Part shown: positions 1 through 64,000 of the stretch, piece after piece
Position numbering within the stretch: the stretch's first letter is position 1
Layout: each line of letters starts with the position of its first letter
Notes under the pieces: model-generated
What the model was told of the DNA's origin: nothing
The model's input: the letters and a program-made list of their open reading frames with translations, nothing else
Databases searched by the model: none
Translations under genes and position numbers: made by a program
Assembly: GCF_022812285.1 (NCBI RefSeq)
Contig: NZ_CP093300.1
Coordinates: 4,725,171 to 4,789,170 of the forward strand
Source: Alkalihalobacillus sp. LMS39
Lineage (GTDB): Bacteria; Bacillota; Bacilli; Bacillales; Bacillaceae_F
Reading direction: 5' to 3'
Length of the DNA stretch: 64,000 bases

Positions 1-1157
1 GATAACCCTAGTTTTACGGCTAGGCGATCCACCTCACTCCATTTGGCTTGTTCGATAGAAACGACTATATCTAGTACTTTTTTATATTTATTTTGAACAC
101 CTAATAATGCCGCCTTCATCTCTTCATCTAATGGCAATTGCGACACAATTTTCTCCATTGGACTATTTAATAAGCTTTCAATTAAAGAGAACATCCCAAT
201 CAAAAAGTAACTAGATTGCTCAGTTTGATTTCCAATCATTTGTGCAATCAATTCACATTCTTTTGCACGGCAAAAACTCATCTTAATAACTTCCGTTGGG
301 ACATGTTGTTTATTGGATTCACGAACTGCAAGGAAGAAAAGCCATTTTTTCACTTCCTCTAACCCTAATAAAACGATCGCTTGCTTAATCGATTTTATAT
401 TTGATTTTGTTCGAAAAGCAGGGGAATTAATTAATTTTAATAATTTATATGACAATGATACGTCATGTTCAATTGATTGTGCTACTTTATCGACATCTGG
501 TTCTCGTTTGGACAACTCGTGTAATACATTCATAATTACGGGATTGTAAAATGGTACATCTTGCCCTGTTAAAATAACGGGTTTACTGAAAAAGTATCCT
601 TGAAAATAATCATACCCATCTTCAAGACATTGCTCATACTCTTCTCTTGTTTCAACTTTTTCAGCAAGCAAAACGACATTATATTTATTTAAGAAATGTA
701 AAATTTGTAGCTGTTTAGCCCTTGACGTATTTCGAATATCAACTTTTACAATATCAATAATTTGAAGGATTTCATGAAGGAACTGGTTTCCCTCTAATAA
801 AATAAAATCATCAAGTGCAATTTTATATCCAGCTGCTTTTAACTTCTTACAAATATCCACAATTTCCTTTGTCAAAACGACCGTCTCTAATATTTCAATA
901 ACAACTTTTTCTGGATTTGTAAATGTAGGTATTTCATTTTTCAATAAGTTTTCAGTGAAGTTAATAAAGCATAGTTTTCCTTCTGTTAATTCCTCATATC
1001 CAATATGAAAAAATCCGTTAATAATCACTTCAGATGTCGCTTGATCTCCATCAATCATGGCCATGTTTTGTTCATTATTGCTACGGTACAATAATTCATA
1101 CCCAAACACATCTTGTTTTTTATTTAAAATGGGTTGCCTTGCTACATATACATCCAT
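1..1157 (-). CDS. EAL/HDOD two-domain signalling protein, YuxH type, C-terminus beyond window edge
   Basis: The frame is open from an ATG at 1157 to the window edge, about 385 codons, so perhaps the last 20-30 residues are missing. The start is preceded by AGGAG eight bases upstream. The N-terminus (MDVYVARQPILNKKQ) and YELLYR are typical of the YuxH/CdgJ family. An EAL-like half follows, with EILETV, ALDDF, an AEKVET segment and FQGYFFSKP. A helical HDOD half comes next, with LLKLINSP and a long C-terminal helical region. EAL domains hydrolyse or bind cyclic di-GMP, and many members of this family are degenerate receptors. HDOD domains mediate signalling contacts. Whether this EAL is active was not determined. 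It is one of two c-di-GMP genes in the first 8 kb. Confidence 0.85.
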   Translation of the reverse strand, partial: MDVYVARQPILNKKQDVFGYELLYRSNNEQNMAMIDGDQATSEVIINGFFHIGYEELTEGKLCFINFTENLLKNEIPTFTNPEKVVIEILETVVLTKEIVDICKKLKAAGYKIALDDFILLEGNQFLHEILQIIDIVKVDIRNTSRAKQLQILHFLNKYNVVLLAEKVETREEYEQCLEDGYDYFQGYFFSKPVILTGQDVPFYNPVIMNVLHELSKREPDVDKVAQSIEHDVSLSYKLLKLINSPAFRTKSNIKSIKQAIVLLGLEEVKKWLFFLAVRESNKQHVPTEVIKMSFCRAKECELIAQMIGNQTEQSSYFLIGMFSLIESLLNSPMEKIVSQLPLDEEMKAALLGVQNKYKKVLDIVVSIEQAKWSEVDRLAVKLGL

Positions 1158-1571
1158 AACAGTTACTCCTACATTTTTTCATTTTTTTAATTCATCCTCG
1201 AAGTAGCTCTTGTTGATTAGCATATCACCTTATTAAAGTCCTATACTTTCTTATAGATGTTTCCTATATTATAGTATTTTTTGTACAAATTTGAAAGCTA
1301 TAACACGAATAAAGTCTTATTTTGTCGGAATCTATTTAGGAATTTAGATAGAAACTTGAGGGAATTATCTCTTTGCGTCGTTTTTGTATGCACTACTTTA
1401 CTATTAGTAATCATGTTGTCACTTGAACAAATTAGTAAAATGGGCTTTTTGTACCATATAAAATCTAGTAAGCTAGTTCTAATTGGTACGATTTTGGCAC
1501 TTTCGTGGAATATTTTTCAATAATATTATTTGTTACTATTAATATAGATTAATTTGCTAGGAGGGAATATA
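1158..1571. other. Intergenic region, no supported gene
   Basis: This 414-base AT-rich stretch separates the EAL/HDOD gene (leftward) from the DUF4870 gene (rightward) and must hold both promoters. A TTG-started frame at 1281-1523 has no ribosome site and no recognisable domain, so it is not called. No repeat or RNA structure was recognised. Confidence 0.5.
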
Positions 1572-1973
1572 ATGGAACATGAAACTGAGAAACAATCATC
1601 CTCATCACTTACACCTGTACAAACAGACACACCACCATCTGAAAAGAAGAAATCTGTTTTTGGCTTAGAAGAAAACATAGCAAGCTTTCTATGTTATTTA
1701 GCTGCATTTGTATCAGGACTAATTATTTTTCTTCTTGAAAAGGAAAACAAAGCTGTTCGATTTCATGCGTTGCAATCCATAATTGCCTTTGGAGCTCTTA
1801 CCATTCTAAACATTGTTGTTGGTCAGATTCCTTATGTTGGGTGGGTACTTGGTAGTCTCATTAACCTTGTTTATTTTGTTTTATGGGTCGTTCTCATGTA
1901 CAAAGCTTATAATGGGGAACAATACAAACTACCTTTTGTTGGTGATATTGCAGAAAAGCAAGTTAACAAATAA
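1572..1973 (+). CDS. DUF4870-family small membrane protein
   Basis: This 133-residue protein has a polar Ser/Thr/Glu-rich N-terminus of about 38 residues, then three hydrophobic segments typical of DUF4870: one around SFLCYLAAFVSGLIIFLL, one around the HALQSIIAF motif and one near YFVLWVVLMYKAY. The family motif of a charged loop followed by RFHALQS is clear. The ATG at 1572 is chosen because GGAGGGAATATA lies directly before it. A TTG at 1554 would place the ribosome site inside the gene. The function of the family is unknown, although members are integral membrane proteins. A hairpin terminator follows at once, so it is probably a single-gene unit. Confidence 0.85.
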   Translation: MEHETEKQSSSSLTPVQTDTPPSEKKKSVFGLEENIASFLCYLAAFVSGLIIFLLEKENKAVRFHALQSIIAFGALTILNIVVGQIPYVGWVLGSLINLVYFVLWVVLMYKAYNGEQYKLPFVGDIAEKQVNK

Positions 1974-1977
1974 AAAA

Positions 1978-2004
1978 GAGAACGGGCTTCCGTTCTCTTT
2001 TTTA
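1978..2004 (+). terminator. Rho-independent terminator after DUF4870 gene
   Basis: GAGAACGG-gctt-CCGTTCTC is followed by a run of T. It begins a few bases after the stop codon. Confidence 0.85.
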
Positions 2005-2044
2005 TTACCTTTTATTCTTTTGTTTTAAACCTATGGTAACAAAT

Positions 2045-2383
2045 TTATAAAATTGGTACTCCTAAATATGACCGAATTTCTAAATCCTCTGTTACTTGCA
2101 GGTTACATGTAACTGTATGCTGTTTGGAATCCTCAATAATGAGCGGCTTACGGCCACCATGATATATAATACTTCAATACGCATCTTCTAGTGGCATTCG
2201 CTTTCCCTCTGTTAAGTTATTTCCCGTTCGGTTTAACATTTTCACAATTGAAAAGTTCGTTTCATCGACATGAGAAATAAAAACCGTACCATCTGTGATT
2301 AACGTACCTACTGTAGCTAACAGCTTGTCAGAAGCTTCCTCAAACATTTTATAATAGCTAATTTCTATGTATGATATATTCAT
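2045..2383 (-). pseudogene. Broken GAF-domain gene: in-frame TGA, then early end
   Basis: An ATG at 2383 with AAAGGAAA upstream opens a frame of 69 codons that ends in TGA at 2176-2174. The same frame continues past the TGA for 42 more codons that clearly complete a GAF domain: HGGRKPLIIEDS, then LEIRSYLGVPI, then TAA at 2047-2045. In GAF proteins the position of the TGA, after EDAY and before SIIYHGG, is commonly Cys, so one base change (TGC or TGT to TGA) explains the stop. The domain is also cut after GVPIL, so any output domain (often GGDEF or a histidine kinase) is lost. This is a decayed sensor gene, not a functional one. Confidence 0.8.
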
Positions 2384-2564
2384 ATGATACCTGTTTCCTT
2401 TCTTACGGTACTAGCTTATCGCATTAAAAGTTTAGGTGTAAAACTATTGTAGTTCTAGTATACTATGAAAAGTTCCCGTATCATTGCTGTAATAGTACTT
2501 CTATCGTGATTTTTAATTACCAAATGAGACAAAAGCTCGGCCTTCATTCGGAACCTTTTATGTG

Positions 2565-2748
2565 TTCGGACATCTGTTCCGCTATTTCAAGAAAAACAAG
2601 CCTTTTCATGTTGTATCGGACATCTATTCCGCTACTTGATGTAAATCTTGACAAAATGCTTAGATTTCTCTTAAGTAACGGAACTCATGTCCAATAGCTA
2701 TACGGTAAACAGGTTTTTTTACAAAATAGTGGATTAGATGTCCGTTAG
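2565..2748. repeat. R1 repeat copy A
   Basis: Four units start near 2567, 2617, 2673 and 2725. The first two read CGGACATCTGTTCCGCTA and CGGACATCTATTCCGCTA; the last two are inverted. The fourth unit is eroded (TGGATTAG instead of CGGAACAG). It lies between the GAF pseudogene and an R2 element. Confidence 0.85.
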
Positions 2749-2781
2749 AAATAGCTAGTGTTGATGATGATAAAGAAAAAT

Positions 2782-2943
2782 GCGGGAGCGTCCTTTTCTT
2801 TCAAGCGAAGTGCGGAGCCCTGCCCGCCTTTGACAGTGAACCCCAAGTGCTCTTCTTGGGGTGAAACGCGCAGGTGCGGAGCCTTCGCTCTTCTTGAATA
2901 AGCTTTAAAAGCTTCACTGCTACATCAAAATTTTTATTCTTTC
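2782..2943. repeat. R2 repeat copy a, full length
   Basis: This is a GC-richer element with an internal hairpin (CCCCAAG, loop, CTTGGGG). It carries GCGAAG near its left side and CTTCGC near its right side, plus AAGCTTTAAAAGCTT near its end. Copy c at 55311-55464 is its full-length sister; copies b and d are deleted forms. No reading frame of note. Confidence 0.85.
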
Positions 2944-3005
2944 AAAAAAAACATTGACCATCACAAAGTCATGGTCAATGGACTAAAAACAACAGCTTTT
3001 GCTAT

Positions 3006-3884
3006 TTACTTAATAATCAATTCTCCATCATACGAAGTGATAATTTTATATAAATCAGGTCGTCGGTCTCGGAATATACCCCATTCAATCCGTTGGGTTT
3101 CTAACTCATCTAAATCAAATTCCGTAACCAATACAGCTTCATCTGTTCGATTGGCTTCTTCCATTTTATTTCCTTGTGGTCCAGCAATAAAGGAAGAACC
3201 ATAGAACGTAATTTTTGACTCGTCATCTTCTTCCACACCAATTCGATTAGAAGCAATCACAGGAACTAAGTTTGCCGCAGCATGTCCTAACATACACATT
3301 TGCCAATGGTCCTTAGAATCAATCGCTTGATCTTGTGGTTCTGAACCAATCGCCGTTGGGAAAAAGAGAAGCTCTGCACCCATTAACGTCATACACCTTG
3401 CTGATTCAGGATACCATTGGTCCCAACATATCCCTACACCAATTTTCCCATATCTCGTTTTCCACACTTGAAATCCAGTATCTCCTGGATTAAAGTAAAA
3501 CTTTTCTTCATACCCAGGACCATCAGGAATATGACTTTTCCGGTATTTGCCAAGGATCTCACCATCAGCATCAATGACAGCAAGTGAGTTATATCGTGCA
3601 TTATTTTTCTTTTCATAAAAGCTAATCGGTAAGACTACTTTTAATTCTTTTGCAATGGCTTTAAAATGGGTCACTGCCCTGTTGCTTTCCAACTCTGTAG
3701 CATAATCATAATAGGTTGATTTTTCTTTTTGACAGAAATAAGGTGTTTCAAAAAGCTCTTGTAATAAAATAATTTGAGCTCCTTGACTTGCTGCTTCACG
3801 AACAAGCTTTTCTGCTTTTTCAATATTTTCCTGGATATCACATGAACAGCTCATTTGAGTTGCTGCTACTTTAACTAGACGCAC
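3006..3884 (-). CDS. aguB: N-carbamoylputrescine amidase
   Basis: This is a nitrilase-superfamily enzyme that hydrolyses N-carbamoylputrescine to putrescine, CO2 and ammonia, the last step of the agmatine route. The Glu-Lys-Cys catalytic triad is visible in LLQELFETPYF (Glu), GKYRKSHIPDGPGYEEKF (Lys) and GVGICWDQWYPE (Cys). About 292 residues is normal for AguB. The GTG at 3884 is preferred because GAGGTGA sits just before it. A GTG at 3893 overlaps that ribosome site and would add three residues. The gene follows aguA by 14 bases, so the two are surely one transcript. The function is cytosolic polyamine synthesis. Confidence 0.93.
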   Translation of the reverse strand: MRLVKVAATQMSCSCDIQENIEKAEKLVREAASQGAQIILLQELFETPYFCQKEKSTYYDYATELESNRAVTHFKAIAKELKVVLPISFYEKKNNARYNSLAVIDADGEILGKYRKSHIPDGPGYEEKFYFNPGDTGFQVWKTRYGKIGVGICWDQWYPESARCMTLMGAELLFFPTAIGSEPQDQAIDSKDHWQMCMLGHAAANLVPVIASNRIGVEEDDESKITFYGSSFIAGPQGNKMEEANRTDEAVLVTEFDLDELETQRIEWGIFRDRRPDLYKIITSYDGELIIK

Positions 3885-3898
3885 TTCATTCACCTCTT

Positions 3899-4936
3899 TT
3901 ATTCATTTCCGGCAATCATTTGTTGGGTTGTACAGTGTACATTGCCACCTTCTTTAATGACGGCCATCCCATCTATTGTACGAATTTCTTTGTCTGGAAA
4001 TGTTTGTTTTAGCACCGCTATCGCCGCTTCATCTGTGGCTGCTGCCTCTCCTCCAAATACAGGTAGTATGATGCCACCATTTACAAAATAAAAATTTAAG
4101 TAGCTTAATGTTAACCGGCTTTCATCATGATGTTGTTGTGGAGGCTGTTGTATCTCAATAATATCAAATTTCCTTCCCTTTGCATCTGTTGCACGCTTTA
4201 ATATTTCCATGTTTTCTAGTGTAATCTGATAATTTTCATCTTTAGGATCATTACAAACTTGAATCAGTATTTTCCCTGGAGCAGCAAAGCATGCCACGTT
4301 ATCAACATGGCCATCTGTTTCATCACCACTTAACCCATGTTTTAACCAAATGACTTTTTCAATGTTAAGATAGTCTTGTAAATACTGTTCAATCTCTTCT
4401 CTTGACATCTCTGGGTTACGATTCGGATTTAATAAGCATTCTTCAGTTGTCAATAATGTCCCTTCGCCATCAACGTGAAAAGAACCACCTTCCATTACAA
4501 TTGGTGCATCAAATTGCTTAATACCAAAATATTGTAATAACGATGGTGCAACGTTGTTGTCTAAATCCCATGGTGAATACTTTTCTCCCCACGCATTGAA
4601 AATCCAGTTTATTCCTGCCCTTTCGCCTTTATCATTTACAATAAAAGTTGGTCCATTGTCACGGAGCCAGGCATCATTATGTTCAATATGAACAATGTCT
4701 ACCGCTTCAACATTTGAAAACAACTGTTGAACCTTTTCGAGATCTTCTTCATTTACAAGGACAGTGACAGGTTCAAAATCTGCCATTGCTCGTATAAGCT
4801 GTTCATAACCTTTTGTTACGGTTTGATAGTCATTTGGGAAACACATTGACTGTTGAACAGGCCATGATATTAACGTTCGTTCATGACTAGTCCATTCCGC
4901 AGGCATATAATAATGTAATTGTTTTGGAACACTCAT
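3899..4936 (-). CDS. aguA: Agmatine deiminase
   Basis: This enzyme converts agmatine to N-carbamoylputrescine and ammonia, feeding AguB directly downstream. It belongs to the guanidino-group modifying (peptidyl-arginine-deiminase-like) fold. Visible signatures are the N-terminal MPAEWTSHERTLISWP, the acidic substrate motif NDAWLRDNGPTF, the GDETDGHVDNVACF segment with the catalytic His and Asp, and the C-terminal catalytic Cys in GGNVHCTTQQ. About 345 residues fits the family. The ATG at 4936 is chosen; a TTG at 4945 would add three residues. With aguB it gives a two-step putrescine route, which implies a source of agmatine elsewhere. Confidence 0.93.
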   Translation of the reverse strand: MSVPKQLHYYMPAEWTSHERTLISWPVQQSMCFPNDYQTVTKGYEQLIRAMADFEPVTVLVNEEDLEKVQQLFSNVEAVDIVHIEHNDAWLRDNGPTFIVNDKGERAGINWIFNAWGEKYSPWDLDNNVAPSLLQYFGIKQFDAPIVMEGGSFHVDGEGTLLTTEECLLNPNRNPEMSREEIEQYLQDYLNIEKVIWLKHGLSGDETDGHVDNVACFAAPGKILIQVCNDPKDENYQITLENMEILKRATDAKGRKFDIIEIQQPPQQHHDESRLTLSYLNFYFVNGGIILPVFGGEAAATDEAAIAVLKQTFPDKEIRTIDGMAVIKEGGNVHCTTQQMIAGNE

Positions 4937-5072
4937 TTCATCCAACTCGCTTCATCAATAAAATTAATCGTAACTATCGATTTCTGATCCATCATATCTT
5001 ACTTTTTTATGTACCTCAATATTCTTTTAGTGTACTTCATCTACATTTTTTTATCACAAGCGACTGTGGTTC

Positions 5073-5654
5073 CTATTTGGAAACAAAAGGGTTCTTGTCC
5101 ACCCAAAATCGCCATGGATACAATTTCGCTTCTCCGCTATTTGGAATTCCTATTCTAACTCCTTGTTTTATTGCTTCAACCTTTTTTCCTTCTGTAATGT
5201 AAAGAGGTCGATCAAAAAAGACTCGCCCGTAATCAGACATATCGATACCTAATGCTTTTGTAAGCTTTCCTGGACCATTTGTTTTTTCTATTTCTCTCTT
5301 TATGTGGGGCCTTCTTTTACCCATAAGAGGTATCCCTTCGTATGGCTCCACTGCTCGAATTAATATGGCTTCTGGTTGATTTATTTTACCACTTACAACA
5401 TTCACTAAACAATGGGTGTGCATCATATACGTATAAACATAACCTGGTTGTCCAAACATAACTTCCGTTCTTTTTGTCCGACGGTTCCCAAAGCTATGTG
5501 CAGCTTGATCATGAGGACCGATATATGCTTCTGTTTCCACAATCCAGCCAGAAGCTAAACCATCTTCGGTTTCCTTAACTAATCGTTTTCCGAGAAGCGA
5601 CTTTGCCAATTGTAATGTTGGTTGTTCATAATAGGACTGTGATAATATATCCAA
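5073..5654 (-). CDS. 3-methyladenine DNA glycosylase, AAG/MPG family
   Basis: This monofunctional glycosylase of the alkyladenine family excises 3-methyladenine, hypoxanthine and other alkylated purines. The family is recognised by LAKSLLGKRLV, the base-flipping and catalytic region VETEAYIGPHDQAAHSF (with the activating Glu), the GQPGYVYTYMMH strand and NGPGKLTKALGI near the C-terminus. At 193 residues it has the size of bacterial AAG proteins. The start is a TTG at 5654, nine bases after AGGAGG; no better ATG lies nearby. It ends before the aguA start with no shared promoter evident, and probably forms a transcript with the upstream GNAT gene (13-base gap). Confidence 0.9.
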   Translation of the reverse strand: MDILSQSYYEQPTLQLAKSLLGKRLVKETEDGLASGWIVETEAYIGPHDQAAHSFGNRRTKRTEVMFGQPGYVYTYMMHTHCLVNVVSGKINQPEAILIRAVEPYEGIPLMGKRRPHIKREIEKTNGPGKLTKALGIDMSDYGRVFFDRPLYITEGKKVEAIKQGVRIGIPNSGEAKLYPWRFWVDKNPFVSK

Positions 5655-5667
5655 TCCAAAACCCCTC

Positions 5668-6090
5668 CTAATCCATCCATTTAATTTCCATTAATGTTGA
5701 TACGTCTTTAAAACCTAATTTCTCATAGAGCCGTTTTGCTGGATTTCCTGCAAATACGTTTAACTGTACTTTTGAAATCCCACACTGCTTAAAATAAGCG
5801 AGTGCATACTCCATTAACAACGTCCCGCAACCTGATTTTCGATATTGAGGAAAAACATATAGTTCTATTATCATGCCCGTTATTTCTTCTGTAAACGCTG
5901 CTTTTGTTTTCGCTAAAACTATCCAACCAATAATCGTATTTTGATTTACACATATATAACAAGGGTAATCCCAGTTTGTATGGTTTGAAATCGAGCCATC
6001 ACCGTATCCATTCGTCGCTTCCACCTGAACAACGCTTTCATACTGTTGAATGAGTTCCCGCTCTTGTTCAGTCGCTAGCCTTACGATCAT
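5668..6090 (-). CDS. GNAT-family N-acetyltransferase
   Basis: This is a 140-residue single-domain acetyltransferase. Motif A is visible as IELYVFPQYRKSGCGTLLMEYA, where the acetyl-CoA pyrophosphate loop is RKSGCG. It is followed by LNVFAGNPAKRLYEKLGF, the usual helix that closes the CoA pocket. The substrate cannot be told from the sequence. The ATG at 6090 is chosen because AAGGGG lies six bases upstream; an upstream GTG would begin inside that site. Close spacing suggests co-transcription with the downstream DNA glycosylase gene. Confidence 0.85.
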   Translation of the reverse strand: MIVRLATEQERELIQQYESVVQVEATNGYGDGSISNHTNWDYPCYICVNQNTIIGWIVLAKTKAAFTEEITGMIIELYVFPQYRKSGCGTLLMEYALAYFKQCGISKVQLNVFAGNPAKRLYEKLGFKDVSTLMEIKWMD

Positions 6091-6186
6091 ATAAACCACC
6101 CCTTGATAAGATTCACCTTCCCACTATATTCAAGCAGTGCTAAAATGGTTATAAGAAAAGTAAATATATAGAAGTAACAGAGGTGG

Positions 6187-6909
6187 ATGATGAAAAAAAG
6201 ACGCTGGATTACTTTGTTTATTGCCGTTATTTTTATTGCTTTATTTTCTTTTTCTCTTTTTTATAAAAATGGGATTCTCCTTGATTATGTCGGTTTACAT
6301 CTTGAAAATCCTTTTCATTCTCGACTTAACGTAGAAAGCACATATTCACTTGCGGACGAAAACCAAAACGGGGTTCCAGATCCGATCGACATTGTCCAAT
6401 CAGCGAGAAAAGAAGTTGAGCAACGAACAAAATACAAAAGTGCTTATTATGCTGGGGGTTATCCACCAGAAAATGAAGGAGTATGTACGGATGTCATTTG
6501 GCGTGGCTTACTAGGAGCTGACATTAACTTAAAGGAACTTATGGACGAAGATATATCTAATGCTGTTGATCATTATCCTCGTGTACAAGGACAACCTGAC
6601 CCCAATATTGATTTCCGTCGAGTTCCTAATCAATATGTTTATTTCACTCGACACACTGAGTCATTAACAACAGAATTAATTCCAAATGATGTAGAAAATT
6701 TAAAACAGTGGCAACCAGGAGATATTGTCGTGTTCTTAGAAGGATATCATCATGTTGGAATTATATCCGATAAACGGGCAAAGGATGGCACGCCTTATAT
6801 GATTCATAACAACCCTCCATTTGCAGCTGAAGTAAAACTAACTTCGTTTAGTACACCCATTGCTGGACATTTTCGTTTTTCTTATGAAAAAGGCAACCCA
6901 ACTAATTGA
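6187..6909 (+). CDS. DUF1287-domain exported protein, NlpC/P60-like fold suspected
   Basis: This 240-residue protein has an N-terminal membrane anchor or signal (residues about 5-25) after a basic MMKKRRW start. The rest should be outside the cytoplasm. DUF1287 hallmarks are NEGVCTDVIWRGL with a conserved Cys, and the HHVGIISD motif with His, resembling Cys-His peptidases or amidases of the NlpC/P60 clan. DENQNGVPD near residues 58-66 looks like a calcium-binding loop. No function is established for the family; a wall-related hydrolase is an inference. Ribosome site AGAGGTGG abuts the first ATG, so the second ATG at 6190 may be the true start. Confidence 0.8.
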   Translation: MMKKRRWITLFIAVIFIALFSFSLFYKNGILLDYVGLHLENPFHSRLNVESTYSLADENQNGVPDPIDIVQSARKEVEQRTKYKSAYYAGGYPPENEGVCTDVIWRGLLGADINLKELMDEDISNAVDHYPRVQGQPDPNIDFRRVPNQYVYFTRHTESLTTELIPNDVENLKQWQPGDIVVFLEGYHHVGIISDKRAKDGTPYMIHNNPPFAAEVKLTSFSTPIAGHFRFSYEKGNPTN

Positions 6910-6912
6910 ACC

Positions 6913-7989
6913 TTAGTGGGTTGCTTCTTCTACACATATTGTATGTTCATAAACAATGCGATTTCTTCCCAGCTGTTTGGCTTCATACAGCAATTTATCA
7001 ACACACTCTACAATATCACGATTTAATTCTGTTTTGATTTGTTTACAACCAAAACTCATCGTTACTGAAAATTCACCTTCATCTGTTTGAAACACCGTTT
7101 TTTCAATCTTATTTTTTATTGCTCTTAAATAAAAATCTGTGAGTTCGAAATCATCTACATACAATAATATGGCAAACTCTTCTCCTCCATAGCGATAACC
7201 TTTACCGTTTTCCTCTGGCACTGTTTCGAAGATAATCTGCCCAATCGTTCGTAACACCTTATCACCCATAACATGTCCAAATGCATCATTCACTTTTTTA
7301 AAATGGTCTATATCAGCTAAAACAAGAAAGCTGTTCTGTCGGTTCATTTGGGCTTTTTTTAAATCTTCTTGAAATGAACGATGGTTAAATAAACCTGTTA
7401 AATAATCTTGTTTGGCCATGCTTTCATATTCAGATTTTTCTTCATAATGTATTCGTTCCCTAGATACGATTATCCCACCTAGAAATCCGATTAAAAACAA
7501 GTAAATCAGCTTCGTGTAAAAGGAAATTTGACTTGATAATACAGTCGGAAAACCTTGTAAAAGAACAATGACCGTAAAGCCGACGATAAGCAGCCCAGCA
7601 CAAATCATAGCTCCTTTATATCTCCAATAAACACATACATGTAAAATAATTAAGTAACTAATCGGAAATAATGGACTCTCATGACCTCCAGTTAAAGCCA
7701 CTAAACATAAAAACGCGATATAATCGAAAAACGGGCCACCTTTTGTCATTATTTTATATATGGAGGAATTTTCAGGCTTACGATAAAGACAATAATCAGA
7801 TAATCCCATGTATACAACGCCGAAAGCGACTAAAGCTATAAATAAGACAATCGTGAATGTGTCTGTATTATCACTCAGTTGAGTCGAAAAAACGATGGCA
7901 GACATTAGTAAAAAAAACCAACGCAATGACGAAAATAACACCTCTAACGCATGATTTGAACGGAATGCCTTGACAAGCAATTTTTTCAT
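6913..7989 (-). CDS. Membrane-bound diguanylate cyclase (GGDEF protein)
   Basis: The N-terminal 180 residues hold about six hydrophobic segments forming a membrane sensor module. The C-terminal GGDEF domain has the metal-binding DIDHFKKVNDAFGH and the active-site loop RYGGEEF, so it should make cyclic di-GMP from two GTP. The product-inhibition RxxD site is not seen at its usual place just before the loop, where the sequence reads VPEENGKG. The ATG at 7989 is preferred, with AAGGAA nine bases upstream. An earlier GTG at 7998 overlaps that site. The long leader contains a c-di-GMP-I riboswitch and a terminator, so expression is probably controlled by the enzyme's own product. Confidence 0.92.
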   Translation of the reverse strand: MKKLLVKAFRSNHALEVLFSSLRWFFLLMSAIVFSTQLSDNTDTFTIVLFIALVAFGVVYMGLSDYCLYRKPENSSIYKIMTKGGPFFDYIAFLCLVALTGGHESPLFPISYLIILHVCVYWRYKGAMICAGLLIVGFTVIVLLQGFPTVLSSQISFYTKLIYLFLIGFLGGIIVSRERIHYEEKSEYESMAKQDYLTGLFNHRSFQEDLKKAQMNRQNSFLVLADIDHFKKVNDAFGHVMGDKVLRTIGQIIFETVPEENGKGYRYGGEEFAILLYVDDFELTDFYLRAIKNKIEKTVFQTDEGEFSVTMSFGCKQIKTELNRDIVECVDKLLYEAKQLGRNRIVYEHTICVEEATH

Positions 7990-8085
7990 TGCGACCACTT
8001 CCTTCTTTTTTCCTTATGTTTCTTTAGTGTCGTAACATAAGAAATTGACCAAGCCATCGTGTGGAGTAAAAGTCGACTAACCTCC

Positions 8086-8110
8086 AAAAAAACGACCACT
8101 AATAGTGTCG
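8086..8110 (-). terminator. Terminator hairpin downstream of the c-di-GMP aptamer
   Basis: On the minus strand, CGACACT-ATT-AGT-G-GTCG (one bulged G) is followed by seven T. It lies between the riboswitch aptamer and the GGDEF gene and is the likely expression platform. Confidence 0.75.
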
Positions 8111-8114
8111 CCTA

Positions 8115-8200
8115 ATGTTAGGAAACCCGGCTATCATAGTTGCGTAACCTTAGATCCGTAGCTTTGCGTCCTCTTTTTTCAAAGAGTTTGCCTTTTTCTA
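8115..8200 (-). ncRNA. Cyclic di-GMP-I riboswitch (GEMM-I)
   Basis: Read on the minus strand, this shows the class-I order: AGGCAAAC, a short stem closed by a GAAA tetraloop, then GGACGCAAAGC-TAC-GGATC-TAAGG (the core that holds the ligand and the tetraloop receptor), a second arm, and GCCGGGTT before the 3' strand. It is placed about 125 bases upstream of the GGDEF start, with a terminator between. Class-I switches sense c-di-GMP in the nM range; here the controlled gene makes c-di-GMP. Direction of control (on or off) was not resolved. Confidence 0.93.
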
Positions 8201-8378
8201 CAATTTTTAGTTCGTATTTACTATAAATATAGCATATTTTTCATATTGTTACACGGAAATTTTTTACAGTTTTTCTTTTTTTACATGATGCAAACAATTT
8301 CACATAGTCACCCTCTTTAAAAATCTAGCAAATACAAGTAAAATGATAGTCTAATAGATAAAAAGTGGAGGCAAAAAA

Positions 8379-9434
8379 ATGGTTAAATGGATAATCGTCG
8401 TGATGATTCCGATTTTATTAATCTTAGGTTATCTATATACAGAAACTTCTGTTAATACTGTAGAAGAGGCAAATATGGTTGAAGAAAAGGTTAAGGATTC
8501 AGAGCCTGAGAAAAATGAAAACTTAGAAGAAGCCGATCAACTTCAAGATAAAATAAAAAATGAAGAAGAGATGGAAGAAGTTGAGAAAAGGGAAGAAGAA
8601 TTATTAGCATCCGCTGTTGAGATGCCAGATTCGATGCTATTTGAAGCATTAGCATTATCAAATTCTGGTGTATCCGTTTATGAAAAAAATGATAAAACAT
8701 CGGTTGTCATTGGAACACTTGATTTTGGAGACCATGTATTTGTTATAGAGCAAACAGAAGGTTGGTTTAAGATATCAACAACTGATTTAGAGGGCTGGGT
8801 ATCTAATACAGAGATGCAAGAAATCCCTTATGACTCGAGTAAAAAACTAGAAGTTAAAAATCCAGATGACGTACTCGTCCTTATAAACAAACAATACCGA
8901 CTTCCTCGAGATTATATACCGAGCAACCTTGTCATTCCTGATATTGCTTTTGTTTATGAAGATAAAGCAGAAAGAAATCATTTACGAGAAGAAGCAGCTA
9001 AAGCATTAGAACAGCTGTTTAAAGATAGTTATAGCAATGGAATTAAGCTCAAAGCACTTTCAGGCTATCGAAGCTTTGCTACCCAAAAACATATTTTTCC
9101 GAACTATGTTTTACGAGAAGGATTCCAATGGGCTAATCAGTTTAGTGCTTTTCCAGGAGAAAGTGAGCACCAAACCGGATTAGCGATGGATGTCACAAGT
9201 GAAAGTGTCGGTTACCAACTCACTCAAGATTTTGGGAAGACGGAAGAAGGAAAATGGGTTGCAGAAAATGCACATAAATACGGATTCATCATTCGCTACC
9301 CAGAAGGCCTAGAGGATATAACAGGATATACGTATGAACCTTGGCACCTTCGCTTCGTAGGCCATAAACATGCCGCAAACATATATGAATTGGACATTAC
9401 ACTTGAAGAGTACATTGAAGAGTATCTGAATTAA
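8379..9434 (+). CDS. SH3-domain D-alanyl-D-alanine carboxypeptidase, VanY/M15B family
   Basis: This 351-residue protein has an N-terminal membrane anchor (residues 4-20) and an acidic Glu-rich linker (about 28-75). An SH3-like domain follows (about 90-150, ending EGWVSNTEM), then an M15B peptidase domain. Zinc and catalytic motifs are complete: SGYRSFATQ, SEHQTGLAMDV (His and Asp ligands) and EPWHLRFVG (Glu base and His ligand). It should trim the terminal D-Ala from peptidoglycan stem peptides outside the membrane. Start ATG follows TGGAGG at good spacing. The acidic linker would suit an alkaline habitat, but that is inference. A strong bidirectional terminator follows. Confidence 0.92.
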   Translation: MVKWIIVVMIPILLILGYLYTETSVNTVEEANMVEEKVKDSEPEKNENLEEADQLQDKIKNEEEMEEVEKREEELLASAVEMPDSMLFEALALSNSGVSVYEKNDKTSVVIGTLDFGDHVFVIEQTEGWFKISTTDLEGWVSNTEMQEIPYDSSKKLEVKNPDDVLVLINKQYRLPRDYIPSNLVIPDIAFVYEDKAERNHLREEAAKALEQLFKDSYSNGIKLKALSGYRSFATQKHIFPNYVLREGFQWANQFSAFPGESEHQTGLAMDVTSESVGYQLTQDFGKTEEGKWVAENAHKYGFIIRYPEGLEDITGYTYEPWHLRFVGHKHAANIYELDITLEEYIEEYLN

Positions 9435-9436
9435 GA

Positions 9437-9483
9437 AAAAGCATCCTTTCCGTTTATAACCGAAAAGGATGCTTTCTTTTTAA
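9437..9483. terminator. Bidirectional hairpin terminator
   Basis: AAAAAGCATCCTTTcCG and its complement CGaAAAGGATGCTTTcTT form a long stem flanked by A and T runs. It serves the carboxypeptidase gene on the plus strand. Confidence 0.85.
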
Positions 9484-9556
9484 GAAAAATTTTGGTATAG
9501 CAATGAAGTTTTGAAAGCTTATTCTAGAAGAGCGAAAAGACGCTCTCGCGTTTTTC
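9483..9556. repeat. R2 repeat copy d, inverted and deleted
   Basis: Read on the minus strand it has GAGCGTCTTTTC joined to GCTCTTCTAGAATAAGC, then CTTTCAAAACTTCATTGC and TATACCAAAATTTTT. The middle of the full element, about 80 bases, is missing. It separates motS from the carboxypeptidase terminator. Confidence 0.8.
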
Positions 9557-9557
9557 T

Positions 9558-10307
9558 TTAAAATGTATTACCGTCATTGTAAGTTGGGTCTAAAATGATA
9601 ATAACAGCACGACGATTACGTTGTAAGTTTTCTGGTGTTGTGTTCGGAACAACGGGTCTTGTTTCTCCATACCCAGTTGCAACAAATCGTTGTGCCTCTA
9701 ACTCATAATTATCTAGTAAATAACGGATTACACTACTAGCTCTTGCTCCTGATAATTCCCAGTTTGATGGGTAACGAAAAGTTGAAATTGGTACCGAATC
9801 TGTATGTCCTTCAACTTTAATCATATTCGGAATCGCTACTAACAATGTCCCTACTTTATTTAAAAATGCTTGTCCTTCTGGTAAAATATCAGCTTCTGCT
9901 GGATTAAACAATGTTCTTTCTTCTAAAACAAGAACAACTCCACGGTCATCCCGAGTAGCTGAAATCACTTCTGTCAGCTCGTTTGTTTCAAGAAACTCTT
10001 GGACTTCTTGCAATAGCTCATCCATTGTTTGGTCATGCTCTGTTTCACCAAACTCTCCTTCAGCGAATGGCTCACGCCGTTCTTCCCCACGGTCGTCTTT
10101 TGGTGATTCAAAGTCAATTGCGGATGGTAAAAAATCTAACACTTGACGTTGTTGAAAGGATTCTGCAATGGCTCTGAACTTCTCTGCATCGACAACCGAC
10201 ATCGAAAAAAGCAAAATGAAAAAGACGAGGATTAGTGTCATTAAATCCGAAAAGGTGACCATCCATTTTGGAGCCCCTTTATCCTCTTGTCGTTGTTTTC
10301 GCTTCAT
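9558..10307 (-). CDS. motS: MotB-family flagellar stator protein, MotS (sodium) type
   Basis: The N-terminus has GAPKWMVTFSDLMTLILVFF, a single membrane helix carrying the ion-binding Asp (Asp21), in the form typical of Bacillus MotS rather than MotB. A plug/linker region follows. The OmpA-like peptidoglycan-binding domain is VEGHTDSVPIS, then NWELSGARA, then GYGETRPV and NRRAVIII. The ATG at 10307 is chosen because GGAGG lies six bases upstream; ATGs further out overlap that site. MotS normally pairs with MotP encoded just upstream, but no motP is present here: an R2 repeat and unrelated genes occupy that side. A SigD-like promoter lies upstream. The ion used is inferred from family resemblance. 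Confidence 0.88.
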   Translation of the reverse strand: MKRKQRQEDKGAPKWMVTFSDLMTLILVFFILLFSMSVVDAEKFRAIAESFQQRQVLDFLPSAIDFESPKDDRGEERREPFAEGEFGETEHDQTMDELLQEVQEFLETNELTEVISATRDDRGVVLVLEERTLFNPAEADILPEGQAFLNKVGTLLVAIPNMIKVEGHTDSVPISTFRYPSNWELSGARASSVIRYLLDNYELEAQRFVATGYGETRPVVPNTTPENLQRNRRAVIIILDPTYNDGNTF

Positions 10308-10370
10308 TGTCATCCTCCTCTCCGTCCCATTACGCATCTATCTCATGAAAAAGTTTATTTTCTTTTGTTT

Positions 10371-10397
10371 ATATCGTCTTTTTCTACTCATTGTTTA
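10371..10397 (-). promoter_or_regulatory. Probable SigD (motility) promoter for motS
   Basis: On the minus strand TAAA is followed after 15 bases by GACGATAT, seven of eight matches to the SigD -10 element GCCGATAT. It lies about 65 bases before the motS start. Confidence 0.7.
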
Positions 10398-10443
10398 ACA
10401 CTATTTATACCGGTAATATTTCCTTGAAGTAAGAAAAACGTTT

Positions 10444-10555
10444 GAGCGTCTTTTCTTTCAAGAGAAGTACGGAACCCTGCCTGCTTTTGACCGTGAACCC
10501 CAAGTGCTCTTCTTGAATAAGCTTTCAAAGCTTCGCTGCTAGCCCAAAATTTTCT
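10444..10555. repeat. R2 repeat copy b, internally deleted
   Basis: This copy matches copy a from GAGCGTC through CCCCAAGTGCTCTTCTTG and then jumps to AATAAGC. It loses the segment between two GCTCTTCTTG direct repeats of the full element, so a direct-repeat deletion is visible. Confidence 0.85.
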
Positions 10556-10563
10556 TATCTTTT

Positions 10564-10606
10564 AAAAGAGGTTGTCCCTTGGTTTCAACCATGAGACAAC
10601 CTCTTT
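10564..10606 (-). terminator. Terminator of the ligase-racemase operon
   Basis: AAAAGAGGTTGTC and GACAACCTCTTTT form a 13-bp stem at the end of the 66-residue gene. This closes the minus-strand run 17.3-10.6 kb. Confidence 0.85.
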
Positions 10607-10806
10607 TACTTCATTCCAATGGAAAGCTTATACCACTGCTTTTCTTCTTCTCGGTAGTCAACCATTTTTTCTACTTCCATCGCAACATACTGTTCTTTTA
10701 TATATCGTGCCTCATCTTGAGTAAGTCTTAATTCCCTAACCATTTTTCCACCAGAAAAAGAGTCATGAATGAACTCCTTTAGATTCGCTATTTCAATTGA
10801 ATTCAT
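10606..10806 (-). CDS. Small hypothetical protein, last gene of ligase-racemase run
   Basis: This 66-residue protein was not recognised. It is hydrophilic and probably helical, with an even mix of Lys/Arg and Glu and no membrane segment or Cys. The start ATG is supported by a near-ideal AGGAGGT seven bases upstream. It begins 21 bases after the racemase gene stop and ends in the operon terminator, which supports its being real and co-expressed. The strong ribosome site suggests good translation. Its role is unknown. Confidence 0.7.
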   Translation of the reverse strand: MNSIEIANLKEFIHDSFSGGKMVRELRLTQDEARYIKEQYVAMEVEKMVDYREEEKQWYKLSIGMK

Positions 10807-10827
10807 GTCATACCTCCTGTTCTGGCT

Positions 10828-11556
10828 TCACTTTGATATCGGCTTTATTTTTGATTGTTTTCCTGAATAACGAATCGAACGGTCCACAAGAATATCCATT
10901 GCATCCACACAGTCCTTCATAATCTCCTCGCTTAACTCAATACAAGAAAACTCCGTACAAGCTAAAATAACACAATGACATCCTTCATTTTGATGAAGGT
11001 GATGAATTATGGCCTCTGTTTCAGTAGAATCTACATTTAACTTACTTTTTACATTCGTGTAAATAATACTCATGACATTATCTTGCATCGCTTCATCTGG
11101 AACGACTAACTCCATTCCATATTTTTCACAGGCTTTTTTATAAGTGCCGCTTCGTATTGTGCCGTTTGTCGCTAAAATCCCTACTTTACTTCCTTTTCCA
11201 TATTTCCTTTGGATTTCTTGAATTGTTTCATCGACCATATTAATAATCGGGATTGTTGTTTTTGTTTGAAGCTCGTCAATAAAGTAATGGGCCGTATTAC
11301 ATGGTATTGCAATATGAGACACTTCAGCTTTTTCCAATAAATGAATGTCTTTCATTAATAGCTCAACAAACGGAGTAGATTGGTTTTCTAATATGACATT
11401 CGTTCGGTCTGGTAATGAAGCATGATTTAGGATTATCATATCAATATGATCTTGGTCATTGTTGGCAACTGTATTATCTACAATTTTTTCAAAGAAAACC
11501 GATGTTGCCTTAGGTCCCATCCCACCTATCACACCTAAGCTTTTTTGTTTCATCAT
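10828..11556 (-). CDS. Aspartate/glutamate racemase family protein
   Basis: This 242-residue PLP-independent racemase has both catalytic cysteines: Cys86 in IPCNTAHYF and Cys200 in LACTEFS. The N-terminal LGVIGGMGPKAT loop is typical of the aspartate racemase (RacD/RacX) branch rather than the essential MurI branch. The likely product is D-aspartate or D-glutamate, though some RacX-type enzymes act on other amino acids. It sits 27 bases after the C39-like peptidase gene and before the small gene, all on the minus strand. In this setting it would supply a D-amino acid to the ligases encoded upstream. The exact substrate is inference. Confidence 0.88.
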   Translation of the reverse strand: MMKQKSLGVIGGMGPKATSVFFEKIVDNTVANNDQDHIDMIILNHASLPDRTNVILENQSTPFVELLMKDIHLLEKAEVSHIAIPCNTAHYFIDELQTKTTIPIINMVDETIQEIQRKYGKGSKVGILATNGTIRSGTYKKACEKYGMELVVPDEAMQDNVMSIIYTNVKSKLNVDSTETEAIIHHLHQNEGCHCVILACTEFSCIELSEEIMKDCVDAMDILVDRSIRYSGKQSKIKPISK

Positions 11557-11583
11557 ATAACCTACTTTATCTCAAATTAATGA

Positions 11584-12657
11584 TTATTCATCTTCAACTA
11601 AAATCATAGCATGACTACCTAACGCATCATAACTAGTAAAATAATTCTCTGCACTATACACCATTTGACCTTTTAATGGGTCCATTACATGTACCTTATC
11701 TTCTCCAATAAAACCATTTAATACTGTCGCATGTAAATTAACTGGTGCTTCAAAAAATTCTTCTGTTTCATGGAAATACCAAGAATACGTCACTCTTGGA
11801 GCATCTAACTCTAATGTCATCCACGTGACGACAGGAATCCCTTGTTTCAAATATTCAAGAAGCTCTTCTCTTGTACTCCCACTTACATCAACCGCTTTAT
11901 GACTGCTTTCCACAGTACTCATAAAATCTTCTGCAGCTTGTAAAATTGGTGGGGCATAAACGAAAAACCCTGATCTGTCTCTCGGCTCACCCGCATAGGC
12001 TTCATACGGATTAGCACCATATAACTTATTATTCTGTCTAGCAAATGGTTGTTTCGGTAAAAAGTCATCAGCCATCGTTGTTTTTGACACATCATAACCA
12101 TAATAATTTAAGACAGCTGTTAAAGAAACAATTTCACAACCATTTGGTAGTTCAGGATTTTGCATGAGTGTGGCTACAGGAATATGAGATTCTGTAATTT
12201 CAACGCTCCCATCTGTATACTGTACATCTTTAACGTAATCTAGAAGCTCATTCTCAATTTTGAGCTCATAATCTTCTTCCAAATCAATGATAACTTCCTC
12301 ATCATGTAATTGATAAGGATGGGCAACAGAGCGCTGGATTACTTGATACGTTTTCCCAAAGGGAATCGGTTTCGAAGTTCCTATCCCGTTATCATCTGTT
12401 ACGATAAGAGCTACTTCTTCATCTGTACTTTCATTCACAACCACATACTCCGCAGCTCGAACTGGTTCCTGCATCACATCGACATTTTCAATTGTAATTG
12501 TTCCTTGTTTTGTTTTCTTGATCAATTGACTAGCTGCTTCGAACACACTATGGTCTTTCATATAGTCTCTACTATTTTGAAGAACTTCCTGATTGAACAT
12601 ACCGACAGCGACAACAAGAAGCAGTAGCAACATTAACACGGTGACTATTTTTTTCAT
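11584..12657 (-). CDS. Exported C39-like cysteine peptidase
   Basis: This 357-residue protein has an N-terminal signal or anchor (residues 1-20), then about 140 residues without clear similarity. The C-terminal domain is of the Peptidase_C39_2 type. Catalytic residues are visible as Cys174 in LPNGCEIVSLTAVLNYYG, His309 in LHATVLNGF and Asp326 in VMDPLKGQ. It probably acts outside the membrane. The ribosome site GGAGGG precedes the ATG. It lies between the asparagine-synthase-like gene and the racemase gene in one tight run, so it may process a peptide or wall product made by that pathway. It is not fused to an ABC transporter, unlike bacteriocin-exporting C39 proteins. Substrate unknown. Confidence 0.85.
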   Translation of the reverse strand: MKKIVTVLMLLLLLVVAVGMFNQEVLQNSRDYMKDHSVFEAASQLIKKTKQGTITIENVDVMQEPVRAAEYVVVNESTDEEVALIVTDDNGIGTSKPIPFGKTYQVIQRSVAHPYQLHDEEVIIDLEEDYELKIENELLDYVKDVQYTDGSVEITESHIPVATLMQNPELPNGCEIVSLTAVLNYYGYDVSKTTMADDFLPKQPFARQNNKLYGANPYEAYAGEPRDRSGFFVYAPPILQAAEDFMSTVESSHKAVDVSGSTREELLEYLKQGIPVVTWMTLELDAPRVTYSWYFHETEEFFEAPVNLHATVLNGFIGEDKVHVMDPLKGQMVYSAENYFTSYDALGSHAMILVEDE

Positions 12658-12725
12658 CTAGTATATCCCTCCTATTTAGATATAAAGCACCCTCATAAAA
12701 GGGAAAACGTCTACGGTTTCTTACT

Positions 12726-14570
12726 TTATAACTCTTTAAAAAACTTTTTATACCATACTAAAAATACATACACAGTCCAAATATATCTGGCATAATTATG
12801 TTTTTCTTCGAAATGCTCATTTAAATAACGCATAAGTTCTTCTACATTAAAAAACTCATGTGCTTCTTCTGATTGAAACACTTCTTTTACTAGATTATAA
12901 TACTTTTCTTCCCTGATCCAGTAACGGAACGGTACTGGAAACCCAACTTTTTCCCGATTCGCCCATTCTTCAGGTAACACTTCATTGGAAGCTTCTCTAA
13001 GTGCAAACTTTGTATTTGTTTCATTCACTCGTAAAGGAGCCGGGATATGGGACGCCATTTCCATGACTTGTTTATCTAAAAACGGAACACGAAGTTCAAT
13101 CGAATGAGCCATACTCATTTTGTCAGCTTTAAGCAAAATATCGCCTGGTAACCATAGTTTCATATCAATATACTGCATTTTTGTTAAGTCATCTTTATCT
13201 TTCACTTTGTCATAATATTCTTTCGTGATGCTTTCAATGGATGGCGCATTTTGATAATCTTCTTTTAATACAGCTAGGGCATCTTGTTCCTCGAACACTT
13301 TCGCTTGTCCAATAAATTGCTCTTCTACTTTAAGACCGCCTTTAACGAGAAAAGATGTAATACGGTTTTCAGGAAGCTTTTTGCTAATTGAAGAAAGCGA
13401 CCGACGAATACCAAATGGAATCTTTTTGTACTTCTCCATCTTTGGAGAATTTTGATACCATACATACCCACCGAAAATTTCATCCGCCCCTTCGCCTGAT
13501 AATACAACCGTTACATGCTTTCTAGCAAGCTCTGATAAAAAATATAGTGGAACAGATGATAGATTCGATTGAGGCTCATCCATATGATATTGAATGGTTG
13601 GAACTTTTTCAAAAAACTCATCGGCATCAACCATTTTTTTATTATTTTCAATTTCTAATATATCAGACAATCGCTCCGCTAAATTTGTTTCATTAAAAAT
13701 CCCTTCATGGTCTTTAAAGCCGACAGAAAAGGTTTTATTCGGCATGAGCAACGCGGTGATATAACTAGAATCTACACCACCAGATAAGAATGATCCTACT
13801 TTCACATCACTAATTTTATGGTATTCAACCGACTCTTTTAACGTCGCTTTAATTTCTTTAATATAATGGTCTAAACTATTTTCTTTTTCATCAAAAGAAA
13901 TATCCCAGTATGGTTTAATTTCCATACTTCCCTTTTTGTAAATCATATAATGGCCAGGCTTTAGCTTAAAGACACCTTTAAAAAACGTTTCATCTAAAAC
14001 CGAGTATTGAAACGTTAAATACGGCTTGAGTGCATTTTTGTTTAATTCCTTTTTAAAGGCAGGCTGATGGAGAAATGATTTAATTTCTGAACCAAAAAGA
14101 AGGGAGCCATCTGTCGTGTTTTGCGTATAGTATAATGGCTTAATCCCTACAAAATCTCGAGCCATAAACAATGTTTCTTCCTTTGTGTCCCAAATCGCAA
14201 AGGCAAACATTCCACGGACTTTTTGCAGTAAGTCTACACCATATTCTTCATATCCATGGATGATGACTTCACTATCACTATGGCTTTGAAAAGAGTGGCC
14301 TTTTTCAATTAAATCTTCTCGTAATTCTTGGTAATTATAAATTTCACCGTTAAATACAAGGACATACCGCTTATCTTCATTAAACATCGGCTGACTTGCC
14401 TCTTCTGATAAATCAATGATCATTAATCTTCTAAAACCAAATGTCACATCCTGATCTGAATAAACCCCACCACTATCAGGTCCTCTATGGATGATCGCAT
14501 TCATCATTTTCTCGATCGTTTCCGTTTTGTTCTCAACTGTACTATGAGCAAACCCTACAAACCCACACAT
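12726..14570 (-). CDS. Glutamine-dependent asparagine synthase family amidotransferase
   Basis: The 614-residue protein has both domains. The N-terminal glutaminase starts MCGFVGFAH, so Cys2 is the nucleophile after Met removal, with RGPDSGG, NGEIYNY and SDSEVIIHGYEEYG. The C-terminal synthetase domain has the ATP pyrophosphate loop SFLSGGVDSSYITALL and the later GEGADEIFGGY. The family amidates aspartate, and also carboxyl groups in the cell wall: B. subtilis AsnB amidates meso-diaminopimelate and lactococcal AsnH amidates D-Asp. Its place between a MurE-like ligase and a peptidase and racemase favours a wall or peptide substrate over free Asp. AAAGGTGA precedes the ATG. Specificity is inferred from context only. 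Confidence 0.9.
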   Translation of the reverse strand: MCGFVGFAHSTVENKTETIEKMMNAIIHRGPDSGGVYSDQDVTFGFRRLMIIDLSEEASQPMFNEDKRYVLVFNGEIYNYQELREDLIEKGHSFQSHSDSEVIIHGYEEYGVDLLQKVRGMFAFAIWDTKEETLFMARDFVGIKPLYYTQNTTDGSLLFGSEIKSFLHQPAFKKELNKNALKPYLTFQYSVLDETFFKGVFKLKPGHYMIYKKGSMEIKPYWDISFDEKENSLDHYIKEIKATLKESVEYHKISDVKVGSFLSGGVDSSYITALLMPNKTFSVGFKDHEGIFNETNLAERLSDILEIENNKKMVDADEFFEKVPTIQYHMDEPQSNLSSVPLYFLSELARKHVTVVLSGEGADEIFGGYVWYQNSPKMEKYKKIPFGIRRSLSSISKKLPENRITSFLVKGGLKVEEQFIGQAKVFEEQDALAVLKEDYQNAPSIESITKEYYDKVKDKDDLTKMQYIDMKLWLPGDILLKADKMSMAHSIELRVPFLDKQVMEMASHIPAPLRVNETNTKFALREASNEVLPEEWANREKVGFPVPFRYWIREEKYYNLVKEVFQSEEAHEFFNVEELMRYLNEHFEEKHNYARYIWTVYVFLVWYKKFFKEL

Positions 14571-14623
14571 GTGCTATCACCTTTCATTATGAATCAATCA
14601 TCATTTATTGTTAACGCTTTTTG

Positions 14624-16147
14624 TTATGTTGTATAAGAGAGAGAAGTGGATTGCGGATCTTCAGGATTTTGTTTATTCATTTGGTGCAACATGATTTCCG
14701 CACCATGATCCATACCTTGACATCCAGCTAACAGAACTAAATCTCCTTGCCCTGCTTTTGTAAGGGCATAAGCCGTTGCATCTGGTAGTTCTTCAAGTAA
14801 GGTTACATTGATGTTTGCCTGAAACATAACATCCATAAACACATTAACTTCCTCATCTGTCACTTTATCTTTATCCGTTACGTGAGACACACTTTTTGTA
14901 GCAATAATTTCTTTTAAGTTTAATTTTTTCGCCCATTCGACAATCGCTTCTGCATTTTCTTTGTTCACTGTCGGTCCTCGTTCTCCACGAATGGCATATA
15001 CAAGATGCAATTGATCAAAATCCATATATTTTAACGTTTGTAATGTCACATTGATATTTCCTGGATTGGCAAAATGGTCATCAATAATTTTAAATTCTTT
15101 TTCGTACACAAATTCAAAACGTCTCTCTACTCCACCAAATTCCTTCATTGTTTCTTGAATCGTTTGAATCGACACTCCAGATAGGAGAGCAACGGTAATC
15201 GCCACCATTGAATTATAAACAGAATGTAGCCCAGGTACCGAAAGTTCAACCGTAAACTCACAAGGAGAAAACTCTTGATGATCATAAGAAAATGGCTTCT
15301 TAATCTCATAGGTGAATTTTGCTCGTCCTGTCGTTAAATCTAAATTTTTACAATGAATATATCCTGTTGACTGTTCAAGACCAAATGTAATAACAGATGC
15401 TTTTGTTTTGTCGGCTAACGACGCTGAATATGGACAATCTAAATTCAGAATAGCTATACTTTTTTCACTTGCTTCTGTAATTAAACTTGATTTTGCTTCA
15501 AAGTATTTTTCAAACGTTCCATGGGAATCAATGTGTTCGCGGCTAATGTTATTGAAGGCGACTATATCATAGTCCACTTTTTCAACACGGTAGGTTTCTA
15601 ATGCAGCAGATGATACTTCCATACTTACATGGCTGACAGCTTTGTCATGCATTTGTTTTAAATAAAATTGTAAATCAAGAGATTCAGGTGTTGTTAATTC
15701 TGAAGGAATAGATGTATCGTCAATCTTTATGGAAACCGTACCAATTAACCCTGTTTTATAGCCATGGTTCTCTAACATGGCATTTGTCATATACGTCGTT
15801 GTTGTTTTCCCATTTGTTGCGGTTATACCAATCATTTTCATTTTTTCAGATGGATTTCCGTAGAATGCTGCTCCTAATTGAGCTAACGCAATCCGGCTAT
15901 TCTCTACTAAAAACTGAGGAATATCCACATCATCTTGAAATTCTTCGACAATGGCAGCCACCGCACCATTGCTTACTGCATTCGGCAAAAATTTATGTCC
16001 ATCTGTTTTATATCCTCGTATACATACAAAAAGCTGACCTTTCTCCACTTTTTTTGAGTGATAGGAGATTCCTGTAATGTCAATGTCTTGTTCAGTTTTT
16101 GCCTCTTGTATGGCTGTAGCTTGTAACAATTGTTGTAATGAAACCAT
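14624..16147 (-). CDS. MurE-like Mur ligase, specificity unknown
   Basis: The 507-residue protein has three Mur ligase domains. The N-terminal UDP-substrate domain is seen as SYHSKKVEKGQLFVCIRGYKTDGHKF without its ends. The ATP-binding domain has the P-loop ATNGKTTT (110-117), MEVSSAALE and the carbamoyl-lysine site Lys219 in YFEAKSSL. The C-terminal domain has GGVERRFEF, IDDHFANPGN and RGERGPTVNKENA. The DNPR signature that MurE uses to bind meso-diaminopimelate is not seen, so the added residue is probably different. It is therefore unlikely to be the housekeeping MurE. It is 18 bases after the ATP-grasp gene stop and 53 before the amidotransferase gene, with ribosome site AAAGGGG. Confidence 0.87.
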   Translation of the reverse strand: MVSLQQLLQATAIQEAKTEQDIDITGISYHSKKVEKGQLFVCIRGYKTDGHKFLPNAVSNGAVAAIVEEFQDDVDIPQFLVENSRIALAQLGAAFYGNPSEKMKMIGITATNGKTTTTYMTNAMLENHGYKTGLIGTVSIKIDDTSIPSELTTPESLDLQFYLKQMHDKAVSHVSMEVSSAALETYRVEKVDYDIVAFNNISREHIDSHGTFEKYFEAKSSLITEASEKSIAILNLDCPYSASLADKTKASVITFGLEQSTGYIHCKNLDLTTGRAKFTYEIKKPFSYDHQEFSPCEFTVELSVPGLHSVYNSMVAITVALLSGVSIQTIQETMKEFGGVERRFEFVYEKEFKIIDDHFANPGNINVTLQTLKYMDFDQLHLVYAIRGERGPTVNKENAEAIVEWAKKLNLKEIIATKSVSHVTDKDKVTDEEVNVFMDVMFQANINVTLLEELPDATAYALTKAGQGDLVLLAGCQGMDHGAEIMLHQMNKQNPEDPQSTSLSYTT

Positions 16148-16165
16148 CGGATACGCCCCTTTCTA

Positions 16166-17347
16166 CTATTTGTTTCGTCTTCCTAGAATTTTTCCTACTA
16201 AATTCTTCGTAAATGAGAAGGCTGGTTGAGGGTCTCTCCAATCCCAAATTGCATAGACCTTCCGTTTAAAAAACGATGTGATTACTTGTCCAATTGTAAG
16301 CTGTCCTGTTTTCACATAATCTCTAATAGCAAGTAAATCTTCAAACGCATACCAAAAGACGCGATTTGTATTATAATCGATAGCTTTTGGAGGAAGAGGT
16401 GAGCCTGTTAATTCCATATAGGTAATATATGGAACATTCATCCCGATCTTATATAATAAATGATTAAAGTTTGTAATTCTAGCATTAATTTCGATTAAAT
16501 AAAACTGACCTGTTTCAGCGTCTTTTTTAAATTCAATTTCAGCAAACCCTTTAAAACCAATCGCTTCTAGAAAAGAAGCCCCGATTTCATATAATTCAGG
16601 TATATGCTTTTGTCCTGTATACACAGAAGCACCGAAGTTAATCGGATACTGGCGATATTTCTGGCAAGTTGTCCAATGTGTCACTTTTCCGTCTTGATTT
16701 AAATACGCATCAAACGTATGCATATGGTCGTCAAATCCAGGAATGATTCTTTGAACAATAACTTCCAAATTCGCATCTTTTGCTTTTTGAATGGCTTCTT
16801 CTAGTTCTTCTCGACTATGAACCTTAAAAAGTTTTTTTCTAAATTTAGCTACAAAAGAAGGCGAATCCGTTGGTTTCACAATACAAGGATATTTTAATAT
16901 CGTTTCTATTTTTTCAATAAAATTATCTTCGTGTAACCGAACTGTTTCAGGTACAGCAAGTCCTTTTTCCATGGCTAGCTGATGTAATCTTTCTTTATTC
17001 ATAACGTTTGTATATAATCCTTGTTCTGTTTGAGGAATATAATAATATTCTTTCATTTCTTCCAAATGAGCATCGATTACTTCGACATATGAGTCATGAC
17101 ATGGAATAAGAACAGGTTTTAGACTTTGTTTTGTTGCATAATCTTTTAAAAACTGAATAAAGCCTTCCGGGTCCTCTTTATAATGAGGAGATAAAAGCTT
17201 CTCAGAGCAGTATTTAGATTCCGCACCATACCTTTCTTGTTCAGAATAGTCAACAGCCACAGTATGAATGCCGTGAACTCCCAAACAACGAATTGTGCTT
17301 AATCCTATATAATAGTTACTTCCTAATATTACTGCTTTATTACCCAT
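16166..17347 (-). CDS. ATP-grasp carboxylate-amine ligase, D-aspartate-ligase-like (COG3919 type)
   Basis: This 393-residue ligase is first in the minus-strand run. The N-terminal domain, GNKAVILGSNYYIGLSTIRCLG followed by PVLIPCHDSYVEVID, matches the pre-ATP-grasp domain of COG3919 carboligases, the group that includes enterococcal D-aspartate ligase. The ATP-grasp core shows YPCIVKPTDS, EVIVQRIIPG and the metal-binding EIEF...YLIEINARITN. It should join an activated carboxylate to an amine using ATP. The ATG at 17347 has AGAGGTGA seven bases upstream; a longer frame reading upstream has no ribosome site. A possible promoter lies at 17389-17417. The substrates are not known. Confidence 0.87.
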   Translation of the reverse strand: MGNKAVILGSNYYIGLSTIRCLGVHGIHTVAVDYSEQERYGAESKYCSEKLLSPHYKEDPEGFIQFLKDYATKQSLKPVLIPCHDSYVEVIDAHLEEMKEYYYIPQTEQGLYTNVMNKERLHQLAMEKGLAVPETVRLHEDNFIEKIETILKYPCIVKPTDSPSFVAKFRKKLFKVHSREELEEAIQKAKDANLEVIVQRIIPGFDDHMHTFDAYLNQDGKVTHWTTCQKYRQYPINFGASVYTGQKHIPELYEIGASFLEAIGFKGFAEIEFKKDAETGQFYLIEINARITNFNHLLYKIGMNVPYITYMELTGSPLPPKAIDYNTNRVFWYAFEDLLAIRDYVKTGQLTIGQVITSFFKRKVYAIWDWRDPQPAFSFTKNLVGKILGRRNK

Positions 17348-17388
17348 GCTTTCACCTCTTATATAACTTGACCCTCGGTATGCACCGA

Positions 17389-17417
17389 TATATACATATT
17401 GACATAGAAGTGAGCAA
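17389..17417 (-). promoter_or_regulatory. Possible SigA promoter for the ligase-racemase operon
   Basis: On the minus strand TTGCTC and TATATA are 17 bases apart, about 45 bases before the ATP-grasp start. A small dyad, CGGTGCATACCG, follows. The match is moderate. Confidence 0.35.
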
Positions 17418-17603
17418 ATTTGCAATACTAAATGGTTGTTTTTGTCTAGATATCAAAGGCATACTATGGTTTATTATGTATCATTGCCAAATATAAACTA
17501 TACATGCAAATTTAACTCATTTCCGTGTCTATCTACTTGGTATATTCTGATCGTATTATTCGAACATTTCTTTTATAATAATTGCATTTTTATTCATTAT
17601 TTG

Positions 17604-18773
17604 TTATATATTTTCTAAAAATACACGAATGACATCGGCGCCACCAATAACCGTACCTAATGTGCTACCTAAATTCGTTAAAACAACAATCAATAAAATT
17701 CTGGTTACTTTATTCCCCCAAAAGCCTTTTACAGTAAACACATCTTCAGATAAGCTTTCAAAATCTCCCACACTTGGGCGTTTAAAATAAGTTTGTACGA
17801 TACCAGCAAACCACCCAGCAGCCATTAGTGGATTTAGTGAACTAATCGGTGCCGCAACAAATGCCGTTACTACCGAAAGTGGGTGTCCAAATGCAAGGGC
17901 AGCTCCAATTGCAGCAAACGAACCATTCCATAAAATCCAGCTAATTGTCTGTTGCAGCCCTGCTGCTGGATTCGCATAAAAGGTATAACCGATGATTGCA
18001 AGGATTAGAATCGGTATCGCCCAACCTATCATTTTTGGAACTTTTGATTTTGGTGGCAATTTTGTTAACGCTTGTAAATTATGATCTTTCTTAATTTCTT
18101 CTTTTATTCCTGGCACATGCGCAGCACCTAGTACTGCAACGACTTTTTTTCCTGGTGCATCTTTAATTTTTTGAGCTAAATATTGGTCCCGCTCATCAAT
18201 AAGTGGTGTTTTTAATTGAGGAAATGATTCTGTAAATTCATCTAACATCGAATTAAGCATATCTTGTGACTTCATTTTTTCGAGTTCTTCTTCAGAAATC
18301 GTCTCGTTGCTAAATATCCCTGAGAATATGCCTAGTAACAATTTTGACTTTCCGACTAACCCCATTCCTCCCCATATCCTTGCGAAGGTTACTTGTATAT
18401 TTCGGTCAGCTAAGACGAGCGTTGCACCAATCTCTTTCGCTGAGTCAATTCCTTGAATCATTTCTTGTCCAGGTTTAATGCCAAACTGTTTCGCTAACCG
18501 CTTTTGAAAAGAAGAGATAAACAAATTCATGAGCAACAATGTGGCTTTTTTTTCTTTCACTACTTTAAAAATATCCATCTCTTTCCACTTGTTTTTATCC
18601 TTAATTGATTGGAAACGTTGTTCATCTAATTCAACACAAACAGAATCTGGCTTTTCAAACTCGATTACTTCTTTTACTTGCTCAGCACTTTTTTTCGAAA
18701 CATGAGCAGTCCCAATAAGGATGATTTCTTTATCTCCGAGCTGTATTCTCGTAATATTCTCCTCAGACATCAT
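17604..18773 (-). CDS. TraB/PrgY-family membrane protein
   Basis: This 389-residue protein has the TraB/TIKI-type N-terminal domain: IILIGTAHVSKKSAEQV with the conserved GTAHVS, CVELDEQRF, DRNIQVTFAR and a second conserved motif VVAVLGAAHVPGI. The last 140 residues hold about four membrane helices. Family members include enterococcal PrgY, which lowers exported peptide pheromone activity, and the metal-dependent Tiki proteases. The role in Bacillaceae is not established. AGAAGGAAGG precedes the ATG. It runs in the same direction as the ligase operon but 256 bases upstream, and is probably a separate unit. Confidence 0.87.
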   Translation of the reverse strand: MMSEENITRIQLGDKEIILIGTAHVSKKSAEQVKEVIEFEKPDSVCVELDEQRFQSIKDKNKWKEMDIFKVVKEKKATLLLMNLFISSFQKRLAKQFGIKPGQEMIQGIDSAKEIGATLVLADRNIQVTFARIWGGMGLVGKSKLLLGIFSGIFSNETISEEELEKMKSQDMLNSMLDEFTESFPQLKTPLIDERDQYLAQKIKDAPGKKVVAVLGAAHVPGIKEEIKKDHNLQALTKLPPKSKVPKMIGWAIPILILAIIGYTFYANPAAGLQQTISWILWNGSFAAIGAALAFGHPLSVVTAFVAAPISSLNPLMAAGWFAGIVQTYFKRPSVGDFESLSEDVFTVKGFWGNKVTRILLIVVLTNLGSTLGTVIGGADVIRVFLENI

Positions 18774-18962
18774 ATACCTTCCTTCTCTAATCTCTATTCG
18801 CCAACATTTTTGTAATATGTATATTATAGTTAATGATTCATTGTCTATCTATACTAGTATATCGTACTATTTTTTCATGTTTTTTTATATTTATTTTTTC
18901 TGTTATTTTATGAAAATGTATGGGTTTCTTTTTTCTATAGGAGGAGCGTTGAGTGACTAACA

Positions 18963-18996
18963 TTAAAAAAGCTCGTCTATCTAAGACAAGCATTTT
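18963..18996 (-). terminator. Terminator of the PAS histidine kinase gene
   Basis: On the minus strand GCTTGTCT-tagat-AGACGAGC is followed by six T. The stem overlaps the 3' end of the kinase coding region. Confidence 0.8.
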
Positions 18997-20089
18997 TAGG
19001 AAATCGTATAATAAACTGAGTTCCTTTGTTTATTACACTTTTAATTTGAAGTGAACCATTATGCTGGTTTTTAATAATGTTATTTGTAACCATCAAACCT
19101 AACCCTGTTCCTTCTTTTTTCGTTGTGAAAAAAGGTTCTCCTAGCCTGTCAATTGTTTCTTGAGTCATTCCAGGTCCTTCATCCGTTACCGTGATTTCAA
19201 ATTCTTCCTGTTCTTGTCTCACGCCAATCGTAATTTTCCCGCTTTTGTCCATCGCTTCTATTGCATTTTTTACTATATTAATGAACACTTGTTTAACTTG
19301 ATGTTCAATACATTCCATCCGATAAAAAGGACTTTCGTATAATGCTTCTATCGTAACATTTTTCATAATGGCCTGTGGCTGCATGAGAACAACCACTTGC
19401 TCTAGTAATTCTTTTATATTCACTTCTTTATAATCAGAAAGCTGTGGTTTCGAAAAGGTCAACAGTTCTTTAATAATCGTTTCAATTCGGTTGAATTCCA
19501 TGTCCATAATATCAAAATAATGTTCATTCCATTGCCTGTTTGCTTTAATTAACTGCATAAACCCTTTTAATGACGTAAGTGGGTTTCGAATTTCATGCGC
19601 GATTCCTGCAGACATTTGTGCAAGAAATGAAAGCTGTTCCCACTCCTGCAAAAGCTGCTCGGTCTTCTTTCTTTCAGTCACATCACGAAATGTGATGACC
19701 GTTCCTACATGTTTTCCTTTTTCAAGCATTGGTTTTACTGTATATTCAACAGGAAATGACGTACCGTTTTTATGCCAAAAAATATCATCTTCAATAAACA
19801 TGCTTTCCCCATTCGTTAACGCATGATAAACAGGACAGTCTATCAACGGGACATGTTTGCCATCTTTATCTGTATGATGAATTAAATCGTGTAAATTATT
19901 ATATGCAAAGTCCGTAATCATGTAACCTGTTAATTTTTCAGCTGCTTTATTCCAAAAAACAACATTCGCTTGAAGATCAATCCCATAAATTCCTTCTGCT
20001 ACAGAATCTAAAATGAGTTGGTTAATATGATTGGCTTTTTCTAATTCGCTTTGTATATCATTTTGAATTTCCAAGTTTTTATCGTACAT
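18977..20089 (-). CDS. PAS-domain soluble histidine kinase, sporulation-kinase type
   Basis: This 370-residue cytoplasmic kinase has no membrane segment. A PAS domain spans about 25-145, with ILDSVAEGIYGIDLQANVVFWN and a closing VGTVITFRDVTERKK. HisKA follows with the phospho-accepting His in MSAGIAHEIRNPLTSLKGFMQ. The HATPase domain has the N box NIVKNAIEAM, G1 DEGPGM and G2 GTGLGLMV. The HEIRNPLTSLKGF form is shared with the KinA-E and Spo0A-phosphorelay kinases of Bacillus. No response regulator is nearby, which is usual for that group. Start ATG has AAAGGAC upstream. The phosphorelay role is inferred from resemblance. Confidence 0.88.
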   Translation of the reverse strand: MYDKNLEIQNDIQSELEKANHINQLILDSVAEGIYGIDLQANVVFWNKAAEKLTGYMITDFAYNNLHDLIHHTDKDGKHVPLIDCPVYHALTNGESMFIEDDIFWHKNGTSFPVEYTVKPMLEKGKHVGTVITFRDVTERKKTEQLLQEWEQLSFLAQMSAGIAHEIRNPLTSLKGFMQLIKANRQWNEHYFDIMDMEFNRIETIIKELLTFSKPQLSDYKEVNIKELLEQVVVLMQPQAIMKNVTIEALYESPFYRMECIEHQVKQVFINIVKNAIEAMDKSGKITIGVRQEQEEFEITVTDEGPGMTQETIDRLGEPFFTTKKEGTGLGLMVTNNIIKNQHNGSLQIKSVINKGTQFIIRFPKNACLR

Positions 20090-20196
20090 TAATTTTGTCC
20101 TTTTTTTATCTAGTATACCTAAATTTACCTAATCCGTCGAAATGGGCTTTTGCTTCAAATGAATAAACAGCAACTTAGAAGTAGTTGTTGTTTCTA

Positions 20197-20380
20197 AACG
20201 GACATTCATTCCGCTATTTTGCTCTAAATGTGCTTTTTTCCATTTCTTTCGGACAACTATTCCGCTAAACACCAAAAATCACTCTGAAATTCTACCATTT
20301 CCTTGATTTAGCGGAACCAGTGTCCGATAGGTTTGAAAAACACCGATGTTTTCGACATTAGCGGAATAAATGTCCGTTAG
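20197..20380. repeat. R1 repeat copy B
   Basis: Four units start near 20199, 20250, 20309 and 20359, two forward and two inverted. The last unit contains the stop codon (TAA) of the GAF histidine kinase gene, so the element begins exactly where that gene ends. Confidence 0.9.
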
Positions 20381-21981
20381 TGTGTGCCATTCGCTGGTAA
20401 CAATATTGTAAATGTCGTTCCTTTTCCCTTTTCACTTTGCACGAGGACTTTTCCTTTATGCAGTTCGATAATATTGTAACTCATTGCCATTCCAAGCCCT
20501 AAGCCATTTTCTTTTGTTGAGAAAAACGGTGTCGCTAGTTTTTCCACGGTTTTTTCGTCCATCCCAATACCATTATCTTGGATTCTAATTTCAATGAATT
20601 GATTATCTTCACTTAAATGTACCGAAATATAAATCTCTCCGCCTTCTTCTGTTGCATCTAGGCTGTTTTGTAATATATTAATAAACACTTGTTTTAGTTT
20701 ATCTTCATCGACATATGTCTTGTCTTTATATGCTGAATCAAAAGAAAGGTGGATGTCTTTACATGATATCTGACTTTCCATTAAAGTTATCGTATCCTGC
20801 ATAATCTTATGAATCGATGTATATGACTTTGTTATTTCCCTTTGATTTGGCTTGGCCATTAATACAAACTGCTGAACTAAACTTTTAATCCGTTCTAATT
20901 CACTAAAAATAATACGGAAATAATCTTCAAGCTTCTTATCCCCAGGCTTGAGATATGTTTTAAACAACTGCATTAATCCGATAATTGATGTTAATGGATT
21001 ACGAATTTCATGCGCTAACCCCGCACTAATCTTTCCTATATCTGATAATTTTTCACTCGCCATGAGTTGTTTTTCTAATAATAGCCGTTCCGTTATATTA
21101 CGAAGCTGTCCGAATGCACCAATGATTTCATGGCGGTCATCATAAATTGGATAAGAATCGAAAAGTAGGATTTTGTCAGCAACATTGATCTCAACATCCT
21201 CGTACTTCGCTTTTTCTTCTATTACATCTTTCATATAATGTCCAATAGAGCCAATTTTTTTCACCGATTGATGCATCACATCAAATTTATTACAACCTAA
21301 AATTTCTTCAGCATAAGGGTTTAATTCAATCACTACCCCATCTTCATTCGTAATGATCATTCCATTTCGACTATTTTCCAGGATCACTTGATTCAGAATT
21401 AAAAGTTCTTTGTTCTGCTTATTTACTTTTACTTCTCTTTCAATGGAATCAACAGCTGATTTTAATAGTCCTAGATGAAATGAACTTGCATTTTGGGCCG
21501 CCATCATGACAGAAATCGTTCCTTCTACTTTCCCTCCATGTGTAAAAGGAACAGAGAAGCATGCACTTTCATGTAAGCTCTCATGAAAATGATCTTGGCC
21601 AATCATTTTAACTGGCTGCTCTAAATGAAGTGCTAATGATACGCTGTTAGTTCCAAGTTCTTCTTCGGTAAACTGAATACCTATCGATAATCCTAAAGAC
21701 TCAATTTGACCTTTTATGGATTCATCTCCGTACAATTCTAAAATAATGCCTTCATTATTTGAAATGACAATTAACACAGGTGTATGTTCTAAGTCAGAAA
21801 TAAGCTTTGTCATAAATTTTCTTGCTACTGAAATGACATCACCTAAATTATCTTTGATTTCCTTTATTTTATTTTTCGTAATACAAACTTTTGGAATTAA
21901 CCTATCATTAGGAGTCATGTTGAACTCATTCAAGCATCTTTGGTGAGAGACTTTTATATAATTGTCAATCTTATCTACCAT
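20377..21981 (-). CDS. Histidine kinase with AcoR-type GAF sensor, PAS, HisKA and HATPase
   Basis: This 534-residue protein has no membrane segment. Residues about 10-185 resemble the sensory N-terminus of sigma-54 activators of the AcoR kind: SHQRCLNEFNMTP, FTEEELGTNSVSLALHL and ESACFSVPFTHGGKVEGTI. A PAS domain follows (about 195-310, NGMIITNEDGVVIELNPYAEEILG). Then come HisKA with GLAHEIRNPLTSIIGLMQ and HATPase with NILQNSLDAT, DNGIGM and GLGLGMAM. Pairing this GAF with a kinase rather than an AAA+ activator is unusual. The kinase core again resembles sporulation kinases. The ligand is unknown. Its stop codon lies in an R1 repeat. Confidence 0.87.
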   Translation of the reverse strand: MVDKIDNYIKVSHQRCLNEFNMTPNDRLIPKVCITKNKIKEIKDNLGDVISVARKFMTKLISDLEHTPVLIVISNNEGIILELYGDESIKGQIESLGLSIGIQFTEEELGTNSVSLALHLEQPVKMIGQDHFHESLHESACFSVPFTHGGKVEGTISVMMAAQNASSFHLGLLKSAVDSIEREVKVNKQNKELLILNQVILENSRNGMIITNEDGVVIELNPYAEEILGCNKFDVMHQSVKKIGSIGHYMKDVIEEKAKYEDVEINVADKILLFDSYPIYDDRHEIIGAFGQLRNITERLLLEKQLMASEKLSDIGKISAGLAHEIRNPLTSIIGLMQLFKTYLKPGDKKLEDYFRIIFSELERIKSLVQQFVLMAKPNQREITKSYTSIHKIMQDTITLMESQISCKDIHLSFDSAYKDKTYVDEDKLKQVFINILQNSLDATEEGGEIYISVHLSEDNQFIEIRIQDNGIGMDEKTVEKLATPFFSTKENGLGLGMAMSYNIIELHKGKVLVQSEKGKGTTFTILLPANGTH

Positions 21982-22108
21982 GATAAACCCCTCATTTTAT
22001 ACATTCCTTTTCCTACCAAACAAAAAAAGAGAATGTAAAATACTACATCATAGTATATAACATATCTCCTTCATTTATCTAACTAAAAACCATTATCATT
22101 ACAAAAAC

Positions 22109-22648
22109 TTATGAAAATATCGCGATACCAACTAAACCTGATAAAAGGATAACAAAAACTGGATGTAATTTCCACTTTATTAGCGCGAATAAAGAGAAAA
22201 AGAAAATAAAGAAAACAGAGACTGTATTCCATGAAAGAGGGGAAATAACATCATTTACAATCGCGAATCGAATCGCGGCATACACAATGAGGGCCGTAAT
22301 TATCGGGCGTAACCCGTAAAAAGCTGATTTAACATGCTTATTCTCATTCATTTTATAAAAGAAAACGGATATCACAATGACAAATAAAAACGACGGCAAT
22401 ACCATTCCAAGCCCTGCTGCAATAGCACCAGGAATACCTGCAACATGATGTCCTACAAAAATGGCACTATTCGTTGCAATAGGACCCGGTGACATCCCAG
22501 CTAACCCAATAATATCGGTGAATTGCTGTGATGTCATCCACCCTTGTTTCATAACTTCTAACTCAATGATGGGGATCATCGCATAGCCACCGCCAAAAGA
22601 AACGATGCCAATGACAAAAAAGGCAAAGAACAATTCAAGGAAAACCAT
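22109..22648 (-). CDS. Chromate transporter half protein, CHR C-type partner
   Basis: The 179-residue membrane protein has the single CHR domain: FFVIGIVSFGGGYAMIPII, then GLAGMSPGPIATNSAIFVG. It has about five or six helices. Two short CHR proteins together replace the two-domain ChrA exporter, as in B. subtilis YwrA/YwrB. The ATG at 22648 is preferred, with AAGGGAT upstream, leaving two bases after the partner gene stop. Chromate or another oxyanion as substrate is taken from the family and not shown here. Confidence 0.88.
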   Translation of the reverse strand: MVFLELFFAFFVIGIVSFGGGYAMIPIIELEVMKQGWMTSQQFTDIIGLAGMSPGPIATNSAIFVGHHVAGIPGAIAAGLGMVLPSFLFVIVISVFFYKMNENKHVKSAFYGLRPIITALIVYAAIRFAIVNDVISPLSWNTVSVFFIFFFSLFALIKWKLHPVFVILLSGLVGIAIFS

Positions 22649-22650
22649 GC

Positions 22651-23277
22651 TTAAATCCCTTCTCCCATAAACCACTCATATTTTCTTTCTTCTCTTTTTG
22701 TTTCATTAGTTTTTTGAAGATAGCCTAATTTTTCTTTCCACTGAACAACAAAAACACCTAAGAAAATCCCAATTATAATTAACAAAGCCGGATGGATGTG
22801 TAAGAAAAGCAAGCAAAATAACGAACCGGATACGATTGATAACGTTGTTTTATCAAATATCGCTTTTTTCCCGATCGAATACGCTGCATATACGATAAGT
22901 GCAATGACGGTGATTCGTATCGCTTGGAACGCTGCTTCTACCTTAGGATGGTCTTGAACATGGTAAAAAGCGATACTTATCCCAATAACGATTAAAAAAG
23001 TAGGTAAAAAGATTCCTAGTAATGCTGCAACTGCACCACGAATGCCAGCCATTCGATATCCGATAAAGGTAGCGGAGTTAATCGCAATGGCTCCTGGAAG
23101 TGAACTTGCGACTGCAATAACATCATCCATTTCAGACTTCTTAACCCATTTTTGTTTATCAACTAGCTCCCGCTCTATCACAGGAATGACCGCATAGCCT
23201 CCACCAAACGTAACAGGGCCTATTTTAAAAAATGACCAGAACAGCTGCCATAATATACTGCTTTTCGCCGATTTCAT
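22651..23277 (-). CDS. Chromate transporter half protein, CHR N-type partner
   Basis: This 208-residue single CHR-domain membrane protein is the first gene of the split pair. Motifs are FFKIGPVTFGGGYAVIPVIE and ASSLPGAIAINSATFIGYR. The last 25 residues are charged and cytoplasmic. AGAAGGGG precedes the ATG. It is translated with the downstream half (two-base gap), which supports assembly of an antiparallel pair. No chrS-like regulator was found next to it. Confidence 0.88.
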   Translation of the reverse strand: MKSAKSSILWQLFWSFFKIGPVTFGGGYAVIPVIERELVDKQKWVKKSEMDDVIAVASSLPGAIAINSATFIGYRMAGIRGAVAALLGIFLPTFLIVIGISIAFYHVQDHPKVEAAFQAIRITVIALIVYAAYSIGKKAIFDKTTLSIVSGSLFCLLFLHIHPALLIIIGIFLGVFVVQWKEKLGYLQKTNETKREERKYEWFMGEGI

Positions 23278-23344
23278 ATTACCCCTTCTTTCTGCTCATT
23301 TCCTTTCCCTCTCAACTTTTAACCAAATCGGAAAAAAGTTTGTA

Positions 23345-23432
23345 AAAAAAAAGAGATGTAGTTATTTTTAGTTTACCACACTATACTTTTACCCAAAAGG
23401 GTTTAAAGTGGTAAAAAAACTATACATCTTAA
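23345..23432 (-). terminator. Very long imperfect hairpin after the ROK gene
   Basis: On the minus strand, AGATGTATAGTT, TTTACCAC and ACCC pair in order with GGGT, GTGGTAAA and AACTACATCT across a TTTT loop, then nine T follow. A terminator for the ROK gene is the simple reading. The stem of about 30 bp with bulges is longer than usual and could derive from a small inverted-repeat element. Confidence 0.6.
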
Positions 23433-23461
23433 ATTTTTTATGAATCGTCTGTAAAGAAATT

Positions 23462-24628
23462 TTATACAAAATAAGACTGAAACGCTTGGATTGCTGCTCC
23501 AATCGCTATCGCATCTGCCCCAAACGTCCCCTTACTAAATGTTATTAAACTTTTATCTTCAATATACAAATGAGATTTTGCTTGTTTCACAACCTCTTGA
23601 TAATACCAATTTGACTCTGAAATAAGGTGACCATGTAATACAACTAATTCCGGATGAAGCACATTCACCATATTTGCTATCCCAATGGCATAGTAATAAG
23701 CTGCCTTTTCGACAATTTTGATGACGGACGGGTTTCCACGTTTCAACTCATAGAGTAAATCTGAAAATGTAACGTCTGTTTCTTCATTCACTGTCTGTTT
23801 CCACTCTTCGACCATAGCCCCAAACGTTGCAAAGTGAGAAAGCGATCCTTTTTTGCCTTTAGTCGTTGGTGTATCTCCAGCATGAACAATAATATGACCA
23901 TACGCACTTGAATCTCCTAGTTTTGAATGTAGAAGTTGACCATTACAAATTACACCACAACGAATCCCATAGCCACCAATGACATATAATATATTTTCAT
24001 AAGATGGATATTGACTATACTCCGCAACAACAGCAGAGTTCGCACCATTATCGACGACGATTTTCACTGGGAAATACTCATGTAATTGCCGAGCGACATG
24101 TACATTTTCCCATCTTGGAGCTAGAAACGCTTCAGGCTTTACGATAATCCCTTCTTCTCGTTGTACGGGACCTACAGTTCCAACACCTATGCCTAGTAAT
24201 TGGTTCCAAGCTATATTATACTCAGTAATCCACTTGGTAATAATCTGTTTCATTTTTGCAAAAACAATCGAAGGGGTCTCCTTTTCTGTCATTGCAAAAG
24301 AAGTTTGTTCAATTGTATGATAAGCGAGATTTACTAATACGATCTTTGTTTGAATTCTTGAAATATCAATTCCGATAATATAAGCCGCTTTTTCATTCAC
24401 TTTATATAGTACAGGTGGCCGCCCTCCACTTGATTCCCCATATCCACATTCTACAATGACATTCGAATATACCAAGTCATCCATAAAACGATTTAACGTT
24501 GTTTGTTTTGTTTTCGTTAAAAGGAGTAAATCATTTTTCGTTATCGGTCCCCGTTGATGAATAAGATGATATATTTTTTTAGGCCATTGATTTTTTATAG
24601 AATCGTCTTCTAGAAATTCCTTTAACAT
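23462..24628 (-). CDS. ROK-family transcriptional regulator, NagC/XylR type
   Basis: This 388-residue protein has a winged-helix DNA-binding N-terminus (residues about 15-75, GPITKNDLLLLTKTKQTTLNR shortened here to its core) and GESSGGRPPVLYKV. An actin-like ROK domain follows with IIGIDISRIQTKIVLV and GIGVGTVGPVQREEGI. The usual zinc-binding Cys cluster of ROK proteins is not evident. GYGIRCGVICNGQLLHSKLGD... occupies the sugar-site region. It should respond to a sugar or sugar phosphate, but no sugar operon adjoins it, so the target is unknown. It diverges from the HD hydrolase gene and is not followed by a co-directional gene before the chr pair. Confidence 0.85.
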   Translation of the reverse strand: MLKEFLEDDSIKNQWPKKIYHLIHQRGPITKNDLLLLTKTKQTTLNRFMDDLVYSNVIVECGYGESSGGRPPVLYKVNEKAAYIIGIDISRIQTKIVLVNLAYHTIEQTSFAMTEKETPSIVFAKMKQIITKWITEYNIAWNQLLGIGVGTVGPVQREEGIIVKPEAFLAPRWENVHVARQLHEYFPVKIVVDNGANSAVVAEYSQYPSYENILYVIGGYGIRCGVICNGQLLHSKLGDSSAYGHIIVHAGDTPTTKGKKGSLSHFATFGAMVEEWKQTVNEETDVTFSDLLYELKRGNPSVIKIVEKAAYYYAIGIANMVNVLHPELVVLHGHLISESNWYYQEVVKQAKSHLYIEDKSLITFSKGTFGADAIAIGAAIQAFQSYFV

Positions 24629-24705
24629 TTCATCACCTACTACACTTCAATAATAGATCTAGTATAGCGATTTCCACTAAAATAGCAAAGCATCGATTAT
24701 ATTGA

Positions 24706-24733
24706 TTGACAGATACTAATTTATATGTATAAT
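24706..24733 (+). promoter_or_regulatory. SigA promoter of the HD hydrolase gene
   Basis: TTGACA and TATAAT are both exact, with a 16-base spacer. Transcription should start near 24740 and give a leader of about 110 bases. Confidence 0.75.
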
Positions 24734-24744
24734 TTTACATATAT

Positions 24745-24830
24745 TTTACGGACTGATAAACCGTGGTTACATGCCACTCTCAAGTATGGGCCGGTTTCGT
24801 ATCTCTAACAAGATATGAAGCCGGTCTTTT
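24745..24830 (+). promoter_or_regulatory. Structured mRNA leader with terminator-like hairpin
   Basis: Within the leader, ACGG can pair with CCGT and GTGG with CCAC around short loops, and the two share bases. Then GCCGGTTTCGTATCT pairs with AGATATGAAGCCGG, followed by TCTTTTC. This has the shape of an aptamer plus attenuator placed before AGGAGG. No known riboswitch class was recognised. Confidence 0.5.
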
Positions 24831-24852
24831 CGGTTGTGAAGGAGGAAACATT

Positions 24853-25827
24853 ATGTACATTGCAGAAAACAAAGAACAATTTACTGACCCATTTTACCAA
24901 ACGACAGTCGAGCTATATCCGTGGGAAAGTGAACTACTACAATCCCCTGTCATCCGGCGACTGAAATTTCTTTCCCATTATGGAACAGGTTCTTTCACCA
25001 CTTCAGCTAAGCATAGTCGATTTGAACATACACTTGGTGTATGGACAATCATTTCTAGTTTCTTTCAAAAAGAAGAAGAACTACGGATCGCTGCCCTTCT
25101 TCATGATATCGGGCATCTTCCTTTTTCACATGCGGTTGAACGCACATTAGGATTTAATCATCATGCTTTAACCGAGTCCTTAATAAAAGACGAAGCCATT
25201 GGTTCTATTTTGCAAAAATATGGGTTTGACCCATTTCGAATTATTGATATTTTAAATACGGATTCTCCGCTTTCACATAAAACAAATTATTTAAGCGCTG
25301 ACCATTTAGACAGTTTTCTCCGTGATTCTTATATGCTCGGAAAACGAATGAAACATCCTGCTGACATCATACAAAAAATTACATTTCATCATCATTATGT
25401 TGAAGCAGATATCGATACCGCCAAGACCATAATGGAAGCGATCCATTTCGACCATACGCACTTTCTTCATCCTACATTGTTAGCGCTAGACGTTTTATTA
25501 GCGGAAGCAATCAAAGTTTATGCTTCGCACCATCATGTTGAACTTTCTGTCATCCAAGGGCTAACAAACCAAGAACTCATTCAGTTATTAGCAAGCAGTC
25601 ATGTTCAACTGATTCACGAGCTTCTCTCTATTATTATGTTTTACCCTGAAAAAATATTGGTCCAACAAGCTGCAGGTGAAAATACAAGAACTATGGGTGT
25701 CAAAAAAGTGTATGACAAATCACCGCTTGTAGACGGGAATCCACTCCCTTCCCTTTGTCATGAATCACATCAGTTGTTGCAATCCATTCGAGCGTTACAA
25801 CGACAATATTACTTTACCATCATTTAA
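24853..25827 (+). CDS. HD-domain phosphohydrolase
   Basis: This 324-residue protein has the HD metal-site motifs in order: SRFEHTLGVW (first His), LLHDIGHLPFSHAVE (HD pair) and SADHLDSFLRD (final Asp). It resembles the large family of dNTP triphosphohydrolase- and SpoT-like HD proteins, such as YwfO. The ATG at 24853 is chosen because AAGGAGGAAAC lies just upstream; an earlier GTG at 24763 would begin inside the structured leader. The substrate is not known. It stands alone behind its own promoter and leader, divergent from the ROK gene. Confidence 0.85.
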   Translation: MYIAENKEQFTDPFYQTTVELYPWESELLQSPVIRRLKFLSHYGTGSFTTSAKHSRFEHTLGVWTIISSFFQKEEELRIAALLHDIGHLPFSHAVERTLGFNHHALTESLIKDEAIGSILQKYGFDPFRIIDILNTDSPLSHKTNYLSADHLDSFLRDSYMLGKRMKHPADIIQKITFHHHYVEADIDTAKTIMEAIHFDHTHFLHPTLLALDVLLAEAIKVYASHHHVELSVIQGLTNQELIQLLASSHVQLIHELLSIIMFYPEKILVQQAAGENTRTMGVKKVYDKSPLVDGNPLPSLCHESHQLLQSIRALQRQYYFTII

Positions 25828-25830
25828 TAA

Positions 25831-25862
25831 CGAAGAGGTACCCGAGCATTCTCGGATACCTC
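25831..25862. terminator. Hairpin between convergent HD hydrolase and LLM genes
   Basis: GAGGTAcCCGAGcattCTCGGaTACCTC forms a strong stem, but the T run is weak on both strands. It probably ends both transcripts. Confidence 0.6.
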
Positions 25863-25872
25863 ATTCAGTCAG

Positions 25873-26928
25873 TTAGCTTTCCTTTTCTTTTTCCCATTTC
25901 GAAATGTCTTCACGAACTCGAGGGGCAACCTCAGTTCCTAATAATTCAATCGATTTCATTACATCAGCATGCGGCATAGAGCCTACAGGGACGTGGAGCA
26001 TAAAGCGAGTAATTCCTACTTGTTTTCGTAGATGAATGATTTTGTCAGCAACGGTTTGAGCATCTCCAACATACAGTGCACCATCAAAGCTTCTTGCTGC
26101 ATCATAACTTGCCCGGTCATAATGTCCCCATCCTCGCTCTTTTCCAAGCTTATTCATCACTTGCTGGGTTGGTGCAAAATATTTCTCAGCCGCCTCTTCT
26201 GTCGTTTCGGCCACAAAACCATGGGAGTGAGAAGCGACAGGAAGCTTCGATGGATCATGTCCAGCTTGGAGAGCTGCTCGTTCATATAATTTCACGAGTG
26301 GCGCAAATTGAACTGGACTCCCTCCAATAATAGCAAGGACTAGTGGTAACCCTAGAATCCCAGCCCGAATCACAGATTGTGTATTTCCACCACTCCCAAT
26401 CCAGACAGGTAATGGCTGTTGAACAGGACGTGGGTAAATTCCGCGATTTTCAATTGCCGGTCGAAATTTTCCTTTCCATGTTACTTTTTCTGACTTACAT
26501 ATTTGTAAAAGCAACTCTAGCTTTTCATGAAATAATTCATCATAATCTTTCAAGTCATACCCAAATAACGGAAACGATTCGATAAATGAACCACGCCCAG
26601 CCATAATCTCAGCTCTTCCATTGGAAATCCCATCAAGTGTTGCAAAGTCTTGAAATACCCGAACTGGATCAGCCGAAGAAAGTACGGTAACGGCACTAGT
26701 TAATCGAATTCGTTTCGTTTGTGGGGCCGCCGCTGCTAGTATAATCGCAGGATTTGACGCAGCAAAATCTTCACGGTGGTGTTCACCGACACCAAATACA
26801 TCTAACCCGACTTCATCAGCAAGAATAATTTCTTCAACAACCTCTCGAATGCGTTCTGCATGACTTTTAACTTCACCTGTTTTCACATCAGGGGTTGTTT
26901 CAACAAATGTACTTATACCTATTTCCAT
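25873..26928 (-). CDS. LLM-class flavin-dependent oxidoreductase
   Basis: This 351-residue luciferase-like monooxygenase has EIGISTFVETTPD, GVGEHHREDFAASNPAI, the SSADPVRVFQDFATLDGISNGR region and PVWIGSGGNTQS, typical of the group sometimes labelled Atu2307 or SP_0267. These use reduced FMN and form a TIM barrel; the substrate is not predictable. The ATG at 26928 has TAGGAGG seven bases upstream. An upstream reading start would begin beyond the ribosome site and is rejected. It is transcribed alone on the minus strand. Confidence 0.88.
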   Translation of the reverse strand: MEIGISTFVETTPDVKTGEVKSHAERIREVVEEIILADEVGLDVFGVGEHHREDFAASNPAIILAAAAPQTKRIRLTSAVTVLSSADPVRVFQDFATLDGISNGRAEIMAGRGSFIESFPLFGYDLKDYDELFHEKLELLLQICKSEKVTWKGKFRPAIENRGIYPRPVQQPLPVWIGSGGNTQSVIRAGILGLPLVLAIIGGSPVQFAPLVKLYERAALQAGHDPSKLPVASHSHGFVAETTEEAAEKYFAPTQQVMNKLGKERGWGHYDRASYDAARSFDGALYVGDAQTVADKIIHLRKQVGITRFMLHVPVGSMPHADVMKSIELLGTEVAPRVREDISKWEKEKES

Positions 26929-27038
26929 AACGAACCTCCTAAGCCGAAGCTTCATTTACTTGTTATTTTCCCCTTTTCAGTCTGGGATATCAAGTTTTGT
27001 GCTTTTATGATATCGGCGTGGTCAAGGAAGCTTTCGCT

Positions 27039-27223
27039 ATTGGACGTGTGTTCCGTTATGACACTAAATCTTGCCTGTTTTTATTATTTAATGGACATCT
27101 ATTCCGTTACTTAACGATTATTAAAGAGTTTTTCTCTCAATTTGCGACATTAACGGAACAGATGTCCGATACGACTTTACATTTGCTCTTTTTTAACCTA
27201 TTAGCGGAATAGATGTCCGCTAG
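27039..27223. repeat. R1 repeat copy C
   Basis: Four units start near 27041, 27091, 27150 and 27201. The first is slightly eroded (TGGACGTGTGTTCCGTTA) and the others are close to consensus. It lies between the LLM gene start and the galactanase terminator. Confidence 0.9.
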
Positions 27224-27229
27224 AAAAAG

Positions 27230-27265
27230 CAAGCCCCAAAAGGTAAAGACCTTTTGGAGCAGCTT
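27230..27265 (-). terminator. Terminator of the gan operon
   Basis: On the minus strand CTCCAAAAGGT-cttt-ACCTTTTGGGG is followed by CTTGCTTTTT. It starts three bases after the galactanase stop codon. Confidence 0.85.
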
Positions 27266-27267
27266 TA

Positions 27268-30165
<2,898 letters not shown>

Positions 30166-32226
30166 TTAATTTCTCAAGACTTCTACAATTTTCACTTCGT
30201 ATTTTTTTAGCGTCACTTCGCCTATCATTTCTTCTTTTGTCATGATGTCTGTTACAGAAGTAGGGAATGACACGACTTGGCTTTCTTCTGTAAAGTTCAT
30301 AACAAAAACAAAGTCTTTATCTGGCGCTTGCCTTACTTGAACGGAAACACCTTCACCGTGTTGAACCGAAAATGCAGGCTTTAATTCAAGCTTTTCAATG
30401 AGTGTTCCATAAAAATGACGGTGAAACTCTTTTGGCAACCGTGCTCCAATATAATACGAGTGTCCCTTTTCATATTGGTGACTCGTAACTGCTGGTGTGC
30501 TTTCATAAAAGTCTTGCTCATACGTTGCCACCACGTTCGCTGAATCGACTTCTAGCACTGTCGCATAATCTTTCACCTCATATGACTCCCCTTCATATGT
30601 GACCGCATTTCGGTCAGTCGGGTAAAACGTATCTGTTTCTAACGGCTTTAGTCCAAAGATGTCTTGCAAACCTTGTGGCCAGCCGCCCATGTATGTTAAA
30701 TCAAATTCATTGACTAACCCACTAATATACGTCATCACGATCGTCCCGCCGTTAGCAACAAATGCTTTAAATCTCGCAATCGTTTCTTCACTTACTAAAT
30801 AAAGCATCGGTACAATTAATAGCTTATACGGAGCGAAATCTTGTTCCTTCGTAATGACATCAACTGAAATATCTTTTTCCCAGAACGTTCGATAATGCTC
30901 TTGCAATGTTTGTGGATATTGTTTTGTTTTTAATCCAAATCCTTGGGCATCATCTAACGCCCAGTTATTGTCCCAATCATATAAAATCGCAACATCCGAT
31001 GTTCGGTTTGTACCAACAATATCGGAAAGCTGTTCAAGCGTTTTACCAACTTGAGCAACTTCTTGAAACACGCGGTTGTTCGGACTATTATCATGGTCAA
31101 CAACAGCTCCGTGAAATTTCTCAGATGAACCCCTTGATTTCCGCCATTGGAAGTACAAGATACTATCTGACCCATGGGATACCATTTGCATGGAAGACAA
31201 TAAATGCATGCCTGGTCGTTTTGCTTTATTGACATTATGCCAGTTCACCGCACTAGGTGTGGATTCCATTAATAAAAACGGCTGTTGCTTTAAGCTACGA
31301 TATAAATCATCGATAAAACCGACTTTCATCGCTAAATTCGCGGTACTCTCCCAATCGTTATGCCAAGCCGGGTAGGCATCCCAACTAATCACATCCAAAT
31401 GCTTAGCAAACTTACTATAATCTAACCCTTGAAACGGAATTAAATCATGTGTATCAGCCATGAAGTTTGTCGTTATTGGAATTGACGGTGTTAATTCACG
31501 TAAAGGGACAATTTCATTTTCATAAAATGAAATTGTTTGGTCTGTTACAAATCGACGCCAGTCTAAATTCAACCCATGAACGGCACTTTCACCGATTGGC
31601 GAAGGTGATTCTACTTGAGACCAATTTGTATACGTATGACTCCAAAAAGGTCCCCACCATGCTTTGTTTAATGCGTCTAACGTTTTATATTTCTTTTTTA
31701 ACCATTCACGGAATGCCTCTTGACAAGCATCACAATGACAATCTCCTCCATACTCATTTGAAATATGCCATAAAATTAAGGCAGGATGATTGCCATACCG
31801 TTCTGCTAATAAGCGGTTCATCGTTTGTGTTTTTTCACGATATACTTTCGATGTAAAGCAATGGTTGTGTCTTCCTCCATGGTGTTGTTTTATCCTTGCC
31901 GCATTTACTCGCAACACTTCTGGATATTTTTGTGACATCCATGCTGGACGTGCCCCACTTGGTGTCGCAAGAATAACACGGCCACCGATGCTGTAAATGT
32001 TGTCGATGATTTCATCTAGCCATTCAAATTTATAGACGCCCTCTTCTGGTTCAAGTGCGCTCCATGCAAAAATCCCAACTGAAAATGTATTTGTATTTGA
32101 TAATTTCATCAGTTGGATATCATCTGCTAAAATATCAGGTCTGTCTAACCATTGGTCTGGATTATAGTCTCCTCCATGAAGCATAAACTTTGCTTTTGTT
32201 GTGAATGATTTTTCTTGTTTAGCCAT
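30166..32226 (-). CDS. ganA: Beta-galactosidase GH42 for galacto-oligosaccharides
   Basis: This 686-residue cytoplasmic enzyme cleaves galacto-oligosaccharides imported after galactanase action. The GH42 barrel has MLHGGDYNPDQW at its start, the acid/base Glu in WHISNEYGG, the zinc-binding Cys cluster CHCDACQ and the nucleophile Glu in FLLMESTPSAVNW. A trimerisation domain and a small beta domain follow. There is no signal peptide. It lies 37 bases after ganQ, and the start ATG has a GGAGAG site. Its position between the transporter and the galactanase matches B. subtilis ganSPQAB. Confidence 0.95.
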   Translation of the reverse strand: MAKQEKSFTTKAKFMLHGGDYNPDQWLDRPDILADDIQLMKLSNTNTFSVGIFAWSALEPEEGVYKFEWLDEIIDNIYSIGGRVILATPSGARPAWMSQKYPEVLRVNAARIKQHHGGRHNHCFTSKVYREKTQTMNRLLAERYGNHPALILWHISNEYGGDCHCDACQEAFREWLKKKYKTLDALNKAWWGPFWSHTYTNWSQVESPSPIGESAVHGLNLDWRRFVTDQTISFYENEIVPLRELTPSIPITTNFMADTHDLIPFQGLDYSKFAKHLDVISWDAYPAWHNDWESTANLAMKVGFIDDLYRSLKQQPFLLMESTPSAVNWHNVNKAKRPGMHLLSSMQMVSHGSDSILYFQWRKSRGSSEKFHGAVVDHDNSPNNRVFQEVAQVGKTLEQLSDIVGTNRTSDVAILYDWDNNWALDDAQGFGLKTKQYPQTLQEHYRTFWEKDISVDVITKEQDFAPYKLLIVPMLYLVSEETIARFKAFVANGGTIVMTYISGLVNEFDLTYMGGWPQGLQDIFGLKPLETDTFYPTDRNAVTYEGESYEVKDYATVLEVDSANVVATYEQDFYESTPAVTSHQYEKGHSYYIGARLPKEFHRHFYGTLIEKLELKPAFSVQHGEGVSVQVRQAPDKDFVFVMNFTEESQVVSFPTSVTDIMTKEEMIGEVTLKKYEVKIVEVLRN

Positions 32227-32262
32227 AGCTCTCTCCTTGTCCTTTCCTTTTCAAACCGTTTT

Positions 32263-33114
32263 TTATCCTTTCGTTCCTCCCGCTGTAAGCCCTGAAACAA
32301 AGAATTTTTGTAGCATAATAAAGATAATTGCAATCGGAATACTAATTAAAATCGCCCCTGCTGCAAACGTCGTATAGCTAGCTCCCATTACATCATTTAC
32401 TAAATTGTATAACCCAATTGGCAGTGTATATGCCTCAGGAGTTCGTAGAATTGTTGAGGAAAGCACAAAATCACCAAGTGGGCCAGTAAATCCATTCATT
32501 GCAACAACTGCAAGCATTGGTTTTGATAGAGGTAAAAGAATTTGCAAAAAAATGCGAGTATTGCTTGCGCCGTCGATTTTTGCACTTTCGTCTAAATCCA
32601 TTGGAATCGAATCCATATACCCCTTCATTAAATACGTATTCATCGGAATTTGCCCACCAATATAAAGCAAAATTAATAACCAATGACTGTTTACCATTCC
32701 TAGCATTTGTGCTAGTACAAATAAAGCGACTAAAGCTGAAAACTGTGGAATCATTTGCAATAGTAAAAACAACATTAATGCATTTTTTCTTCCTTTAAAA
32801 CGAAAGCGTGAGAATGCATATGCGGTAAATGAAACACTAATTAATGTTCCTATCATCGTAAACAAACTAATTTTTATAGAATTTAAGTACCACTGCCCAT
32901 ATTGCAAACTTTCCTTTCCGGCAAACAGCTCCCGGTAATGGTCAAGGGTTGGATTTTGCGGAATCATTGACGTACTCATTAAACTATTCCCGGGATTAAA
33001 ACTTGCTCCAATGGTCCATAGAAGCGGATATACAATAATAACAACGACAAATAGCAAAATCGAATAGGAGGTGAACAGTCGTAAGAACTTTTGTGTTTTC
33101 ATATTCCCTTGCAT
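32263..33114 (-). CDS. ganQ: Galacto-oligosaccharide ABC transporter permease, MalG type
   Basis: This 283-residue inner membrane permease has six helices. The ATPase-contacting EAA loop reads DESAKIDGASNTRIFLQILLP. It would pair with GanP and use a shared MsmX-like ATPase, since no ATPase gene is present in the operon. The start at 33114 has GAGGGGG upstream and lies three bases after the ganP stop. The sugar is inferred from the operon. Confidence 0.92.
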   Translation of the reverse strand: MQGNMKTQKFLRLFTSYSILLFVVVIIVYPLLWTIGASFNPGNSLMSTSMIPQNPTLDHYRELFAGKESLQYGQWYLNSIKISLFTMIGTLISVSFTAYAFSRFRFKGRKNALMLFLLLQMIPQFSALVALFVLAQMLGMVNSHWLLILLYIGGQIPMNTYLMKGYMDSIPMDLDESAKIDGASNTRIFLQILLPLSKPMLAVVAMNGFTGPLGDFVLSSTILRTPEAYTLPIGLYNLVNDVMGASYTTFAAGAILISIPIAIIFIMLQKFFVSGLTAGGTKG

Positions 33115-33117
33115 TTC

Positions 33118-34374
33118 TTACGCCCCCTCTTTAAATGAATTTGTTCGTCTAAATTGCCATAAAGCAATCGTAATAACAAATACAGATAATAGAATTGTTA
33201 ATGCTGCAGCTAATGAGTATTGACTTGACTGCAATGTCAATTTATAAATCCACGAGACGAGGATATCCGTTCCACCCGCCGTTGAACCTGGCATTGCAGG
33301 GCCACCACCATTAAATAGATAAATAATATTGAAGTTATTAAAGTTAAACGTATATTGAGTAATAATAATCGGCGCCATTGCAATTAAAATTAACGGCAAC
33401 GTAATATTACGAAATTTCGAAAAGATCGTAGCTCCGTCAATCGTAGCTGCTTCATATAAATCATCTGGAATCGATTGAAGAACACCTGTCGTGACGATAA
33501 AAATATAAGGGAATCCAAGCCAACCTTGCATAAAAATTAACGCTACTCTTGACCAGTTTGCATCTGTCATCCATGGTATCGGATCGATGCCAAAGGCTGC
33601 TAAAATCTCCATATTAATCGCTCCGAAACTATCGTTAAACAATCCAGCAAAAACAAGAATCGTGACAAACCCAGGCACAGCCCAAGGTAAAATTAACACC
33701 GTTCGGAAAAACTTTTTAAAACGAAGGTCTTTTTGATTAACTAGGACCGCTAAGAAAATTCCAAGACTAACTTGAAGCGTAGATGCTACAAGAGTCCAAA
33801 TAATGGTCCAGCCTAACACACCAAAGAAAGTCGAACGCCAAATATCAACCGTGAAAATTTTTGTGAATGTTTCAAATCCTACCCAATCTGCTAAATTTGC
33901 AGGGGGAGAATGGTATAAATCATAATTTGTAAATGCGAGAGCAAAACTAAATAGAATAGGGAAAATAACAGCAAAAATTAAGATAAATAAAGAAGGACCA
34001 CTAATCACATAAGGGTACCCTTGCTCAATTAAATGGTGGTATTGCTCTTTTAATGAACTTAATCTTAAATTTTGATCGCGTAGCTTTCCGTTTTTATAAG
34101 CATCACGGAAATTAATATAGTAGAAAGCAAGGCCAAAAATCGTCACAATAACGGCAATAATACCTTCTGCTAATAGAAAAATAGAGTTGTCACGAGGGAC
34201 TTCTGTTCCAAGAGTCATGAGCCCCCAATATCCCATATTTAAAAGATCTCCAAACACGACAAAAAAGGAGATACCGAGAGTAAGAAACACTGACCCTTTT
34301 ACCCACTGCTTATTGTAAAACTGGCCGCCTCCAGGAATTATCGATAATAGTAATGCCAATTTACGATGTTGCAT
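33118..34374 (-). CDS. ganP: Galacto-oligosaccharide ABC transporter permease, MalF type
   Basis: This 418-residue permease has an N-terminal extra region with two or three helices (ALLLSIIPGGGQFYNKQW, then AEGIIAVIVTIFGLAFYYI) before the six-helix permease core. The EAA loop is YEAATIDGATIFSKFRNITLP. MalF-type permeases of firmicutes often carry this DUF-like N-terminal extension. It lies between ganS and ganQ and forms the membrane channel with GanQ. Confidence 0.92.
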   Translation of the reverse strand: MQHRKLALLLSIIPGGGQFYNKQWVKGSVFLTLGISFFVVFGDLLNMGYWGLMTLGTEVPRDNSIFLLAEGIIAVIVTIFGLAFYYINFRDAYKNGKLRDQNLRLSSLKEQYHHLIEQGYPYVISGPSLFILIFAVIFPILFSFALAFTNYDLYHSPPANLADWVGFETFTKIFTVDIWRSTFFGVLGWTIIWTLVASTLQVSLGIFLAVLVNQKDLRFKKFFRTVLILPWAVPGFVTILVFAGLFNDSFGAINMEILAAFGIDPIPWMTDANWSRVALIFMQGWLGFPYIFIVTTGVLQSIPDDLYEAATIDGATIFSKFRNITLPLILIAMAPIIITQYTFNFNNFNIIYLFNGGGPAMPGSTAGGTDILVSWIYKLTLQSSQYSLAAALTILLSVFVITIALWQFRRTNSFKEGA

Positions 34375-34417
34375 CTTTTCACCTCATTTTAGATAACGAC
34401 GCCTTTTTTGCCGTTAT

Positions 34418-34460
34418 AGATGAATGGTGCCAAAACCGACTAAGGCTGGCACCATCATTG
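34418..34460 (-). promoter_or_regulatory. Intercistronic stem-loop after ganS
   Basis: GATGGTGCCA and TGGCACCAT pair across about 18 bases between ganS and ganP, with no T run. Such a hairpin commonly protects the binding-protein part of the mRNA and raises its yield. Confidence 0.6.
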
Positions 34461-34468
34461 TTTATTCT

Positions 34469-35755
34469 TTATCGCCCACCATGCATTGCTTGTATTTGAC
34501 CTTCTATAATTGTCACAGCCTGATTTAATGCTTCTTCTGGTTGGGATTTACCCGTTGCAATTGTTTGAAGTGCTGCATCAGTTGGAGACCAAACTTCATT
34601 CATTTCGGGAATGTTAGGCGTTAATTCAGCGAATTGAGATTGCTCTGCAACTGCCTGAGCTGCTTCACTTTCAGCGACAACAGGGTCATTTGCTAATGCT
34701 TGTACAGCTGGTACTTCTTTTGTTACTTCATAACGTATTCTTGAGTTTTCTTCATTTGTTAAGAAAATCACTAATTGCTCAGCTAGCTCTGCGTTTTTAG
34801 AATATGAACTTACATTATAGCTTTTTACCCCAACAAACGAACTCATGTTTTCACCGTTTGCTAATTCTGGTAATTTTACAACACCATAGTCAATTCCAGC
34901 TCTTTCAAATGGCTCTACATTCCAAGGACCAGAAATAACCGCTGTTGCTTTCCCTTCTGTAAACAATGACTCTAGTACATTAATTCCTTGCTCCCCGATA
35001 ATTCCGGATGGGAAGAGCTTTTCACTATAAAACTTTTGAATTTCTTGTGCTCCTTCGATTGCACCTTCATTATTTAAACCAACATCGCTCGGGTCAAAGT
35101 TTCCATCTGCATCTTTTCCAAAGATGTATCCACCGTAACCACTCAATACACTATTGGCATAGTAAATTTGGTCAAACAAAGCTAAAAATCCAAACTGACT
35201 TCCATCTGTAACTTCTTTAGAATGCTCATACCAGCCTTCTAATGTAGTTGGTACATCTTCCTCAGCAATTAACTCTTTGTTATAGAAAAGCATTGTCGTT
35301 TCAACTGCTTTAGGTAAACCATATACACTACCATTAACTGTTTGTGATTCCATCGCAACTTCAGTAAAGATAGATTGAACATCCTCCCCTACAGAAAGCT
35401 CTTTTAATAATCCTTCTGTTACCGCTGTTCCAATTTGGTCACCGGGCATTGTTAAAACATCTGGACCTGTTCCAGCTGGCCCATCAAGACGTAAATCTTC
35501 AATTTGTTGCGCATATGCTTTTTCTACGATACGAACAGTTACATCATGTTCTTCTTCAAACTTTGCGACAGCATCACGAATGCCATCCGCTTTCTCAATA
35601 TCTTCCCAAATGAGTAAATCATACTCGTTATTGTTTTTTGGTGCTTCTTTTTGCTCAGTTCCTTCAGAACCACTTTCTTGAGGCCCACAAGCTGCTAGAG
35701 ACACACTTAACGCAATTGCACCTAAAATGCCAAAATATTTTTTATACTTCTTCAT
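34469..35755 (-). CDS. ganS: Galacto-oligosaccharide-binding lipoprotein
   Basis: This 428-residue extracytoplasmic solute-binding protein has a lipoprotein signal: MKKYKKYFG, a hydrophobic stretch, and the lipobox LAAC at about residues 20-23. The mature part is a MalE-type fold, with LLIWEDIEKADGI, VLTMPGDQIG and SGPWNVEPFERAGI. The ATG at 35755 has AAAGGGTG upstream. It is the first gene of the transporter operon and lies behind a promoter, cre-like site and long palindrome. Its B. subtilis counterpart was formerly called CycB. Confidence 0.92.
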   Translation of the reverse strand: MKKYKKYFGILGAIALSVSLAACGPQESGSEGTEQKEAPKNNNEYDLLIWEDIEKADGIRDAVAKFEEEHDVTVRIVEKAYAQQIEDLRLDGPAGTGPDVLTMPGDQIGTAVTEGLLKELSVGEDVQSIFTEVAMESQTVNGSVYGLPKAVETTMLFYNKELIAEEDVPTTLEGWYEHSKEVTDGSQFGFLALFDQIYYANSVLSGYGGYIFGKDADGNFDPSDVGLNNEGAIEGAQEIQKFYSEKLFPSGIIGEQGINVLESLFTEGKATAVISGPWNVEPFERAGIDYGVVKLPELANGENMSSFVGVKSYNVSSYSKNAELAEQLVIFLTNEENSRIRYEVTKEVPAVQALANDPVVAESEAAQAVAEQSQFAELTPNIPEMNEVWSPTDAALQTIATGKSQPEEALNQAVTIIEGQIQAMHGGR

Positions 35756-35804
35756 TGTTTGACACCCTTTCAAAATTGGTTAGTAGAGTAAAGCGCTCTT
35801 TTTC

Positions 35805-35820
35805 TGTAAACGCTTTAGTA
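35805..35820 (-). promoter_or_regulatory. cre-like site near the ganS transcription start
   Basis: On the minus strand CTAAAGCGTTTACA resembles the CcpA site consensus, with mismatches at the left arm. It sits just downstream of the promoter, where CcpA would block RNA polymerase when glucose is present. Confidence 0.5.
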
Positions 35821-35826
35821 AATTTA

Positions 35827-35855
35827 ATATAGCACCTATAAGAAAACATGTAAAC
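35827..35855 (-). promoter_or_regulatory. SigA promoter of ganS
   Basis: On the minus strand TTTACA and TATATT are separated by 17 bases. The start of transcription should fall near 35820. Confidence 0.6.
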
Positions 35856-35885
35856 AATTTTTTTACTTAATTAAGTAAAAAAATT
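35856..35885. promoter_or_regulatory. 30-bp perfect palindrome, probable GanR operator
   Basis: The sequence is symmetrical around TTAA/TTAA with the core TTTACTTAATTAAGTAAA. It lies directly upstream of the ganS -35 box. A related palindrome precedes ganR itself. Confidence 0.65.
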
Positions 35886-35935
35886 TACAAAATTAATTTA
35901 CTAGACATGAATTTGTCTAAAATTAATTTTTTACA

Positions 35936-35958
35936 CAAAAAAAACGCCACAAAGGCGT

Positions 35959-35960
<2 letters not shown>
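35936..35960 (-). terminator. Terminator of ganR
   Basis: On the minus strand AAACGCC-tttgt-GGCGTTT is followed by T. It overlaps the ganR stop, so the operon downstream uses its own promoter. Confidence 0.8.
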
Positions 35961-36951
<991 letters not shown>

Positions 36952-36987
36952 TTAATAAAGCCTCCACTCATTTTCCTCTACTTTTTA

Positions 36988-37003
36988 AGTAAAATATTTT
37001 ACT
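36988..37003. promoter_or_regulatory. 16-bp palindrome upstream of ganR
   Basis: AGTAAAATATTTTACT is perfectly symmetrical and is followed by a half-site TTTTACTT. It shares the AGTAAA/TTTACT arms with the operator at ganS, which suggests GanR autoregulation. Confidence 0.55.
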
Positions 37004-37187
37004 AAATTTTACTTCATTTTTGTAAAAAGTCAAGTGCCTGCGAATTTTTGTTACGATAACTTAATAATTACAGAAAGAAAAGAGTAGAAGAAGGGGAAGA
37101 AAAATGCTTGTTTTTTAACGGGGATCGGAGACTGCTGTCAATCTTGAGCCAGACTTCCATAGGATGGTAACACTAAGAGTAGTGTTT

Positions 37188-37372
37188 TACGGACATTTGT
37201 TCCGTTATTGTTGCAATTCAACTATATTTACACTGCCGTTCGGACATCTGTTCCGTTACTTTGCGAAGAATCCTAGACATAAGACTAATTTTTAACGGAA
37301 TAGCGGAACGTATGTCCGTTAAAATCGCAGATATAACCTTTTTTCTTAGAATAACGGAACAAATGTCCGAAA
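37188..37372. repeat. R1 repeat copy D
   Basis: Four units start near 37190, 37240, 37301 and 37352, two forward and two inverted. It follows the terminator of the siderophore-binding protein gene. The stretch 37020-37187 between it and ganR holds no gene that could be supported. Confidence 0.9.
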
Positions 37373-37377
37373 TCAAA

Positions 37378-37406
37378 AAAACCGAAACTCATTGAGCTTC
37401 GGTTTA
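37378..37406 (-). terminator. Terminator of siderophore-binding protein gene
   Basis: On the minus strand AAACCGAAgCTCAatGAGtTTCGGTTT is followed by a T run, eleven bases after the stop codon. Confidence 0.85.
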
Positions 37407-37416
37407 CTGATTGGAT

Positions 37417-38418
37417 CTATTTTACTAAACTTTCTACAACATGGTCAATAATTTGGCTATTGGCTATTGGTCCTGTGTATAGCCAGCTTTCGCTTGGCGA
37501 GAATTCATGAACATTTCCTGCTTTTACAGCCGGGTTCGCTTCCCATAAAGATTCACTTAAAGGTGTCGTTTCCACACCAGTATCACTATTAATTAAAAAT
37601 AAATGGTCTGCATCAAGTTCAGCTAATTTCTCTAATGAAATTTCATTCCAGTTTCCTGTTGCATTTTCTGAAACTTCTTTTACCACACTAGGTATCTCTA
37701 AGCCAAGATCACCATATAATACAGCTCCACTTGAAACCGTTTCAGCAACCATAAAAAACTTTCCGCCTACTAACCATACTGCTGCAACGGATGGAGTACC
37801 GACCTCAGACTCAATCGACGCTTTCGCCTCTGCTGCCTTTGTATCATACTCAGCTAACACTTCGTTTGCAAGGTCCTCTTTCCCGAACACTTGTCCTACA
37901 CGGACTAATTCATCTCGCCAATCATTATTGACTTCTAAGCCAATGACATACGTCGGAGCGATTTTATTATATTGTTCATACTTTCCATCTTCCACCATAC
38001 TAGCTGAATCAACAATAATTAAATCTGGATTCATTTCCATCACAGCTTCAAATGGTAAATCATATGGAATTGTTGGAACATCCTTTAACTCATATTGAAG
38101 ATAGTCTTGTACCCCTTGTCCATCACTAATACTCCATTGTGCTGCTGGTTTAATGCCAAGAGCCACTAAATGATCTTCAAGATAACTAGCAATTACACGT
38201 TCTGGATTTGCAGGAACAACTACTTCATGGCCCATTGCATCTGTTAATACTCTTGTCGATGCTTCTTCTTGTACCTCTTCTGTTGGTGTTTGCTCTGTAT
38301 CTGTTTCAGGAGTTTGTTCCGATTTTGCTTCTCCATTGCCACAGGCTGCCAATGACAATGCAAGAACGCTTACTCCTAATAGTAGTGCTGTACTTTTTCT
38401 AGTTATTACTTTCAACAT
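37417..38418 (-). CDS. Iron-siderophore ABC transporter binding lipoprotein
   Basis: This 333-residue lipoprotein has a signal and lipobox SLAAC near residue 28. An acidic Glu/Thr/Gln-rich linker follows, then a class III binding-protein fold: RVIASYLEDHLVALGIKP, VMEMNPDLIIVDS and ISLEKLAELDADHLFLI. It should deliver a ferric siderophore to a membrane permease, but no permease gene is adjacent. The ATG at 38418 follows GAGGAGG. A near-perfect Fur box lies 33 bases upstream, so it is iron-repressed. The ligand is unknown; a petrobactin role is conceivable given the asb operon in this window, but is not shown. Confidence 0.9.
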   Translation of the reverse strand: MLKVITRKSTALLLGVSVLALSLAACGNGEAKSEQTPETDTEQTPTEEVQEEASTRVLTDAMGHEVVVPANPERVIASYLEDHLVALGIKPAAQWSISDGQGVQDYLQYELKDVPTIPYDLPFEAVMEMNPDLIIVDSASMVEDGKYEQYNKIAPTYVIGLEVNNDWRDELVRVGQVFGKEDLANEVLAEYDTKAAEAKASIESEVGTPSVAAVWLVGGKFFMVAETVSSGAVLYGDLGLEIPSVVKEVSENATGNWNEISLEKLAELDADHLFLINSDTGVETTPLSESLWEANPAVKAGNVHEFSPSESWLYTGPIANSQIIDHVVESLVK

Positions 38419-38450
38419 TTGAATCCTCCTCATGCTGTCTCTAAAGTTTT

Positions 38451-38469
38451 GATAATGATAATTACTATC
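38451..38469 (-). promoter_or_regulatory. Fur box
   Basis: GATAATGATAATTACTATC matches 17 of 19 positions of the Fur consensus GATAATGATAATCATTATC. It lies in the promoter region of the siderophore-binding protein gene. Confidence 0.88.
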
Positions 38470-38530
38470 ATTTAATTACAAATGATGATTTTTGTCAAAT
38501 TTATTTTCAAGGAAATATTTTTTCAAATTA

Positions 38531-38563
38531 AAAAAACGACCTATAATCATGATTAGGTCGTTC
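38531..38563 (-). terminator. Terminator of the ABC/PASTA operon
   Basis: On the minus strand AACGACCTA-atcatgat-TAGGTCGTT is followed by seven T, shortly after the PASTA gene stop. Confidence 0.85.
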
Positions 38564-38582
38564 ATTCATTCAAAACTATCTT

Positions 38583-40022
38583 TTACTTCTCGACCTCAAC
38601 CTCTTCTGGTGGGGGTTCTGAAGTTCCTCCATCGTTTTCCCAAGGAGACGCTGGAGCATTTGTATTATTACTAACTCCAATGACAACTGTATACGTCATT
38701 GGAACAAACTCATTAAACTTACTCATACTCACAACTGTACCTTTTACTTCAGGAGCTGAAACATATTTTACTTTATAGCGAATATTTGCTCCTTTTGACT
38801 GATAATCTTCATAGAAGAGTCTCGGTAAATCCCCTTCTAATTGTCCACGATAATCTCGTAAATAAGGTTGCCCTTCGGAATATACAACTGTTAAATTCGT
38901 TTCTTCTTGGTCTGTTAGCCTCGTACCTGCTTCAATCGATTGTGAAATGAGGCCACCATAAGAAACACTAGCATGGAATTTTTGCTTTACAATCGGAGCT
39001 AAGCCAGGATAACTTGACGCCTCTTCCATCGTTAATTCACCGAAATTAGGGACAACAGTCGCTTTTCCTAATGAGACAACGACTTCCATCTCGTCACGTT
39101 TGGCCACTTTTTCATCAGGAGAGACGCTTTGGCTTATGACCAAACCGACTTCTACATTATTAGAATCTTCTTCTTCCACTTTCAAAGCAATTTCATTTGT
39201 CTTGGCCCACTGTTCAACCTCATCCATTGTTTTTCCAGTGAAATTAGGGACAGTTATATTTTTTTCAAATACTTCTTGCCCTCTTGAATAATAAACAATT
39301 GCTCGGTCTTTTCTACGGTACTCTGATTCATCAATAGCAGAATCTCGAATTTCAAACCGAATGAACTCACCTTGTTCAATATCATCACTGTATTCCGAAA
39401 TCAGTTGAAGATTTTCGACTTTATTGTCTGCAATCCATGTTTCTGCCTCATACTGACTTAATTCTTTAAACTCTGGTAGTTCAATTTGTTCTTCTGGGTC
39501 AGGACCTGAGCTACTTACAAGCTGTATTGTTTTACCTTTCCGAACATTTTTCCCGGCAGGCACACTTTGTGTAATCACATGATTTGCATCATGTTCCATG
39601 CTTGTCTCATGTTTAACCTCAATTTCAATCCCGTTTTCATTTGCCCATGAGCGCGCTTCTTGAACAGATTCTCCTACAAAATCCTCCATTGTTACATGAA
39701 CGACTTGATAATAAATAACAAAAATGAGCAATAGCGCGGCAATCGAACCAATAATAGAATAAATAATCCTTCTTCTTTTTTTCTTTTGATATTCAGGATC
39801 AATTTCTAATTCTTCCACTGATTCTGATCTCCGGCTACTTGGAGCAGGTGATTGATTTCCTTTGACAGGTGTCACCTCAGAAGAAGATGCAATCTCGTCA
39901 GTAGGAGCTGACTCATCTACTTTTTCGGCATTGTCCGTTTCACTCTTTATTTCTTTTTCTTGCTTTTCATCCTGAAGCTTATCGTAATTATCTTTATTAA
40001 ATCTCGATAAGAAGTCACTCAT
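38583..40022 (-). CDS. Membrane-anchored PASTA-domain protein without kinase
   Basis: This 479-residue protein has an acidic cytoplasmic N-terminus (about 1-80), a basic KKKRRR stop signal and one membrane helix (about 88-108). Several PASTA-type repeats follow outside: VTMEDFVGESVQEARSWA, VPNFTGKTMDEVEQWAK and VVPNFGELTMEEASS. The repeat ends carry the usual VISQSVPAG-like segment. The C-terminus is Glu/Pro-rich. PASTA domains bind peptidoglycan or muropeptides and normally sit on PrkC-type kinases or PBP2x, but here there is no kinase or transpeptidase. It overlaps the ATPase gene by eight bases and so belongs to the exporter unit. Confidence 0.88.
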   Translation of the reverse strand: MSDFLSRFNKDNYDKLQDEKQEKEIKSETDNAEKVDESAPTDEIASSSEVTPVKGNQSPAPSSRRSESVEELEIDPEYQKKKRRRIIYSIIGSIAALLLIFVIYYQVVHVTMEDFVGESVQEARSWANENGIEIEVKHETSMEHDANHVITQSVPAGKNVRKGKTIQLVSSSGPDPEEQIELPEFKELSQYEAETWIADNKVENLQLISEYSDDIEQGEFIRFEIRDSAIDESEYRRKDRAIVYYSRGQEVFEKNITVPNFTGKTMDEVEQWAKTNEIALKVEEEDSNNVEVGLVISQSVSPDEKVAKRDEMEVVVSLGKATVVPNFGELTMEEASSYPGLAPIVKQKFHASVSYGGLISQSIEAGTRLTDQEETNLTVVYSEGQPYLRDYRGQLEGDLPRLFYEDYQSKGANIRYKVKYVSAPEVKGTVVSMSKFNEFVPMTYTVVIGVSNNTNAPASPWENDGGTSEPPPEEVEVEK

Positions 40023-40686
40023 TTGTTGAAAGAACTCCTTTTTTCAACGTGAAAATTTGGTCAGATTGTTGAGCAATTTCATTTGAGTGAGTAACGACAA
40101 TAACACATTTTTGGTGTTCATGTGCTAGTTTTTTGAAAATATCAATGATTTCTTGCTCCATTTCTTCATCAAGGTTTCCTGTAGGTTCATCGGCAAGAAT
40201 TAATTCTACATTCGTTGCAAGAGCACGAGCAATGGCAACACGCTGTTGCTCTCCACCAGAAAGCTTATTGACATAACGGTCTGCTTTGCTTTTTACAATC
40301 CCTATATAATCTAACAGGTTATATGCTACCCCTTTATTGTCTTCGGGTATTTCATTTTCTGTAATAGACATCGGGACTAGGACATTTTCCACCGCTGTTA
40401 GTGATGGGATTAAGTTATAACTTTGAAAAATGATCCCAATATGATTACGTCGATAATTTTCATAACCTATTTGTTTAATGTCTTTACCATCATAAACAAC
40501 ACTTCCACCTTGTGGGGAATCAAGTGCACTTAATAACGCTAGAAAAGAAGTTTTCCCTGAACCAGATTGTCCTAAAATGGTATAAAACTTTCCTTTTTCA
40601 AAAGAGGCATTTGTATCTCGTAAAATATAACGGCGGCTTTCTCCGTCTTGGTAATAGTAGTCTAAGTTTTTTGCTTCAAGTATCAT
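40015..40686 (-). CDS. MacB/LolD-type ABC transporter ATPase
   Basis: This 223-residue ATPase has Walker [10 protein letters not shown], the Q-loop [18 protein letters not shown], the signature [16 protein letters not shown], Walker [13 protein letters not shown] and the H-loop VVTHS. It is of the type that powers FtsX-like permeases. It lies 12 bases after the permease gene and overlaps the PASTA gene, so all three are translated together. The substrate is unknown. Confidence 0.93.
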
Positions 40687-40698
40687 GTTTTCACCTCT

Positions 40699-42174
40699 CT
40701 ACATTAATATTTTCTTCGGATTCAGTCGTACAATATAAATGAGTGGAATAATGGTTGAGAATAAAACAGTAGCAAGACCGATAATGATAAACATTAAAAT
40801 ATAAGTCGGACTAAGTTCAACTTCATATGAATTTAACACATCAGATGTTGTTAAATTTGAAGTAAAGTCATCACCATAATAATAAAACTCATCCTGACTT
40901 GTTGTATCCGACTGCATTAACGTGCCAGAAACACCACTTGCAATTAAGTTCCCAGTAAATAGCGAAAGCGTAATTCCTATTAAAGCAATAACAAATACTT
41001 CAATGACAATTTGTCCGATAACGCGGCCACGACGCTCTCCTAGTGATAAATAAATACCTAACTCACGTCTTCTGTCACGTAAGAATAAGAGGACAACAAG
41101 TCCAATAATTAAAATCGAAGCAGCGACAGAAACGATTAATACATACCCTGACAGTTTCGACATTGATTTGATCGGACCAGAAATCGAGTCATACTGGTCA
41201 CTCGCATGTCGAACAACATAATATTCAGGAACTAATGTAAGTGCATCTTCAGCAAAAGCTTGCGCATCATCTGTTGAGTTTAAAATATAAATTGGTTGGT
41301 AATACTCTTGAAGCCATGCATCGCCTTCTTCTTCTACCATCTTTCTAAACTCTTCATCCAATTCCATTCGTTTTTCAATGTCATATTTTCGCTCGTCTAA
41401 CACAATGCTATTTGCGACATACACAGTATTTTGTTTATCCATATCCATGAAATCCCACATACCGTGTTGATTATTTTCATCTTCTGTTCTTTCAACAGTT
41501 ACAGGTTCAAATAGGCCGATAATCTCTAAAGGTAAATCTCTAGAATCAAGAATTTCTTCTTGGTGTCCTTGATAGTCTATTACCGCGCTTGTTAAAATAA
41601 ACGTATCACCAACATGAAGATTATTTAACTCTGCTAGCTTTTTAGAAATGACAGTAACTGCTGCCCCATTCTCCACTTCTTCATTTGTGAATACTCTTCC
41701 GTCAACTAATTGATTTTTTCCTTCTTCAAAATCAATAATTGGGGCATAGTTGACACCTTTTAACATAAAGTTTGTTTCGTAATATGGGTTTTCATATTCT
41801 ATATCTTCTTCTTCATAACCAGTGACACTTTTTACATGTTCAGATCCTAAGTGAGTCCTACTACTATAATCGTAATATTTGACTTGACTCAATTCACCAA
41901 TTTGTTTAATCATATCGAGTGTTAACATCTCGGGATTGACATTCATCATTTCTTCTTCAGTCATGTCTGAATTCCAAATAGAATCATAATCTAACTCTAC
42001 TGTTGCTGCTGTTCCCATGCGTTCCTTAATCGTTTTTTCAACATTTGTTGTCGCTTGCTGAATAGAAATCGCACCAGCAATTAAGTTTCCTAAAATTAAA
42101 ATAATAGCTAACAAAATAATTGATTTCCCTTTATTCCTCGTAATACTCAATAATCCTCTTTTTATAAAGTTCAT
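40699..42174 (-). CDS. FtsX/MacB-type ABC permease
   Basis: This 491-residue permease has the MacB topology: one N-terminal helix (about 18-38, after SITRNKGKSIILLAIIL), a large extracytoplasmic domain (about 40-340) and three C-terminal helices with the FtsX motif RRRELGIYLSLGERRGRVIGQ trimmed here at the ends. Such machines act as mechanotransmitters, often on envelope substrates. The gene is first in the unit; ATPase and PASTA genes follow. With a PASTA partner, a cell-wall-sensing or hydrolase-controlling role is an attractive inference. Confidence 0.9.
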   Translation of the reverse strand: MNFIKRGLLSITRNKGKSIILLAIILILGNLIAGAISIQQATTNVEKTIKERMGTAATVELDYDSIWNSDMTEEEMMNVNPEMLTLDMIKQIGELSQVKYYDYSSRTHLGSEHVKSVTGYEEEDIEYENPYYETNFMLKGVNYAPIIDFEEGKNQLVDGRVFTNEEVENGAAVTVISKKLAELNNLHVGDTFILTSAVIDYQGHQEEILDSRDLPLEIIGLFEPVTVERTEDENNQHGMWDFMDMDKQNTVYVANSIVLDERKYDIEKRMELDEEFRKMVEEEGDAWLQEYYQPIYILNSTDDAQAFAEDALTLVPEYYVVRHASDQYDSISGPIKSMSKLSGYVLIVSVAASILIIGLVVLLFLRDRRRELGIYLSLGERRGRVIGQIVIEVFVIALIGITLSLFTGNLIASGVSGTLMQSDTTSQDEFYYYGDDFTSNLTTSDVLNSYEVELSPTYILMFIIIGLATVLFSTIIPLIYIVRLNPKKILM

Positions 42175-42396
42175 TACTGTCCTCCTTAGTTTTATAAGTC
42201 TTTTATACTACTTCGTTTTTATCATCTTTTGACTTTACTAGATTCGCACCACCATTCCGACAGTAATCACCGTCGTTTTACAATTTTTTCAATAATCCTA
42301 CCAATTTCAGTATATTATTACATAATCATTATTGGCAACCAGTTTTTTAGTGATATTGCTATTTTCGACTTTTTTACATTTTTCGCTCTGACTATA

Positions 42397-42424
42397 GAAA
42401 AAAAAAACGACCATATTTAGTCGT
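42397..42424 (-). terminator. Terminator downstream of R1 copy E
   Basis: On the minus strand ACGACtaaatatgGTCGT is followed by more than eight T. It would end the DUF2642 transcript after the R1 element, leaving the repeat in its 3' untranslated part. Confidence 0.75.
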
Positions 42425-42437
42425 CTAGTGATTAGCT

Positions 42438-42622
42438 TCCGGACATATATTCCGTTATTTTATGAGAAAACAAGCTTATTCTATTTTTATCGGACATACG
42501 TTCCGTTACTTATTTAATCTAGCAATAAAATTCGCTCCATTCTTTAATATAACGGAAAGAATGTCCGATAGCATTTGAAAAAGGCTAGATTTCCTACTAT
42601 TACCGGAACAGATGTCCGTAAG
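42438..42622. repeat. R1 repeat copy E
   Basis: Four units start near 42440, 42491, 42551 and 42602, two forward and two inverted. It lies between the DUF2642 stop codon and the next terminator. Confidence 0.9.
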
Positions 42623-42643
42623 AACTTGAGAGCAATTCCACCA

Positions 42644-42949
42644 TTAAGTTACTGGCATTAGCCATACAATTTCATTCATGCGAACATAAAACATGGAATC
42701 ATACTCCTGCACTACAATATGATCCGGTTTGACATCAGCTACAACACCATTCACTGGTCCACGAGGTGTATCAATCACAATTCTTTTCCCAACAAAGCTC
42801 ATAACAGCCCCATATAAGTATGGTTCAATAACTACTACTTGTGTAGGAGTTTCCATCCTAGTGTCCCAATTGAATACCTCCGCCTTTGTCAATTGTCTTT
42901 CGTATTTAAAATATGACGATATCTGCCTACTCGTGTTTAATTTGGGCAT
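42644..42949 (-). CDS. DUF2642 family protein, YuzF-like
   Basis: The last 65 residues match DUF2642: VIEPYLYGAVMSFVGKRIVI, then GPVNGVVADVKPDHIVVQ and a closing MNEIVWLMPV. This small beta-barrel-like family is common in spore-forming bacilli and has no settled function. The full frame gives 101 residues, but no good ribosome site precedes the ATG at 42949, which lies four bases after a terminator hairpin. A shorter product from the ATG at 42856 (70 residues) would match the usual family size. The start is therefore uncertain. Confidence 0.78.
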   Translation of the reverse strand: MPKLNTSRQISSYFKYERQLTKAEVFNWDTRMETPTQVVVIEPYLYGAVMSFVGKRIVIDTPRGPVNGVVADVKPDHIVVQEYDSMFYVRMNEIVWLMPVT

Positions 42950-42953
42950 GTAA

Positions 42954-43005
42954 AAAAGAGGTTATCACTCAAGGGTCAACACATTCCTTACGTGATAACC
43001 TTTTC
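42954..43005. terminator. Bidirectional terminator between PP2C gene and DUF2642
   Basis: GAGGTTATCAC and GTGATAACCT pair across about 20 bases, flanked by A and T runs. It ends the PP2C gene. Confidence 0.8.
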
Positions 43006-44679
43006 CTATTTCACATCAATAATGACTAGACACTTATCGTCATCACTATTTCCATCATGCTGTAGCTTTGATACAAGTTTCATTTTAAAATCATCAAGCT
43101 CTACATTTTCATGGAAAATGACATACTCTTCCAATTCATCGACATCTTGAGATCCACTTAGTTTTTCTAAAAAGCCATCCGTACATAAAACGAGTCTTCC
43201 CATGTTCGAATATGAAATATCCTCTGAAATGACAGGAGATTGTTCTGACAACCCTATCGGTGGGCATGTCGAAGCTAAACGAACTATATTCCCATCTTTC
43301 TCTTTCCAAAGACCTGTCGGATGTCCACCATTCACATAGGTCATTCGTTTTTGTTTTGTATCTAATAAAATATAAATTCCCGTAAAATAATACATATGGC
43401 CCTCTCCATGAAACAAGTCAAACATATACTTTGATAATTCTTGCATAACGATTTCTGGGGATTGTTCCCTTAACGCAATTTCCCTCGTTACAGATTGAAT
43501 CGACATTGTAATGAGAGCAGATGAAACACCATGACCCATCACATCAATAATGAGAAAACCATATTTATCATCATCGACTTTCCACCACATGTAGAAATCA
43601 CCAGATAATTCTTCAGAAGCACTATAAAATGTTGAAATTTGAATGTTGTCATCGTGAATAGGAGGCTGAAGCGACTTTTCTTGAATTTCTTTCGCTATTG
43701 TTAGTTCATTTATTTTATTCTTTAACATTCTTATCACTTCAATCCTTGAAATGATTATTCGGCATAAGGTTAATAAAACAACAGCGATGACACCTAGATC
43801 AAAGAAATAAAGCTCCTCATTATAGTATTTATGAAGCACATACGAAATGAACAATATAGAAATTAAGGCAATAGGAAACACCATTCTTGTATAAAAAAAG
43901 CCGTTTGGCTGGCTGATACGATACTCCGATGTCGTGTTCCGATAAAGCCCAGATATACCAATTAGTAGAAGTCCAATTGAAAACAATGGGTCAACCAAAT
44001 TTCCAGTTTGGTAACTAGTTTCCAGCAGCATAATCGAATAGGCAATATGGCTAATAACAAGAACGGAAGCACCAATAATTAATAACTTAACTTCTTTATT
44101 AATCTCGGTGTAATAATTTAGCACCAATAATGCCAATACAATTCCAAGGTCAAGTAAAAAGTACGCAAAGTAAAAGAAAACCTCTGTAAAGGTGTACGGT
44201 TCTAGAAATAAAGGCTTGAATATATATTCAAAGCTAAACAAAAACAAAATAATGAGAAAGCTTATAATATCAAATTGATATTGAGCTAATGCTGAGTTTG
44301 TGAAATTTTGTTTTAGTTTAATAAGAACAGCACAAAAAAATAAAAGTGCTTGTAAAAAATAAAACAAGTCTGAAAAAGCTGGGAATGGTGTGTAGCTGCC
44401 TACTATGATTTCATAATAATTCCAAATCGTTTGAGCAATCACATATGATAAACAACTAAAAAAAAGAAAACTATAATATAACCGCTCACTACCTTTTGCC
44501 TTTGAAAGGGGAATTGCAATTAAGATTGTAGCAAGTACAGGAGCAAAAAGATGTAAGATATTTGCCCCCACCACTAATAAAGCTTCATTAAAGCGGAAAT
44601 ACACTATCCAAAAATAATAAATAGCTACAAATATAGGAAGTGTAATGATGGCAATTCTACGAATGATTGTAAGATTCAT
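43006..44679 (-). CDS. Membrane PP2C/SpoIIE-type serine phosphatase
   Basis: This 557-residue protein has eight to ten membrane helices in the first 330 residues, a short coiled linker (KNKINELTIAKEIQEKSL) and a PP2C-like SpoIIE/RsbU domain. Phosphatase motifs are ELSGDFYMWWKV, FLIIDVMGHGVSSALITM and MTYVNGGHPTG, then DDKCLVIID at the end. Such proteins dephosphorylate anti-anti-sigma factors and so control general stress or sporulation sigma factors. The membrane part may be a sensor. The ATG at 44679 is preferred, with GAGGAG upstream. No anti-sigma partner is adjacent. Confidence 0.88.
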   Translation of the reverse strand: MNLTIIRRIAIITLPIFVAIYYFWIVYFRFNEALLVVGANILHLFAPVLATILIAIPLSKAKGSERLYYSFLFFSCLSYVIAQTIWNYYEIIVGSYTPFPAFSDLFYFLQALLFFCAVLIKLKQNFTNSALAQYQFDIISFLIILFLFSFEYIFKPLFLEPYTFTEVFFYFAYFLLDLGIVLALLVLNYYTEINKEVKLLIIGASVLVISHIAYSIMLLETSYQTGNLVDPLFSIGLLLIGISGLYRNTTSEYRISQPNGFFYTRMVFPIALISILFISYVLHKYYNEELYFFDLGVIAVVLLTLCRIIISRIEVIRMLKNKINELTIAKEIQEKSLQPPIHDDNIQISTFYSASEELSGDFYMWWKVDDDKYGFLIIDVMGHGVSSALITMSIQSVTREIALREQSPEIVMQELSKYMFDLFHGEGHMYYFTGIYILLDTKQKRMTYVNGGHPTGLWKEKDGNIVRLASTCPPIGLSEQSPVISEDISYSNMGRLVLCTDGFLEKLSGSQDVDELEEYVIFHENVELDDFKMKLVSKLQHDGNSDDDKCLVIIDVK

Positions 44680-45016
44680 TTCGCTCTCCTCAAGTGAGTT
44701 CACTTTTTTGCTCTTTATGCTTATATCGGCTACAAACAAGAATAAAATTATGTCATATTAGTTACAAGGTACTAGTAATACTTTCCAACCTTTGTAATTC
44801 TATGAAGTTTATACCCCGAAAAATAAAAACCCATACTAGTATGGACAATTTTGTATAATCTAATCTATAACATCTCTTTCCCTTATGACGAAAAAATAAA
44901 AGCCAATAATAGCAAAAAGATAAAATCTCTTTGCTATTATTGGCTTTTGTTTAGATATCTACATATAAAAATAGTATAAAAAAGAAAGCAAAGGTTTGCT
45001 TTCTTTTGAATCATAA
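44680..45016. other. Intergenic region with two hairpins and a 14-bp palindrome
   Basis: This 337-base stretch holds the mqo terminator (44980-45010), a second strong hairpin at 44897-44951 (AAAGCCAATAATAGCAAA and its complement) with T on the minus strand, and the perfect palindrome CCATACTAGTATGG near 44830. The promoter of the phosphatase gene must also be here. No small gene could be supported. Confidence 0.55.
44980..45010 (-). terminator. Terminator of mqo
   Basis: On the minus strand AAAGAAAGCAAA-cc-TTTGCTTTC is followed by T. It starts about six bases after the mqo stop. Confidence 0.8.
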
Positions 45017-46519
45017 TTACATTGCATTAACTTGCTTTGGAGGAGTTAATCCTAATACTTCCTCTGTTGATTTATGAATTTCCCGTAATAGCTCCGGGTT
45101 TTCCATTAAAGACAAACCATAGGATGGGATCATTTCTTTAATCTTTGGCTCCCACTCATTCATATGCTCAGGGAAACATCGATTTATGACTTCTAACATA
45201 ACATGAACCGCTGTCGACGCACCTGGTGATGCTCCAAGCAATGCTGCTATTGAGCCATCAGCGGCACTAACAACTTCCGTACCAAATTGAAGGATTCCTT
45301 TTCCTTCTGCTGTATCTTTAATCACTTGAACACGTTGTCCCGCTACAAGCAATTCCCAATCTTCACTTTTGGCATTCGGAATAAACTCACGTAATTCTTC
45401 CATTCGATTTTCTTTTGATAGCATAACTTGTTGAATTAAATACTTCGTTAACGACAAGTTTTTTGCTCCTGATGCCAGCATCGTTATTACATTATGTGGC
45501 TTTACAGAGGTAATTAGGTCAAACATTGAACCGTATTTTAAAAACTTAGGCGTAAACCCAGCAAACGGACCAAATAACAATGATTTTTTATTATCAATAA
45601 ACCTTGTATCCAAGTGTGGCACTGACATTGGTGGTGCACCGACTTTTGCTTTTCCGTACACTTTTGCATTATGTTGCTCAACTACTTCGGGATTATTGCA
45701 CACCATAAAAAGGCCACTTACAGGGAATCCACCAATATGTTTGCCTTCAGGAATTCCTGACTTTTGCAATAAATGAAGGCTTCCTCCACCGCCACCAATA
45801 AATACAAACTTCGCTGTATGGTGGATAATATCCCCAGTACGGTCATCATGAATTTTTAATTCCCATAATCCATCACTCGTACGTTTTATATTTTTTACAT
45901 CATTGCTGTAATTCAGCTCGACTTCTTTCTTTTGCAAGTGAGTCAATAATATTCTTGTTAGTGCGCCAAAGTTCACATCTGTACCTGAGTCAATTTTAGT
46001 AGCTGCCAATTTTTCAGATGTAGGTCGCTCTTGCATAACAAGAGGAATCCATTGTTTCAATGTTTCAGCTTCTTCAGAGTACTCCATTCCCTCAAAAAGC
46101 GGATTGTTTGATAGCGCTTCAAAACGTTTCTTCAAAAAAGCAACATTTTCCTCACCCTGTACTAAACTCATATGAGGAATTTGCATAATGAAATCCTGTG
46201 GATTTTCGATAAGTTTGTTTTTTACAAGGAAAGACCAAAATTGCATTGATACTTGAAACTGCTCATTTACCGCTATCGCTTTACTTATATCAATGGAGCC
46301 ATCTGCTTTTTCAGCCGTATAGTTTAATTCACACAGGGCTGCATGACCAGTTCCTGCATTATTCCACTCATTTGAGCTTTCTTCACCTGGTTTCGAAAGT
46401 TTTTCATATACTGTAATGTCCCAGTCCGGTTTTAATTCTTTTAAGATTGTTCCTAAAGTCGCACTCATAATCCCGGCACCAATTAAAATAATGTCTGATT
46501 TTCTCTGTATGTCGCTCAT
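45017..46519 (-). CDS. mqo: Malate:quinone oxidoreductase
   Basis: This 500-residue FAD-dependent peripheral membrane enzyme oxidises malate to oxaloacetate and passes electrons to quinone. The FAD-binding Rossmann motif is [18 protein letters not shown]. Family marks are [40 protein letters not shown] and the C-terminal [17 protein letters not shown]. Its length is typical. It appears to be a single-gene unit. In Bacillus, Mqo complements or replaces NAD-malate dehydrogenase; which applies here cannot be told. Confidence 0.95.
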
Positions 46520-46765
46520 TATAACCTTCCTTATCCTCTATATTTTGCAAAAAAGAGTTGGCACTCCCGAGCGGCATAACAAAAAGCAAGGGGCCACCTA
46601 GGAACACACCTTTTCTGTCTTCACTAACCTTATCATATCTATTATAAATTAAAGGATTAAAATATCTACTATTATCTAATAATTATAAACTATTTAGCGC
46701 ATCTAAAAAAGTGAGAACTCCTTCCACAAAGGATTATGGGTGAATTTAACAAAAGCTTGCGAACA

Positions 46766-46803
46766 AAAAAGAGAACTCAACCTTTATGTAAAGTTGAGTT
46801 CTC
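46766..46803 (-). terminator. Terminator downstream of R1 copy F
   Basis: On the minus strand GAGAACTCAAC and GTTGAGTTCTC pair across about eleven bases and are followed by TTTTTTG. It lies beyond the R1 element, so the GNAT transcript carries the repeat. Confidence 0.8.
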
Positions 46804-46817
46804 GGTCATCACAATGC

Positions 46818-47003
46818 AATCGGTCATCTGTTCCGCTATTTCAAGAAAAAGTTAGGTTTTTCCGATGCTTACGGACATCTATTCCGTTAAATCATGAAAA
46901 TGGAATCTTTCTATTTCAAATATAAAGCAGTAACGGAATAGATGTCCGAACAAAATAAAAATTGACAGTATTTTTATGAAATAGCGGAACAAATGTCCGG
47001 TAC
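46818..47003. repeat. R1 repeat copy F
   Basis: Four units start near 46820, 46871, 46931 and 46982, two forward and two inverted. It ends seven bases from the acyltransferase stop codon and precedes that gene's terminator. The rest of 46520-46817 holds only the mqo promoter region. Confidence 0.9.
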
Positions 47004-47009
47004 GAAGGA

Positions 47010-47594
47010 CTACTCTGCTTTCTCATAAGACAAACATTTTTTTTGATAATAAAGAAGCATTTCATTACTCATCATTCTTTCAATATCAAAGACGACAGGA
47101 ATCAAAACAGACTCATCAGATTCAAATGCTTCTCCTCTTTGTTCATTACCAAATCCATATAATATTTTTAACATCCGAGCAAGTTTCTTATCAATTAAAG
47201 CGACATAATATTTAGGTGAATACGTTTTTGCATGGTCATAAATGATGTCGATTAATCCTTCAAAAAAACCTTTTCGTTGAAATGTCTCATGAATACATAG
47301 CTTGTCGATTTCCCATGTTCTCGTTTGGTATTTTCTAATATCATCATATAAGGAAAATTTAGCTCTAGAAGGTCCTTCAACAGTACTATGTGGATTTTTT
47401 GGGTCATAAGGGATAAATTCTATAGTTCCCACTACTTTATTAGGAAGTAAAGGAATTTTACTAGGAGTGAGTAGATTATATCGAATTCCTTGTTCAGCAT
47501 AGGGATCATTTATCCAACCCTTTTTAGAACACGTATATTCCCAGACTTTTGCAAAATTCTTTTGTTGCCTATTCGTTCGAACAACTTCAAACAT
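47010..47594 (-). CDS. GNAT-fold acyltransferase, autoinducer-synthase-like
   Basis: This 194-residue protein resembles GNAT enzymes of the N-acyl amino acid/acyl-homoserine-lactone synthase kind. RTWEIDKLCIHETFQRKG shows the core strand with acidic residue, followed by the CoA or acyl-carrier loop QRKGFFEGL. The sheet-completing YYVALIDKKLARMLKILYGF comes next. AGGAGG lies six bases before the ATG at 47594; another ATG abuts it at 47597. The gene follows the 44-residue peptide gene by 70 bases with a hairpin between, so the peptide is a possible substrate. The acyl donor and acceptor are unknown. Confidence 0.7.
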   Translation of the reverse strand: MFEVVRTNRQQKNFAKVWEYTCSKKGWINDPYAEQGIRYNLLTPSKIPLLPNKVVGTIEFIPYDPKNPHSTVEGPSRAKFSLYDDIRKYQTRTWEIDKLCIHETFQRKGFFEGLIDIIYDHAKTYSPKYYVALIDKKLARMLKILYGFGNEQRGEAFESDESVLIPVVFDIERMMSNEMLLYYQKKCLSYEKAE

Positions 47595-47621
47595 CATGTA
47601 CCTCCTAGATAAGAAAAATTC

Positions 47622-47662
47622 ATGTAAAAAGCAGAGCTTTAAGAAAAGTGCTCTGCTTTCAG
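47622..47662 (-). terminator. Hairpin between peptide gene and acyltransferase gene
   Basis: On the minus strand GAAAGCAGAGC and GCTCTGCTTTTT pair across about twelve bases. Partial read-through here would give far more peptide than acyltransferase. Confidence 0.7.
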
Positions 47663-47664
47663 GT

Positions 47665-47799
47665 TTAACTATCCAAAGGGTCTTGTGGTAAATCAGGATT
47701 AACTGGATCTGGATTTTTTGGTGGCTTTTTGTCGTGAAATTTAAAAGTCATACTTACACTTAATACTTCTACCTTTGGGCTTGACCATTCTTTTTTCAT
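47665..47799 (-). CDS. 44-residue precursor-like peptide with lasso-type leader
   Basis: The ATG at 47799 (AAAGG ten bases upstream) opens 44 codons. Residues 1-18, MKKEWSSPKVEVLSVSMT, match the leader pattern of paeninodin-family lasso precursors: W-x-x-P-x-(V/L)-E-x-L-x-V, then T near -1. Residues 19-44 are rich in Lys, Pro, Asp and Asn (FKFHDKKPPKNPDPVNPDLP and then QDPLDS). No lasso cyclase, protease or recognition element gene adjoins it. The next gene is a GNAT-type acyltransferase. Two identical palindromes upstream suggest tight regulation. Whether it is modified, exported or a signal is unknown. Confidence 0.65.
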   Translation of the reverse strand: MKKEWSSPKVEVLSVSMTFKFHDKKPPKNPDPVNPDLPQDPLDS

Positions 47800-47831
47800 T
47801 ATCATCTAACCTTTCTTTATTATGTCTTTTG

Positions 47832-47868
47832 TTCTTTATAAAGAGCACAATGTGTTCTTTATAAAGAA
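47832..47868. promoter_or_regulatory. Tandem palindromic operator upstream of the peptide gene
   Basis: TCTTTATAAAGA at 47833-47844 and TTCTTTATAAAGAA at 47855-47868 are perfect palindromes with centres 23 bp apart, about two helical turns. They lie 33-70 bases before the peptide start and look like a double repressor site. Confidence 0.7.
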
Positions 47869-48030
47869 TTTATACTACCCAAGCCACTTTGTCAATACAT
47901 TTTTTCAATTACTTTCTGTTGTATAGTTCTGCATTTTTTTACTAGCAACCAAAATAAATATTTTTCCCTCTATAAAAGTCACTTTTCCTCATGTTATAAT
48001 AAAGGAAAAATTTTCTATTCAACGGAGAGA

Positions 48031-48468
48031 ATGTCTTTGGGGAATTACAAAATAGCTGCCATTATATCTAGCGTTGTTTTTATCTTGTTACTAATGTTTG
48101 ATTCTTACCTTTACGACAATACGATGCAGTTTAGTCTTCTTATTCCTTTACTTGTGACTCACGTATACTATTTTGACAGCTTAAGAAAAGAAAAAAGACG
48201 GATTACCTATCTTTTATTCATTACGGCTTTTATTGCATGTTTCTTCATTTCATTACCCGAGGTAACATATGAACAGGCAAAGCAAAAAGCGATTGATACA
48301 TACGAAATTACTATCATAGCGGAAGAGAAAATCATGATTACTAATGATGATTGGAATCCTGTTTCATCAAGTCGAGCCTATTGTTTTACCGGCCACACAA
48401 AAGAGGAAGAAAAAATATCAATTATGGTCGTTCCTAGCAGTGGTGATGTCATTAAACTACTAGATTAA
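48031..48468 (+). CDS. Small membrane protein with PepSY-like outer domain
   Basis: This 145-residue protein is not recognised as a named family. It has three hydrophobic segments (about 8-28, 32-48 and 58-76) with a basic KEKRR loop between. The C-terminal 70 residues, starting EVTYEQAKQKAIDTYEI and ending VVPSSGDVIKL, resemble a PepSY-type domain, which often inhibits proteases. The ATG at 48031 has GGAGAGA very close; a TTG at 48037 has better spacing. It precedes the VOC gene by 43 bases in the same direction. Confidence 0.65.
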   Translation: MSLGNYKIAAIISSVVFILLLMFDSYLYDNTMQFSLLIPLLVTHVYYFDSLRKEKRRITYLLFITAFIACFFISLPEVTYEQAKQKAIDTYEITIIAEEKIMITNDDWNPVSSSRAYCFTGHTKEEEKISIMVVPSSGDVIKLLD

Positions 48469-48511
48469 CTTTTTATATTATATTTCTAAATAAATCCAAA
48501 AGGGGGATACT

Positions 48512-48937
48512 ATGTTTAAAATTGGGAGTATTTTTATTCCGGTTACAGATATTGAGAAATCGACAGCATGGTATGAAACACATTTAGGCGTGAAGAAAAT
48601 CGAGAGTTGGGATGGTGGTGTTGGCTTTTATTTGCCTACTGGCTCAACACAACTAGCATTAGTTAAAGTCAACAACATTCAACCTACCGAATTTATAACA
48701 CATGAAAATCAAAAAAACTCGTATTACAACTTTGTCACTGACCATATTGAAGCAGCCCATCAGCATTTTATTAATAATGGCATAACAACGACGGACATCA
48801 CAGATTTTGGAGGGATGAAGCACTTTGATTTTGTTGATTTAGACGGGAATCCATTTAGTGTCGTTAGTGAAGTGGCAGCTTCGCCATTCCACTCGGAGAA
48901 TGTGAGAAAAATGCAAGAACGAGATTTAGAAAGGTAA
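48512..48937 (+). CDS. VOC (glyoxalase/bleomycin-resistance) family protein
   Basis: This 141-residue protein has the paired beta-alpha-beta-beta-beta units of the vicinal oxygen chelate fold: IPVTDIEKSTAWYETHLGVK at the start and FVDLDGNPFSVVSE near the end, where Asp and Glu could help bind metal. The substrate is unknown. The ribosome site AAAGGGGG is strong. A terminator follows. Confidence 0.85.
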   Translation: MFKIGSIFIPVTDIEKSTAWYETHLGVKKIESWDGGVGFYLPTGSTQLALVKVNNIQPTEFITHENQKNSYYNFVTDHIEAAHQHFINNGITTTDITDFGGMKHFDFVDLDGNPFSVVSEVAASPFHSENVRKMQERDLER

Positions 48938-48941
48938 CTTA

Positions 48942-48990
48942 CGAAGAAAAGAATTCCCATTCAAGGTGAGTGGGAATTCTTTTCTTATAG
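48942..48990 (+). terminator. Terminator after VOC gene
   Basis: GAAAAGAATTCCCATTC and its complement form a stem of about 15 bp over a short AAGG loop, followed by a short T-rich stretch. Confidence 0.8.
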
Positions 48991-49011
48991 TTCTTATCAA
49001 ACTTTATCGGA

Positions 49012-49193
49012 ACGGACATCCATTCCGCTATTTCATCAAATTCGAGGGTTTTCTCTGTTCTATCGGACATACGTTCTGCTATTTACCCAAATTTGCGATT
49101 AAATCCTTCCAAATCGCTACGTTAACGGAACCAGTGTCCGTTAACAATTGAGAAACGTTGTTTCTTCTTAAAATAGCGGAACAGTTGTCCGTG
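49012..49193. repeat. R1 repeat copy G
   Basis: Four units start near 49014, 49064, 49123 and 49173, two forward and two inverted. It lies between the VOC terminator and the merR promoter. Confidence 0.9.
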
Positions 49194-49239
49194 AAAAAGT
49201 GTTCGCCTACATTACTATATGAGGTAATACCTTACTAAC

Positions 49240-49272
49240 CTTGACTCGGTAGTATAGTACCGGGTGTACGAT
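49240..49272 (+). promoter_or_regulatory. MerR-type promoter and operator
   Basis: TTGACT and TACGAT are 20 bases apart, longer than the usual 17. The spacer holds the dyad ACTCGGTA-gtatag-TACCGGGT. This over-long spacer with a central dyad is the mark of promoters switched by MerR-family proteins. Confidence 0.85.
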
Positions 49273-49294
49273 TATATCGGGAGGAGATGATGAA

Positions 49295-49729
49295 GTGAAA
49301 CCTTTAAAAATTAGCGAGGTTGCTAAAGCCGCTAGCGTAAATATTGAAACAATAAAATACTATGAAAAAAGAGGGATTCTAGCTAAGCCAGAAAGAAGTC
49401 ATTCAGGATACCGACTTTTTTCTGAAACAGCAGTGAACGATTTATTACTTATCAAAAAATCAAAAGAACTCGGTTTTACTTTACGCGAAATCGAACAACT
49501 ATTAGCCATCATAAAAAAAGACGACTTTTTCCCAAAAGAATCAATGCATTCTTTTGCTCTTAAGAAAATAAACGAAATAAACGAGAAAATTGCTAAATTG
49601 GAGCAGTTTAAATCATTATTAGAAACAGCGCTTTCTCAGCCAGAAGATGTTTCAACATTAGATCAAAAACAAAATTGTCCTATTATAAAAAAACTTAAAA
49701 AGGATGTGCATAATGAGCAAAACGATTGA
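49295..49729 (+). CDS. MerR-family regulator, metal- or thiol-responsive type
   Basis: This 144-residue regulator has the N-terminal winged helix (LKISEVAKAASVNIETIKYY, then EKRGIL and SGYRLF) and a long dimerisation coil (about 80-115). The only Cys near the C-terminus is in QNCPIIKK, in the position where mercury-type MerR proteins carry metal-binding cysteines, which usually number three. The inducer is thus uncertain. The start is GTG at 49295 with GGAGGAG eight bases upstream. Its end overlaps the thioredoxin-like gene by 17 bases. It should regulate its own promoter. Confidence 0.87.
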   Translation: MKPLKISEVAKAASVNIETIKYYEKRGILAKPERSHSGYRLFSETAVNDLLLIKKSKELGFTLREIEQLLAIIKKDDFFPKESMHSFALKKINEINEKIAKLEQFKSLLETALSQPEDVSTLDQKQNCPIIKKLKKDVHNEQND

Positions 49730-49985
49730 GATTTTCACAGATAGTAGCCGTTTTTCAAATGAACTCGAACTCCAAATTAAACATATTGCCTGTTCCCGTT
49801 GCACGGTTATCATCTATGATGCTAGTCATCCTGATAGTCAAGAGATGATGGAAACAAAAGCAGCAAAATATGGGGTGACAGTCCTTCCCGCGGTAACATT
49901 GGATGGCCATGTCATTCCACTCGACCAGCTAAATAAGGAGAGTATCCCTACACTTGTCCAAAAGCTTTTGCAAAAAGAAAACTAG
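49713..49985 (+). CDS. Small thioredoxin/glutaredoxin-like protein with CSRC motif
   Basis: This 90-residue protein begins MSKTIEIFTDSSRFSNELEL. It has CSRC at about residues 28-31 and VTVLPAVTLDG with the cis-Pro that marks thioredoxin folds. The CxxC lies later than in thioredoxin (after the first helix), so the fold assignment is tentative and a metal or thiol-binding role is possible. AAAGGATG precedes the ATG at 49713. It is translationally coupled to merR, so it is probably the effector of that regulator. Confidence 0.75.
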   Translation: MSKTIEIFTDSSRFSNELELQIKHIACSRCTVIIYDASHPDSQEMMETKAAKYGVTVLPAVTLDGHVIPLDQLNKESIPTLVQKLLQKEN

Positions 49986-50029
49986 ATTGACACTTTTTTC
50001 TCTCTCCCCGGACTTTAACATAGTAAAAA

Positions 50030-50056
50030 ACAAGCATGAAGGTTCCATGCTTGTTT
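50030..50056. terminator. Bidirectional terminator
   Basis: AACAAGCATG-aaggttc-CATGCTTGTT is flanked by A and T runs. It lies between the convergent merR unit and the ABC permease gene. Confidence 0.8.
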
Positions 50057-50066
50057 TCGTTCGTTA

Positions 50067-52673
50067 TTAAATATTTTCTTGTTTTAACGTTTCAATGATA
50101 TTATCTTTTCTAACTTTAGCCAACGAGTACAGCATCGCAAAGCCCACAATAACAAATACAGCAATAATGACATATACAAAACTCAGCCAAGGGAGTTCAA
50201 AGCCGTACTCAAATGAGTTCATCATCGACCTGTGCAATAGATACATAATCCCAATACTAATTGGAATGCCATACAGTAAGGAGTTTATCCCATAAAACAA
50301 ACTCTCGTACTGAATCATTTTATGAAATGACTTTGGTGTCATGCCAACCGACTTTAACATGGCAAACTCTCTTTTACGTAACGCCATCCCTGTAGAAATC
50401 GTGTTAAAAATGTTCGCGATTGAAATAAGTGTAATTAACACAATAAACCCATAAATAAACACCGACATAAATAAAATCATTTGTTCACTTTGTTGACGAG
50501 ATTTAAATACGTTATAAATATAGATCGTGTTTTCTGATAGCTCTTCAATCTCATTTTGTGTTTTTAGTGGTTCGGAACTGTTTAAATAAAGGTAACTATT
50601 TTTACTCGTCCTGTTTTCAAGAGCTAATAATTGGTTGAAATTAGTCTCTGAAATGACCATTTTTACCGAAGCCTCACCACCACCAGAAGTCACTCCTTTC
50701 GGCAATCGATCCGTCATAGCTTCAATCGTAATTTCACTAACAAAGTCTTTTTCTTCATTTTCCCAGTCATCATAAACTAAATCAATCGTCTCTCCTACTT
50801 TCATATTTAACGGTTTTATCTCAACAATTTTTCTTTCATCCGGATCCTCGTATACAGCGTTATTAATGACAACTGCTCTCATCTCTTCTTTCATTAACCG
50901 TTCCTGATCAAAGCCTACTTCCTCAGCATATCGCTTAAAACTTTCGTCATCGAGAGAATACACTTCTACATAGTATGGAAATTGTCCCCCCTCTAACATC
51001 TCTGGCTCTTCTTTCGCGCGTTTTTTTAATGGATCCGACATGTTTTCTTCGTCTATCATCGCATAAAAGAACGTTTCTCTTACGATAGAATGAGCTGTCA
51101 CATCTTCTAAACTAGTAATCGAACTGACTAACTCGCTATCGATTTCATGATTACCTGATGGTGATATTTGAATATCATAATTTACATTCCCTTGGGATAA
51201 CTCCATTCCCTTTTCTAGTGAATACGTGAAAAAGGATACGACTAGAAAAAGAATAATACTAACAGCCAATGAAAATACCGTAATTCGATATTTCCGTTTA
51301 TTTCTCTTTAAATTTTTCAATCCTATTTCCGCTTCGAACCCAAATAGCATTCTGACTAGTTTTGACGTTTTCACAACTTTACCATTCAACTTAATATCGG
51401 TCGTTTGACGAATCGCATCAATAGCCGATATTTTCGACGCTTTCCTTGCTGGTAAATACGTAGAAATAAAAATCGTTACAATCGATACAACTATCGCTGT
51501 GACGATGGACCATGGTGTAACAACAACCGTTAATTTCTGTGATACATTTAATGCATCTTGTAGCAATCGGTTGCTAAACCAAAACGTAATACCTATACCA
51601 ACGATTCCCGAAATAAGCCCTATTGGAATACTAATGGCTCCAATTATGACGCCTTCAAAGAAAACTGAATTTCGCTTTTGCCTTTTCGTAGCACCAACAC
51701 TTGATAACATTCCTAAGTGACGGGCACGTTCTGAAACTGAAATTGCAAAGGCATTGTAAATTAAAGCAACGGACCCAACAATAATAACTGACATAATAAT
51801 TCCAGCTAAAGAATACATCAAACTTTTCAAATTATCGTCGCTTGTTATCCCATGATAACGAAATAACTCATTATTGTACGAAATGAAATTTAAATTGAGC
51901 CCAATGTCTTCTACTAGCTGTTCTGTATTTTCGAAGATCGAACGGTTTAATTTATTGACGACAACAGAGACCGTCACAGGGGACTCCGCTGTAATCAACG
52001 TCTCATCTGTGTATGAAATCGCAGTATATCCAGGTGCCCATGACGGTTCCCATGTTGGCCGCTCTATAATCCCTACAACCTCATATGTGACAGATTCCGT
52101 ATTTACGAGAGTCTCTCCCACTTCATCCTCAATAAAACGCAAAGAATACTGTTGGGTAAGTCGTTCTTCTTGTACTTCCTCATCTAATTGTTTTCGTTCA
52201 CCAACGTCAAGCGTTAACGTATCTCCAATCTGATACTCAACTTTTGCATTACTTGCGATTTCAGTTGATAACACGAGTTCATTTGGATTTTCAGGAAGTC
52301 TTCCTTCTTTTAATAATATCGGGAAATTTTCCAATCCACTTTTATTATATTCTTTAATAAAAAGATACGGCTTATATTGATTTTCACTTCCCGCTAAATA
52401 GGAATAACCTCTGTCTCGTGAAAGCATAAACCGCTTTGTCTGTTCATCATCCTTAATGGCTTTCACCTGTTCTTCATTCACGTTATGATACTGAACATGC
52501 CACTCTCCTTGGTTTGCGATGACGTGCCGCTGCATCAAGTCTAAAAAGGAGATGGCGAGTGTCGCAACAGCTGCAATCATCGCAACAGAAATAATTGTAC
52601 CGACCACTGTGACAAGTGTTCTTCGTTTGTTTTCTTTTAAATGACGAATGGTAAGTTTCTGCATGATGTTCAT
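50067..52673 (-). CDS. Large FtsX-type ABC permease with two modules
   Basis: This 868-residue permease has two FtsX modules. Each has one helix, a large outer domain, then three helices; the first begins TIRHLKENKRRTLVTVVGT and the second GLKNLKRNKRKYRITVFSLA. The FtsX motifs are RARHLGMLSSVGATKRQKR and KREFAMLKSVGMTPKSF. It pairs with the upstream ATPase (ATGA overlap). With the adjacent kinase and regulator it forms a typical peptide-antibiotic or envelope-stress export module. The substrate is not known. Confidence 0.9.
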   Translation of the reverse strand: MNIMQKLTIRHLKENKRRTLVTVVGTIISVAMIAAVATLAISFLDLMQRHVIANQGEWHVQYHNVNEEQVKAIKDDEQTKRFMLSRDRGYSYLAGSENQYKPYLFIKEYNKSGLENFPILLKEGRLPENPNELVLSTEIASNAKVEYQIGDTLTLDVGERKQLDEEVQEERLTQQYSLRFIEDEVGETLVNTESVTYEVVGIIERPTWEPSWAPGYTAISYTDETLITAESPVTVSVVVNKLNRSIFENTEQLVEDIGLNLNFISYNNELFRYHGITSDDNLKSLMYSLAGIIMSVIIVGSVALIYNAFAISVSERARHLGMLSSVGATKRQKRNSVFFEGVIIGAISIPIGLISGIVGIGITFWFSNRLLQDALNVSQKLTVVVTPWSIVTAIVVSIVTIFISTYLPARKASKISAIDAIRQTTDIKLNGKVVKTSKLVRMLFGFEAEIGLKNLKRNKRKYRITVFSLAVSIILFLVVSFFTYSLEKGMELSQGNVNYDIQISPSGNHEIDSELVSSITSLEDVTAHSIVRETFFYAMIDEENMSDPLKKRAKEEPEMLEGGQFPYYVEVYSLDDESFKRYAEEVGFDQERLMKEEMRAVVINNAVYEDPDERKIVEIKPLNMKVGETIDLVYDDWENEEKDFVSEITIEAMTDRLPKGVTSGGGEASVKMVISETNFNQLLALENRTSKNSYLYLNSSEPLKTQNEIEELSENTIYIYNVFKSRQQSEQMILFMSVFIYGFIVLITLISIANIFNTISTGMALRKREFAMLKSVGMTPKSFHKMIQYESLFYGINSLLYGIPISIGIMYLLHRSMMNSFEYGFELPWLSFVYVIIAVFVIVGFAMLYSLAKVRKDNIIETLKQENI

Positions 52674-53353
52674 TGACGAATCACCTCGTCTTTGGCAATC
52701 TTTCCGTCCTCTATTGCAATAACACGGTCAGCCTGTAGCGCAATTTGTTCATCATGGGTGATGACAATTAATGTTTGGTTATATGTTTTATTAAACATTT
52801 TTAATAAATCCATGATTTCGCTACTATTTTTGCTATCTAAATTACCAGTTGGCTCATCAGCAAGCATAATCGCTGGATTGCTAATGAGCGCACGTCCAAT
52901 AGAAACACGTTGCTGTTGACCTCCAGATAACTGATTTGGTAGATGTTTTAATCGGTTCGTTAAATTTAAAACTTTGACAATATCAGATAATTGTTTCTTG
53001 TCAACTTTATGCTCATCCAATAAAAGAGGTAATGTGATATTTTCCTCTACTGTTAAAATCGGAATAAGATTGTAAAATTGATAAATTAAGCCGATTTGTC
53101 TTCTTCGAAAAATGGCCAGTTGTGTTTCATTTAATCCATAAATATCTGTATTATCTACAAAAACTTTCCCACTTGATGGTCGGTCGACTCCACCGAGTAA
53201 ATGAAGGAGCGTTGATTTACCAGAACCAGATGGACCTATAATCGCTACAAATTCTCCTTTATTTACACTAAATGAAACATTATCGAGTGCTTTAACTACA
53301 GTGTCACCACTCCCATACACCTTTGACAGATTTTCAATTTTTAAGATTTCCAT
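52670..53353 (-). CDS. ABC transporter ATPase, MacB/LolD type
   Basis: This 227-residue ATPase has Walker A GPSGSGKSTLLH, signature LSGGQQQRVSIGRALI, Walker [13 protein letters not shown] and VITHD. AGGTTATC-like AGG precedes its ATG. It overlaps the permease gene by four bases. It belongs to the same family as the ATPase at 40.0-40.7 kb but to a separate operon. Confidence 0.93.
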   Translation of the reverse strand: MEILKIENLSKVYGSGDTVVKALDNVSFSVNKGEFVAIIGPSGSGKSTLLHLLGGVDRPSSGKVFVDNTDIYGLNETQLAIFRRRQIGLIYQFYNLIPILTVEENITLPLLLDEHKVDKKQLSDIVKVLNLTNRLKHLPNQLSGGQQQRVSIGRALISNPAIMLADEPTGNLDSKNSSEIMDLLKMFNKTYNQTLIVITHDEQIALQADRVIAIEDGKIAKDEVIRQ

Positions 53354-53453
53354 ATGATAACCTCCATATTTTCTTGTTATCCTTACTTTATCTGTCGTAA
53401 ATGACGGGGCGGTGACTTTAATATGACAGTTTAGTCACTTTCGCTGACAAATG

Positions 53454-54455
53454 TTAAATTACTTGTTTGTAAAATTTTATTGTGAATTCTGTCCCTTTTC
53501 CTTCTTGGCTTTTCACTTCAATACTTCCATGTTGGCTCGTAATTATTTTCTCTGCTAATGCTAGTCCAATTCCGACACTTTCTTCGCTAGCATTTTTACC
53601 TTTATAAAAACGTTTAAAAATATATGGTAAATCCGCTTTGTCGATTCCTTTTCCAGTATCCAGAATTGTAATTTGAGTAAATAATGGATTTTCTGAAAAA
53701 GTTATTTTTATTTTCCCACCCTCTGGTGTATGCTCGACACAGTTTTTCACAATATTAATGAACGCTTCAGATGACCAATTAAAATCGCCCACATATGTAA
53801 CATTCACGTCCCCATTTAAGATGAGAGATTGCTGCTTAATGTCCATCGGGATGAGTAGTGGCTCAATGGATTGGTGAATCAAATCCTTTACAATAATCGT
53901 ATCACGTTTAAATAAAATCGAGCCTGCATCCATCTTTGAAAGCTTTAATAAAGCAGACACTAACCATTCGATTCTCTCCAATTGCAGCGAAATATTCTTA
54001 GTAAATTCAACTCTTTTTTCTTCAGATAAGCCTTGCCGTTGCAATAAATCTGCCATCACCATCATCGATGTCACAGGCGTTTTCAGTTGGTGAGAAATAT
54101 CTGAAATCGCTTCGGTCAGTTTGCTTTTATCCCGCTTCAGACCAGAACTTTGCTTTGATAACATTAACGTCACTTTGTATATATCATTTTTTAAAATACT
54201 AAGTTCGCCTTCTTTATTATCACGAACATCGAGCGAAAAATCCCCCCCGCTTATTTTTCTTAAATAACCTGACAGTTTTCGGATCTCTTCATATCTCCAA
54301 TGCGTAAAAAGTAAGGTGACTGTTATAAGCAAAGCGGCTAGGAAACAAACAATATAAAGAGAAAATGCAGGGAGAATGATGACAGCCCAGCCGGCAACAA
54401 CACTAATCATCACCATCACCAAAAGAAGCCACTTCAACTCACGATTACGCAACAT
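53454..54455 (-). CDS. Two-helix sensor histidine kinase
   Basis: This 333-residue kinase has two closely spaced helices (about 8-28 and 32-52) and almost no outer domain, like intramembrane-sensing kinases of antibiotic-response systems. A HAMP-like segment follows, then HisKA with the His in SDISHQLKTPVTSMMVMADLL and HATPase with NIVKNCVEHTPEGG, DTGKGI and GIGLALAEKI. The ATG at 54455 with AGGTGAG upstream is preferred over a GTG at 54464. It sits between the regulator and ATPase genes and probably senses through the ABC exporter. Confidence 0.9.
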   Translation of the reverse strand: MLRNRELKWLLLVMVMISVVAGWAVIILPAFSLYIVCFLAALLITVTLLFTHWRYEEIRKLSGYLRKISGGDFSLDVRDNKEGELSILKNDIYKVTLMLSKQSSGLKRDKSKLTEAISDISHQLKTPVTSMMVMADLLQRQGLSEEKRVEFTKNISLQLERIEWLVSALLKLSKMDAGSILFKRDTIIVKDLIHQSIEPLLIPMDIKQQSLILNGDVNVTYVGDFNWSSEAFINIVKNCVEHTPEGGKIKITFSENPLFTQITILDTGKGIDKADLPYIFKRFYKGKNASEESVGIGLALAEKIITSQHGSIEVKSQEGKGTEFTIKFYKQVI

Positions 54456-54456
54456 C

Positions 54457-55140
54457 TTACTCACCTACCTTATAACCTAAGCCACGAATGGTTTTAATTA
54501 ACGTTGGTTTTTGTGGATTGTCTTCTAATTTCTCTCGTAACCGTTTAATATAAACCGTTAATGTATTATCATTGACAAAATCACCAGCCACATCCCATAT
54601 TCGCTCTAGCAATTGGGTCCTCGTTAACACTTGTCCAATATGAGTAGCAAATATAAGTAAAAGTCGATATTCTAAAGCCGTTACGACAACTTCCTCCCCA
54701 TGCTTATACACTTTTCCTTCTAATGTATTAATTTGAATCGAATCAATCTCAATAATGGTTTTTGTTTGCATTTGTTTATGATATCTTCGTAACACCGTAC
54801 GGATTCTTGAAAGCAATTCTCTTACACGAAAGGGCTTAGTAATATAATCATCAGCCCCCATATCAAGTCCCATCACAACATTCACTTCATCATCAATAGC
54901 AGTTAAAAAGATAACAGGTATATCAGAAGTTGCTTTTACTTGTTTACATAACTCATAACCACTTCCATCTGGCAATGATAAGTCAAATAAACATAAATCG
55001 ATGGTTTGTATATGTTCGACGATATATTTTTGGGCTGAAGATGCATCATAACAAAGAACCGTCTCAAACTGATCCTGTTGTAATGAATATTCTAATCCCG
55101 AAGCAATTGTTCTATCATCTTCAACAAGTAATATTTTCAT
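54457..55140 (-). CDS. OmpR-family response regulator
   Basis: This 227-residue regulator has a receiver domain with the phospho-accepting Asp in DLCLFDLSLPDGSG, conserved Thr in IPVIFLTA and Lys in YITKPFRVRELL. The C-terminal winged helix has RTQLLERIWD, VNDNTLTVYIKRLREKL and IRGLGYKVGE. It is first in the operon, with the kinase and exporter downstream. A GAGGAAATG-type start is present. It probably activates the exporter genes. Confidence 0.92.
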   Translation of the reverse strand: MKILLVEDDRTIASGLEYSLQQDQFETVLCYDASSAQKYIVEHIQTIDLCLFDLSLPDGSGYELCKQVKATSDIPVIFLTAIDDEVNVVMGLDMGADDYITKPFRVRELLSRIRTVLRRYHKQMQTKTIIEIDSIQINTLEGKVYKHGEEVVVTALEYRLLLIFATHIGQVLTRTQLLERIWDVAGDFVNDNTLTVYIKRLREKLEDNPQKPTLIKTIRGLGYKVGE

Positions 55141-55310
55141 TTCCTCACGCTCCCATGAAAACTTAAAAAACGAATATACTTATTATAAATCAGTAATTTC
55201 CTTCCATATACTTTTTCTTTTACTTATGATAATCACCATCCCTAAAAAGTTCATACTAGTGTAGTGCTTATCACGTGAAATTAAAACAAATTTCTTATAT
55301 GATATGATCA

Positions 55311-55464
55311 TCTTTTCTTTTCAAGCGAAGCGCGAAGCCCTGCCAGCCTTTGACAGTGAACACCAAGTGCTCTTTTTGGGGTGAAACGCTCAGGTGCGGA
55401 GTCTTCGCACTTCTAGAATAAGCTTTCAAAAGCTTCACTGCTATACCAAATTTTTTATGCTTTC
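55311..55464. repeat. R2 repeat copy c, full length
   Basis: It is closely similar to copy a over the whole length, including the GTGAACACCAAGTGCTCTTT hairpin region, GGGGTGAAACGCTCAGGTGC and AAGCTTTCAAAAGCTTCACT. It lies between the response regulator gene and the nitroreductase gene, ending just before the latter's ribosome site. Confidence 0.85.
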
Positions 55465-55492
55465 TTATATGTTATAAAAGGAGGAAACATAC

Positions 55493-56167
55493 ATGAATCG
55501 AGAAGCAAAAAAACAAGAAATCCTTGATGCCTTTTCGTTTAGACATGCAACAAAGGAGTTTGACCCTACAAAAAAAATCTCTGATGAGGATTTTCAGTTT
55601 ATATTAGAAACAGCTAGATTATCACCAAGCTCTGTCGGGTATGAGCCATGGAAGTTTGTCATTGTTCAAAATGAAACTTTGCGAGAAAAGCTACGCGAAG
55701 TTACTTGGGGAGGGCAAGGGCAGCTCCCAACGGCAAGCCATTTTGTTGTTATTCTTGCTAGAACGATAAAAGACACGAAATATGATAGTGACTATGTCGC
55801 AAACCAAATGTTACACGTAAAAGGAATCCCAGCTGAAATGTTTGAAACTATTAAAGCTCGGTACAAAACCTTCCAGGAGAATGACCTCAAATTATTGGAA
55901 AGTGATCGTTCTATGTTTGACTGGGCAAGCAAGCAAACGTATATTGCCTTAGCGAATATGATGACAGCTGCCGCTCAAATTGGGATTGATTCTTGTCCTA
56001 TTGAAGGATTTGATTATGATAAAGTACAAGAAGTTCTTGCTGAGGAAGGCTTACTAGAAAATGGACACTTAGCTGTTTCCGTCATGGCGGCGTTCGGCTA
56101 CCGTAAAAATGAACCAAGACCAAAGACGAGAAAGCCAATGGATGATATCGTACAGTGGGTAAAATAA
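55493..56167 (+). CDS. NAD(P)H-dependent nitroreductase family protein, YfkO-like
   Basis: This 224-residue FMN enzyme has the nitroreductase marks: FSFRHATKEFDP (phosphate-binding Arg), ARLSPSSVGYEPWKFVIVQ, and ALANMMTAAAQIGIDSCPIEGFD near the C-terminus. It reduces nitroaromatics or quinones, with the natural substrate unknown. AAAGGAGG gives a strong start. It is a single-gene unit ended by a hairpin. Confidence 0.9.
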   Translation: MNREAKKQEILDAFSFRHATKEFDPTKKISDEDFQFILETARLSPSSVGYEPWKFVIVQNETLREKLREVTWGGQGQLPTASHFVVILARTIKDTKYDSDYVANQMLHVKGIPAEMFETIKARYKTFQENDLKLLESDRSMFDWASKQTYIALANMMTAAAQIGIDSCPIEGFDYDKVQEVLAEEGLLENGHLAVSVMAAFGYRKNEPRPKTRKPMDDIVQWVK

Positions 56168-56173
56168 ACATTG

Positions 56174-56210
56174 TTAAAAGCAACGTGTTGTATGCACGCT
56201 GCTTTTTTTA
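56174..56210 (+). terminator. Terminator of nitroreductase gene
   Basis: AAAAGCA-a-CGTG and CACG-c-TGCTTTT pair, followed by a T run. Confidence 0.8.
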
Positions 56211-56264
56211 TTATTTTGAACATAAAAAAGGCGTATAATATAATAAAATAAAGGCGGTGAAAGT

Positions 56265-56675
56265 ATGCTTACTGAAGACATGAAGATTCAAATGATTGAA
56301 CTACTTCAAAAGGAAACGAACCCTGATTTCGTCATATTATTTGGCTCGTTTGCAAAAGAAACTGCACGGGAAGAGAGTGATGTTGATCTTGCTTACTTCA
56401 GTGAAAAGCAACTTTCATCTTATGAACGGTATACACTAGCAAATCATTTAGCATTAATTTGTGAAAGAGACATTGACCTTGTGGACATACGTGAAATCGA
56501 CACTATATTTGCTATGCAAATTTTTGAGCAAGGTGTCCCTATTTATATTCGTAATGAAGATGAATATACACGTCAAACGATTAAAGCTTACCGGATGTAT
56601 GCCGAGCTATCTGAACAACGTGAGGTCGTTATTGAACAAATTAAAAAGAGAGGAAGTGTGTTTGGTAATGAATGA
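56265..56675 (+). CDS. mntA: MntA-type nucleotidyltransferase antitoxin
   Basis: This 136-residue minimal nucleotidyltransferase has the signature ILFGSFAKETAREESDVDLAYF, where GSF and the two Asp residues bind metal and ATP. In MntA/HepT modules the MntA enzyme silences the HepT toxin by adding AMP to its tyrosine. The start has AAGGCGG upstream. The next gene overlaps by eight bases and is the frameshifted hepT. If the toxin is dead, the antitoxin may be a relic, although its own frame is intact. Confidence 0.88.
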   Translation: MLTEDMKIQMIELLQKETNPDFVILFGSFAKETAREESDVDLAYFSEKQLSSYERYTLANHLALICERDIDLVDIREIDTIFAMQIFEQGVPIYIRNEDEYTRQTIKAYRMYAELSEQREVVIEQIKKRGSVFGNE

Positions 56676-57076
56676 TGTCATATTAAACAAAGTAACAACG
56701 ATAGAGCGAAGTGTCAAAAGAATTCATGACGTTTATGAAAACAACCCAGAAAACTTAACAGACTTTACGAAGCAAGATAGTATGATTCTTAATATTCAAC
56801 GCGCCTGTGAAGCAAGTATTGATATTGCCATGCACATTGTAAGTGATAAAAAAACTAGGCGTACCGAAATCAAGTCGTGAAGCCTTCACTTTACTTCAGG
56901 ATTCCGGAATTATTGATCCTGCACTTTCAAAAATCTTAAAAAACATCGTCGGTTTTAGAAATATAGCTGTCCATGACTATCAAGCACTTGATTTAAACAT
57001 TTTAAAAGCTATCCTAGACAAACATACAGGTGATTTCAAAAGATTTACGATGATAGTTTTAAAGATGGATCATTAG
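56668..57076 (+). pseudogene. hepT: hepT toxin (HEPN) gene with frameshift at an A7 run
   Basis: Translation from the ATG at 56668 gives a HepT N-terminus through NIQRACEASIDIAMHIVSDK and then runs into a stop at 56880. In the next frame, from about 56855 to 57076, the rest of HepT is found: LGVPKSSREAF, VGFRNIAVHDY and HTGDFKRF. Losing one A from the seven-A run at 56848-56854 joins the two parts exactly. The HEPN active site RNIAVHDY (R-x4-H-x-Y) lies after the break, so the toxin is not made unless transcription or translation slips. Sequencing error remains possible. Confidence 0.85.
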
Positions 57077-57176
57077 TTCAGCACCTTCCGGAAATAATCT
57101 AATTCGTTCATTCAAATTTAGTGATATATTGGCCAGTCCATCATAGTAGAACAATTGAAACATTAACAACATAAAA

Positions 57177-57214
57177 AGAAACCGTTCAAAGGTCAAAAAC
57201 GGCCTCCTTCATTT
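57177..57214 (-). terminator. Weak terminator after ABC-2 permease gene
   Basis: On the minus strand CCGTTTttgacctttgAACGG is followed by TTTCTTTTT. The stem is short, so the call is moderate. Confidence 0.5.
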
Positions 57215-57264
57215 TAATATGGAAAAGCTTAGTAGACTTTATTATACCTTCTTCCCTCTTGAGG

Positions 57265-58389
57265 TTAGTTTCCTTGCAAAGAAACTTCCTCGTTTTTCTC
57301 TTTAGTTAAAACCACTCTAACGACCGTTACTCCAAACGTAATCACGATGATTGAGCATAACAGTAACATTTCCTCCGTTAAACTTGCACCCCCATAAATA
57401 ATCGTAAAATAACCGCTAGTTCCATAGGTAGCAGGAAATACTGTACTAAGCTGTTGATAAAAGTCCGATAGAAGTACTCTTGGAACAATAACACCTGCTG
57501 TAACTAACTGAATAGATAAACTAATAATGTTAAATAACATTCCAGCCATTCCGAACAAAATCGTAAACATTTGCGTAAAACATAAAAACGATAAATACAC
57601 TAATGTTTGAAATATAATACTTTCAAATACACTAACTTGCAGTTCAAATTGAAAAAGCAATAACAAGCTGATAGTTAAGACAGCAAGACAACCCGAAACA
57701 ATGAGTTGAATACTAAACCGGGATAGTAGAATGGACCATTTGTTGAAAGAAGACTTAAGATTTTGTGTTGCTTGATATAAGTTCAAACTCATGAGCATAC
57801 TGCCAACAAATGAAGCTAATATTATTAAAAGTGGAACCATAGTAGCAGCAAATCCCTCTGTATGATTTACCTGCACTATTTCTGTACGTACACTTTGATA
57901 AGATAGTAACTGCATACCTTCTTTTATATACTCTTCAGGGACATTTATGACCTGTTCCTTTTTAACCGTAAATATATATTCGTTGAGTTTTGTCGTTATT
58001 TCTTTTACAGCGTTTTCCATCATTTGTTTCGACATAGATGGTGCCGCCTGATTAATATAGTATTCCATTACTCCTTCTTCTGTTTGTATGCTGTTTGTAA
58101 AGCCTTCTGGAATAACAATTAACATTTCAATTTCCCTCTTGTTTAACTGCTCCATCCCAGCACTTTCATTATCTATTGTTATAGTCGTAAATGGTAAGCT
58201 ATCCTCCAGTATACTTGAATAAAAAGTAGTTTCATGATCAACGATCCCAACCCTCAAATTCTCCAAGCGATCTGATACACCATCATAAGCAGTTAACCAC
58301 ACAATAAAAAAAATAAGCAAAAAAGCAAAAGCAATTCCTATTCCTACAAGTGTCGGACCTGACTTAAAAAAAGCTTTACATGTGTTCAT
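57265..58389 (-). CDS. YhgE/Pip-like ABC-2 type membrane protein
   Basis: This 374-residue protein has one N-terminal helix (about 12-35), a large outer domain (about 36-195, with LRVGIVDHETTF and LIVIPEGFTNSI) and five or six C-terminal helices (about 196-365). This layout is shared by YhgE/Pip and DUF3533 proteins and ABC-2 permeases. No ATPase gene adjoins it. AAGGAGG precedes the start. It is downstream of a TetR gene, with palindromic operators before both. It probably exports or resists a small compound. Confidence 0.82.
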   Translation of the reverse strand: MNTCKAFFKSGPTLVGIGIAFAFLLIFFIVWLTAYDGVSDRLENLRVGIVDHETTFYSSILEDSLPFTTITIDNESAGMEQLNKREIEMLIVIPEGFTNSIQTEEGVMEYYINQAAPSMSKQMMENAVKEITTKLNEYIFTVKKEQVINVPEEYIKEGMQLLSYQSVRTEIVQVNHTEGFAATMVPLLIILASFVGSMLMSLNLYQATQNLKSSFNKWSILLSRFSIQLIVSGCLAVLTISLLLLFQFELQVSVFESIIFQTLVYLSFLCFTQMFTILFGMAGMLFNIISLSIQLVTAGVIVPRVLLSDFYQQLSTVFPATYGTSGYFTIIYGGASLTEEMLLLCSIIVITFGVTVVRVVLTKEKNEEVSLQGN

Positions 58390-58413
58390 TCGATGTTTCT
58401 CCTCCTTAATTGA

Positions 58414-58429
58414 AAGTAAGTACTTACTT
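58414..58429. promoter_or_regulatory. TetR-type palindromic operator before permease gene
   Basis: AAGTAAGTACTTACTT is a perfect 16-bp palindrome between the tetR stop and the permease start. An imperfect copy precedes the tetR gene. Confidence 0.75.
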
Positions 58430-58451
58430 GCATTTATATCACATTTTTTTG

Positions 58452-59027
58452 CTAGGGCATTAAGCCTCTAGCAAAAAGAATGGTACTTTGTTTTAAAAAT
58501 TCGTCATGATCGACCGTAATTAATTCCTTACCGAACCTTGACTTTGATATAAAATAACCAAAATTTAGCCACACAAAATTCATGGCTTGCAACTCTAAAT
58601 TCACATCAATGATTTTATTCTTCTTTTTCATTTCTACTAAATAGTCATACACAATTTTTTTAAAGGACTTTGGAAATTTAGAAATTAACTCATTTAATTC
58701 TGGGTGGTTTCCAGCTTCACGAAATCCAATTAACACTAAGTCTTTGATTGAATCAAGAGTTTCATGATATTTTTTTGAAATCATCCACAAATCTTTTTCT
58801 AAATCCCATGAGAGCTGCTTTGTAAAATGTTCATCAAAAACGGTTTGAAACGTCATCTGGTCAACTACCGCTTCCAATAACCCTTTCTTACTGCCAAAGT
58901 GCCTAAAAACAGTCACTTCATTCACTCCAGAAGCATTTGCTATTTCTTTCGTTGTTGTGCCTTTATAGCCTTTCGAAACAAACAATGCTATTGTGGCATT
59001 AATGATTTTCTTCTTCGTTTCATCCAT
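58452..59027 (-). CDS. TetR-family transcriptional repressor
   Basis: This 191-residue repressor has an N-terminal helix-turn-helix (INATIALFVSKGYKGTTTKE, then IANASGVNEVTVFRHF) and a helical ligand domain. It should repress the adjoining permease gene and itself through the AAGTAAGTACTTACTT-type sites. AAAGGATG precedes the ATG. The inducer is unknown. Confidence 0.9.
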   Translation of the reverse strand: MDETKKKIINATIALFVSKGYKGTTTKEIANASGVNEVTVFRHFGSKKGLLEAVVDQMTFQTVFDEHFTKQLSWDLEKDLWMISKKYHETLDSIKDLVLIGFREAGNHPELNELISKFPKSFKKIVYDYLVEMKKKNKIIDVNLELQAMNFVWLNFGYFISKSRFGKELITVDHDEFLKQSTILFARGLMP

Positions 59028-59045
59028 TTATTTCATCCTTTGCAT

Positions 59046-59062
59046 GCAAGTGGATACTTACA
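59046..59062. promoter_or_regulatory. Imperfect TetR operator before tetR
   Basis: CAAGTGGATACTTACA shares the AAGT and ACTTAC arms with the perfect operator at 58414. It lies within 40 bases upstream of the tetR start. Confidence 0.6.
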
Positions 59063-59164
59063 TCTTAGAGAAATTTCACATTAATTTCAAGTGTTTTTCT
59101 CTTCTTTATACATTACTACCTTTTTGCTATGACATTAGTAAAAATGAACTTCTACATTTTAATT

Positions 59165-59304
59165 AGATACTGGAAATACAGAACAACAAAGTGGCTCAGT
59201 CGATGCAAGTTTGTGGAGTTTAACCTTAACTGGCTTGATTGCTTTATTTTGGAGCTACAGTGACATTACTTGTTACGAGAAGAAAAAAACAGAAACAAAG
59301 ATGA
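59165..59304 (+). pseudogene. Remnant of a sortase-anchored surface protein C-terminus
   Basis: Read on the plus strand from 59165: DTGNTEQQSGSVDASLWSLT, then LTGLIALF. Removing one T from the TTTT run near 59248 continues FGATVTLLVTRRKKQKQR and a stop at 59304. Together this is a (LP)xTG-like tail: a TG, a membrane helix and a basic end. The body of the gene is absent. The rest of 59028-59414 holds only the tetR operator; no other gene was seen. Confidence 0.65.
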
Positions 59305-59414
59305 CTTTACTAAAAGTAGATAGTTTGATTGAATGATTACCTATCTCTTATTATCCCTAAACTAAGTGAACAGCTTTATACAGACAGACTATGTCTTTAC
59401 CAAACTTACAACTG

Positions 59415-60260
59415 TCAAATCTTTGAATAATACCCTTTCAAATAATCTACTTCAAACCTCTTTTTAATTTCACTACGGTCATTTTTTAGTACATCCCAAA
59501 CATTAGGACCAAACCATTCTAACGATGCTTCCACTTCCATAGTTGGAATAACTTCATTAAGAAAATCTTCGTAATTAATGGCACCAGTAAATAATGATGT
59601 CATTCCCTCCCTTGACCCTGCTGCGGCATAGACATTTGCCGGTGAAAATACATTTAAATGCTCACGCGAAGAAATATTTTTAAAATGAAAATGCGAAACA
59701 AATGGACAAAGCCTTCTAAATGCTTCAATTGGATTTGCTCCTGATTCCCACATATGAAGCACATCAAAATTAATTCGTAATGCTGGATGATTCACTTCTT
59801 CAATCAATTGAATAGTAGAAGCGAGATTATCCGTTAATGTATTTGGATGGGTTTCTACAAGAACAAACTGCCCTTCTGATTCAAAATAATCACAAATCAT
59901 TTGAACCCTACTAACTAAGTGTTTTCTTTCCGATTTACTTATTTTTAAGCTTCCTGCTCTCCCTACAAACGTACGAACCTTGTTTGTCCCCCATTTTTTT
60001 GCAAGCTTAGATATTTTCATTGTTTCAGTTATCATATGTGATGTTGGTCCTTCTAAAGGAAGGTAATCACTAATCATACTTGTCTGTAATCCATAAGAAT
60101 TCAACCAATCTACTCCATATTTCGGATTATCTTCAAGGTTTTTTGCATGTATTCCCCAAAGTTCAATTCCTTGGAAATGATGAGTTCTTGCCCAATGAAC
60201 GATTTGGTCAATGGATTGGAGGTGATGACGAAAAGAAATAGTACAAACTGAGAGTTTCAT
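59415..60260 (-). CDS. asbF: 3-dehydroshikimate dehydratase of petrobactin synthesis
   Basis: This 281-residue TIM-barrel enzyme converts 3-dehydroshikimate to 3,4-dihydroxybenzoate, the catechol of petrobactin. It closely follows B. anthracis AsbF: CTISFRHHLQSIDQIV, GIELWGIHAKNL, FVLVETHPNTLTD, INFDVLHMWESGA, HFHFKNISS and EASLEWFG, with metal-binding Glu and His residues among these. The ATG overlaps the asbE stop by one base. It is the last gene of the operon. No convincing terminator was seen after it. Confidence 0.95.
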   Translation of the reverse strand: MKLSVCTISFRHHLQSIDQIVHWARTHHFQGIELWGIHAKNLEDNPKYGVDWLNSYGLQTSMISDYLPLEGPTSHMITETMKISKLAKKWGTNKVRTFVGRAGSLKISKSERKHLVSRVQMICDYFESEGQFVLVETHPNTLTDNLASTIQLIEEVNHPALRINFDVLHMWESGANPIEAFRRLCPFVSHFHFKNISSREHLNVFSPANVYAAAGSREGMTSLFTGAINYEDFLNEVIPTMEVEASLEWFGPNVWDVLKNDRSEIKKRFEVDYLKGYYSKI

Positions 60261-61240
60261 TAGGTTGTCACCTTTTTCTTTTGATTATTTTGTTCACATA
60301 ACCAAGCATTAAAACACGTTCGTAAGCCATTTTTAATTTTATATTCTAGCTCATTTTGTTCCTCTAGTTTTTCAAATATAGTTTCAGCTATTGTTAAATC
60401 CTTTGTTTTAGCAAGCTTCATCGCTCGATATTGTATCGTCGTAAACCCATTAACAAGTTGTTCAATATCATTGCACCATGCTTCAAAACCATCTTTTTCC
60501 CAACCAAGATAATCCCAAAAGTACGCAAAAGCATGTTCGTAAGCATATTTCCTAATGGATAATACAGGTAATTGCTTCAATGCAAGATGAATATTAGCTA
60601 GATTCTCCTTCTGCTCACCGACTGTATAAGCTGAAACAACGTCATATACAGATTGTATAATTGGATTAGTATCCTGTTTCATGCACGTGTTAAAATAAGC
60701 TTCCACTGTCTCTACACTAGGAGGAATAATGGAAGCTCCATTAAAATAAAATCCTCCTTCTGCACACGGTTCTTTTATAGCATTAATAATCCTTTCCTTT
60801 TCAAGGATTCCTTCCCACCTAAAATCAGGATCATACATAAACCATTCATCTTCCTTATCTGTCGACTCAAGCATGACATAATGGGGAAAAGGCTTTTGGT
60901 TGAACTTATTTTCTCTTTCAGGAAGCATAGAGAGATCCAGCATCACCATAATATACTGATGTTTTACATGACCTTTTAGTAATCGCTCCAACTCAACTAT
61001 GTTTTCTTGTTTAGACTTATTTTTGTCATACCATTGATAGATTTTGATACCATAAAGCATTTCATACCATGTTTGAAAGAATTGATGGTCAATATTAGCA
61101 GAGTGATAAGTGATCGTTCCATCCTCAAGCATGTCAAAATCCGCATCCCATACACCAAAGTAGTATGGTCTATGGTCGACACCCGTTGTTTTCTTAATAA
61201 CTTCACATACACAACTAACAAAACAATGGACTTTAATCAT
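60260..61240 (-). CDS. asbE: Petrobactin synthesis condensing protein AsbE
   Basis: This 326-residue protein occupies the asbE position between the carrier protein and asbF. AsbE moves 3,4-dihydroxybenzoate from the AsbD carrier onto spermidine or its citryl conjugate. Visible motifs are HCFVSCVCEVIKKTTGVDHRPYY (shown shorter in the protein as the N-terminal Cys/His cluster), HYVMLESTD and DPDFRWEGI. Its start overlaps asbD by eight bases. Identification rests on operon order plus resemblance to the known protein. Confidence 0.88.
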   Translation of the reverse strand: MIKVHCFVSCVCEVIKKTTGVDHRPYYFGVWDADFDMLEDGTITYHSANIDHQFFQTWYEMLYGIKIYQWYDKNKSKQENIVELERLLKGHVKHQYIMVMLDLSMLPERENKFNQKPFPHYVMLESTDKEDEWFMYDPDFRWEGILEKERIINAIKEPCAEGGFYFNGASIIPPSVETVEAYFNTCMKQDTNPIIQSVYDVVSAYTVGEQKENLANIHLALKQLPVLSIRKYAYEHAFAYFWDYLGWEKDGFEAWCNDIEQLVNGFTTIQYRAMKLAKTKDLTIAETIFEKLEEQNELEYKIKNGLRTCFNAWLCEQNNQKKKVTT

Positions 61241-61514
61241 TTACAACTTCCCCCGCTGTTTTTTTGTTTTGTTCTTGAAGTAGAAAATCGGCAAGACTTT
61301 CTACTGTATAGAAATCTTTTGGTACAATTGCTTCATCAGGGATTTCGATTCCTATGTCTAGCTCTATATGAAGAATAAGCTCTAATAATAAGATAGAATC
61401 CAAATAAAGATCTTCATTTAAACGTGCATTTATATGGAAAAAGTCAGTTGTTTGTAGCTTTAACTGATTTTTCAAAATATCATAAATGCTTTCAATGATT
61501 TGTTCTTTTGTCAT
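61233..61514 (-). CDS. asbD: Aryl carrier protein of petrobactin synthesis
   Basis: This 93-residue acyl carrier protein has the phosphopantetheine-accepting Ser in LYLDSILLLELILHIE. It carries 3,4-dihydroxybenzoate loaded by AsbC. GGAG precedes the ATG, which overlaps asbC by four bases. Confidence 0.92.
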   Translation of the reverse strand: MTKEQIIESIYDILKNQLKLQTTDFFHINARLNEDLYLDSILLLELILHIELDIGIEIPDEAIVPKDFYTVESLADFLLQEQNKKTAGEVVND

Positions 61515-62743
61515 ACGATTGACTCCGATAATTTTTTTCTACTTACTTTTCCATTAGGTAATTTTTCAATTTGTGCTACTCTTATAAATTCCATTGGTAT
61601 TTGATATGGTGCAAGGAATCTACTGCACCATTCGCGCAGCTCTATATCATGAATCATACTGTTCGAAACATACTGGACACAAACACGTTCACCAGATAAC
61701 ATGTTTGGCTTCTTATATACAACTACGTCTACTACTCTTGGTTCCTTAAGCAGAACATCTTCTACTTCTTGCGGATAGACATTTAAGCCGGCTACATTGA
61801 TCATATCGTCCATCCTGGATAGAAATGACAAAACGCCATCCTTTATGTAACCGAGGTCTTTTGTATATATTGTCCCCCTTGATGAATGAACAACAATTTC
61901 ACTCGGATTCCCTATTTCACCAGCTTCCACTTTTATATGCGGCAGTGGATATCCAACTTCCCGAGCAATATGTAAGTCAGGATGAATTGTTATACAACCT
62001 ACTTCCGAACAACCATATTGTTGAAGAACCGTTGTTGAAACTTCTTTGATTGACTCTAGCCAGCTCTCAGGTATCATCGTTCCAGAAGTCATCACTTTAT
62101 CTAATCGGAGTTTACTTTTAGCTAGACAAGAAATCGTATGAAGAAGAGCTGGTGCTGCATAAAGAATATGTGATGGATGCTCTTGTAATTTTTTCAATAT
62201 ATACTTTGGATTCAGTATTGTAATAAGTAATGGCTCATCTCCTCTTTCTAAGCTTGCCAACACACCACTTATTAATCCGTAAGAATGAGTAACAGGGCAG
62301 GCGATAATCGACTTTGATGATCGGTCTATCGGTAAAGTAAGAACATAAGCTTTCAGCTCTTCCTCAATAGATGTCCACGTTCGTTTGATACACTTAGGAG
62401 ATCCTGTTGTTCCAGAACTCATTTGGATTAGGCCGCCTTCTTCAACGTGTTCTTCATTTGTTAGCATAATAACTGAATCTAATGTTTGATAGAATAACAT
62501 ATTACTTGAAGCGCTAGATGCCATTCTAATAGCAGCTTCTTTAGGAGTGAAAGGATGAATCGGTAATATCGTCCCCCCTTGTTGACGTATGAATAAACAC
62601 AGCGCAATACACTGAAATGTATCTGATAGACAAACAGCATATCTCCTATTATTACACTCATGGATATACAAGTTTTTTTCAAATTCACTAAACTGTTTTT
62701 CTAAATCTCGGGTAGTGTAGTAATCATCATTAATATAGAACAT
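61511..62743 (-). CDS. asbC: 3,4-dihydroxybenzoate-AMP ligase
   Basis: This 410-residue adenylating enzyme activates 3,4-dihydroxybenzoate and loads AsbD. ANL-family motifs are IQMSSGTTGSPKCIKRT (ATP loop), LQQYGCSEVGCI, IYTKDLGYI (Asp) and SRMDDMINVAGLNVYPQEVE, ending in LPNGKVSRKKL with the catalytic Lys. The ATG at 62743 has GAGGAAGG upstream; an earlier reading start lies inside asbB. It begins one base after the asbB stop. Confidence 0.93.
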   Translation of the reverse strand: MFYINDDYYTTRDLEKQFSEFEKNLYIHECNNRRYAVCLSDTFQCIALCLFIRQQGGTILPIHPFTPKEAAIRMASSASSNMLFYQTLDSVIMLTNEEHVEEGGLIQMSSGTTGSPKCIKRTWTSIEEELKAYVLTLPIDRSSKSIIACPVTHSYGLISGVLASLERGDEPLLITILNPKYILKKLQEHPSHILYAAPALLHTISCLAKSKLRLDKVMTSGTMIPESWLESIKEVSTTVLQQYGCSEVGCITIHPDLHIAREVGYPLPHIKVEAGEIGNPSEIVVHSSRGTIYTKDLGYIKDGVLSFLSRMDDMINVAGLNVYPQEVEDVLLKEPRVVDVVVYKKPNMLSGERVCVQYVSNSMIHDIELREWCSRFLAPYQIPMEFIRVAQIEKLPNGKVSRKKLSESIV

Positions 62744-62744
62744 T

Positions 62745-64000
62745 TCATCCTTCCTCTCTATAAAAAATATTTCGTACAAGATGACGGAAATTCCCCTCTT
62801 CTACCCCTTGTATTTTCTTTTTCAGTAATGATTCAACATATATTTTTCGTTTATTATACTGAAGCATGTCATGCCGCTTTTTTAATTCAGGAAACTTAGA
62901 TAAATGTTTATCAATAGCCATTGTTACTTGAATCCAAAATGTCTCTTCTTTGTATTCGTAATGTTCTTGAAGTAAAGAAGATAATTCAGATAAATGAAAC
63001 ACAAATAACGTATCCATTACTAACTCTCGTAATGCTTCAACTTTCGACATCCAATAATAGACATCTTCAGGTGCATGTTCATAATCTTTATGTATGTTTT
63101 CAAAATGAGGAACAAGCTTTTTATCTGCAATATACTCTTTTGTATACTCTATACTTTCATGGAAATCACGTAAGACAACACGGTTCGGCCACCCATCTTT
63201 ATGCAGTAAAATCATGTTTTGCGCGTGCGCTTCAACTGCAATGCCATGAGCAACAAGCAAATGCCAAATTGGGATAACACTGATTTGGATAAACTGATTA
63301 ATCCATTCTTCTATTCCATAGTATGTAAGCCATGGAGCGATAAAAGGTTTGCCATCTTGCTCTACTAACATAAGTGCAGTAAACGGGACAGCTTGTTCTT
63401 TTTCATTCAGATGAGTGTGCACGCTTTCTCTCCATATACAACCAAGCTGACCTTCTACATTTTTACTTTGGACTTCCTCTGGTTCAAAAATGATTCCCGC
63501 ATATTCTTTTAATATGGCTAATTGAACTTCATTTTTTAAATAAGAGTCTGATTGAATGATTCGTTCGATCCAAGATGATATATACGGTGCTGAGCAGACT
63601 GAATAAGACTTTAACGTCCTTAAAGAAGATGTGTTCACCATATTCATTGACAATTTTAAATGGGCTTTTTTTGGATTCGTTTTATTTATTAACGTACGAA
63701 CAGACTGAGTAGCACGGTATTGCTCTCCTTTCACTCCTAATAAGTAAATATCTTTTCTTTCCATATATTCAGTTAATTCCTCTTTAAGTGAATTCCATTG
63801 CCATGGATGAACCGGAAGAAATGTATATTCGTCAAAATGGCACCCTAATAGTTCAAGCTGCATTATCAATTCTTTCCACATGTGTAAACCGAGCTCTTTT
63901 TGCCAGAACATCTTTTCTTCTTCTAACATTGAAATCTGAATCTTGCTTCGTCTTACTGCTAGCCAAACTAAAGAGAAAGAATGCTTGGCTTCTGGTCCAT
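62745..64000 (-). CDS. asbB: NRPS-independent siderophore synthetase AsbB, N-terminus beyond window
   Basis: The frame is open from 62745 to the window edge, about 418 residues, and an ATG at 63929 is internal because in-frame coding continues upstream (GPEAKHSFSLVWLAV). This is the C-terminal two thirds of an IucA/IucC-type synthetase. Motifs are FLPVHPWQW, RATQSVRTLI, LKLSMNMVNTSSLRTLKSYS shortened to its core, and HGIAVEAHAQNMIL with VVLRDFHE. Such enzymes join citrate to spermidine in petrobactin synthesis. Its place just before asbC identifies it as asbB; asbA should lie beyond 64 kb. Confidence 0.92.
   Translation of the reverse strand, partial: GPEAKHSFSLVWLAVRRSKIQISMLEEEKMFWQKELGLHMWKELIMQLELLGCHFDEYTFLPVHPWQWNSLKEELTEYMERKDIYLLGVKGEQYRATQSVRTLINKTNPKKAHLKLSMNMVNTSSLRTLKSYSVCSAPYISSWIERIIQSDSYLKNEVQLAILKEYAGIIFEPEEVQSKNVEGQLGCIWRESVHTHLNEKEQAVPFTALMLVEQDGKPFIAPWLTYYGIEEWINQFIQISVIPIWHLLVAHGIAVEAHAQNMILLHKDGWPNRVVLRDFHESIEYTKEYIADKKLVPHFENIHKDYEHAPEDVYYWMSKVEALRELVMDTLFVFHLSELSSLLQEHYEYKEETFWIQVTMAIDKHLSKFPELKKRHDMLQYNKRKIYVESLLKKKIQGVEEGNFRHLVRNIFYREEG

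Follow-up and report, generated by a model that had tools for sequence, protein, structure and literature searches.

A peptide-GNAT gene pair with a paeninodin-type leader in Alkalihalobacillus: a candidate acylated linear RiPP preceded by SinR-like boxes

The Locus

The window analyzed here is a stretch of 64,000 nucleotides from Alkalihalobacillus sp. LMS39, whose genome consists of one contig of 4.85 Mb, and it features a short peptide gene next to a gene for a GNAT-family acyltransferase. The precursor peptide gene is located on the minus strand at 47665..47799 and encodes 44 amino acids, or 46 if a possible in-frame ATG at 47805 is used. It is recognized by the adjoining GNAT gene and by its match to NCBIfam NF033524 (lasso_PadeA_fam), which at 36.1 bits lies over the cut-off of 27 and bears out the lasso-type leader claimed in the preliminary description of this DNA. 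The leader, MKKEWSSPKVEVLSVSMTF (47743..47799, minus strand), features a WxxP motif and the conserved penultimate Thr and scores 40.0 bits with a leader profile. The core, KFHDKKPPKNPDPVNPDLPQDPLDS (47668..47742, minus strand), begins with Lys1, encoded at 47740-47742, and ends in Ser. The leader/core border is a presumed one, placed by analogy with paeninodin. The GNAT gene (47010..47594, minus strand) encodes 194 amino acids, or 195 if started at 47597, and is identified by sub-threshold Pfam matches.

The two genes are separated by a hairpin (47628..47659, minus strand) with a perfect 10-bp stem formed by 47628-47637 and 47650-47659, a folding energy of -15.0 kcal/mol and 4 T within the next 10 bases. 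In the corresponding gaps of related loci a hairpin reaches -11 kcal/mol in 10 of 16 foldable gaps and is not conserved in the other 6. The hairpin proposed earlier as attenuator-like is thus a putative attenuator or terminator at most, since a terminator scan restricted to loops of 3-8 reports no entry at this position. Upstream of the peptide gene a promoter-like TTGACA-17-TAAATT (47867..47895, minus strand) agrees with 10 of 12 consensus positions. The match is weak by itself because shuffles of the region yield a mean of 1.6 such matches; a promoter upstream of the peptide is plausible from the sequence.

The same region contains two unstranded 16-nt boxes with a spacing of 23 bp. The upper box, GTTCTTTATAAAGAAT (47854..47869), holds a perfect 14-nt palindrome and overlaps the -10 region (second hexamer), and the lower box, GTTCTTTATAAAGAGC (47831..47846), holds a perfect 12-nt palindrome and has one mismatch to GTTCTYTNNARAGAAY. 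Describing both as perfect palindromes was thus right for the upper box and slightly generous for the lower one.

Of the named relatives, the nearest one found is Alkalihalobacillus bogoriensis (L009). Between the two, the peptide DNA (0/141 differences) and the gap with the hairpin (0/67 differences) are identical, the neighbor genes that were compared share 93-99% identity and the 3' half of the GNAT gene shares 84%. The operator/box region is 89% identical, which is below the neighbor genes. A short dispersed repeat of the CGGACATCTATTCCG type, arranged in inverted pairs, flanks the pair at 46821-46999 and at about 49000-49190, and it is also present in A. bogoriensis.

Conservation of the Pair

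Homologues of the GNAT are found in 45 of 397 genomes of the order (E ≤ 1e-5). The 22 closest (E ≤ 1e-19) are adjoined by a same-strand peptide with a paeninodin-type leader in 22/22 genomes, the peptide being 5' of the GNAT in 21 genomes and 3' in one (G099), and none of the remaining 23 matches (E 2.9e-17 to 9.7e-6) is adjoined by a PadeA match. The peptide therefore belongs to one GNAT subfamily. The dedicated pair suspected in the preliminary description is upheld, and GNAT homologues that occur without the peptide, named there as a point against it, are found only among the distant 23 of 45 and not among the 22 close ones. A GNAT gene adjoining a RiPP precursor, the arrangement of selidamide loci, is accordingly present in every genome with a close GNAT, and a generic housekeeping enzyme is rejected in view of the peptide beside all of the close homologues. 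The 22 genomes span 9 genera and 8 families, and the significance of tests between groups of genomes is therefore overstated.

A class-wide profile search matches 10 of 398 genomes, 4 with close and 6 with distant GNATs, and the 6 distant loci feature no leader-profile match. A plasmid search gives one distant match (26.7%) in Pontibacillus, and one scan of viral contigs yields no relative. A GNAT tree of 21 rows, with three loci missing, has 3 of 18 inner branches starred, at which level the older gene neighborhood is not resolvable. Separately, one genome (G279:C1:673348-673641) features a GNAT match of which only an open frame of 122 aa is left. A PadeA match is located 25 kb away and no adjoining peptide was found, which looks like joint loss of peptide and GNAT.

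The Core Peptide

With the leader profile, 133 distinct paeninodin-type peptides were gathered from 142 loci at scores of at least 16, the top rejected match scoring 8.6. The start of the core was defined as two residues after the conserved Thr. The set includes 21 distinct GNAT-linked peptides, genome G006 being absent because its peptide is the same as that of the window, and 108 lasso-linked peptides, which are the distinct ones within the fetched loci and not all PadeA places. The WxxP leader is present in 20/21 GNAT-linked peptides, and its first residue is W, never Y, in 21/21.

Core position 1 is Lys in 21/21 GNAT-linked peptides and in 1/108 lasso-linked ones, where it is otherwise A (58), N (22), L (15), G (9), S (2) or W (1). 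All 21 GNAT-linked peptides also end in Ser, which is the target of paeninodin kinases. Since Lys1 is fixed beside the GNAT and rare beside lasso enzymes, the simplest reading of the sequences is that Lys1 would be the target of the GNAT; a Lys or Orn in the core is also what a selidamide GNAT acts on. The sole Lys1 among the lasso-linked peptides is an exception to this rule. It is the peptide KGHKPWKPGHGHSDSDSHSDSGGPGIGLS at L148:3031 (G128), which belongs to a lasso cluster although its genome has no GNAT match, and it is possibly another linear product or a relic. A natural control for the rule is found in G121, where a PadeA-type peptide occupies the corresponding position, preceding an EpsA-like gene. 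No GNAT goes with it, and its core starts with Asn and ends with Ile. Two loci of one genus (L164:7509 and L165:6339, one in each of two genomes) feature a second, Cys-containing peptide with a paeninodin leader directly 3' of the GNAT. The cores of these second peptides start with Phe and Thr, and they were left out of the Lys1 count.

The GNAT-linked cores contain 19% Pro, are also rich in Gly, Asp and Lys, and have no Ala or Arg. An acidic residue at core positions 7-9, as needed for ring closure, is present in 3/21 of them and in 91/108 lasso-linked cores, and the window core has no acid at position 7, 8 or 9. These features bear on the alternative that the peptide is an ordinary lasso precursor placed away from its cluster and cyclized in trans, with the GNAT as a late decoration. 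That reading would explain the shared leader family, the C-terminal Ser and the presence of cyclase-like genes in the same genome, but it is very unlikely given the missing ring acid, the very Pro-rich core and a Lys1 at the position where 106/108 lasso-linked peptides have A, N, L, G or S. On the mostly missing ring acid together with Lys1, a lasso structure of the core is rejected.

The GNAT Enzyme

The Pfam matches of the window GNAT are FeeM (20.5 bits), Acetyltransf_1 (17.6) and Acetyltransf_5 (16.4), every one below its cut-off. Among 19 members of the family Acetyltransf_5 is matched by 13, FeeM by 9 and Acetyltransf_1 by 7 (FeeM and Acetyltransf_5 at E ≤ 0.05). The 22 close homologues all share 16 invariant positions, which include WEID. 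A PDB profile search with the 19 GNATs gives no match up to E 10, and an AlphaFold model made from two sequences has a pLDDT of 38.9 and is unusable. Because of the sub-threshold Pfam matches, the lack of a PDB match and the unusable model, long-chain acylation by this enzyme is put forward as a preference. The autoinducer-synthase kind to which the GNAT had been assigned is weakly supported, given the sub-threshold FeeM match and the empty PDB profile search.

Most GNATs are acetyltransferases. It is possible, though rather unlikely, that this enzyme adds only an acetyl group to Lys1, so that a capped linear peptide and no lipopeptide would be made by an otherwise identical pathway. The matches to the two acetyltransferase families across the GNAT family agree with this, as does albusnodin, a lasso peptide that carries an acetyl group on a Lys (PMC9266682). 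Long chains are favored by FeeM, an N-acyl amino acid synthase family, which is the top Pfam match of the window protein and is also found in 9 of the 19, and by the known GNATs that act at Lys1 of a RiPP core, which are described as adding long chains (PMC13060382). The GNAT NpuN attaches long acyl chains to the Lys1 side chain of nostolysamides (PMC13060382). Acylation in the manner of the selidamides, suggested in the preliminary description, remains likely, and the fixed Lys1 adds weight that was not available then.

Lasso Enzymes Elsewhere in the Genome

No cyclase, B1 or B2 gene is found beside the window pair. The earlier statement that no lasso enzymes adjoin the peptide is thus true at the locus, but the genome features a complete-looking lasso cluster, which is found on the same contig at 1.58 Mb; the pair is at 4.77 Mb. 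This cluster contains two cyclase-like genes, two precursors, an HprK-like kinase, a PqqD-type RRE, a B2 protease, a nucleotidyltransferase and an ABC exporter, of which the exporter and the first cyclase were named by eye. No PqqD-family match other than this RRE is present in the window genome. The lasso B and C genes that the preliminary description had suggested looking for elsewhere in the genome therefore appear to exist, and their enzymes are probably used in trans and without cyclization, not as part of a lasso pathway for this peptide.

The pair and the lasso enzymes occur together. A lasso B2 is encoded in 21/22 genomes with the pair, and a second PadeA peptide is present in 21/22, compared to any PadeA match in 67/375 other genomes. 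The co-occurrence test mixed the presence of B2 and PadeA, and PadeA alone gives the same 21/22 versus 67/375. In four genomes (G309, G246, G330 and G060) the pair is located inside the lasso operon, between the nucleotidyltransferase and the exporter. Paeninodin RREs prefer a WxxP leader (PMC13381572), paeninodin B1 binds its leader with an affinity of about 5 nM and delivers it to B2 (PMC5067487), and the paeninodin kinase requires little besides a C-terminal Ser (PMC8498205). Because of the co-occurrence, the pairs inside lasso operons, the WxxP motif, the binding by B1 and the loose needs of the kinase, our best guess is that the peptide is probably processed in trans by the lasso enzymes of the genome. 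One genome stands against trans processing: G008 has the pair and features no B2, no PqqD-family RRE and no other PadeA peptide, and its kinase is a weak match of 27% only.

SinR-Like Boxes

The preferred site of SinR is described as two GTTCTYT sequences in inverted orientation (PMC3163267), and the palindromes at the promoter, which have this layout, look like SinR operators. Across the 4.85 Mb of the genome, GTTCTYTNNARAGAAY has a single exact match, the box at 47854. When one mismatch at most is allowed, there are 38 strand-wise matches genome-wide and 62 for the reversed control, and single hits mean little because the control gives more. Clusters of boxes are found at the peptide promoter, at a sinI/sinR/slrR-like locus and at the lasso cluster. 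A further box pair (2005915/2006178) precedes another gene.

Across the pair-carrying loci with their own promoter, 16 of 17 feature at least one box within 300 nt, with 27 sites in all. Markov shuffles give an expectation of 1.7 sites across all 21 loci, and the mean over 209 permuted half-sites is 2.7. Among the permuted forms, GTTCYTT equals the real half-site at 27 sites and four others give 24-25; four of these five differ from the real half-site only in the position of Y. Boxes are absent at L169 and at the four loci inside lasso operons. For lasso precursors, which are mostly located behind the cyclase gene, 13 box sites compare with 8.3 expected. The promoter is probably regulated, as was suggested earlier.

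SinR and SinI are also encoded in the window genome. A SinR homologue shares 65% identity with a B. subtilis SinR sequence, and its locus includes an SlrR-like protein and two SinI-domain proteins. The SinI domain is over its cut-off in three adjacent proteins, and the SinR and SlrR candidates fall below the cut-offs of the NCBIfam SlrR and SinI models. Additionally, SinR-like boxes precede two paeninodin-type leaders with Gly-rich cores (L175:8953 in G121 and L135:3019 in G202). Neither peptide has a GNAT or lasso enzymes within 2.5 kb, and the G121 peptide is located ahead of eps genes.

The Exopolysaccharide Neighborhood

The surroundings of the 21 distinct loci fall mostly into two kinds: 9 are directly ahead of epsA-epsB-epsC homologues and 7 are in or beside a lasso operon. 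Of the others, L178 is near SlrR-like and exporter-like genes and four, including the window, stand alone. The eps operon of B. subtilis is not known to include a modified-peptide gene ahead of it. In G044 the peptide, the GNAT, the eps genes and a lasso cluster follow each other in that order over about 38 kb (genes named by eye). In the window genome the lasso cluster follows on directly from the eps operon. The product of the epsA of this operon has a Wzz domain, and a box, GTTCTTTATTACGAAC, is located 137 bp before the gene. In G309 (L160:11004-17393) the lasso cluster with the pair is followed by SipW-like and TasA-like genes, the SipW-like gene being 5 kb from the pair and next to the TasA-like gene; no SipW-like gene was recognized by eye beside the window pair. 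The TasA naming was done by eye with no NCBIfam match, and the protein is found in 1 of 8 genomes searched.

The peptide had been guessed to be a signal or an antimicrobial. Because its usual neighbors are exopolysaccharide genes, a role in biofilms appears at least as likely. Within the peptide loci and neighborhoods covered here, no support arose for a stand-alone quorum signal. The neighborhood also bears on a further, very unlikely reading, in which the GNAT is a self-resistance enzyme that inactivates a toxic peptide inside the producer. GNATs are able to serve that role (PMC13060382), but Lys1 is invariant in the partner peptide, unlike in lasso peptides, and both this and the eps linkage in 9/21 loci fit a co-made product better than immunity.

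Proposed Pathway

Our explanation, which we consider on balance probable with modest confidence, is that the pair makes a linear RiPP of the SinR/eps program that is processed in trans by lasso B1 and B2 and acylated on Lys1. SinR would repress the promoter through the two boxes, so that the peptide would be made with exopolysaccharide during biofilm building. The GNAT would acylate Lys1, most likely on the side chain and with the leader still attached, as NpuN does in nostolysamides. The B1 (RRE) and B2 (protease) of the eps-linked lasso cluster would bind and cut the precursor in trans and so free a core with Lys at its start, and no cyclization would follow. The HprK-like kinase of the lasso cluster would probably phosphorylate the C-terminal Ser. 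The pair, its leader, the Lys1 rule, the C-terminal Ser, the boxes and the linkage to eps and lasso genes are seen in the sequences themselves; the product may in addition have a role outside the cell.

A more specific product can be imagined, though we regard it as unlikely: a membrane-anchored tether of biofilm polysaccharide, in which a linear peptide rich in Pro, Gly and Asp would be fatty-acylated on Lys1 at one end and would have at the other a C-terminal phospho-Ser that is given a sugar by the nucleotidyltransferase of the lasso cluster. If true, this would be a further product class on the paeninodin leader machinery within the same SinR/eps program.

Comparison with Known Systems

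Among the open-access papers listed in literature searches, no description of a peptide-GNAT system of this kind was found. The closest publication, the 2026 paper on linear polyphosphorylated peptides, or LPPs (PMC13381572), does not contain the words GNAT, acyl, lipid or SinR. The best reading is that the pair makes a linear RiPP that combines a paeninodin leader with modification by a GNAT, which would be a conserved variant. The analysis adds four points to the preliminary description: the Lys1 rule, lasso processing enzymes that are probably borrowed, control of the SinR type and linkage to eps. The system would give GNAT-modified RiPPs a further leader class, for which Lys1 would be a simple substrate rule, and it would suggest that one RRE/protease pair serves two product types. 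In PMC13381572 the roles of paeninodins and LPPs are called unknown and a biofilm role is offered as speculation only; a peptide-enzyme pair located ahead of eps genes, which keeps SinR-type boxes even in other places, makes this question testable.

The paeninodin family (PadeA, NF033524) shares with the pair the leader with WxxP and Thr, the C-terminal Ser, often the same operon neighborhood and likely the B1/B2 enzymes and the kinase. The pair differs in Lys1, in mostly lacking a ring acid at positions 7-9, in lacking a cyclase beside it and in having a GNAT partner. In selidamides and nostolysamides a GNAT also adjoins a RiPP precursor, and the nostolysamide target is likewise Lys1 of the core (PMC9505594, PMC13060382). 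Those systems are described as having Nif11/NHLP leaders, often lanthionine rings and, in NpuN, a tandem GNAT, whereas the system described here has a paeninodin leader and a GNAT of 190-220 aa.

LPPs are linear, use lasso-type recognition and are located near lasso clusters and polysaccharide loci (PMC13381572), features that the pair, with its proposed linear product, would share. They have YxxP leaders, an RRE of their own, a SipW-like leader peptidase, a kinase and a nucleotidyltransferase (PMC13381572), in contrast to the WxxP leader and GNAT found here. Reading the peptide as an LPP is rejected on account of its leader, which has W and not Y throughout the group.

The inverted GTTCTYT boxes at the promoter and the eps neighborhood are shared with the SinR-controlled eps operon of B. 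subtilis (PMC3163267). Albusnodin resembles the pair in that a GNAT-type enzyme goes with a lasso-type precursor in which a Lys is conserved, and it differs in being a true lasso peptide, in using Lys10 and in having the cyclase inside its cluster (PMC8498205, PMC9266682).
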